A stretch of 33,203 nucleotides of DNA from a virus. Position numbers and translations under genes: made by a program. This document shows positions 1 through 33,203 of the stretch, one piece after another. Each line of letters opens with the position of its first letter. Within the stretch, counting starts at the first letter, position 1. The stretch covers positions 1 to 33,203 of the IMG/VR virus record IMGVR_UViG_3300030103_001532; one strand, 5' to 3'. The notes under the pieces were generated by a model, which saw only the letters and a program-made list of their open reading frames with translations, was not told the origin of the DNA and ran no database searches.

Positions 1-20
1 TGTGGATTAGTAAGTTGTTA

Positions 21-55
21 TTTCATATTCTTTCATAACAGTACTGGACATACTG
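21..55. promoter_or_regulatory. Paired short direct repeats, possible operator
   Basis: TTTCATA occurs at 21-27 and 31-37, exactly ten bases apart. TACTG occurs at 42-46 and 51-55, the first inside the perfect palindrome CAGTACTG (40-47). Helically phased repeats upstream of a terminator/promoter junction could bind a regulator. They could equally be chance in AT-rich DNA or the tail of an upstream gene. Confidence 0.2.
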
Positions 56-60
56 TACGA

Positions 61-88
61 ACAAGACTCCACTTCGGTGGAGTTTTGT
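61..88 (+). terminator. Rho-independent terminator with UUCG loop
   Basis: A 12-bp stem (61-72 with 77-88, one G-T wobble) closes a TTCG tetraloop at 73-76. The right arm ends in TTTTGT, which serves as the U-tract. It would end transcription from an operon left of the window. The promoter for the first gene here begins at its last base. Confidence 0.8.
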
Positions 89-96
89 GCTATAGT
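88..96 (+). promoter_or_regulatory. Extended -10 promoter for the packaging operon
   Basis: TGCTATAGT is an extended -10 element (TG, one base, TATAGT at 91-96). No good -35 is visible, as is usual for extended -10 promoters. Transcription would start near 103, leaving a leader of about 20 bases with an AGGAGA ribosome site at 112-117, five bases before the ATG at 123. The same TTGTGxTATAGT string recurs before the connector gene at 22718. Confidence 0.55.
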
Positions 97-122
97 AATA
101 AGAAGTAATACAGGAGATATTT

Positions 123-305
123 ATGGCAAGAGGAAGAAAATCATCTTTTAATAAAGGTGTGTATGATAAATTAGGTCGTGAAGATAAACAAAATTATATA
201 AAATCTGCATCACTTGGTTTTGGAAAACAAATGTCAAAACTAGCAAAGCAATATCCAATGACTAACCCAATAAAAAATAAAAACAAACCAAAAGGTTCTA
301 AATAA
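123..305 (+). CDS. Small basic protein, 60 aa, unknown
   Basis: I do not recognise a family. The protein is strongly basic (many Lys/Arg), starts MARGRK and ends in a Lys-rich tail (KNKNKPKGSK), with no membrane segment or cysteine. A good AGGAGA site five bases upstream fixes the start. Its stop overlaps the next ATG by one base, making it the first of a translationally coupled run of tiny basic genes. The charge suggests nucleic-acid binding or virion packing, but nothing in the sequence proves it. A late packaging role is inferred from the terminase downstream. Confidence 0.7.
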   Translation: MARGRKSSFNKGVYDKLGREDKQNYIKSASLGFGKQMSKLAKQYPMTNPIKNKNKPKGSK

Positions 306-364
306 TGAAAACATATAAAAAGAAAAAAACAACTAAAGGTAAAAAGAAAAAAAGAGGTTACTAA
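305..364 (+). CDS. Lys-rich micro-protein, 19 aa
   Basis: The ORF is ATG...TAA with one-base TAATG overlaps at both ends. The 19 residues are about half lysine or arginine, ending KKKRGY. The coupling with both neighbours argues for translation. A 19-codon Lys-rich frame in AT-rich DNA could also be a spacer that keeps ribosomes moving between genes. If made, it would bind nucleic acid by charge alone. No family is known to me. Confidence 0.45.
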   Translation: MKTYKKKKTTKGKKKKRGY

Positions 365-486
365 TGCCTAAGGGAAGTTATTCTTCTAAGCAAAAGAAAC
401 TAGCTGCGGTTGCACCGCCTTTTGATAAAATTACTTCTGCTGATTTAAAAAAATTAAGAGATAGTAAGAGAAGAAAAAAAATCTAA
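364..486 (+). CDS. Small basic protein, 40 aa, unknown
   Basis: The 40-residue frame starts MPKGSYSSKQKK and ends in a dense basic tail (KLRDSKRRKKI). It overlaps the previous stop and the next ATG by one base each. The middle (AAVAPPFDKITSADLKKL) looks like an ordinary short helix, so this is more protein-like than its 19-aa neighbour. It carries a nuclear-localisation-like basic C-terminus, which in a phage suggests DNA or RNA contact. I recognise no homologue. Confidence 0.55.
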   Translation: MPKGSYSSKQKKLAAVAPPFDKITSADLKKLRDSKRRKKI

Positions 487-659
487 TGAAAATTAAAGGC
501 GTAGATGTATCTAAGTTAACTAAAAGACAACAAGATACTATGAAGAAACACAGTAAACATCATACCAAAAAACATTTACAGTATATGACTAACTCTATGA
601 AAAGAGGTAGTACATTTAGTAAAGCACATAAAAATGCACAAAAAAATGTTGGTAAGTAA
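486..659 (+). CDS. Small basic His/Lys-rich protein, 57 aa
   Basis: This frame is coupled by TAATG overlaps on both sides. The start MKIKGVDVSKLTKRQQDTMKKH is followed by a His/Lys cluster (KHSKHHTKKH, residues 21-30) and a region GSTFSKAHKNAQKN. The pattern KLTxRQxxTMKxHxxHHTxKHxxxMxxxMxxGxTFxxAHxxAxKxVG looks like a conserved small helical phage protein rather than chance coding. Its function is unknown. Clustered His could bind metal, but no second site element is clear. Confidence 0.65.
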   Translation: MKIKGVDVSKLTKRQQDTMKKHSKHHTKKHLQYMTNSMKRGSTFSKAHKNAQKNVGK

Positions 660-916
660 TGGCAACATATCAGGGTAAATCAGTTACATTAAATAAACCT
701 TCTAGGATTAGTAAAGGTGAACCTGGTCATGGTAGAAAAAAATTTAAAGTTTATGTTAAAGATGGTGACAAAGTAAAAAAAGTTATGTTTGGTGACCCAA
801 ACATGGAGATACGCAAAGATAACCCAAAAGCTAGAAAATCATTTAGAGCAAGACATAAATGTGATACAGCAACAGATAAAACATCTGCAAGATATTGGTC
901 TTGCAAAATGTGGTAA
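659..916 (+). CDS. Conserved phage protein, 85 aa (FGDPNMEI...RYWSCKMW type)
   Basis: It opens MATYQGKSVTLNKPSRI and has a central FGDPNMEI motif, RARHKCDTATDK and a C-terminal RYWSCKMW. From memory, small proteins with this FGDPxMxIRxDxP...ARxxCD...YWSCxxW pattern recur in marine and other tailed phages, often beside head or packaging genes, without an assigned function. Two cysteines (in HKCD and WSCK) could form a metal site with the nearby His. It starts one base inside the previous gene and is followed by a proper AAGGAG site for the next one. Confidence 0.8.
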   Translation: MATYQGKSVTLNKPSRISKGEPGHGRKKFKVYVKDGDKVKKVMFGDPNMEIRKDNPKARKSFRARHKCDTATDKTSARYWSCKMW

Positions 917-925
917 GGAGTTAAC

Positions 926-1048
926 ATGGCTAAAAAAGTAAGTTGGATGTGGGGTGGCAAAAGATATTATGGAACTCTTATAAGAGAAACTAAAACCCAT
1001 AAGTTTGCTAGAACACACAATGGCAAAATTAAAAAAATAAAGAAATAG
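926..1048 (+). CDS. Small basic protein, 40 aa, unknown
   Basis: The frame starts at 926, five bases after a strong AAGGAG (915-920), the best ribosome site in this cluster, so translation is likely. The product MAKKVSWMWGGKRYYGTLIR... is rich in Lys/Arg and aromatic residues and ends KIKKIKK. The layout (short beta-like segments WMWGGKRYYGTLI, then a basic tail) would suit a tiny nucleic-acid-binding fold. I do not recognise it. Confidence 0.65.
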   Translation: MAKKVSWMWGGKRYYGTLIRETKTHKFARTHNGKIKKIKK

Positions 1049-1049
1049 T

Positions 1050-1145
1050 TTGATACCCATTGGATGTCCAAGGTGTGGAGAAGAATTGTTACCCAGGAAC
1101 GATATGAAATGTAAAAACAAAAAATGTAAATCCTATGGCAAATAA
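1050..1145 (+). CDS. Four-cysteine mini-protein (zinc-ribbon-like), TTG start
   Basis: A TTG-initiated frame of 31 codons encodes IPIGCPRCGEELL...KCKNKKC, with Cys pairs spaced C-x2-C and C-x4-C separated by eleven residues. This is the pattern of a minimal zinc ribbon or knuckle. It overlaps the terminase start by 11 bases, and the terminase has no good ribosome site of its own, so coupled translation would explain terminase expression. Doubts are the non-ATG start, the weak upstream site (AAGAAA) and the very short length. Confidence 0.45.
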   Translation: MIPIGCPRCGEELLPRNDMKCKNKKCKSYGK

Positions 1146-3054
1146 ATTTTGTTATGCAGGAGGATGCCACAGACCTTTACCTAAAGGTAGAACTAAATAT
1201 TGTAGTGATAGATGTTATAACAGAATTACTATGCAAAAAAAAAGAGCAAAGAAAAAAGGTGTAGAGTGGAAACAAGAAGATGACACTTTAGTTATACCTA
1301 GTCAAAAGAAAAATTTACAATCAAGGCGTGGTCAAGTATATAACGATATTGTTGATTCAGGATTAGCAGAAGAAATATTAAAAGGTAAAAACACATTAGC
1401 TGATGTAGCAAAAATATTAAAAACTTCTGTTGCTGCGGTATCTATGGCATATAACGCATATATAGAAGATAAAGAAAATGAAGTTGCAAAAGATAATTGG
1501 GAGATACCGCAAGTTGCAGAAAAATCATTACAAGATTTTAGAAATTTTAGAGATAGATATTTTCAAACAGAAAAAGGTGAAGCATACGAAACACCAGAGT
1601 TTCATATAAAATGGATTAATTCTATTTTAGATGCTATAGAACATGGTGACCAACAAATGATACTTTCACCTCCTAGACATGGAAAAACAGATTTGTTAAT
1701 ACATTTTGCTGTATGGCTTATATGTACAAAACCTAACATTCGTATATTGTGGGTTGGTGGTAACGAAGAAATTGCAAAGAATGCAATAGGTTCTGTGCTT
1801 GACCAACTTGAAAGTAACGAATTGTTAATAGAAGAAATATGTGGACCAGGACCAAAATTTAAACCTACATCAAGAACAGGTAAGTCTTGGTCACAAAATG
1901 GTTTTACTGTAGGTACAAGAACTGTTACAGGTATTAAATCACCTACTATGGTAGGACTTGGTAGAGGAGGTAAAATATTATCTCGTGACTGTGACATAAT
2001 TATTGCTGATGACATTGAGGACCACAGCTCTACTATGCAACCTGCATCAAGAGAAAACACAAGAAGTTGGTGGACTACAACACTATCTAGTCGTAAAGAG
2101 GAACATACAGCTATGGTAGTTATTGGGTCAAGACAACATTATGATGACCTATACTCACATTTGTTAGACAACGAATCTTGGAAAACAATAGTTGAAGAAG
2201 CACATGATACTGCTTGTAATTTACCTGATTGGAATGAAGATGAGCATGTAGATTGCATGTTGTGGTCTAGTAAAAGAACTTACAAATGGTTAATGGACAG
2301 AAAAAGAGCCGCAGAAACTACAGGTGGTAGAGCAATATACGAAATGGTTTATCTTAATGTAGCTATGCCTGATGGATTATCTTTATTTGATAGAGTAGAA
2401 ATAGAAGAGTGTCGTGAACAAAAGCGTGACATAGGACACATACCACATGGTACAAGATTAATAGCAGGACTTGACCCTGCCTCTACAGGTTATCAAGCTG
2501 CATTTTTGTGGGCATACGAACCTGTAGAAAATAAATTAAGCATGATAGACATGAACAACAATTTAGGTGGCGGTATTCCACAAGCGTTAGAAATAATAAA
2601 AGAATGGTGGGCTAAATATAATTTGTCACATTGGGTAATAGAAGAAAATGGATTTCAAAAAGCAATTAGACAAGATATGTCTATTAGAGATTTTGCATCT
2701 AAGCATGGTATATTTTTAGAAGGACACGAAACTTACAAAAACAAATTTGACCCTATTTATGGTGTAACAGCTATGCGACCTATGTTTCAAGAAAAAAATA
2801 TTTCTTTGCCATATCTTAGCTTTGAAGCACAAGAAAAGGTAAACTTATATACAAGTCAGTTAGTGTACTTTAGCTCTGCAAAAAATAAAAGCAAAAGTGT
2901 AGGTACAAAAACAGACATAGTTATGGCTAGTTGGTTTCCAATGAGAGCTATAAGAAGAATGCAGAAAGAACGCTTTGCGGAGTTAGGATATGATTATAGT
3001 CCTAGCTTTTCACAGTATGAACCTAGTAGTATGGATATAGATAATTGGAGATAA
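1135..3054 (+). CDS. terL: Terminase large subunit with N-terminal Cys4/HTH region
   Basis: This is the ATPase-nuclease motor that packages DNA through the portal. The Walker A motif is SPPRHGKT (178-185) and Walker B is DIIIADDI (287-294). The RNase-H-like nuclease follows with acidic residues in GLDPAST (D447), VIEENG (E503/E504) and TKTDIVMAS (D594). At 639 residues it is somewhat longer than typical. The extra N-terminus holds C6, C11, C23 and C27 (C-x4-C-x11-C-x3-C), a basic stretch (34-46), and a helix-turn-helix-like segment LADVAKILKTSVAAVSMAY (88-106). No separate small terminase is recognised, so this region may supply DNA recognition. The gene overlaps the Cys4 mini-gene and abuts the portal gene directly. 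Confidence 0.93.
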   Translation: MANKFCYAGGCHRPLPKGRTKYCSDRCYNRITMQKKRAKKKGVEWKQEDDTLVIPSQKKNLQSRRGQVYNDIVDSGLAEEILKGKNTLADVAKILKTSVAAVSMAYNAYIEDKENEVAKDNWEIPQVAEKSLQDFRNFRDRYFQTEKGEAYETPEFHIKWINSILDAIEHGDQQMILSPPRHGKTDLLIHFAVWLICTKPNIRILWVGGNEEIAKNAIGSVLDQLESNELLIEEICGPGPKFKPTSRTGKSWSQNGFTVGTRTVTGIKSPTMVGLGRGGKILSRDCDIIIADDIEDHSSTMQPASRENTRSWWTTTLSSRKEEHTAMVVIGSRQHYDDLYSHLLDNESWKTIVEEAHDTACNLPDWNEDEHVDCMLWSSKRTYKWLMDRKRAAETTGGRAIYEMVYLNVAMPDGLSLFDRVEIEECREQKRDIGHIPHGTRLIAGLDPASTGYQAAFLWAYEPVENKLSMIDMNNNLGGGIPQALEIIKEWWAKYNLSHWVIEENGFQKAIRQDMSIRDFASKHGIFLEGHETYKNKFDPIYGVTAMRPMFQEKNISLPYLSFEAQEKVNLYTSQLVYFSSAKNKSKSVGTKTDIVMASWFPMRAIRRMQKERFAELGYDYSPSFSQYEPSSMDIDNWR

Positions 3055-4836
3055 ATGCCATTAAACAGCGATAAACTTTATGACAAAATAGATTACCTAA
3101 GAGTAATTAACCAGGAACAAATGGTTGACAGGTCTAGGATTCGTGACATTATGAATGGTGGGGAAGCTGCAGTAAAAGCACTTCTTGGTAATTCAATGAA
3201 TGTAGAGTATCACGAACTACCTGCACCCAATTTATTTTTAACAGCACTAGAAAGATTTGCACAAAAACTTGGAAGAAGTCCAGATTTAAAAGTTGATATT
3301 ATTAACGACAAAGATTCAGAAAGAGCTAGAAAAAAATCTGAAAAATTAGAACGCATAGTTATGGCATATGATAAGTTTCAAAAATTACATATGCAATTAC
3401 CACAAGCAGCAAGATGGTTACCAGGATATGGTTTTGTTGTTTGGACTATAGGACATAGAAAAGATAAAGATGGTAATGCTTATCCCTATGCTGAACTACA
3501 AGACCCATTTACCTGTTATCCAGGAACTTTTGGTAATGACCAACAACCACATGAATTAGCAATAATTCGTAGAGTGCCACACAATGTATTAGCAGAACAA
3601 TATCCAGAAGCTAAACCATTTATATACGCATCAGAAGATGATGATGGATTTCAAAATCCATACTCTGCTTTATTAGATAGTACAGATAGAGCAGGTAGTT
3701 GGGCTAACTCTACAGGTCATGGCAAAGTTGTAGTTGAGTATAGAGATAAAGAAGGAACATACATATTTTTACCAGAAAATAAAAAAATAATTGATTTTAT
3801 GCCAAATGTATTAAATTCAGGACCATGTTTTGTTGTAGCTAAAAGATACGCATTTGACCAAATGCAATCACAGTTTCAACATATTACAGGACTTATGGCA
3901 AACATGGCAAAAATTAATATTCTTGGAACTATTGCTATGGAAGATGCAGTATTTACAGAAACAAATATTGTGGGTGAAATTGAATCAGGAAAATATAGAA
4001 AAGGCAGATTTGCTGTAAACTATTTAACACCTGGTTCGCAAGTGTCTAAGCCAGTCAACAATCTACCTTACCAATTATTTCAACAAGTAGATAGACTTGA
4101 ACGACACTTGCGACTTGGTGCTTCATATCCAGTATCTGATGATGGACAATCGCCTAACGCTTTTGTTACAGGTAGAGGATTAGAAGAACTAGGACAATCT
4201 GCATCTTTACATGTAAGAGAATATCAAACAGTTCTTAAAGAAGCATTACAAGAGGTAGATGCTAAAAGATTAGAATATGATGAAATAATGTTTGCTAATA
4301 AAAGAAAACCTATTGCAGGTATTCATAAAGGAACAGCATACAAAGAATCTTATACACCATCATCTGATATATCAGAAGTTTATGAAACTAGAAGAGTCTA
4401 TGGTGTAATGGCAGGATTTGATGAACCACAAAAAATTATTACAGGTTTGCAATTAAAACAACAAGGCATTATAGATACACAGACTTTACAAGAAAACATG
4501 GATGGATTAGATAACATTACTAAAATACAACAAAGAATAAATGCAGAGAAAGCAGAAACAGTTTTGTTTGAAACACTTATGTCACAAGCTGCACAGGGTG
4601 ACCAAAGAGCTTTAATGTCAGCTATAGAGATTAGAAAAAATCCACAAAAGATGTCAGAGATATTAGATAAATTTTATACAGCAGAAGGTGATGAACCATC
4701 TCCAGAAGAGTTAGCTATGTTAGGTCAAGCACAACAACAACCGCAAGGTCTTGGTTTAGGCGAATCACCAGTAGGAATAGAACAAGTATTAGGTGCTTTA
4801 GGTCAGCAACCTGCACCTCAACCAGAAGGTGCTTAA
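3055..4836 (+). CDS. Portal protein
   Basis: The portal forms the ring at the capsid vertex through which DNA enters and leaves. The call rests on position (ATG immediately after the terminase stop), size (593 residues) and the portal-like layout. The N-terminal half is mixed alpha/beta (VVWTIGHRK...YPYAELQDPFTCYPGTFG, with tryptophan and proline-rich turns). A long helical region around residues 270-330 and 340-470 follows, with a Gln/Ala-rich, Pro/Gly-rich C-terminal tail (QAQQQPQGLG...QQPAPQPEGA). No catalytic motif is present. The next gene overlaps its stop by one base. Confidence 0.82.
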   Translation: MPLNSDKLYDKIDYLRVINQEQMVDRSRIRDIMNGGEAAVKALLGNSMNVEYHELPAPNLFLTALERFAQKLGRSPDLKVDIINDKDSERARKKSEKLERIVMAYDKFQKLHMQLPQAARWLPGYGFVVWTIGHRKDKDGNAYPYAELQDPFTCYPGTFGNDQQPHELAIIRRVPHNVLAEQYPEAKPFIYASEDDDGFQNPYSALLDSTDRAGSWANSTGHGKVVVEYRDKEGTYIFLPENKKIIDFMPNVLNSGPCFVVAKRYAFDQMQSQFQHITGLMANMAKINILGTIAMEDAVFTETNIVGEIESGKYRKGRFAVNYLTPGSQVSKPVNNLPYQLFQQVDRLERHLRLGASYPVSDDGQSPNAFVTGRGLEELGQSASLHVREYQTVLKEALQEVDAKRLEYDEIMFANKRKPIAGIHKGTAYKESYTPSSDISEVYETRRVYGVMAGFDEPQKIITGLQLKQQGIIDTQTLQENMDGLDNITKIQQRINAEKAETVLFETLMSQAAQGDQRALMSAIEIRKNPQKMSEILDKFYTAEGDEPSPEELAMLGQAQQQPQGLGLGESPVGIEQVLGALGQQPAPQPEGA

Positions 4837-5051
4837 TGCCAAACAATGATATAAACGCAAAATTTTTTGATATTATAAATCAAGAAGATTGGGATGAATC
4901 AGAAATAAATGATGAAACACCAATCTATAGAGAGCTTACTGCACAAGGAGATGTACCATTAGCTATGACTATATTACCTACACCTATACCTGGTGTGTGG
5001 ATTAGTATTAGTTTAGGTTTTGAAATAGAAGGATATGAAGATAATGCCTAG
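4836..5051 (+). CDS. Small acidic protein, 71 aa, unknown
   Basis: The protein is acidic (EDWDESEINDETP) with a C-terminal half of likely beta-strands (PLAMTILPTPIPGVWISISLGFEIEG) and no signal or clear membrane segment. It overlaps the portal stop by one base, and the following gene starts inside it. Its charge is opposite to the basic cluster upstream. No family is recognised. A small head or portal accessory role is only a guess from location. Confidence 0.65.
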   Translation: MPNNDINAKFFDIINQEDWDESEINDETPIYRELTAQGDVPLAMTILPTPIPGVWISISLGFEIEGYEDNA

Positions 5052-5484
5052 AGGAAGAAAACCAAGTAAATTAACACAAGCTACAGATGTAAAAGTAGAT
5101 GGTGCATATTATGATGTTGTTGCACCTCCAAGAATGGAAGGTGACCCAACAGGGCAGACAGCAGCATTAGAAGCACAAACAGAAGCTATAGATGTTATAG
5201 ACCAAGAAACTACACTTACTAGCGGTGTACCTAATGTTGGTGCGTTACCAAGTCCTTTAAATATTGCTGCACCTACAAATAGACAATTTGAACCAAACAC
5301 TGCAGGTATTCCTGTAGGTCCAGGAAGTAATGGACCAAGAATTGCACCTACAAACACATTACAAAATTTTTTAACAGTAGCTAAAGAAATAACGCAAGAC
5401 CCTATATTTGATGAGTTGCTTAATGAGGATATAATACCAGAACCTGCGTTGGGCAAAGACCCACAGGATTATTTTGGTATTTAA
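5044..5484 (+). CDS. Basic-start, Pro/Thr-rich protein, about 146 aa
   Basis: I chose ATG 5044 (MPRGRKPSK) because AAGGA at 5029-5033 lies ten bases upstream. An in-frame ATG at 5035 would sit only one base from that site. The basic N-terminus is followed by a low-complexity Pro/Ala/Thr/Gly region (ALPSPLNIAAPTNRQFEPN...) and an acidic helical end (FDELLNEDIIPEPALGKDPQ). That suits a disordered linker or plug protein between larger virion parts. It overlaps the giant gene's ATG by one base. No homologue is recognised. Confidence 0.7.
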   Translation: MPRGRKPSKLTQATDVKVDGAYYDVVAPPRMEGDPTGQTAALEAQTEAIDVIDQETTLTSGVPNVGALPSPLNIAAPTNRQFEPNTAGIPVGPGSNGPRIAPTNTLQNFLTVAKEITQDPIFDELLNEDIIPEPALGKDPQDYFGI

Positions 5485-8400
5485 TGAGAGATTACAGACA
5501 AATATTATTTGGTCCACCAGAGCTAGATAGTTATTTAGCAAAAAACACTAAAGCTAATTTAAAAGAAATAAATTTTTTTAGAAACACAATAACACCAGAA
5601 GTTGCAGAACAAGCAGCTAATATTGCTAGAGCATATCCAAATATGGATAAAAAATTAGTAATGTATGGTGCATTACTAGGACTAGAACACGATTCTGATT
5701 TAGCTTTACAATTATCAGAACGACAAAACAATGTTGCTATAAAACAAAATCAACAAAACATAAACAAAGTATCTAAAGCAAGAAGAGCTTCACAATTAGG
5801 TTTGTTAATGTTAGATTTAGGATTTCAACCACTATCAAGAAACTTTAAATCTTCTATTGTTGCTGCACAAGATACAGGAATAAACAAAGCACAAGCAGTT
5901 GCTGCTAACACATTTTTAGGTGGGTTAACAGGAGTTGCTAGTTGGTTACCAGGAGTTGATGGTGACAAAGCTGCAGACAGAGTTAGAACTGCATTGTTAG
6001 GTAAAGAATTTGCAGATGTATATAAAGATACAAAAGATGCTTATGGTCCAACAGAGTTTAATTTAGCTTACGACCAAATACAACAAGGTAAACCACTTAA
6101 CTTAGGTAAAGGTTTTTTTCCTGCATCTACACCATTAAAAGAAACACAGGGTTTTAAAGACTCTCGTAGAGCAGGTTTGTCTGAAGCAGATTCTTTAAGA
6201 GAAGCAGAGGAAATTTATGGTGTACCAATTACAGAGAGATATGAACAACTAGAAAATCAATTTAAAACAGAAACTAGAAAAGCAGGACAGGTAAATATAT
6301 CTCCAGGTCGTATTGTTGCAGGACAGTTTTTTACTAAAGATGATTTAGGTTATGCGTTAGGTTCAACAGTTATTGATGGTGCGTTTAGAGTTTTTGGTGA
6401 CCCTACAAACTTTGCATTAGGTTATTTATCTGGTGCAAAACTAGGACTTAGAAGTTTGGTAGATGAAGGTATGCAACAAGCATTTAAAACTGTCAAGGTT
6501 GGAGATGATGTTAAAAACATACCGCTTATAAATCAATTTCTTAAAACAATAAAAGGTGGAACTATAGAAGTATCACCAGGTATAACAAGAGAGATTACAA
6601 GAAAAGAAGCTAGAAAACTTATGTTTGGTAGGACTGCTACACAAATATTAGACAGCAAAAGAGGAGATAAGTTACTAGATGCTTTTGTTGCAAATAAAGA
6701 TTTATCAACATTAATGGATATGCCAGGTTTAAACAAAGCACCTGTAGAGTTATTGCAATTACTTACTGTTGTTGATGATAAAAACTTTATGAAAACATTA
6801 CTTACATCACTTATGCAAAATGGTAATTTGTCAGGTGTAGATAAAGTTATGGCATTTAAGTATGGTATAAATGATGACATAGTAAGAGCTATAACAGAAG
6901 GAAATCAATTACGCATTCCTATACAACCAAACTTGCTTGGTGAAGCATCTAATTTAATTGCTAAAAAATATTTAGGTAAAGATACAGATGTAGGTGCATT
7001 AAGAAATTTGTTAAAACAAGCTAATAAAACAAGAGCTGCATTTAATCCTAATGCTACAGATAATTTGTTTACAGGCATTATTGGTGTAGGTGGAGATTTA
7101 AGAATGTCTATGCCACATAGGATGAGAAGATTTTTTGATTTAGCACCAGGCAGAGTTATGTCATCTAAAAATATCGGAGAAAGTGCAAGAAACCTTGATG
7201 GCATTATGAAATCTGCAAGGTTTAGTAGAGAATTAAGAAATAAATATTTAGACCAAATATTAGATTCTGATAACAACACAGATATGTTACAAACTGTTCG
7301 TGAAGTATATGCAGACATTAAAGAAGAAATTGTAAAAAGAAATCCTGACTTAGAAGATTTTAGAGATGAGATAGCAGAAACAATGGATTTCTTAGCTAAT
7401 GAGTCAGACCTTAGAAGGTATATGACTGTAGAAGGTTCACCAGACCAATTAGCATATCCAGGAGTTAAATTTAAAAAAGTTACAAAAACAAAAGGTAAGT
7501 ATGGTAAGGAAGAAGTAGTATTTGAAGCATTACCTACTGCACAAATGATTTCAGAGTATGTAGATAATTACATACCATTAATTGATTATGTAGAACTAGA
7601 AAGATTTTTTCCTATATGGCGACAAATAGTAGGTAAGAAAAACTCTAATTTAAGAAAATACATTGATGAACCTACAGACAAAATTACAGAGCGATTGCTT
7701 AAAAAATTAGGTTCTAAAAAATTAAAGACAGACCCACGAACAGGTAGAACTACAGCAGGTGGTCAAACAACACTTGGAATGTTGTATCAAGATTATTTAT
7801 TACAAAGAGTATTAAAACCATCATGGATGTTACGACCTGCACTATCTACTAGGGTTACACCAGAAGAGGCATTAAGAATTATATTTAGTGGTTCACGAAT
7901 AGGACTTAATCACCCATTACAGTATTACGCAGTTAAATTAGCAGGTGGTCAAACATTAGAAATGCAAAATGCTTATGGTGATGTGTTGTGGGGAACAAGA
8001 ATTAAAAAAAGAGAAAGTGATTTAATTAAAGAAATATTAGGTCCAGAGTTTGTAAAAGCTGCATCTATAGAATATCCACAAATAGAACGATTACTTAAAC
8101 ATATGAAGATAGGTATGAACGAATATGGTATGGCATCTGATGACTTTGTATCTTGGGTATTAGGTAATAATGATGGTAGAGATTTTATATTTAGAGAACT
8201 AGGAATAGAAGAAGTAAAACAACTTAGAGTATTTAAAGGACAACTAAGAGAAGTAACATCAGATAAAAAATCTATTGCAGATACAATATTAGATAATCCA
8301 AATGGCGGTTCTTTTAATTTGCAAACAGGTATAGTAAATCCTGCATCATTTGGAACAGTCAGTCCATATCATAATTTAGGTATAGTAGTAAAAAGGTCAG

Positions 8401-11400
8401 AGATAGCAGAAAAATTAGGTGTTAATGCAGATACATCATTAAGTGATTTATTAGAACCAATACTATCTAATTTTTTAATAGGTGGTGACCAAGCTACTAT
8501 TCGTAGAAAATATTTACGCAAGGAAAATCATGTATTGGGTTGGTGGTTGGATAAAACTGATGACACATTACATTTAGATGTATCAGTTGTAATACCACCA
8601 TTAAAAGAAGTAACACCTAAAAATATAGAGAAAGCATTAGTAGCTATGTCTATGTTAGGTATAAAAGGTAAGCAGTTAAGTGCTTGGTTACCAGATGACA
8701 CAATAAATGAAATATTAAAAACTAATTTGCTTAATTCTGACAATCTTAAATATTGGAAGAAAGCTATAGATGTAGATGATAATTTGTTGTGGTTTGTAAA
8801 TAAAAATGCACCAGATATGGAACGATTAAGAGATGCTACAACAAATGATTTAGTTGTTCGTAAAGCAGTTATGGAAGCACTGTATGATACAAACTTTGAT
8901 GTTGCAAGAGTTCTTAAAAGGAAAAAAAGAGGTATAGCTAATGTAGCACCAGATGGTAGTTGGTTACCATTGACAGAATCTTATTTACAATCTATGTCAA
9001 GAAAAGCACTAAATGAGTTTTTTGAACCAGTAAAAGTAAATCCTATGGGTGATGCCATGATAGATTATGACAAAATTGTTAATGGTAAAGTAGAAGATGA
9101 TTACATTAGAAACTGGATTCATCAATTAATACTATTATCTAAAAACCCTATTACACAGAGATTAGTAAATGATGGTATAGATAGCACAATGAACTGGCTT
9201 ACTACATCATATGATGGTAAACAAGTCATGCAACAACTTGTAAAACAAGCAGACCTAAGAGGCAGAAAAGCTAAAGAAGTATTAGATAATCCAGTTGCAT
9301 TAAGAAATAATTTAGAAGCACTAGGTTACAGAATATCAAGACATATTGGTGGACAGTTTCAAATCAAAGACCCTTTGTCAGGTGTAGTAAAATCAGAAGA
9401 TTGGGCAACTTCTATAAGATTTCAAAATGGAACTATGGTTTATCCATTATACGAATATGGTTTTGAAGGTGCATCAAGTGCAGCACTTAACTTTCTTAAA
9501 AATGGTGGATTTGTAGATGGCACAGACTGGTTAGAAAGTTGGACACTTGCTACACAGGGCAAAGGCATGAGTACAATACAAGGACAAATATCTAAATATT
9601 ATAAAAATATATGGAAGTTGTTTAAAAAAGATATAAATGTATTACCAGACAATGTTAATGGTGCATATGTAAGTTTAAATAATAAATATAGAAGTAAGGG
9701 TGATTTAGATGCTGCTGTTGCAAAGCTAGATAGAGGACTAGAGTTTTTATATTCTACATTTCTTACTGGACCATCAGATATAGCTAATCGTGACCCAATG
9801 TATAGATGGAGTATATACGAACATGGATTAGATGGCATCAAGTTAATGACAGAGGACTTAGCAAAAGATTTCTTAAAAGGTGCAGAAGCATCACTTCGTG
9901 GTAGTAAGTTTGGGGAAAAAATACTAGGTGAAATAGTAGATGAAATAACTACTTACAAAGAAATAGGTTTTGCTAATGAGATAACAACTATGGAACAACT
10001 TATGGCAATATTGTCTAAAAAAGCAGGTGCATCTGTAGTTGATTTATTGTACAGTACTAAGTCAAGACATCAATTTAGTGATGCTTTATCTTCATATGTA
10101 CCATTTCCAGAGATTGGTGCAGAGGTTTATAAGACTTGGGGTGGATTATTTGGTACAAGACCACAGAAATTTAACAGAGCAAGAATAGCGTTTGATGCAG
10201 GTGATGAAGGTAAACCATGGGATGCAGAAATGGGATTCTTTTTTAAAGACCCAGTCACAGGTAAGCGTATGTTTAGTTATCCTGACCCATTCGGTGTTAT
10301 ACAGAAAAACTTTTTTGGAGAAGATTTACGACAACAAGGTGTGCGTGTAAGACCTGCAGGTTTCTTATCTGCACTTAACTTGGTAACAGCTAATGGTTTC
10401 TTACCAGGTGTAGGACCTAGAGAAGTATGGGGATTAGAGTTTTTTGAAAATATTGTTACTACACTACCTACATTTTTAACTAAATCTATACTTGGAGATT
10501 TTAGAACTAATACAGATTTGTATTCATTAGTTACAGAGGTTTTACCATCATATGCTGAAAAGGTTTTAACTGCAGAATATTTTAGTGATAACTCTGAAGA
10601 AACATTAGACAGAAGATATGCAAGTTCTGTAATTGATACACTTGCTGTTATGTATTCTAAAGGTCTTATAGACCCAACAGATACAGGTAATCAAGGTGAT
10701 ACTTTAGAAAAATACAGAGATGCAGCAAATAACCAATGGTTAGTTAGAGGACTTGTACAAGCATCACTACCTACAGGATTACAACCAAGAATAGAAGTAA
10801 AAGATAAAGATGGTCAATGGTGGTTTGTACAAGCACTTACAGATGAATACAGAAGAATGTTAGAAGTAAATGATTATGATTACTCTACAACACAATCAGA
10901 GTTTATAGATAGATTTGGAATTAATCCCATACCTCTTATACAAACTAAAAATAAACCTGCTGTTAGAACACCATACACAGAATCTGCTGTACAGTTTTGG
11001 TCAAAGAGAGAAAACAGAGCATTGTATGATACACATCCAAGAACTGCATACTATATACGACCAGATTCAGTTGATGATGATTGGGTATGGTCAGGTGACT
11101 TTAATGCACTTAGAGATTACTACACAGAAAAAGAATGGGATTTGTTAGTAAGACAGACATTGTTAGAAAGAGAATTGCAAATAGTAAAAGAAGATTTGCA
11201 AATAATTGCTAAAGAACAAGACAAATCTAACAAATGGATTAATGGTAATTATGCACTTAAAAGAAGAGAGCTAGAAAAAGCATATGGTATTAAAGGGTTT
11301 TCATCATTAGGTATAGGTGAAATAAAATCTGACCCATCATTAGATATTATGGAACTACAAACATGGAAAGATAATGAGGTATTATCTAGTTCACCAGAAT

Positions 11401-11669
11401 TTACACCGCTACAAAAATATTTACAAAAAAGAGAAGAAGCTATTACTATATTGACAAATGGTGGAGAGTTTGAAGGTGGTAGATTTGGTAAAGCAAACCC
11501 ACCTACAATAGACCCACTACGCAGTGAGCAAGAGAGAAGTGCATATGTGCGTGATAGGTTGGCAGAATATGGTAGAGAACTTATTGAAGAATATCCAGAT
11601 ACATTCTTTAACCAGATATTTTATGGTATTCTGTTTTATGAAGTTGACAATACAAGATATGAGGATTAA
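5484..11669 (+). CDS. Giant virion protein, 2061 aa, probable internal/ejection protein
   Basis: The frame is uninterrupted over 6.2 kb. The N-terminus is helical, with Gly/Ala-rich weakly hydrophobic stretches (FLGGLTGVASWLPGV near 144-158). The middle carries conserved-looking aromatic motifs (KPSWMLRPALSTRVTPEEALRI, YVPFPEIGAEVYKTW, FKDPVTGKRMFSYPDPFG). The last 200 residues are charged helices (around 1880-1920). This size and style fit large internal or polyvalent proteins of short-tailed phages, which ride in the capsid and help pass DNA across the envelope. I cannot find a clear catalytic site. A tape measure is the main alternative, but there are no tail-tube genes. It is coupled to both the preceding and following genes. 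Confidence 0.72.
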   Translation: MRDYRQILFGPPELDSYLAKNTKANLKEINFFRNTITPEVAEQAANIARAYPNMDKKLVMYGALLGLEHDSDLALQLSERQNNVAIKQNQQNINKVSKARRASQLGLLMLDLGFQPLSRNFKSSIVAAQDTGINKAQAVAANTFLGGLTGVASWLPGVDGDKAADRVRTALLGKEFADVYKDTKDAYGPTEFNLAYDQIQQGKPLNLGKGFFPASTPLKETQGFKDSRRAGLSEADSLREAEEIYGVPITERYEQLENQFKTETRKAGQVNISPGRIVAGQFFTKDDLGYALGSTVIDGAFRVFGDPTNFALGYLSGAKLGLRSLVDEGMQQAFKTVKVGDDVKNIPLINQFLKTIKGGTIEVSPGITREITRKEARKLMFGRTATQILDSKRGDKLLDAFVANKDLSTLMDMPGLNKAPVELLQLLTVVDDKNFMKTLLTSLMQNGNLSGVDKVMAFKYGINDDIVRAITEGNQLRIPIQPNLLGEASNLIAKKYLGKDTDVGALRNLLKQANKTRAAFNPNATDNLFTGIIGVGGDLRMSMPHRMRRFFDLAPGRVMSSKNIGESARNLDGIMKSARFSRELRNKYLDQILDSDNNTDMLQTVREVYADIKEEIVKRNPDLEDFRDEIAETMDFLANESDLRRYMTVEGSPDQLAYPGVKFKKVTKTKGKYGKEEVVFEALPTAQMISEYVDNYIPLIDYVELERFFPIWRQIVGKKNSNLRKYIDEPTDKITERLLKKLGSKKLKTDPRTGRTTAGGQTTLGMLYQDYLLQRVLKPSWMLRPALSTRVTPEEALRIIFSGSRIGLNHPLQYYAVKLAGGQTLEMQNAYGDVLWGTRIKKRESDLIKEILGPEFVKAASIEYPQIERLLKHMKIGMNEYGMASDDFVSWVLGNNDGRDFIFRELGIEEVKQLRVFKGQLREVTSDKKSIADTILDNPNGGSFNLQTGIVNPASFGTVSPYHNLGIVVKRSEIAEKLGVNADTSLSDLLEPILSNFLIGGDQATIRRKYLRKENHVLGWWLDKTDDTLHLDVSVVIPPLKEVTPKNIEKALVAMSMLGIKGKQLSAWLPDDTINEILKTNLLNSDNLKYWKKAIDVDDNLLWFVNKNAPDMERLRDATTNDLVVRKAVMEALYDTNFDVARVLKRKKRGIANVAPDGSWLPLTESYLQSMSRKALNEFFEPVKVNPMGDAMIDYDKIVNGKVEDDYIRNWIHQLILLSKNPITQRLVNDGIDSTMNWLTTSYDGKQVMQQLVKQADLRGRKAKEVLDNPVALRNNLEALGYRISRHIGGQFQIKDPLSGVVKSEDWATSIRFQNGTMVYPLYEYGFEGASSAALNFLKNGGFVDGTDWLESWTLATQGKGMSTIQGQISKYYKNIWKLFKKDINVLPDNVNGAYVSLNNKYRSKGDLDAAVAKLDRGLEFLYSTFLTGPSDIANRDPMYRWSIYEHGLDGIKLMTEDLAKDFLKGAEASLRGSKFGEKILGEIVDEITTYKEIGFANEITTMEQLMAILSKKAGASVVDLLYSTKSRHQFSDALSSYVPFPEIGAEVYKTWGGLFGTRPQKFNRARIAFDAGDEGKPWDAEMGFFFKDPVTGKRMFSYPDPFGVIQKNFFGEDLRQQGVRVRPAGFLSALNLVTANGFLPGVGPREVWGLEFFENIVTTLPTFLTKSILGDFRTNTDLYSLVTEVLPSYAEKVLTAEYFSDNSEETLDRRYASSVIDTLAVMYSKGLIDPTDTGNQGDTLEKYRDAANNQWLVRGLVQASLPTGLQPRIEVKDKDGQWWFVQALTDEYRRMLEVNDYDYSTTQSEFIDRFGINPIPLIQTKNKPAVRTPYTESAVQFWSKRENRALYDTHPRTAYYIRPDSVDDDWVWSGDFNALRDYYTEKEWDLLVRQTLLERELQIVKEDLQIIAKEQDKSNKWINGNYALKRRELEKAYGIKGFSSLGIGEIKSDPSLDIMELQTWKDNEVLSSSPEFTPLQKYLQKREEAITILTNGGEFEGGRFGKANPPTIDPLRSEQERSAYVRDRLAEYGRELIEEYPDTFFNQIFYGILFYEVDNTRYED

Positions 11670-11672
11670 TTA

Positions 11673-13112
11673 ATGTCATTTGCAATAGATTACAGAGGAT
11701 ATGAAGATAACAAATCAGGATTTATAACAGCATTATTAGAAAATAATTTTATACCATATGCAACACCAGTAGGTAAAGAATTATTTGGTATTGATGCTTT
11801 TCAGGATTATCAGGAAAGTGCATTTTCAATTAGAGATTTATTTGAAATACCAGGAGTACAAGGTTTACCATCAGTAGTATTTTTTAAAAACTTAAATAAA
11901 GAAACTGCAGATTTAAACGAAATAAAAATACAGTTAGTTAACTTACAAAATGATTTGAAAAACAATATTGGTTCAGAAGGTATTGAATACAATGATGAGT
12001 TAATAAAATTTTATGGGACTGTAGGAACTGATGTAGGAGATATTACAGGTAAAGTAAAAGAATCTACAAATCTTACACAAACAAGTGATATTAATTTTTC
12101 TGACCAAATACAAACTACATTAAGTGAGGAAGCGGTAGCATCTTTTGGACCACAAGTAGAATCAACATATGCTTTTGATGATGAAACAGGATTAGCAGGA
12201 TTAAGTCGTGTACTTACATTAGGTGGTAATTATTACAACAGCGAAGGTCAATATGTAACAAAAGATGGAGAAGTTAGATTAGGACCTAATGGAGAGCCAC
12301 TAGAAGCACCATTTTTGCAAAATGATGGATGGAATTTATTTTGGGAAAGAGATGACATATTTGAAATACAACAATTAATTGCAGCAGCAGGAGGACCTGC
12401 ACCAGAGAAATTAGGTGTATGGGATAAAGGTTTAGCTAAATATATGAACAATGTATTAGCTTATGCAAATGATGGTGAAAGTTGGATGACAGATATGCAA
12501 AATGGTTTAAGCACAGGTAACCAGTGGCGTAGTGCATTACAAGAATTTAAACTACAAAATGATGGTGGTACACAGTTATCAGAGATATTAACTGCTGTAG
12601 GTTATTCTACTGTTAATAGACCAAAGGTTACAGGAACACAAGCTAAATCTAAAGTTGATGAGATATATGCAGGATTAGGACTAAAAGCTACAGCAAAAGA
12701 TTACAAAGATATTGGTGATGCGTTTATAGAACTATCTACACAAGCTGCAGCAAGACAAGAAGATATAGAAAGTAAAGCTGTAGGACTACAAGATTTATTA
12801 CTTGGTACAACTAAGTTTATGTCATCACCACCAAGTGGTGAAACACCTGAAGGTATAGAATATCAGAAAGCATTAAATGATGGAAGAGTGTTAGAAACAT
12901 CTACAGGAATATACATTATACCTGACCCAGAAGAACTTGCTGCTGCTAAAGATATACCAGAGGCAATAGATGTAGATGCTAGGCTAATGGAAATGGTAGA
13001 AGCTAGAGATGCTACTAGAATACAAGGTGCAAAGGATAGAGAGTTTGACAGAAACAATGCTTTATTGTTTAAGCAAAACTTTCTTACAACTACAAGAACA
13101 GGATTAGGATAA
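11673..13112 (+). CDS. Virion protein, 479 aa, unknown
   Basis: The protein starts MSFAIDYRGYEDNKSGF three bases after the giant gene's stop, and its own stop overlaps the next ATG. It is acidic and mostly soluble-looking. It has a mid-region resembling an exposed domain (LGGNYYNSEGQYVTKDGEVRL, residues 189-209) and a helical C-terminal third ending FKQNFLTTTRTGLG. I recognise no family. Location between the giant protein and a lysozyme-like protein in one coupled run suggests an internal core or ejection component. Confidence 0.65.
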   Translation: MSFAIDYRGYEDNKSGFITALLENNFIPYATPVGKELFGIDAFQDYQESAFSIRDLFEIPGVQGLPSVVFFKNLNKETADLNEIKIQLVNLQNDLKNNIGSEGIEYNDELIKFYGTVGTDVGDITGKVKESTNLTQTSDINFSDQIQTTLSEEAVASFGPQVESTYAFDDETGLAGLSRVLTLGGNYYNSEGQYVTKDGEVRLGPNGEPLEAPFLQNDGWNLFWERDDIFEIQQLIAAAGGPAPEKLGVWDKGLAKYMNNVLAYANDGESWMTDMQNGLSTGNQWRSALQEFKLQNDGGTQLSEILTAVGYSTVNRPKVTGTQAKSKVDEIYAGLGLKATAKDYKDIGDAFIELSTQAAARQEDIESKAVGLQDLLLGTTKFMSSPPSGETPEGIEYQKALNDGRVLETSTGIYIIPDPEELAAAKDIPEAIDVDARLMEMVEARDATRIQGAKDREFDRNNALLFKQNFLTTTRTGLG

Positions 13113-13942
13113 TGGAAAAAGTAAGTTGGAGTAGATGGACATTAGCATTAGTTAAAGCTGCTACAGAATTAAGAGAAGCAGGTTTTGCTATGAGTAAAGA
13201 CCCATCACAAGACAATGAAGTGTATCAAAACCTTATAGCACTTTCTGCTGCTGAATGGAGAAAAGGTAATCAAGTTGATATGGATGGTCCAGGAATGGGC
13301 AAAGCAATAGGCGGAGAAGAATCATACTCTCCATTACAAATATATATGCCAGTATGGGGTAAAGACACATCAGATAGAGATGTAACAATAATTAATAATG
13401 AGTTTGTGCCAGAGTTTCAAGGAATAGATAAACAAGGACTTATAGATTTAATTAGTACAGATGTAGAGTTAGCTGCAAAAGCAGCAATTATTGTACTTAA
13501 TAGTAAAAAAGGTTATGACAACTGGTCAACTTGGAGTGTTGTGCAAAATGAAGATACATCACAATATATAGATTATGCAAAACAATTTGATAACGATTTA
13601 GAGAGAGGTAGTCAATTTGATGATGATGAGCCAGTAACACCAACAACTACAACTACAATACCACCAACTACAACAACTGTTCCAGAAGAAACACAAAATG
13701 ATACTGATGATGAAATAGATACAACAACTAGAAGTGCAGGAATAACAAATATGTTTGGTACACCTCCACAAGATTATAAACCAACTAAAACTGGAACATT
13801 TTTAAAATACTTTGATACTGTCACAAGTTTTAAAAAACCTGACCCTACTAAATTTAAAACCAAAAAAGTAGATGAACAAATACAATTTCCATCAGGTAGA
13901 CCAGTAAATATTGAAGAGGTCTTAGACTTACTAGAGCCATAA
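13112..13942 (+). CDS. Lysozyme/transglycosylase-like virion protein with Thr/Pro linker
   Basis: Residues 40-160 resemble a degenerate lytic transglycosylase-like domain. E48 in AAEWRKGN is a candidate acid. GGEESYSPLQIYMPVWG (67-83) matches the S-x-x-x-x-Q-I turn of such enzymes, and AAKAAIIVLNSKKGYDNWSTW (121-141) the helix before their G-x-W-x-x-W end. Residues 175-193 form a Thr/Pro linker (TPTTTTTIPPTTTTVPE) of a type common in secreted actinobacterial proteins, followed by a basic domain. Within the ejection block it would open local peptidoglycan during entry rather than lyse the cell. Catalysis is uncertain because the motifs are divergent. Confidence 0.55.
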   Translation: MEKVSWSRWTLALVKAATELREAGFAMSKDPSQDNEVYQNLIALSAAEWRKGNQVDMDGPGMGKAIGGEESYSPLQIYMPVWGKDTSDRDVTIINNEFVPEFQGIDKQGLIDLISTDVELAAKAAIIVLNSKKGYDNWSTWSVVQNEDTSQYIDYAKQFDNDLERGSQFDDDEPVTPTTTTTIPPTTTTVPEETQNDTDDEIDTTTRSAGITNMFGTPPQDYKPTKTGTFLKYFDTVTSFKKPDPTKFKTKKVDEQIQFPSGRPVNIEEVLDLLEP

Positions 13943-13943
13943 G

Positions 13944-16900
13944 ATGGCAGAAGATAACACTATTAAATTAGTTGATGATTTTGTAAATTATATTAGAGAT
14001 AAATATAAAGAACATTTTATAACTAATTTTGATTCTATGTTTGGTCCAGTAGAAGAAACTGAAGCAGGGTTTAATATGTTTGTTAAAGAAGATGGAACAG
14101 TTCTTGCAGATAGATTATACCTAAAACCAGAAAGCCAAAAAAAAGGAATTGGAACTTCAATCGTGCAAGAAATGTTTGATTGGAGTAATAAAAATAATCA
14201 ACCTTTTGAATTTATATTAATGGCAGGGTATGAAGATTTATCAAGTCCAAGTAAAACTGTACAGACACAAAAAGCATTTCAAGAAAAATTAAAAGATGTT
14301 CCAGGACTAGAGGCGTTCCCATCTGAACAAGGATTGTTAGATACAAATATTACAACTTATAAATACACACCACAATTAGACACACCTACAAATGTAGTTG
14401 ATGATTTCGTAATTACACAAGATAGATTTGGTAGAGATGTAACAGTACCTGTAGATAACAATGGAAATATTATTTTATATAGGGCTACTGATGACCCAAA
14501 TAGAATTATTGATTCTGATTTTAGACCTTTATCAAGAGATAAAGGAAGTGTTGGACTTGGACAGCAAAGTTACTTTTCACCTAATCCAATGTATTCTCAT
14601 AAATATCAATCATCAGGAAGAAAAAATTATAAATTTGCAACACAAATAAAACCAAATCAAATACTTCCTACAGATGACATTGTTAAAAATTATCCTGAAT
14701 TAGTAAATGCGTTAAATATACCAGAAGAATTTACAAATCAAAATTGGCGACAATTAGTTAATGATAACAAAGCTATGATTGCTATGGGGTATGAAACAGG
14801 TGGCAAAAGATTTTTTAATGACAACATACAAACATTTATAAATAATGGTATACAAGCATTTGGTTCAGGTTCAACAGGTACTGGTGGGCAAACATTTATA
14901 GAATACGAAATAATACCATTAGTAAAAGAAGGAGATACTTTAGGCATAAAACCTATTGCAACATTACAAACAAAAGAAGGTTTTGCAGCAGGAAAAGTTC
15001 CAGAAGCATTTACAGAAACATTATTAGACACACCTACAAATGTAGTAGATGATATTAAAGCAACTATGATTGGCTACGAAAATCAAGTAGAAGCTTTTAA
15101 AAATTTAGATAAAAATGTAATTGGTGAATTACCAGTAGAAAAAAATTCTGAATTGTTCAGCCAAAATATTCTAGAAAGACCTGATAATATTTCTTATGAT
15201 GAATTTATAAAAAACTATCCTGTTGAAGAACTTGGTCCAATACCTTTTTATGAAGGAAAAGGAGATACATTAACTCCTGATGATTTGCTAAGAGAACAAA
15301 GTGGCACAGGTTATCAGTTAAAAGAAGGAGTAACGCCTGAAGAATTTAGAAAAAGTTTAGATAATTTTATAGAACAAATAGATAATCCACACATAAAAGA
15401 AGGTTTGTTATCAAGATACAGAAAGTACGATAAATTATCTGAAGGCATAGTAGACCAAACAGTTAAGTCAAGAATATTAGGTGCTGTTAATCAAGATGTT
15501 TTTTATGATGTAATAGCATTTAATGATGATTTATACACTACAAAAAAAACAGAGGACATGGCTATTGTTTTTGATGGTTGGACAGAACCTACTCCTTTTG
15601 AAGATATGGCTTTAGCAGAAATGGAAGATTGGGATTGGGTATTAGATGAACAAGGAAATAAAGTTGAACCTATTGACCCAAGAAAAAACATACAAGGCAT
15701 GGACAAATATGACAGAACATTAAATGGTTACTATAAATACTATACAGATATACCAGACACACCTACAAATGTAGTAGATGATGCACCATTACTAGAAACA
15801 AGATTTAATTACACTTCAGATGTACTAGATGTACCAGTAGGTGAAATAGATGAATGGGCAGATGATGTAATCAAACCTAATAAAGTATTTAATCCAGACT
15901 CTTTTACTAGATACACTAGAGAAGGTAAAGAATATATCTGGAATAGAACTACAAGTTTTGATGCTAAAGAATTATATGAAAGAATATTAAAAAACAGAGC
16001 ATCTGATGAAGATATAACTAAGTTTTTTATATATTTAGCTAGTCACAGTCCATCAACTGCATACGCACATAAACCATATTTCCAAGCAGATGCACTATCA
16101 GATATTGTCAAAATTGGTATTTTTAGTGATAAGCCAATTACAGAAGTTATACCTATGGGTGTATTTAATGATGAAGCATTTTTTTTAGACAGACTACAAT
16201 CTCGTAACTCTGAACTTGGACCAGAAATAAATAAAGTATTAGTTGAGTTAGTAACTGAACAAGGTCAATTTACTAACTTAAAAGAACGCATGAGAAATGT
16301 AATAATAGATGCACATAATAAAATATATAAAAATAATCCTAATGACTATTTTGTGTTATGGCGTGGTGGTAAATTAAATAGATTTTACCCATGGCAATCA
16401 ATGTCTAAAAGTCCATCATCAGCACAAGCTGTATCTTATCAAATGAATCAATTATATGGTGCAGGTGATACTGTAGAAACTTATTTAATACACAAAAACA
16501 ACATGATAGATTTAGATGCTTTAGGATTGTCATTTAGTAATGAGCAAGAAATAATTGTTCTTGCAGAAGCAGCAAACAAACCTAGTGCAAAGCTAGAGCA
16601 GGTATTAATACAAGATGATGTTAACAGAATAAATGTATCTGATTTACCAAAAAATGGATTTGAAATAGAAAATATTAGTAAACCTTTAGCTGATGCAGGT
16701 CAAGCATCACAAGACTTTTTTGATGATGTTGTAAAAGGTATTAATGAAAAATATAGACCAAAATCAGCGTATGAACAGATTATAGATTTGAACAATCCAG
16801 ATATTTATAAGTGGCAAGATGACTATAACAAATTAGTTAAAGAAGGTGGCAACTTTAATCAACACATTTTTACATCAATACCTACATTTTATGAAACACA

Positions 16901-18389
16901 AATAATAAAAGGTTTAGCCTTATCTAATTTACTTAACAAACAACCTATGCCTGACAACTTATTAAAAGGAAGATATCAAGTATTAGATATAGGAGGAACA
17001 GAAGGAACATGGGCAAAAGCATTAGCTAAAAATAATCCAAACTTTTATGTAGAAGTGTTAGACCCATTAAAAAAAGCACAAGATGTATTTGAAGAAGGTG
17101 AATTAGTTACTAATGCAATATTTAGAAGAGAAGCATTTAGTTATGTATTAGATGACCAAGATAAAATATTTGATGCTAAAGCATTTCAACCTGTAAGATT
17201 TGCTGTATTTAATGAAGTAGATAAATATGATGTAGTACATGAGTCTATGGCATTTCAATTTATGGATAAAAATAGAGCAGAACAAATTAAATTTATAAAA
17301 GAAAACTTGTTAAATGAAAATGGAATAATAATAATAGAAGAAAAATTTGCTAACAATGATGCAATATACAAAGCTAATGAAGAATTAAAAAATACTTTTA
17401 AATCTAAATACTATACACCAGAACAGTTACAAGATAAAAAATTTAATGTATTGCTAGATATGGAAGCTAATCAAGTATCTGTACAAGAGATAGAAAAAAT
17501 ACTAGGTGAAAATTTTGCTAATGTAGAACAATACTGGGATGCAGGTAACTTTAAAGGATATATAGCATCTGACAGTGATGTGGTAAATCAATTTGTACCA
17601 GAGATAAACAATTTAGAAGTATCATTAACTAATCACAGATTCTCTACAGCACCAACAGAAAAAGAAATAAAAGTTGCTGTGCAAAATAAAATGCAACAAG
17701 GTGGTACTGATAGCAAACTAGCTGCACAACTAGCACAAGAAACAGTTGCTAAAAATCCAAAGTTATACAATACATTAGCTAAAACTCTTACACGATTTGG
17801 TGTACTAGGTGGAACTGCATTAGCAGGATTAGGTAAAATAGCACCTGCATTAGCACCAGGAGATGTTGCTATAGAAAAAGCTATAGAAAAAGCAGTTCCA
17901 TATTTAGATGATGCAGCATCTAAATTAGGTTTTGGTAGATTAAAATTTGGTAACATATTGCCAACATACATAGCTTACGAAATAGGAGTAGCATTAGCTG
18001 ATGTTGCACAAGCAGCGTTATATGCAGATTCATCTGCTTACAAATACAGAGAAGGTGGTGCTGTGTATAACGAATTACGACAACCAGAGTTAGATGCTAC
18101 AGGAAAACCAGTTAAAGTATTAGGTATGTCTGCATATGATTATTTTCAAACACCGCCAGGTAAAAAACAACTAGAAGAGTTTGATTTTGGTAGTCAGTTT
18201 ATGAATGAATTAGACCAAGAAAAAATATCTAAATATTCACCAGGATGGGGTTTAACAAAAGGTTTAATGTTTTTAATAGGTGAAGCGTACAAATCTGGTA
18301 CAGACCAAACCACTAGCGATTATACTACAAAACTTAAGGAAAATCCTGCTAGTATATATAATGCAGGATTTACAGGAAGCAATAAATAA
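13944..18389 (+). CDS. Polyvalent effector: GNAT-like, two ART-like, methyltransferase domains
   Basis: This 1481-residue protein is a string of enzyme-like modules. At 40-100 is a GNAT acetyltransferase-like fold with the CoA loop QKKGIG (65-70). At 170-345 is an ADP-ribosyltransferase-like domain (YRAT with R180, SYFS 209-212, ExE at E320/E322). Residues 371-604 are an unknown acidic region. At 795-880 is a second ART-like domain (LWRGG with R807, SMS 819-821, EQE 867-869). At 1010-1215 is a class I methyltransferase (VLDIGGTEG 1013-1021, D1040, YDVVHESM 1095-1102, NGIIIIEE 1126-1133). At 1285-1360 are Ala/Gly-rich hydrophobic helices. DTPTNVVDD occurs at 146, 362 and 605. It sits inside the virion block, so delivery with the DNA is inferred, by analogy with T4 Alt. 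Confidence 0.75.
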   Translation: MAEDNTIKLVDDFVNYIRDKYKEHFITNFDSMFGPVEETEAGFNMFVKEDGTVLADRLYLKPESQKKGIGTSIVQEMFDWSNKNNQPFEFILMAGYEDLSSPSKTVQTQKAFQEKLKDVPGLEAFPSEQGLLDTNITTYKYTPQLDTPTNVVDDFVITQDRFGRDVTVPVDNNGNIILYRATDDPNRIIDSDFRPLSRDKGSVGLGQQSYFSPNPMYSHKYQSSGRKNYKFATQIKPNQILPTDDIVKNYPELVNALNIPEEFTNQNWRQLVNDNKAMIAMGYETGGKRFFNDNIQTFINNGIQAFGSGSTGTGGQTFIEYEIIPLVKEGDTLGIKPIATLQTKEGFAAGKVPEAFTETLLDTPTNVVDDIKATMIGYENQVEAFKNLDKNVIGELPVEKNSELFSQNILERPDNISYDEFIKNYPVEELGPIPFYEGKGDTLTPDDLLREQSGTGYQLKEGVTPEEFRKSLDNFIEQIDNPHIKEGLLSRYRKYDKLSEGIVDQTVKSRILGAVNQDVFYDVIAFNDDLYTTKKTEDMAIVFDGWTEPTPFEDMALAEMEDWDWVLDEQGNKVEPIDPRKNIQGMDKYDRTLNGYYKYYTDIPDTPTNVVDDAPLLETRFNYTSDVLDVPVGEIDEWADDVIKPNKVFNPDSFTRYTREGKEYIWNRTTSFDAKELYERILKNRASDEDITKFFIYLASHSPSTAYAHKPYFQADALSDIVKIGIFSDKPITEVIPMGVFNDEAFFLDRLQSRNSELGPEINKVLVELVTEQGQFTNLKERMRNVIIDAHNKIYKNNPNDYFVLWRGGKLNRFYPWQSMSKSPSSAQAVSYQMNQLYGAGDTVETYLIHKNNMIDLDALGLSFSNEQEIIVLAEAANKPSAKLEQVLIQDDVNRINVSDLPKNGFEIENISKPLADAGQASQDFFDDVVKGINEKYRPKSAYEQIIDLNNPDIYKWQDDYNKLVKEGGNFNQHIFTSIPTFYETQIIKGLALSNLLNKQPMPDNLLKGRYQVLDIGGTEGTWAKALAKNNPNFYVEVLDPLKKAQDVFEEGELVTNAIFRREAFSYVLDDQDKIFDAKAFQPVRFAVFNEVDKYDVVHESMAFQFMDKNRAEQIKFIKENLLNENGIIIIEEKFANNDAIYKANEELKNTFKSKYYTPEQLQDKKFNVLLDMEANQVSVQEIEKILGENFANVEQYWDAGNFKGYIASDSDVVNQFVPEINNLEVSLTNHRFSTAPTEKEIKVAVQNKMQQGGTDSKLAAQLAQETVAKNPKLYNTLAKTLTRFGVLGGTALAGLGKIAPALAPGDVAIEKAIEKAVPYLDDAASKLGFGRLKFGNILPTYIAYEIGVALADVAQAALYADSSAYKYREGGAVYNELRQPELDATGKPVKVLGMSAYDYFQTPPGKKQLEEFDFGSQFMNELDQEKISKYSPGWGLTKGLMFLIGEAYKSGTDQTTSDYTTKLKENPASIYNAGFTGSNK
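14379..14405 (+). repeat. Inter-domain repeat, copy 1 (DTPTNVVDD)
   Basis: These 27 bases encode DTPTNVVDD (residues 146-154) at the border between the GNAT-like and first ART-like domains. They differ from copies 2 and 3 by a single base (GTT against GTA). Confidence 0.85.
15027..15053 (+). repeat. Inter-domain repeat, copy 2 (DTPTNVVDD)
   Basis: The 27 bases encode residues 362-370, just after the first ART-like domain. The sequence is identical to copy 3 and starts 648 bases after copy 1, so the intervening module is an in-frame unit of 216 codons. Confidence 0.85.
15756..15782 (+). repeat. Inter-domain repeat, copy 3 (DTPTNVVDD)
   Basis: The 27 bases encode residues 605-613 before the second ART-like domain. 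This copy starts 729 bases after copy 2, marking a 243-codon module. No further copy is seen before the methyltransferase. Confidence 0.85.
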
Positions 18390-19579
18390 TGAGTAATTTT
18401 AATCCAGAGTATATAGAATCAGATGAGGTCATACAAGTAGATGGCGAATACTATGGAATATTTAATGTTGCAGGACCAGAATACAGTTTACCGCTTGTTG
18501 TTTTTATAGACTCTAATAATTACTTTACTAATGGTCAACCTCCTACAGGAATACAATCATTTACAAAAGAAGAATGGGAAAATGCAAACGAAAGATTGTT
18601 TGTACCAGTATTAAATTATTCACAGCTACAAGACCCAGATGACAGAAATTGGTCAGATATAGAAACTATATTAGAAAAGAATATAGATAGAAGTGCTGCT
18701 ATATCAGGTAACTGGGTGTATGAAGAGGATATTGTAAAACTATATGCTTCTTCTGCACTTACAGGTATTCCAGTAACACCAGAGGAAATAGAAAATACAC
18801 CTTATTATTTAAACACAACAACACAAGAAAGAAATTTTATACAACTTAAATTACTTGCACCAGACAGAGCAGATGCACAGTTAGCACAGAACAAAGAAAA
18901 CTTTAATGTTGATTTAAATGGTTTGGGTATAACTGGTTCTGGTTTTAATGCTTTGTCATCACAACTAGCATTAGATATTACATCAGGCAAAATGATAGAA
19001 GGTCAAGCTATGAGTAGTGCTAAAGCATTTGAAATTATGTCATTGTTATCTGATTCTTATTATAGAAAAATGTCAGGCGGTGATGATGCAGTTCCTGAAT
19101 CATATAGACAATATATAGGTATGATTGATGAAACAAAGACAGGAGAACTAGCAGCTAAAAATATTATTACTGACATAATGGGTGCAAGTGCATTAGATGG
19201 TTATATAGAATCAGGACAACTAGAAAAGTATGCAGGTATGTTAAGACTAGATGCACTTACAGAATCTAATGTGCAAGAAGAAAAAATAAGAACAGAGCTA
19301 CAAGCTGCACATGATAAAGTTTATCCACATTTCTCTGGTTCTAAACATAGCACATGGTCTGCACCATTGTATAACTATGGATTTAACATAACTAAACAAG
19401 CACCAAACAAAGAGTTTAAATCATATATGGATAATTTAGCTAAAGATTTTAAAGGTGATTACACAATCATAGGTAAGCAAGTAAGAAACGATTACCAGAA
19501 TACACCAGGTGTACAACAAGATATACTTAGTGGTATGGCAGGTAATTTTAAACAAGATTTATCAGCAGCATTTAGTTAG
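18389..19579 (+). CDS. Virion protein, 396 aa, unknown
   Basis: The gene overlaps the polyvalent gene's stop by one base (TAATG). The N-terminal 60 residues look like beta-strands (VIQVDGEYYGIFNVAGPEYSLPLVVFI). The rest is mostly helical and acidic, with a central Ala/Ser-rich section (LSSQLALDITSGKMIEGQAMSS) and a C-terminus ending MAGNFKQDLSAAFS. There is no signal, catalytic motif or cysteine. Being in the same coupled block, it is likely an internal or ejection component, but this is location-based only. Confidence 0.65.
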   Translation: MSNFNPEYIESDEVIQVDGEYYGIFNVAGPEYSLPLVVFIDSNNYFTNGQPPTGIQSFTKEEWENANERLFVPVLNYSQLQDPDDRNWSDIETILEKNIDRSAAISGNWVYEEDIVKLYASSALTGIPVTPEEIENTPYYLNTTTQERNFIQLKLLAPDRADAQLAQNKENFNVDLNGLGITGSGFNALSSQLALDITSGKMIEGQAMSSAKAFEIMSLLSDSYYRKMSGGDDAVPESYRQYIGMIDETKTGELAAKNIITDIMGASALDGYIESGQLEKYAGMLRLDALTESNVQEEKIRTELQAAHDKVYPHFSGSKHSTWSAPLYNYGFNITKQAPNKEFKSYMDNLAKDFKGDYTIIGKQVRNDYQNTPGVQQDILSGMAGNFKQDLSAAFS

Positions 19580-19587
19580 GAGAAATT

Positions 19588-20832
19588 ATGGAGTGGTGGC
19601 AAATATTAGGATATGGTAGCGAAGATGAAGCTATTGCTAGAGGTGAGTCAGAAGAAATATTTTTAAAGACTAGACAACCTGAACCATTAGATACAAGAAG
19701 TCAATTAGAAATAGAAACAGATTTAATTACAGAAAAAGTTGAAGGTTATACACCACCAGGTGAAATACAAAACATTGTTACAGGTGGTGGTCAGGTTACT
19801 AAATATATCATTGTACAAGGACCTGGTGGAAGATATGTAAAACAAGAGGATGCTGCAGGTACATACACAGATGCAACAGTACAAGCAGAAATAGATAGAC
19901 TTAATAAACAAAGAGATGGAAGATTATTAGAAGAAAGACTTAACGCTGCACAACAAAGCGTACAAGTATATACACCACAAACTGTAGAAGTACCATATGA
20001 ACCAGTAGAATCACCAAGTCTTACAACTAAAGAAGAAGCTAAATTAAGATTTCCATATTTAGATGAAAGATTAATTGATGTATATGTACAAGGTTACATA
20101 GACACTGGTAGCAGTGAACTAGCACTACTACAGATGCGTTCAGACCCAATGATGGAAACTGTTTACCCTGGCATTAGAAAAGAAGATAATTCACTTCGTA
20201 TGACAGAACAAGAATACATTGTTGCAAAAGAGTTTATGCAATTAGAACTAAGAAACTACAATTTAAATCCACAAGTATTTGATGCAGACATTGTAGAAGC
20301 TATATCTGGTGATGTATCACCTGCAGAGTTTGCAGAGAGATTACAAGTAGGTTATCAAAATATTGTACAAAATATACCACAAGTTAAAGAAGTGTATCTT
20401 AGAGAGTTTAATTTAGATTTAAATGAAGAATCTATATTTGGTATGTTTATATCACCTAAATTAAATACATCAGTATTAGAAAATCAAATAAGACAAAGTC
20501 AGATTATGGCAGAAGCAGAAGTAGCATTAGGTACATCTGCACTTACAACACAAGTAGCTAGAGGGTTACAACAACAAGGATTAACACAAGCACAAGCTAG
20601 AAGAGGATTTCAAGCTGCATCTACAGTATTACCTGGACTATCAGGCGGTGCAGAGAGATTTGGTAGAGGTGAAGTAACATCTACAGGATATGTACAAGCT
20701 ACTGAATTAGGGCAACAATCAGAAGCACAGAGAATAGGTAGAATACAAGCACAAATTGCATCAGCATCAGCAGCACAAGCAGGTGCAGCTACATTACGAA
20801 CAGGTGAAGTTGTAGGATTAGAAGAATCATAA
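19588..20832 (+). CDS. Virion protein, 414 aa, Ala/Gln-rich C-terminus
   Basis: A strong AGGAGA (19578-19583) overlaps the previous stop and sits four bases before the ATG. The middle has a patterned helical region (LDERLIDVYVQGYIDTGS, MRSDPMMETVYPGIRK, EFAERLQVGYQNIVQNIPQV) that I associate with conserved internal virion proteins of marine phages, without a firm family name. The C-terminal 90 residues are Ala/Gln/Gly-rich helix (QARRGFQAASTVLPGLSGG...QIASASAAQAGAATLR), suited to coiled or membrane-surface association. It is the last gene of the large block. A promoter and structured leader follow its stop. Confidence 0.7.
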   Translation: MEWWQILGYGSEDEAIARGESEEIFLKTRQPEPLDTRSQLEIETDLITEKVEGYTPPGEIQNIVTGGGQVTKYIIVQGPGGRYVKQEDAAGTYTDATVQAEIDRLNKQRDGRLLEERLNAAQQSVQVYTPQTVEVPYEPVESPSLTTKEEAKLRFPYLDERLIDVYVQGYIDTGSSELALLQMRSDPMMETVYPGIRKEDNSLRMTEQEYIVAKEFMQLELRNYNLNPQVFDADIVEAISGDVSPAEFAERLQVGYQNIVQNIPQVKEVYLREFNLDLNEESIFGMFISPKLNTSVLENQIRQSQIMAEAEVALGTSALTTQVARGLQQQGLTQAQARRGFQAASTVLPGLSGGAERFGRGEVTSTGYVQATELGQQSEAQRIGRIQAQIASASAAQAGAATLRTGEVVGLEES

Positions 20833-20852
20833 ACTTGCACTTTACAATTATC

Positions 20853-20861
20853 TGTTATACT
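20853..20861 (+). promoter_or_regulatory. Extended -10 promoter for scaffold/capsid genes
   Basis: TGTTATACT fits TG-x-TATACT (-10 at 20856-20861), with only a weak TTGCAC upstream. It lies 21 bases past the stop of the previous gene. Transcription would begin near 20868, giving a leader of about 150 bases before the ATG at 21018. A separate promoter for the scaffold and capsid pair makes sense because capsid is needed in most copies. Confidence 0.5.
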
Positions 20862-20877
20862 AAATATTGACCCTGTA

Positions 20878-20946
20878 GACAGGTCTGGGGGTTAAACTAG
20901 ACCTTCATTTTGTAATCGGTCTTGATGCCTACTGACAAGACCTGTC
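20878..20946 (+). other. Structured leader with mutually exclusive stems
   Basis: Two compact stems can form: 20881-20886 with 20899-20904 (6 bp, 12-base loop) and 20918-20924 with 20936-20942 (7 bp, 11-base loop). Alternatively GACAGGTCT at 20878-20886 pairs perfectly over nine bases with AGACCTGTC at 20938-20946, breaking both. Such a switchable fold lies in the only long intergenic gap (20833-21017) and would be in the 5' leader of scaffold/capsid mRNA. It may stabilise the message or regulate it. No known riboswitch is recognised. Confidence 0.5.
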
Positions 20947-20977
20947 AAATAAAAACAGTAGTGTAAGACAAAAATGC

Positions 20978-20997
20978 AGAGGTTACTCTACACCTCT
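20978..20997 (+). promoter_or_regulatory. Short hairpin before the scaffold start
   Basis: AGAGGT (20978-20983) pairs with ACCTCT (20992-20997) around an eight-base loop, followed by an A-run rather than a T-run, so it is not a forward terminator. It ends 20 bases before the ATG at 21018 and may shape access to the weak AGAAG ribosome site. Confidence 0.35.
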
Positions 20998-21017
20998 TGT
21001 AAAAAAATGTAGAAGAA

Positions 21018-21470
21018 ATGGACAATAGAATAATGACAGAAGAACTAAACAACTCTGACACAGGCGATAAGAATTGGAAAGAGATGAGAGAAAAACTTTC
21101 ACTCTACGAATCTAAAATTGCAGAATACGAAGGTAAAGAAAGACAACAAGTTTTTAACGAAGCAGGTCTTGACACTACTAAAGGTGTTGGAAAAGCAGTT
21201 GAGATGATGTACGAAGGCGATTTAACTGTAGAAGGAATCCAGGAATACGCATCACAAGAATTTCAAGTTGAGTTTGGGAATCAAGACAGATTACAAGAAA
21301 ATGTAGAACAAAGTCAAGAGAAACTAAACAACATACAGAAAAATTCTGTTGTAGATTTATACAACACAGATGTAGTATCACAGGTTAAAGAAATAGAAAA
21401 ATCAGGAAATGTGCGTAACTCAATAGCTGCCAAGCTCTCTGTTATAGAAGAAGCAAAAAAGAACAGCTAA
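21018..21470 (+). CDS. Scaffolding protein (probable)
   Basis: This 150-residue, highly charged, almost wholly helical protein (KEMREKLSLYESKIAEYEGKER; QEKLNNIQKN; KLSVIEEAKKNS) lies directly before the major capsid gene, the usual place and composition of a scaffold that shapes the procapsid and then leaves. The start is either 21018 (weak AGAAG upstream) or the in-frame ATG at 21033. No protease domain is visible in it or nearby, so scaffold removal would not need cleavage by a recognised phage enzyme. The basic C-terminal helix would be the capsid-binding end, by analogy with other scaffolds. Confidence 0.72.
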   Translation: MDNRIMTEELNNSDTGDKNWKEMREKLSLYESKIAEYEGKERQQVFNEAGLDTTKGVGKAVEMMYEGDLTVEGIQEYASQEFQVEFGNQDRLQENVEQSQEKLNNIQKNSVVDLYNTDVVSQVKEIEKSGNVRNSIAAKLSVIEEAKKNS

Positions 21471-21527
21471 GTAGTATCTTTTACTTCTTCTAAACCAATA
21501 AAACAATTTATATAGGAGAAGATTAAA

Positions 21528-22652
21528 ATGGCAAGTATTTCGTTAACAAACGATACAATATATGCACAAAATATCAATAACTTTGCAGGTGAATTGTTTA
21601 AAGTTGGCGGTCAAAGAACACCTTTGCTTTCAGCAGTTGGTGGTTTGAATGGTGGTAAAGTACTTAATTCTACATATTGGCAAGTCCAAGTAGAAGATAG
21701 TGCAATCATTAATTCAGAACCAACTAAAGGAAAAGAAGGTAACTCACCTACAGAATATCTTGGAAGAGATAGAAGTGCATTTACATATGTAACTCAAATT
21801 TTCCATAAAGGTGTACAAATGACCTACACAGCTTTAGCATCCACAGGAAATCAAAATCCTTTCACACTTAGTGCTAATGTTGTCAACCAATCAGATGGTG
21901 ATGGAACAACAACAGCAGGTGCTGCACAAGGACTATTTGGTGGCTCACCAGTAAATGATGAATTTGCATTACAGCTTGAAAAAGCATTAGAAAAAGTAGC
22001 AAAAGAAGCAGAATGGTTCGCATTCAATGGTTCTTTCTCTGATGGTGCTAATACCACCCCAGGTGATGGAACTAGAGAAATGTGGGGAATAGACCATTGG
22101 GTTAGTCAAAGCAAGAACGCTAACAATACTGTAGCTGCATCTGCAAACCCACTAGGCGGTAATTGTTTTTACAATGATGCCGCAGGAGATGGTTCAGGTT
22201 CAGCAAGAGTGCTTTCTTTTGATGCAATAGCAGGTGCTATGAAGAGATTATATGATGCTCATGCACCACTAAAGCAACCAGTTCTATGTGTAAGTCCAAA
22301 ACAACTTTTGGACCTTAACACAGAACTTATTGGTGGTAATGTCGGAATAACAGGTGCAATCATTCCTAGAGATAGAAATGTTGCAGGAATTGACATTGAT
22401 ACAGTAGTAACCCCATTTGGTTCTATTGGATTAATGGTCATTGACCCTGACATTATGCCTGCAGGTTCTTCATTCATCTTAGACATGGCTTACATACAAC
22501 CAGTATTTACCAACATCCCAGGATTTGGTACTGTGTTCGTTCGTGACCTTGACCAAGATGCAAATGCAAGAATTGGTAAAGCAATTTATATGGAGATGGG
22601 ATTTGAATTTGGTCCTCCTTCATACCACTGCAAGATTCAAGCAGTAGCTTAA
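21528..22652 (+). CDS. Major capsid protein
   Basis: This 374-residue protein has the best ribosome site in the window, AGGAGAAG at 21514-21521. It begins ASISLTNDTIYAQNINNFAGELF, followed by GGQRTPLLSAVGGLNGGK. The latter resembles the TPFLSxxGG start of HK97-fold capsids of the SU10/DUF5309 type. Later blocks fit an HK97-like core (MKRLYDAHAPLKQPVLCVSPKQLLDL, and VVTPFGSIGLMVIDPDIMPAG, FILDMAYIQPVF). The end MEMGFEFGPPSYHCKI is also typical. Codon choice is somewhat less AT-biased than its neighbours (more C-ending codons), as expected of a highly expressed gene. A terminator follows. Confidence 0.88.
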   Translation: MASISLTNDTIYAQNINNFAGELFKVGGQRTPLLSAVGGLNGGKVLNSTYWQVQVEDSAIINSEPTKGKEGNSPTEYLGRDRSAFTYVTQIFHKGVQMTYTALASTGNQNPFTLSANVVNQSDGDGTTTAGAAQGLFGGSPVNDEFALQLEKALEKVAKEAEWFAFNGSFSDGANTTPGDGTREMWGIDHWVSQSKNANNTVAASANPLGGNCFYNDAAGDGSGSARVLSFDAIAGAMKRLYDAHAPLKQPVLCVSPKQLLDLNTELIGGNVGITGAIIPRDRNVAGIDIDTVVTPFGSIGLMVIDPDIMPAGSSFILDMAYIQPVFTNIPGFGTVFVRDLDQDANARIGKAIYMEMGFEFGPPSYHCKIQAVA

Positions 22653-22669
22653 AAAGTAATTACAAGATT

Positions 22670-22696
22670 AGGGTGGAACTCCACCTCCACCCTTTT
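22670..22696 (+). terminator. Terminator after the capsid gene
   Basis: AGGGTGGA (22670-22677) pairs with TCCACCCT (22686-22693) over eight base pairs around an eight-base loop, followed by TTTT. It lies 18 bases past the capsid stop and would isolate capsid mRNA from the tail operon, whose promoter comes within ten bases. Confidence 0.75.
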
Positions 22697-22700
22697 CTTG

Positions 22701-22709
22701 TGGTATAGT
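22701..22709 (+). promoter_or_regulatory. Extended -10 promoter giving a leaderless tail mRNA
   Basis: TGGTATAGT (TATAGT at 22704-22709) lies only eight bases before the ATG at 22718, so the predicted first base of the mRNA is at or within a base or two of the start codon. No ribosome site exists between. The surrounding TTGTGGTATAGT nearly repeats the promoter at 88-96. Confidence 0.6.
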
Positions 22710-22717
22710 TTTATATT

Positions 22718-23752
22718 ATGAGTACAAATATAGGAAATTTAATAGATAGAATATATCGTGAGTACCTAGAACCAAATGATGACATTCAATCATTTTCTGT
22801 TTTAAGAGGAACATTAGCTGCAGATGCAACAGCAACAACTGTAGAATACGAATCAGATTATTTAACTTCAGAAGAAGAGGACATGCTAGAGCCAGGTGCT
22901 GTAGTAGAAGTAAACAGAGAATTAATGTTAGTTACTGCACTAAATACATCAGCAGAACAGCTAACAGTCAAAAGAGCTTTTAGAGGTACAACATTAGCTG
23001 CACACGCAGTAGATGATATTATTCGTGTAAATCCAGTCTTTCCTAGAAACACAGTATTTGATGCTGTGTCAGACCAAATACACAATTTATATCCAACATT
23101 GTTTGCAGTAGAAACTAAAACTGTAATTGCTAGTGATGGATATACATTACTTGGTACACATGATGCACCAGGCAGTAATAATTATTTAGTATCAGTGTTA
23201 AAAGCAATATCACAATATACAGATTTTTCTTCTGGTTCAGACCAAACTGGTGTTGTATTTCAACCTGTGTCTGTACAATTAATTACATTACCTAATCCTT
23301 TTACATACACAGATAGTAATGGAACTGAAAGAACAATTACATACACCGCAGGACCAAGCGTAGTTAATGCTTTACAGTTTTATTCAATATCACAAGGTCA
23401 TACTGTGTATGTAACATTTAAGAAAAAATTTTTAGATGTAAAAGATTATGACACTGATGGAGATATAGAAGATACAACACTTGCAGAAGTAGGTTTAGAA
23501 ACAGAGTATGAACCTATTGTTATGGCAGGTGTAGCAGCACAGTTAGTATCAGGTAGAGATATACCTGCAGTCACAGTAGAAAATATTACACAATCAATGC
23601 AACTTAATAACTTTCCAGTAGGTTCAGCATCATCTGTCAGAAATTCATTATTACAATATCAACAAGTATTAATACAACAAGCTAGAAAAAATTTAAGAGC
23701 AAGATACCCTGAAGCAGTAGAAATTAATGGTGTTAACTCAGGGGTACAATAA
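22718..23752 (+). CDS. Head-tail connector/adaptor protein
   Basis: This 344-residue protein is the first of the tail genes right after capsid, the slot of adaptor or tail-tube A proteins of short-tailed phages. The N-terminus is helical (IGNLIDRIYREYLEPND). A beta domain follows (AVVEVNRELMLVTAL...LTVKRAFRGTTLAAHAVDDIIRVNP, residues 68-109), then a helix NTVFDAVSDQIHNLYPTLF. A late helical pair (VMAGVAAQLVSG, QYQQVLIQQARKNLRARYP) resembles the connector's ring-forming helices. The start is chosen at 22718, where a leaderless mRNA is predicted. The stop overlaps the next ATG. Confidence 0.68.
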   Translation: MSTNIGNLIDRIYREYLEPNDDIQSFSVLRGTLAADATATTVEYESDYLTSEEEDMLEPGAVVEVNRELMLVTALNTSAEQLTVKRAFRGTTLAAHAVDDIIRVNPVFPRNTVFDAVSDQIHNLYPTLFAVETKTVIASDGYTLLGTHDAPGSNNYLVSVLKAISQYTDFSSGSDQTGVVFQPVSVQLITLPNPFTYTDSNGTERTITYTAGPSVVNALQFYSISQGHTVYVTFKKKFLDVKDYDTDGDIEDTTLAEVGLETEYEPIVMAGVAAQLVSGRDIPAVTVENITQSMQLNNFPVGSASSVRNSLLQYQQVLIQQARKNLRARYPEAVEINGVNSGVQ

Positions 23753-25746
23753 TGCCTAGAGTTCCATTAACAAGTGAAGTTATAAATCCTAAAAGAAAAG
23801 GATATGATTTAGCATTAGATGATTTGTTGTTTAGAGCCGCAATAGGACCTAACAGACAAATGACAATATCTACTGCAGAGTTTCCTAATCAACAAGTTAA
23901 TTTAAAAGCTAATCCTGAAGATATAACAACTAACATAGGTCAAATATTTTCTAGGTCAGATTTTAGCGGTGGACAAGGTTTAGACTCAGCACACAAAAGA
24001 AACAATACAGACAGAGATGTTACAAGATTTTTTGATAGTCAAGGCGTTGATGTATTTCATGGAGATGATGAAACCTCTTATCATGTCCATTTACTATATA
24101 CAACACAAGATGAAAATGTTAGAGGTGCAGACACAGTATTTGCAGGTTCTAATAACTATTTAGCACAACTTACAAATGGTCACTTGTATGTTACAGACCA
24201 AAATAAAGTGTATAAATCTACAGACCATGGAGATACTTGGGCAGAAGTAACTGATTCTAGTTATACATCACTTACAATAAATTATAATTTTACTGGTATA
24301 GCTGCTGTAGGTAATCAATTATATTTAACAACAGCAGATGGAACAAGCAATTCAGAACTTATAAAGTTTAATGGAACTACATGGACAGAAGAATCAACAG
24401 CACAATCTAGTTCAGGTGGTTTAAATGGTGTATGGTTTGCTAAAGGTCAACTAATAATATCAGGTGATGATGGTTCAGTAGAAAGAGTATGGGCAGTAAG
24501 TCCATTTAATAAAACATGGTCAGGTTCTGATTTACAAGATGCACAAGCAGTAATAACTTTTGAAGATAGTCATCATGTATCACAAGTTGTAGATGCAGGT
24601 GCTGTTGTATTAGTAGCTTCTACCAATGGTGATATATATTCGTTAAAAGATGTTACAGGAACTATGACTTTGTTAGGACAAACAAACATACCATTTGAAG
24701 AAGTGCATTCTATTGCTGCTGCAGAAGGTATTGTATTTTTTGGTACTAAAGAAAAATCAAGAGATGTAGGTAGATTTTATAAAGCAGATTTAGTTGTAGC
24801 AGATAACTTGTATGTATTAGCTAACAGACAATTAATAAAAGAATGGGTTATATCAGGACAAGATACAACACCTAAACATATGTTTGTATCAAGAGATAGT
24901 GTATATTGTGGCATAAAAGAAAGCGGTAGTGAAAGTTTTTTGTGGAGATACTATTTACCAACAGCAGGATTTGCTAGAGATTTAAAAATCGGTGCATCAG
25001 GATTTGTTACAGGTATAACAAATGCAAATGGAAAATTTGTTGTAGCTGTAGCAGGTAAGGATATATACAGAGAAACATCTTTGTATGAAAGCACAGGTTA
25101 TTTAATATTACCTAACGCAGATTTTTTTACATCAGAAGAAAAACAATGGGTAGGTGTAGAAGTAGAACATAGTAATTTATCTGCAGGTAAATCTGTACAG
25201 ATATTTGTATCTACAAATTATGACACTATTGATGACCCTAATAGTTCTAGTTGGGAACTAATAGGTAGTTCTGTTGCAGGTACAGGTAATGTAGAATATC
25301 AGTTAAACAGAAACGCTAGATACTTAAATACAAAAATAGTATTAGAACCTAATGTAACATTTACAGAATCACCAGAGTTTAGAGCTGTATCTGTAAGAGC
25401 TTTGCCTAGACCAGAACTTGTAGTAGTTACTGTGCCAATTAACTTATCTGACCAGGTAGAAAGACCTAATCGTAAAGCATTTAAAGTACAAAATTTAGGT
25501 GAAGTAATATATCAAACATTAAAAAATAAAGAGGGAGATTCTGTTACACTACAAATGTTTGAACCTAGCGAAATAATAAGAGGTGTGGTAGAATCTGTAC
25601 AATACCCAATTTCTGAAAGGTCAGAGATAGGTTCAGTAACGCAGTTTTGTTTACTTAGAGTGCGTGGTGTGAGAGCAGAAGATGCTGCTACGATAGTAAC
25701 AAGACTACTTGGTGTAGGACAATTAGGAGTAGCAGGATTAGGATAG
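23752..25746 (+). CDS. Tail protein with Asp-box propeller-like domain
   Basis: This 664-residue protein starts MPRVPLTSEVINPKRKGYDLALD, one base inside the connector gene. Residues 130-420 carry beta-propeller-like strands, with one clear Asp-box STDHGDTW (156-163, S-x-D-x-G-x-x-W), a hallmark of sialidase/BNR propellers and other extracellular beta proteins. There is no sialidase arginine triad that I can see, so it is likely a structural or glycan-binding fold rather than an enzyme. The C-terminal 100 residues are beta-rich (VVTVPINLSDQVERPN). Position fits a tail nozzle (tube B) or hub protein feeding the fibres. Confidence 0.62.
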   Translation: MPRVPLTSEVINPKRKGYDLALDDLLFRAAIGPNRQMTISTAEFPNQQVNLKANPEDITTNIGQIFSRSDFSGGQGLDSAHKRNNTDRDVTRFFDSQGVDVFHGDDETSYHVHLLYTTQDENVRGADTVFAGSNNYLAQLTNGHLYVTDQNKVYKSTDHGDTWAEVTDSSYTSLTINYNFTGIAAVGNQLYLTTADGTSNSELIKFNGTTWTEESTAQSSSGGLNGVWFAKGQLIISGDDGSVERVWAVSPFNKTWSGSDLQDAQAVITFEDSHHVSQVVDAGAVVLVASTNGDIYSLKDVTGTMTLLGQTNIPFEEVHSIAAAEGIVFFGTKEKSRDVGRFYKADLVVADNLYVLANRQLIKEWVISGQDTTPKHMFVSRDSVYCGIKESGSESFLWRYYLPTAGFARDLKIGASGFVTGITNANGKFVVAVAGKDIYRETSLYESTGYLILPNADFFTSEEKQWVGVEVEHSNLSAGKSVQIFVSTNYDTIDDPNSSSWELIGSSVAGTGNVEYQLNRNARYLNTKIVLEPNVTFTESPEFRAVSVRALPRPELVVVTVPINLSDQVERPNRKAFKVQNLGEVIYQTLKNKEGDSVTLQMFEPSEIIRGVVESVQYPISERSEIGSVTQFCLLRVRGVRAEDAATIVTRLLGVGQLGVAGLG

Positions 25747-25747
25747 T

Positions 25748-27919
25748 ATGACCGCACAAAAAAGCATATTACAAAATGCTTATGAAACAACATTAGCTTT
25801 AGCCATTGGTGCAGATGCAACAGAAGTATCAGTACAAGTAAACGCAGCACCAGTAGGTTCACCTTCCGCATCCAATCCAATGTATCTTGTTATAGACCCT
25901 GATAGTGATAGCACTAGGGAATATGTAAAGGTTACAAGTAGAAGCGGTGTTTCACTTACAGTTGTTAGAAATATTGATAGTGATAGTGGTGGATTAAATG
26001 CACACGCTGTAGGTGCTAAAGTCAGAATGGTTGCTATGAAGCAACACTTTGATGACTTAAATGACAGAGTAGATACAATAATGAACTCTGCAGGTACTGC
26101 AGTAAACACATCAGGATTAGTTAAAGATGAAGATAATATGTCATCTGATAGTGCTACACACCTTGCTACACAACAATCTATAAAAGCGTATGTAGATAGT
26201 CAAATACAAACAGAAGAATCAATAGAAGATTTTGTTGGAGGTATGGTCACTGGTAATACAGAAACATTTATAGATGTAACATACGAAGATAGTGATGGAA
26301 CAATGGATTTTGTTGTTCCTGTAAAAGATGAAGATAATATGGCTAGTAATAGTGACACGCATCTTGCTACACAACAATCAATTAAAAAATATGTAGATGA
26401 CCAAATAACAGCAGAACATTTAGAAGTATCTGCTGATACTGGTAGCAATATTGAAATAGATTTAGATTCTGAAGCATTAGATATTGAAGGTAGTACAGGT
26501 ATAGCCACAGCTACAGGTACTAATAAAATTACAGTAGCTATCGATAGTTCTGTTGCAACTCTTACAGGGACACAAGAATTAACAAATAAAACTATTAATT
26601 TAGAAAATAATCCAGTAATAGTAGAGTATGCAGTAACTGTTGTTAACCCAGGTTCTGGTAATAAATTTTATATAGATGGAGAAGCACAAGCTACAATATC
26701 TTTTAGACCAGGAGTTGTTCATAGATTTAATTTATCTCATAGCTCTACTTCTGGACATCCATTTGCTTTATCTATAACAAGTAATGGTTCACATGGTGGT
26801 GGTTCTGAATATACAACAGGCAAAACAAGTTCTGGTGTATCACAAGGGACTACTGGTTCTTATGTAGAGTACACAGTAGATGCTGCTACTCCAGATGTTC
26901 TTTATTATTATTGTACATCACACTCTGGTATGGGTGGAAAAATTACAGTATTTGGAACACCATTAGATGGTGGAAATGGTTTAACAATATCTGGTAATGA
27001 TATAGCTGTAGATGCAACAGTTATTACTGGACAAACTAATGAAGCTTCTGCTGATAACAATGATGTAATACTTATATATGATGACACTGCTAGTGGTTTA
27101 AAGAAACAAACTAGAGCAGCTTTCTTATCTGGAACTGGTGTTGGAAACATGAACAGTTTTACTGTATCAGGAGATACTGGTTCAGACCAAACTATATCTG
27201 ATGCAAACACATTAGAGATAGCAGGTGGTAATGGTATTGATACAGCAGCTAGTGCAACAGACACTGTAACAGTAACACTAAATACAGAAGCTGTACAAGA
27301 CATAGTAGGTGCTATGTTTACTAGCAACACAGAAACTAGAATATCTGCTACTTATGAAGATTCAGATGGCACTATAGATTTAGTTGTAGATGACATGACA
27401 GCAGACACACAACTTACTACTGAACAAGTACAAGACATTGTCGGTGCTATGTTCACAGGTAATACAGAAACTAACATTACAGTTACCTATGAAGATAGTG
27501 ATGGCACTATAGACTTAGTTGCTACAGGAAATACTACCGAACAGATACAAGATATTGTCGGTGCTATGTTTAGTAGCAATACCGAAACAGGTATAACCGC
27601 TACATACGAAGATAGTGATGGAACAATAGACTTAGTTGTTAGTGGTGTTGATGGTACAAAAATAGTAGATGCTGATAGCGATACTAAGATACAAGTAGAA
27701 GAAGGTGCTGATGAAGATATTATTAGATTTGATACAGCAGGAACTGAAAGAGCAACTATGAGTACAACACTAGCTTTAACATCAGCAGGTGGTGCTTATG
27801 TTCATAGTCAAGAACAAACATCAAATTACACTATAGGTTCTACTGATGGTGCTGTATATGCAGGACCATTAACAATAAGTGGTATAGTAACAAATGCAGG
27901 TACAATGGTAATACTATGA
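25748..27919 (+). CDS. Large tail fibre with repeats and cupredoxin-like domain
   Basis: The 723-residue protein begins with a virion-binding domain (1-110), then two copies of KDEDNMxSxSxTHLATQQSIKxYVDxQ (around 125-152 and 197-224). The 35-residue unit QDIVGAMFxxNTET...TYEDSDGTIDLV appears four times (155, 513, 558, 597). Residues 292-403 form a cupredoxin-like beta sandwich with H337 (GHPF), C389, H392 and M395, the four type-1 copper ligands in amicyanin-like C-x2-H-x2-M spacing. The C-terminus (VHSQEQTSNYTIGSTDGAVYAGPLTI) resembles short fibre-tip ends common in marine phages. Its stop overlaps the next fibre gene by four bases. Confidence 0.78.
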   Translation: MTAQKSILQNAYETTLALAIGADATEVSVQVNAAPVGSPSASNPMYLVIDPDSDSTREYVKVTSRSGVSLTVVRNIDSDSGGLNAHAVGAKVRMVAMKQHFDDLNDRVDTIMNSAGTAVNTSGLVKDEDNMSSDSATHLATQQSIKAYVDSQIQTEESIEDFVGGMVTGNTETFIDVTYEDSDGTMDFVVPVKDEDNMASNSDTHLATQQSIKKYVDDQITAEHLEVSADTGSNIEIDLDSEALDIEGSTGIATATGTNKITVAIDSSVATLTGTQELTNKTINLENNPVIVEYAVTVVNPGSGNKFYIDGEAQATISFRPGVVHRFNLSHSSTSGHPFALSITSNGSHGGGSEYTTGKTSSGVSQGTTGSYVEYTVDAATPDVLYYYCTSHSGMGGKITVFGTPLDGGNGLTISGNDIAVDATVITGQTNEASADNNDVILIYDDTASGLKKQTRAAFLSGTGVGNMNSFTVSGDTGSDQTISDANTLEIAGGNGIDTAASATDTVTVTLNTEAVQDIVGAMFTSNTETRISATYEDSDGTIDLVVDDMTADTQLTTEQVQDIVGAMFTGNTETNITVTYEDSDGTIDLVATGNTTEQIQDIVGAMFSSNTETGITATYEDSDGTIDLVVSGVDGTKIVDADSDTKIQVEEGADEDIIRFDTAGTERATMSTTLALTSAGGAYVHSQEQTSNYTIGSTDGAVYAGPLTISGIVTNAGTMVIL
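26210..26317 (+). repeat. Fibre repeat unit 1 (TYEDSDGT type)
   Basis: The most diverged copy reads TEESIEDFVGGMVTGNTET, then VTYEDSDGTMDFVV. It lies far from the other three, which are clustered after the cupredoxin-like domain. Confidence 0.7.
27284..27640 (+). repeat. Fibre repeat units 2-4 (TYEDSDGT type)
   Basis: Three 35-residue units start at 27284, 27419 and 27536. Each reads TExxQDIVGAMFxxNTETxIxxTYEDSDGTIDLV with short spacers. Near-identity between units suggests recent duplication and would let fibre length vary by recombination. Confidence 0.85.
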
Positions 27920-28617
27920 GTGAAATACAAGTAAACACAATCAATGAATATACAGGTGCAAATGGTGTAACTATTGATGGTGTCAAACTAAAAGACAACG
28001 CAGTAGAAACAGACACAATATCAGAAAAAACTTCTGCAGCAGGTGTAACCATTGATGGTGCTTTAATTAAAGACAATTTTTTATCAGCAACAGCAGGTGG
28101 TGGTTTAGTCAAATTAACAAGTGGTACTGCAAGTTCAAGTTCTGCTTTAACTTTTGATAATTTTGTTGATGACACTTTGTATTCTCAATACAATGTTGTA
28201 TTAAGAAAAATGATACCTGGAACAGATAATACCAGTTTAATGTTTAGATTTAGAAAAGGTGGTGCAAGTGGTAGTGATGTAACAGGCACTTATTATAGGT
28301 CTGGTGCATATTATTATGGAGATACTGCTTCAAGTGGTTTTGAAAGTAATATAAGTAATGGAGATAGTGCAGTAGTTATAGATTTAGGTAGTACTGCTAA
28401 TGAAACTATGTCAGGAGAAATGGTGTTATATACAGGTGGTGGAAACTCAAATGGTGTGGTTGGTAAATTTTATAGAAAAAATCCTTTCACAAGTTTACAT
28501 GGACAAGATTACGCTGTTGGTATGGGTCAATCTGATGTTGTTACAGGATTACAATTTTTTATGGCATCAGGTAATATTGCTAGTGGTGAGATAACAATTT
28601 ATGGAATGAGAAAATAA
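27916..28617 (+). CDS. Fibre/adhesin protein, cassette 1
   Basis: This 233-residue protein starts in a four-base ATGA overlap. It has two head modules of the type (E/D)xxTIxExTxAxGVTIDGVxxKD (residues 6-27 and 32-53), a form I know from marine phage fibres. A beta-rich Gly/Ser tip domain follows, with aromatics (TYYRSGAYYYGD, GKFYRKNPF). A short conserved end GEITIYGMRK is typical of receptor-binding tips. It is followed, with a one-base overlap, by a small chaperone-like partner. Being one of three such pairs suggests interchangeable host-range proteins. Confidence 0.7.
   Translation: MSEIQVNTINEYTGANGVTIDGVKLKDNAVETDTISEKTSAAGVTIDGALIKDNFLSATAGGGLVKLTSGTASSSSALTFDNFVDDTLYSQYNVVLRKMIPGTDNTSLMFRFRKGGASGSDVTGTYYRSGAYYYGDTASSGFESNISNGDSAVVIDLGSTANETMSGEMVLYTGGGNSNGVVGKFYRKNPFTSLHGQDYAVGMGQSDVVTGLQFFMASGNIASGEITIYGMRK
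27934..27996 (+). repeat. Fibre-head repeat, copy 1
   Basis: This 63-base unit encodes NTINEYTGANGVTIDGVKLKD. It is more diverged than copies at 28012 and 29861 but matches the same TIxExTxAxGVTIDGVxxKD pattern. Confidence 0.75.
28012..28074 (+). repeat. Fibre-head repeat, copy 2
   Basis: This unit encodes DTISEKTSAAGVTIDGALIKD. It matches copy 3 at 29861-29923 closely at DNA level (differing at only a few positions), spanning two different genes. Confidence 0.85.
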
Positions 28618-28958
28618 TGGCACAATCAATAGAAGAAATTAAAGCAGAATTAGAAGCACCTACTCATACGATTGTTAATGGAGAAAGAGTTGATTTAACA
28701 TCTGAAGAAGTAGAAGCAACTCTTAATACTTGGGCAGAGAATGAAAGAGCTAGACAATTAGATGTTGAAGCTAATGGTTATAAGACTTACAGAGTACAAG
28801 GCAAAGGCAAAGATGAAGTTGTTGCAACTTATCCACCTCTTGGAGAGCAACTAGATAAACTATGGCACGATATAAATAATGGTACACTAGATAACACAGG
28901 TGCTTTTTACACAGCTTTAAAGACAGTAAAAGATGACAACCCTAAGCCAGGAGAATAA
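28617..28958 (+). CDS. Small fibre partner or assembly chaperone, cassette 1
   Basis: The 113-residue acidic helical protein starts MAQSIEEIKAELEAPTH, overlapping the previous stop. The C-terminus YPPLGEQLDKLWHDINNG...FYTALKTVKDDNPKP matches the YPxxxDQLDxxW...VKxxNPKP pattern of small proteins found after phage fibres, often called tail fibre assembly chaperones. It has no enzymatic motif. The same ending recurs in the third small partner at 30391, which supports a common function with the fibre before it. Confidence 0.62.
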   Translation: MAQSIEEIKAELEAPTHTIVNGERVDLTSEEVEATLNTWAENERARQLDVEANGYKTYRVQGKGKDEVVATYPPLGEQLDKLWHDINNGTLDNTGAFYTALKTVKDDNPKPGE

Positions 28959-29531
28959 ATGCCAGGTAGTATAAAAATAGATGATGGAAGTGGTAACTAT
29001 ACCATATTAACTAGCCCTACTTCGTTAGGTTCAGACAAAACATTTACATTAAAAGGTCCTGTATTACAAGCTGTTAGTGCTACTGATACAACTGCTGCAA
29101 GTTATTCACTAGCTGCTACAAATGTAAAAGCAGGAAGTTTAGAGGTAGCAATTACGCCTACTTCTACATCAAGTAAAGTTTTGTTACTAGCAACAATAGC
29201 AATAGGTGGAAAGGGAAGATATGGTTATCTTAATTTTTATAGAGGTAGCACACAACTAGGAGTTAGTGATGTGTCATCAGGTAGTAGGTCACCTATATTT
29301 CAACCTATAAATACTGGAGATTTTAATGATATTCAATATCAAGCTCTAAATAATCATATGTCATTTTTAGATAGTCCATCAAGCACTTCAGCAATTACAT
29401 ACTCAATTTATATAGGTAATGCTCACTCTGGTAGTGAAACTTGGTATTACAATAGACCTGAAAATGATACTGATGCAGGGTATATTACTAGGTGTAGGTC
29501 AACTATAACAGCAATAGAAATAGGTGGATAA
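28959..29531 (+). CDS. Fibre/adhesin protein, cassette 2
   Basis: The 190-residue protein (MPGSIKIDDGSGNYTILTSPTSLG) follows directly on the previous stop. The N-terminus (GSIKIDDGSGNYTIL) is a known style of fibre head. The rest is a beta-rich tip: SGSLEVAITPTSTSSKVLLLATIAIGG-like strands, FYRGSTQLG and a conserved RCRSTITAIEIGG end. This tip fold, with SxSKVLLxxxI and a final TAxEI, appears in many marine phage fibres and likely trimerises. It differs from cassettes 1 and 3 in its head, so the cassettes are not simple copies. Confidence 0.68.
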   Translation: MPGSIKIDDGSGNYTILTSPTSLGSDKTFTLKGPVLQAVSATDTTAASYSLAATNVKAGSLEVAITPTSTSSKVLLLATIAIGGKGRYGYLNFYRGSTQLGVSDVSSGSRSPIFQPINTGDFNDIQYQALNNHMSFLDSPSSTSAITYSIYIGNAHSGSETWYYNRPENDTDAGYITRCRSTITAIEIGG

Positions 29532-29836
29532 TGAAAGTAAATGTAGCACAAGCAATATTAGCACTAGAACCAACAGCATTATTTGCTGTAGTTGAAGAAG
29601 ATTTAGACCAAATAGTTTGGTTATCTGATGATGTAACTCAACCTAGCAAAGAAGATATACAAGCTAAGTTAGATGAGCTACAAGCTGTTGAAGATGCTAA
29701 ACAATATCAAAGAGATAGACTTACAGAATATCCATCATTACAAGATTGCATACACGCATTACTAGATGGTGGCGATACTCTTACAGATTTACAAGCAGCA
29801 AGACAAGCAGTAAAAGACAAGTACCCTAAAGGATAG
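29531..29836 (+). CDS. Small fibre partner or assembly chaperone, cassette 2
   Basis: This 101-residue acidic protein reads MKVNVAQAILALEPTALFAVVEEDLDQIVWL, then QYQRDRLTEYPSLQDCIHALLDGG. The LxALxPxAxF...IxWxSDDxxQPSxxDIxAKLxELQ...YQRDR series is shared with the 30391 gene. YPSLQDCIHALLD is the fibre-chaperone-like end. It overlaps the preceding fibre gene by one base. The paralogue in cassette 3 suggests duplication of the pair's small gene. Confidence 0.62.
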   Translation: MKVNVAQAILALEPTALFAVVEEDLDQIVWLSDDVTQPSKEDIQAKLDELQAVEDAKQYQRDRLTEYPSLQDCIHALLDGGDTLTDLQAARQAVKDKYPKG

Positions 29837-29839
29837 ATT

Positions 29840-30391
29840 ATGGTAAGTGAAATAAAAGTAGATACAATATCAGAAAAGACTTCTGCAAATGGTGTAACTA
29901 TTGATGGTGTTTTAATTAAAGATAGTAAAATACCTACTGTTGGTGTACAACAAATACAAGAAAGTAGAGTTACATCAGGTACTACTACATCTACATCTAC
30001 TTCTACTTGGACAGATATATCAGGTGCATCAGTATCAATAACACCTGCTAGTACAAGTAATGACATTATTTGCTATGCAACAATACCTGTTGAATACACA
30101 TCAGATGGTAATACAGCAGCAGCAGCAGTAAGAATACAAAGTAACCATAGTGGTTCTTATGCTAATGTATGGGGAGAAAGTAATTTAACTGCAACTATGG
30201 GTGTTTATAATGGTTCATCAGGTTCAAGGTCTTATCACGCATTTACTACTATGTTTAAATTTTCTCCATCAACTACATCTGCTTTTACAATTAAAGCACA
30301 GTTACAAACTAGATATACAACCAATGATGACAGTAGAGCAGGTTCTGTTAGAGGTATGACATTAGTCATAGGTGCAATAGAGGTAGCATAA
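29840..30391 (+). CDS. Fibre/adhesin protein, cassette 3
   Basis: The 183-residue protein starts MVSEIKVDTISEKTSANGVTIDGV, three bases after the previous gene. Its head repeat is nearly the same DNA as that in cassette 1, while the tip (SVSITPASTSNDIICYATIPVEY...SYANVWGESNLTATMG) is of the SITPASxSxxI kind, with a conserved MTLVIGAIEVA end. The N-terminus thus matches cassette 1 and the tip family matches cassette 2, a mosaic that fits exchange through the head repeat. It overlaps its small partner by one base. Confidence 0.7.
   Translation: MVSEIKVDTISEKTSANGVTIDGVLIKDSKIPTVGVQQIQESRVTSGTTTSTSTSTWTDISGASVSITPASTSNDIICYATIPVEYTSDGNTAAAAVRIQSNHSGSYANVWGESNLTATMGVYNGSSGSRSYHAFTTMFKFSPSTTSAFTIKAQLQTRYTTNDDSRAGSVRGMTLVIGAIEVA
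29861..29923 (+). repeat. Fibre-head repeat, copy 3
   Basis: This unit encodes DTISEKTSANGVTIDGVLIKD and is closely matched to copy 2 at 28012-28074. The distance between them is 1849 bases, holding two fibre tips and two partner genes. Confidence 0.85.
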
Positions 30392-30714
30392 TGGAACAAC
30401 CAACAGTAACAAAAGCAATAAAAGCATTAGCACCTAATGCTGAATTTAGTTATGACACAGATGGAGATGGAAACTGGACTATTACTAATTGGTATTCTGA
30501 TGACATAGACCAACCTAGCAATTCTGATATAGAAGCTAAACTTACAGAGTTACAAACAGATTACAATAACAAGCAGTATCAAAGAGATAGAGCTGTTGCT
30601 TACGCATCAATACAAGACCAATTAGATATGCAGTATTGGGATAATGTAAACAGTACTACTACTTGGAAAGACCACATAGCAAAAGTTAAATCAGATAACC
30701 CTAAACCTGAATAA
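30391..30714 (+). CDS. Small fibre partner or assembly chaperone, cassette 3
   Basis: The 107-residue protein is a paralogue of the 29531 gene over the first 70 residues (KAIKALAPNAEFSYD, NWYSDDIDQPSNSDIEAKLTELQ, QYQRDRAVAYASIQDQLD). It ends KVKSDNPKPE like the cassette 1 partner. Start overlaps the previous stop. It closes the fibre operon: a new promoter begins within ten bases of its stop. The conserved QxxDQLDxxYW end is the chaperone-like mark. Confidence 0.64.
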   Translation: MEQPTVTKAIKALAPNAEFSYDTDGDGNWTITNWYSDDIDQPSNSDIEAKLTELQTDYNNKQYQRDRAVAYASIQDQLDMQYWDNVNSTTTWKDHIAKVKSDNPKPE

Positions 30715-30720
30715 TTAATA

Positions 30721-30729
30721 TGATATAAT
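30721..30729 (+). promoter_or_regulatory. Consensus extended -10 promoter, leaderless
   Basis: TGATATAAT is a perfect extended -10 (TATAAT at 30724-30729). The next ATG is at 30737, only seven bases further on, so the transcript would begin at or next to the start codon, and no ribosome site is present. It would drive the membrane/surface gene group. Confidence 0.6.
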
Positions 30730-30736
30730 CCAATTT

Positions 30737-30886
30737 ATGGATTTAGTAATTGGCTTTCTATTTGGATTTTTTTTAAAAGATATTAGTTTCTATCTTAAAA
30801 GAATAGTTAATTACTACAACATAGATAAAGAATTTAAAACAATAATAGATTTAGATAACGAATGGAACGCTGATGACCTCCCCTAA
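30737..30886 (+). CDS. Small membrane protein, 49 aa
   Basis: The start MDLVIGFLFGFFLKDISFYL gives a short hydrophobic N-terminal segment (3-13), followed by a basic patch (KR at 21-22) and an acidic end (DNEWNADDLP). This suggests one membrane helix with a cytoplasmic tail. The start is set by the consensus promoter seven bases upstream. It overlaps the next gene by 14 bases. This may be a small holin, holin regulator or superinfection protein. No family is recognised. Confidence 0.6.
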   Translation: MDLVIGFLFGFFLKDISFYLKRIVNYYNIDKEFKTIIDLDNEWNADDLP

Positions 30887-31064
30887 TGGTAATGGTTTTA
30901 CACAGAAAGAAATGCTTACTCTAATATTGGAAGGACAACAAGATATAAACAAACGCATAGATGAGTTACACGAAAAGGTTAATCAAAAGATTTCAAGACA
31001 AGAATTAAGTGGATGGCTAGTAGCTATTTCCGCATTGGTGGTATTAATAAATAACTTAATGTAA
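30873..31064 (+). CDS. Coiled-coil plus C-terminal membrane protein, 63 aa
   Basis: The layout is a charged helix (KEMLTLILEGQQDINKRIDELHEKVNQKISRQEL, residues 13-46) and then one membrane span (GWLVAISALVVLINNL, 47-62). This resembles XhlA-type small lysis-associated proteins. It overlaps the previous gene by 14 bases and the next by one. With the 49-aa and 62-aa membrane proteins, it makes a plausible holin-like lysis set, although no endolysin is nearby. XhlA likeness is by shape only. Confidence 0.62.
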   Translation: MTSPNGNGFTQKEMLTLILEGQQDINKRIDELHEKVNQKISRQELSGWLVAISALVVLINNLM

Positions 31065-31171
31065 TGGAAGAGGACTTTGTACTTCCAGACAATATGTTTG
31101 CAGACAACCCAGAGTTTGTAGATACTTCACACGAATTTGATGATGACTGTGGAGATGCCTGTAAAATATGA
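31064..31171 (+). CDS. Small acidic protein, 35 aa
   Basis: The frame overlaps the previous stop by one base and the next ATG by four. The product MEEDFVLPDNMFADNPEFVDTSHEFDDDCGDACKI is very acidic with two Cys (C-x3-C) near the end. The double coupling argues for translation. A short acidic peptide could bind the basic membrane neighbours or a metal. Function is unknown. Confidence 0.55.
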   Translation: MEEDFVLPDNMFADNPEFVDTSHEFDDDCGDACKI

Positions 31172-32961
31172 AAAAGTTTTTTATTTTACTTGCAGCTTTC
31201 TTATTAGTTACAACACCTGCTTATGCGTATCACACAGAAACACAAACACCTTATGGCATAAACATATCTGTTGATAGTGAGAATGGAGAGATAGAACTTA
31301 CTTGGCAAGAATCAGATGCGTTAGAAGTTAATCCACCTGAATACTATAGGTTATTTTTTGGTGATGATGACCAAGCAGCAGACTTCTCTATAGATACTAG
31401 CTTTGGTTTTAATGAAGCATTGTCTTGGAGAACTTATTACTTTACTCCTGAATATATATACGAAAAGTTTGAAACAACTACGCTTACATTCTATGCAAAG
31501 ATACAAGCAAGGAATGATACAGGTGGTACAGTTAGTGACTTAACAACAGTAGTTAGTGTAGAATATGATTATGATTATGTACCTACTTCAACGACATCTA
31601 GTACGACAACAAGCTCTACCACATCATCAACGACTACTACCACGACTACAACTACCACCACAACAACGACAACGCTACCTCAGGCGAAAGATGTGGTTGA
31701 AGATGGTAACACAACCTATCTCGCGTGGGATGAATATGGTTGCGAACATCCAAACAATCCTTTATCGTTTAAAGAATATTTGGAAGCAGTAGAAAGTGGA
31801 GTTTGGTTTGGTTATCAAGATGGCGACTGCTCTGACATACCTGATGATGTTATTGATATTATCGCAGAAGAGGAGATAGAAGATGAGATACTTGAAGAGG
31901 ATGTGGTGGTGGATGGACTTACAGATCTGGAACTATCAGAGGAAGAAGTCATTGAGGAACTTACAGAAGAAGAAATAGCTGCAATAGAAGCAGAGATAAA
32001 AGCTGAAGAAGAACGGCTGATCCAAAAACAAATAGAAGCAGAGGAAGAAGCAGAGATACTATTAGAGTTAGAAGAATCTGTAATTGAATTAGAAGATTTA
32101 TCTGAAGAAGAAATACAAGAGTTTGTAGAGGTTATAAAAGAAATAGAAGATACTATTGAGATTATAGAAATAATAGAGGAAGTTATAGAACTAGATATAC
32201 CTGAAGATATAATAGTAATAGAGATAGAGGAAGATGAGGTTATAGAAGATGACATTGTTATTGTGGTGGAAGATGAAATCGTTGATGAGGAAGTTTTGGA
32301 TGAGCCAATACAGGAAGATGTTGAGGAAGAGTTAACTGAAGAAGAAGTAGCTGTTGAAGTAGCAGAGATAGAAGAAGTTGTAGAAGTTCCTATTGTAGAA
32401 GAGGATGCAACAGAGGAAGAAGTTGCTGAAGCTATTGAAGAATATGTAGAAGAACTTGAAACAGAGGAAGTCATAGAAGTACTTGAAGAAGTTAATGATG
32501 TTGGTGTACAAGAGTTAGAGAATGTATCAGAAGAAGTCCAGGAAGTAATCCAGGCAGTAGTAGAGGAAGCTATAGAAGATGTTGAACAGCTTACACAGGA
32601 GCAAGTTGAGGTTGTTGCTGATGTACTACAAGTTGAAACTGAAGATGTTGCTATCGTTGCAGAAGCGATTAAATCAGACACAGTAGTAGCAGAAGCAGTA
32701 GAGGAATATGTAGAAAGAGCTGTAGAGAACGCAGATGTAGAGAACTATACTCTTGCTGATGTTGTTACAGAGGTACAGTACGAAGCATTTTTAGAAAATC
32801 CAATAGAAACCTTTGTTGATTTAGATTTTGAAGATATAAATATAAATAGTATTGGTGATGATATGACATCAGACCAAAAAGAAAAAGCACAAGAAGTCGT
32901 AGTTCCTGTAATCTTGACTAGAATAGCTAGTATGGCTGCATTTTTATTTAGGAGAGGCTAA
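31168..32961 (+). CDS. Secreted Thr-linker acidic surface protein, 597 aa
   Basis: A signal peptide MKKFFILLAAFLLVTTPAYA (cleavage after A20) leads to a FN3-like beta domain (about 28-134). A Thr/Ser linker (140-169) and a short domain with C192 and C221 follow. The next 330 or so residues are Glu/Val/Ile-rich (225-560), mostly degenerate short repeats with EEV, EEI and EEL steps. The end VVVPVILTRIASMAAFLFRRG is hydrophobic and closes with two Arg, a possible membrane anchor or sorting-like tail. This resembles a host cell-envelope protein rather than a virion part. The linker uses ACG, ACC, GCG and CTC codons that are rare in the rest of the window, suggesting capture from a host. A role in envelope decoration, superinfection exclusion or release is inferred. 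Confidence 0.7.
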   Translation: MKKFFILLAAFLLVTTPAYAYHTETQTPYGINISVDSENGEIELTWQESDALEVNPPEYYRLFFGDDDQAADFSIDTSFGFNEALSWRTYYFTPEYIYEKFETTTLTFYAKIQARNDTGGTVSDLTTVVSVEYDYDYVPTSTTSSTTTSSTTSSTTTTTTTTTTTTTTTLPQAKDVVEDGNTTYLAWDEYGCEHPNNPLSFKEYLEAVESGVWFGYQDGDCSDIPDDVIDIIAEEEIEDEILEEDVVVDGLTDLELSEEEVIEELTEEEIAAIEAEIKAEEERLIQKQIEAEEEAEILLELEESVIELEDLSEEEIQEFVEVIKEIEDTIEIIEIIEEVIELDIPEDIIVIEIEEDEVIEDDIVIVVEDEIVDEEVLDEPIQEDVEEELTEEEVAVEVAEIEEVVEVPIVEEDATEEEVAEAIEEYVEELETEEVIEVLEEVNDVGVQELENVSEEVQEVIQAVVEEAIEDVEQLTQEQVEVVADVLQVETEDVAIVAEAIKSDTVVAEAVEEYVERAVENADVENYTLADVVTEVQYEAFLENPIETFVDLDFEDININSIGDDMTSDQKEKAQEVVVPVILTRIASMAAFLFRRG

Positions 32962-33149
32962 TGTTTAAAAAATTATGGTCTTGGATAGTAGAGATAATTA
33001 AAGAAACACTAAATCTTAGTTGGACTTTAGTTGGTTTAGTTATTGCAACACTTACATTAACAGGATCAGCACAGCAAGTTACAGGACTTGCTACTATAAT
33101 TACACTAGCTATATGGTTATTGACCATAGGATTTAGAAAAGGAGAATAG
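32961..33149 (+). CDS. Two-helix membrane protein, holin candidate, 62 aa
   Basis: An amphipathic start (FKKLWSWIVEIIKETL) precedes two likely membrane spans (SWTLVGLVIATLTLTGSA, 19-36, and GLATIITLAIWLLTIGF, 42-58). The C-terminus is the basic RKGE. An AGGAGAGG site (32950-32957) inside the previous gene drives it. Two-helix proteins of about 60-70 residues with a charged end fit class II holins. The link to lysis is inferred, because an endolysin is not visible in the window. Confidence 0.58.
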   Translation: MFKKLWSWIVEIIKETLNLSWTLVGLVIATLTLTGSAQQVTGLATIITLAIWLLTIGFRKGE

Positions 33150-33150
33150 T

Positions 33151-33189
33151 ATGGACTGCTGTGGTAGTGGTTGCTGTGGTGGTAAATAG
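33151..33189 (+). CDS. Cys-rich 12-residue peptide
   Basis: A short frame encodes MDCCGSGCCGGK, with four of twelve residues Cys in two adjacent pairs (CC-x3-CC). AAGGAG at 33139-33144, six bases ahead, is a near-perfect ribosome site, and the gene starts two bases after the previous stop. Translation is therefore plausible despite the size. The peptide could bind a metal or form disulfides at the membrane. It could also be a chance frame. No family is known to me. Confidence 0.4.
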   Translation: MDCCGSGCCGGK

Positions 33190-33191
33190 TG

Positions 33192-33200
33192 TGCTATTCT
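33192..33200 (+). promoter_or_regulatory. Extended -10-like site at window end
   Basis: TGCTATTCT (TATTCT at 33195-33200) follows the same TGTGCTAT lead seen at 86-93. It lies just after the Cys-rich peptide gene and would start a further transcript beyond the window. The -10 is one base off the TATACT/TATAGT forms. Confidence 0.35.
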
Positions 33201-33203
33201 TAT

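Follow-up and report, generated by a model that had tools for sequence, protein, structure and literature searches.

A row of small basic genes before the terminase gene as one version of a swappable cassette of marine phages, with possible links to the virus head

Directly upstream of the gene for the large terminase subunit (TerL), a row of very small reading frames in the viral DNA analysed here raises the question of whether such frames are genes at all and, if so, what they do at this place. The window, meaning the whole stretch of DNA that was analysed, comprises bases 1–33203 of a 34189-base IMG/VR virus record. Seven small plus-strand frames, A to G, tile positions 123–1145 and then run into the large terminase gene; all were present with the lengths and at the place given in an earlier note made from the DNA letters. 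The features of the locus are as follows.

64–97, plus strand: hairpin and extended −10-like box, with a stem at about 66–83, then TTTTGTGCTATAGT
123–305, plus strand: A, 60 aa, basic, net charge +13, AGGAG ribosome site
305–364, plus strand: B, Lys-rich peptide of 19 aa, net charge +11, TAATG-coupled to A
364–486, plus strand: C, 40 aa, basic, net charge +10, TAATG-coupled
486–659, plus strand: D, 57 aa, basic, net charge +14, predicted three-helix protein, PHROG 31838, TAATG-coupled
659–916, plus strand: E, 85 aa, basic alpha+beta domain, net charge +15, PHROG 7595, TAATG-coupled
926–1048, plus strand: F, 40 aa, basic, net charge +12, AAGGAG ribosome site
1050–1145, plus strand: G, Cys4 peptide (CPxCG...CKNKKC) of 31 aa, net charge +5, TTG start
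1135–3054, plus strand: TerL, large terminase subunit (PHROG 38, 7.2e-64), with an extra Cys-rich N-terminus

The linkage of the frames by TAATG overlaps or strong ribosome sites, as originally proposed, holds for the one-base TAATG overlaps at four junctions (A/B, B/C, C/D and D/E), for A with its AGGAG and for F, which follows E after a gap of 9 nt with AAGGAG upstream, but not for G, the TTG of which lies one base past F with no clear ribosome site and which overlaps the start of TerL by 11 nt. Upon 2000 dinucleotide shuffles of the region, with −1 junctions counted for ATG frames not shorter than 19 aa, 1952 shuffles lacked such a junction, 47 contained one and a single shuffle contained two, compared with four in the real sequence, and the tiled length of 921 bp compares with a shuffle maximum of 414. 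All seven proteins (19–85 aa) are small and basic, with net charges from +5 to +15, which bears out the description of the set as mainly basic, the Cys-rich G being mildly so (+5); unlike them, 23 of the 24 other window proteins are neutral or acidic, and the fraction of lysine plus arginine is 0.26–0.58 in the seven frames versus 0.03–0.13 in those 24 proteins. The GC content of the frames is 0.20–0.34 and that of the whole window 0.34, while genes of similar GC elsewhere in the window encode acidic proteins. Two further proteins of the window may be mentioned on their own account: a 597-aa protein (31168–32961) that is very acidic outside a poly-Thr stretch and that, with its net charge of −156, forms a counterpart of opposite charge to the basic cassette, and a 2061-aa protein (5484–11669) for which Pfam gave nothing at E ≤ 0.1.

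Conservation was assessed in 80 relatives fetched with TerL as query, and family models were built from 76 TerL loci and the window, after exclusion of L038, L068, L078 and L080, in which the sequence breaks off at or close to the TerL start. Pooled over non-identical copies, the pairs of which are not independent, in-frame pN/pS amounted to 0.39 for B (5 copies), 0.30 for B2 (22 copies), 0.25 for C, 0.22 for D, 0.18 for E, 0.18 for F and 0.31 for G, compared with 1.03–3.31 in the two off frames of every family tested (1.32 and 1.63 for C), bar one B value (0.62). The comparison of synonymous with nonsynonymous change that had been suggested as a check thus comes out in favour of the frames B to G. 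Loss of the frames in relatives with tolerated frameshifts, which according to the earlier note would speak against genes, was not observed for B to G, except that two E copies are disrupted, one split in L058 and one reduced to a 26-aa remnant in L024; the short copies in L004 and L049 are due to contig ends. It is close to certain that B to G are real genes which form a TerL-linked cassette. A, with homologous frames in four relatives and a pN mostly close to pS, is fast-evolving and less surely a genuine gene.

In the relatives, this cassette is permuted. Across the 60 TerL-anchored loci, the window included, that have over 1000 bp of upstream sequence, 28 gene orders were counted, drawn from about a dozen families including C to G, H, J and K. 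A first pass over the same loci found G in 51, E in 46, H in 31, D and F in 21 each, C in 16 and A and B in 5 each. Modules beyond the window set, namely H, I, J, K and M, substitute for or join the window modules; H, for instance, which is not present in the window, takes the place of F or accompanies F in window relatives. One-base (−1) overlaps occur at 54 of 191 cassette junctions and join 15 distinct ordered pairs, a count biased upward by a start choice that favoured an ATG overlapping a stop. In the smallest cassettes, a single small gene and G are all that precedes TerL, so most modules must be dispensable. Module identity follows TerL identity with a Spearman coefficient of 0.04–0.26, which, although such short sequences are noisy, is the poor tracking expected from swapping. 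As an observation in itself, L023 (−925 from TerL) and L079 (−919) carry, in tandem before E, another E-like frame, which is diverged and 78 aa long.

A search with the D profile delivered 80 loci, 78 of them new, and 55 of these 78 carry a TerL of the group type on the locus; several of the D- or E-anchored loci lie on contigs already fetched with TerL, such as L199/L041, L257/L042 and L265/L046. The near mirror-image orders E-C-D-F-J-K (L194) and J-K-F-D-C-E (L215) are both found on the same strand before TerL, C-D-E precedes a terminase with its best match to PHROG 2, another terminase type (L216), and E-K-J-C-D precedes a head scaffolding gene (L255). Exceptions are D-E near an exonuclease (L228, L230) and D near a tail gene (L259). 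A search for hosts with TerL in genome contigs placed five loci in MAGs from three unlike groups and gave no clear host. The window locus is one version of a swappable cassette of small basic modules carried by many marine phages.

The cassette appears to have a defined beginning. In the window and in relatives, a hairpin followed by TTTTGTGnTATAGT is located upstream of the first cassette gene; the pattern was detected in 55 of 74 loci, of which five (L009, L067, L069, L075, L079) were judged spurious, leaving about 50, and the sequence of the hairpin stems varies between loci while pairing is kept. RNA folding of window positions 40–125 gave a z of −4.0. A terminator-like call on the window hairpin was obtained on the minus strand only, a sigma-70 consensus scan called no promoter there, and Rfam, searched with the window and seven loci, gave nothing at the gathering threshold. 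Hairpin and box may represent a terminator/promoter boundary at which the unit of cassette and terminase starts, and such a boundary would place the cassette and TerL in one late unit. In L003, L006, L024 and L028, a region of about 1 kb that lies just before the hairpin, roughly 1–2 kb from TerL on the upstream side, holds no convincing genes but has short nucleotide stretches common to relatives; a structured RNA, an origin or a packaging site is possible there. Also upstream of the hairpin, a small acidic Cys4 frame (CxxC...YWEDELVNGLCxxC) recurs in L003 (−1364 from TerL), L045 (−940) and others; it is absent from the window.

Which protein families do these modules belong to? The PHROG scan took in six of the frames, B with its 19 aa being under the length accepted by the search. 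E matched PHROG 7595 (E 2.1e-18, profile positions 8–96 of 96) and D PHROG 31838 (E 3.9e-7, positions 2–51 of 51), both over the full length, A matched neither PHROG nor Pfam, C found no PHROG match, and the PHROG matches of F and G were weak. The assumption that several of the frames would be missed in catalogues is therefore only partly right, D and E being matched. The PHROG families matched by D, E, H, J and K have no assigned function; I is HiPIP-like (PF01355, 0.0017) and J DUF5824-like (1.5e-4), each under the cut-off of its model. NCBIfam gave no match for D, E, F and H and weak DNA-ligase matches only for G, and despite its PHROG match D found none in cultured phages by tblastn. Hva1_TUDOR (PF11160), tested for F, had no match in the window at E ≤ 1; on the F of relative L006 it reached 15.6 bits, below its curated cut-off of 24.1 bits, and the single record above this cut-off is L145, a fusion with the XkdF protease domain. 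With DUF5754/Tlr6f (PF19058), a domain reported from polinton-like viruses, NCLDVs and phages (PMC12220804), the window E scored 12.8 bits, less than the curated 27.4 bits, and the model lay over the E position below threshold in 8 of 20 records and above it in none; by these scores, E may be marginally related to this domain while failing its cut-off.

Predicted structures show D as a compact, basic protein of three helices (pLDDT 95.4) and E as an alpha+beta domain (pLDDT 96, from 59 sequences). Against the PDB, the D model gave a best Foldseek E of 4.2 and a best VIA Z of 3.4 (43 residues, rmsd 2.3), the E model a best Foldseek E of 0.51 and no VIA match at Z ≥ 2, and the E profile a best sequence-search E of 0.52; these outcomes are no demonstration of a new fold for either protein.

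The main clue to function comes from proteins of which E is one part. Among 78 E-anchored viral contigs, 27 have E within an open reading frame of at least 180 aa, and all 27 long proteins carry Peptidase_S78_2, the XkdF head maturation protease domain, together with DUF5824 (J) in 13, ChaB in 7 and Hva1_TUDOR in 1. When the 27 E-XkdF fusions were scanned with our own family profiles, J was again recovered in 13, and none of the profiles for C, D, F, G, H and K gave a clear domain. The stand-alone E of the window has no match to the XkdF model (PF14550) at E ≤ 1; its fused relatives do. The order E-XkdF of these fusions is also that of gp55 of the cultured Roseobacter phage CRP-6, encoded three genes from the capsid gene. 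In the Vibrio phage ICP1 the order is the opposite one, with the XkdF protease at residues 36–160 of gp125 and a C-terminal part which is probably E-like, as judged from a fold match and from PHROG 9979, a profile with the 278 positions of gp125 whose positions 188–258 match the window E. In a fold search of E against viral models the two best matches were named ChaB and XkdF, and ICP1 ORF125 appeared at E 3.6e-3. Papers on ICP1 name gp125 a predicted procapsid protease (PMC7567579, PMC9040626) and gp124 the scaffold (PMC10945586), and XkdF is described as a likely head-processing peptidase (PMC7824862). CRP-6 gp55 and, by its probably E-like part, ICP1 gp125 share the E domain with the window and have it in a head module before scaffold and capsid genes, whereas the window E stands alone before TerL without a protease domain. 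Polyvalent proteins (PMC5512222) are phage proteins of several domains for which packaging in the head is predicted, and the single-domain genes of the window, which form no polyprotein, differ from them; a likeness is seen in phage CRP-901, in which a PBECR5 nuclease protein follows E. HTVC008M and Melnitz-3, both T4-like phages, have E and J next to or inside a protein that resembles a cytidyltransferase.

The genome position of H and E in cultured phages provides a second line of evidence. H matched 28 cultured records, and among 17 inspected, picked to span organisms, it lies within the packaging/head block or up to four genes before it in 14: it adjoins the terminase in Syn5 and S-TIP28, precedes it in P60, Venkman, CRP-3 and CRP-738, lies between scaffold and capsid genes in HTVC019P, HTVC119P, S35-C6, HTVC200P and HTVC025P and between TerL and portal in HTVC028P, MEP301 and Baldr; it is away from this block in the other three, HTVC024P, Greip and HTVC010P. 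For E, 11 of 25 cultured records, likewise picked to span organisms, were inspected; the link to head or packaging genes is present in five (CRP-3, CRP-738, CRP-6, HTVC026P, Aegir), ambiguous in four (CRP-901, HTVC008M, Melnitz-3, immuto) and lacking in HTVC106P and pT24, where E is elsewhere. In CRP-3 and CRP-738, E and H form a pair that precedes TerS-TerL. The Syn5 gp59 family (PHROG 25774, module H) resembles the window in that a small basic gene directly precedes the terminase, but H is single in Syn5 and not in a row, while the window has the row without H. A tie to head assembly elsewhere is thus supported for two of the families, for E through the XkdF fusion and for H through its position. 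Together with the conservation of B to G and their joint occurrence next to TerL, this lends partial support to the earlier proposal of a set for DNA condensation or packaging control, both of which would be putative roles.

We would give an even chance to the reading that the cassette encodes late accessory proteins of head assembly or packaging, small and cationic, located in the prohead and made together with the terminase. The frames would be transcribed as late genes with the terminase and translated in part by termination-reinitiation at the TAATG junctions. The prohead would be the site of action of E and, in relatives, of J, a location proposed since the head maturation protease delivers the E domain elsewhere, and as a cassette member is also a piece of this enzyme, the set probably builds or fills the virus head. 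C, D, F and G may share the place of action of E, and the whole row would then supply cationic proteins that touch the scaffold core or the incoming DNA, a contact which positive charge alone suggests. Against this reading, the fusion evidence concerns E and J alone, and E or H is off the head genes in five of the cultured phages named above. The D-E pairs near an exonuclease in L228 and L230, the cytidyltransferase-like surroundings of E and J in T4-like phages and the small size of some cassettes speak against it as well. In the titles, abstracts and passages searched, no description of the cassette, its permutation or its link to XkdF was found, and at the level of titles and abstracts no virion test of the cassette families or report of their presence inside heads.

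The internal head proteins of phage T4 are small and basic and are proposed to lie in the head with the DNA. The cassette products are likewise small and basic; no sequence match between the two was found.

The strongest competitor, unlikely in our estimate though with a share of the probability that counts, regards the modules as moron-like late genes, nucleic-acid-binding or host-directed, parked at the permissive start of a late operon, so that closeness to TerL would reflect a tolerated insertion site and no packaging function. The highly variable content and order, with 28 orders in 60 loci, the low correlation with TerL identity and the location of E or H elsewhere in five inspected cultured phages are all in line with it; the recurrence of the same families beside head and packaging genes of unlike phages and the fusion of E and J to the head protease tell against it.

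G, which overlaps TerL, calls for a separate consideration. Its TTG start is conserved in 67 of 70 copies, unusually so for a weak start, which suggests that little of it is made and that its amount is tied to TerL. One or several members of the set, with the Cys4 peptide G as the best candidate, might replace or assist the small terminase subunit in recognising the DNA ends or in steering the motor, an explanation that we judge improbable and behind the moron-like one. It would accommodate the presence of G before TerL in 51 of the 60 loci, the conserved TTG and the fact that a separate small subunit beside TerL was not recognised, the six frames scanned (all but B) giving no match to TerS models, which can miss this diverse subunit. 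On the other hand, right after G the TerL N-terminus (window 1135–1260) has its own Cys-rich segment, an extension with a possible helix-turn-helix as judged from the sequence, CRP-3 and CRP-738 carry an annotated TerS besides E and H, and G was not found in some relatives (L064–L067). That the row holds no genes and is merely AT-rich, Lys-coding sequence open through its composition is scarcely credible, as the low GC of the frames and the lack of clear purifying selection in A, which would suit it, are outweighed by the shuffles, the remote homologues, the acidic products of window genes of similar GC and the off-frame controls, which refute it for B to G.

Returning to the head-assembly reading, its wider form, which we hold tentatively and at somewhat less than even chances, is that many marine phages possess a portable kit of small cationic prohead modules, which come either fused to the protease, by which they would enter the prohead, or as shuffled, TAATG-joined genes before the terminase, and that E, D, H and J, where they stand alone, would form a widespread class of head proteins, so far unrecognised, associated with the core or the DNA. 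A number of these families are common in marine phages and have no assigned function, and for one of them, E, the protease fusion in two opposite domain orders gives a place of action that can be tested. Very small phage genes in a row become readable as a split-up domain architecture, and the occurrence of the cassette before more than one terminase type may help to explain how marine phages with short genomes and no recognised internal proteins organise their head core and DNA.
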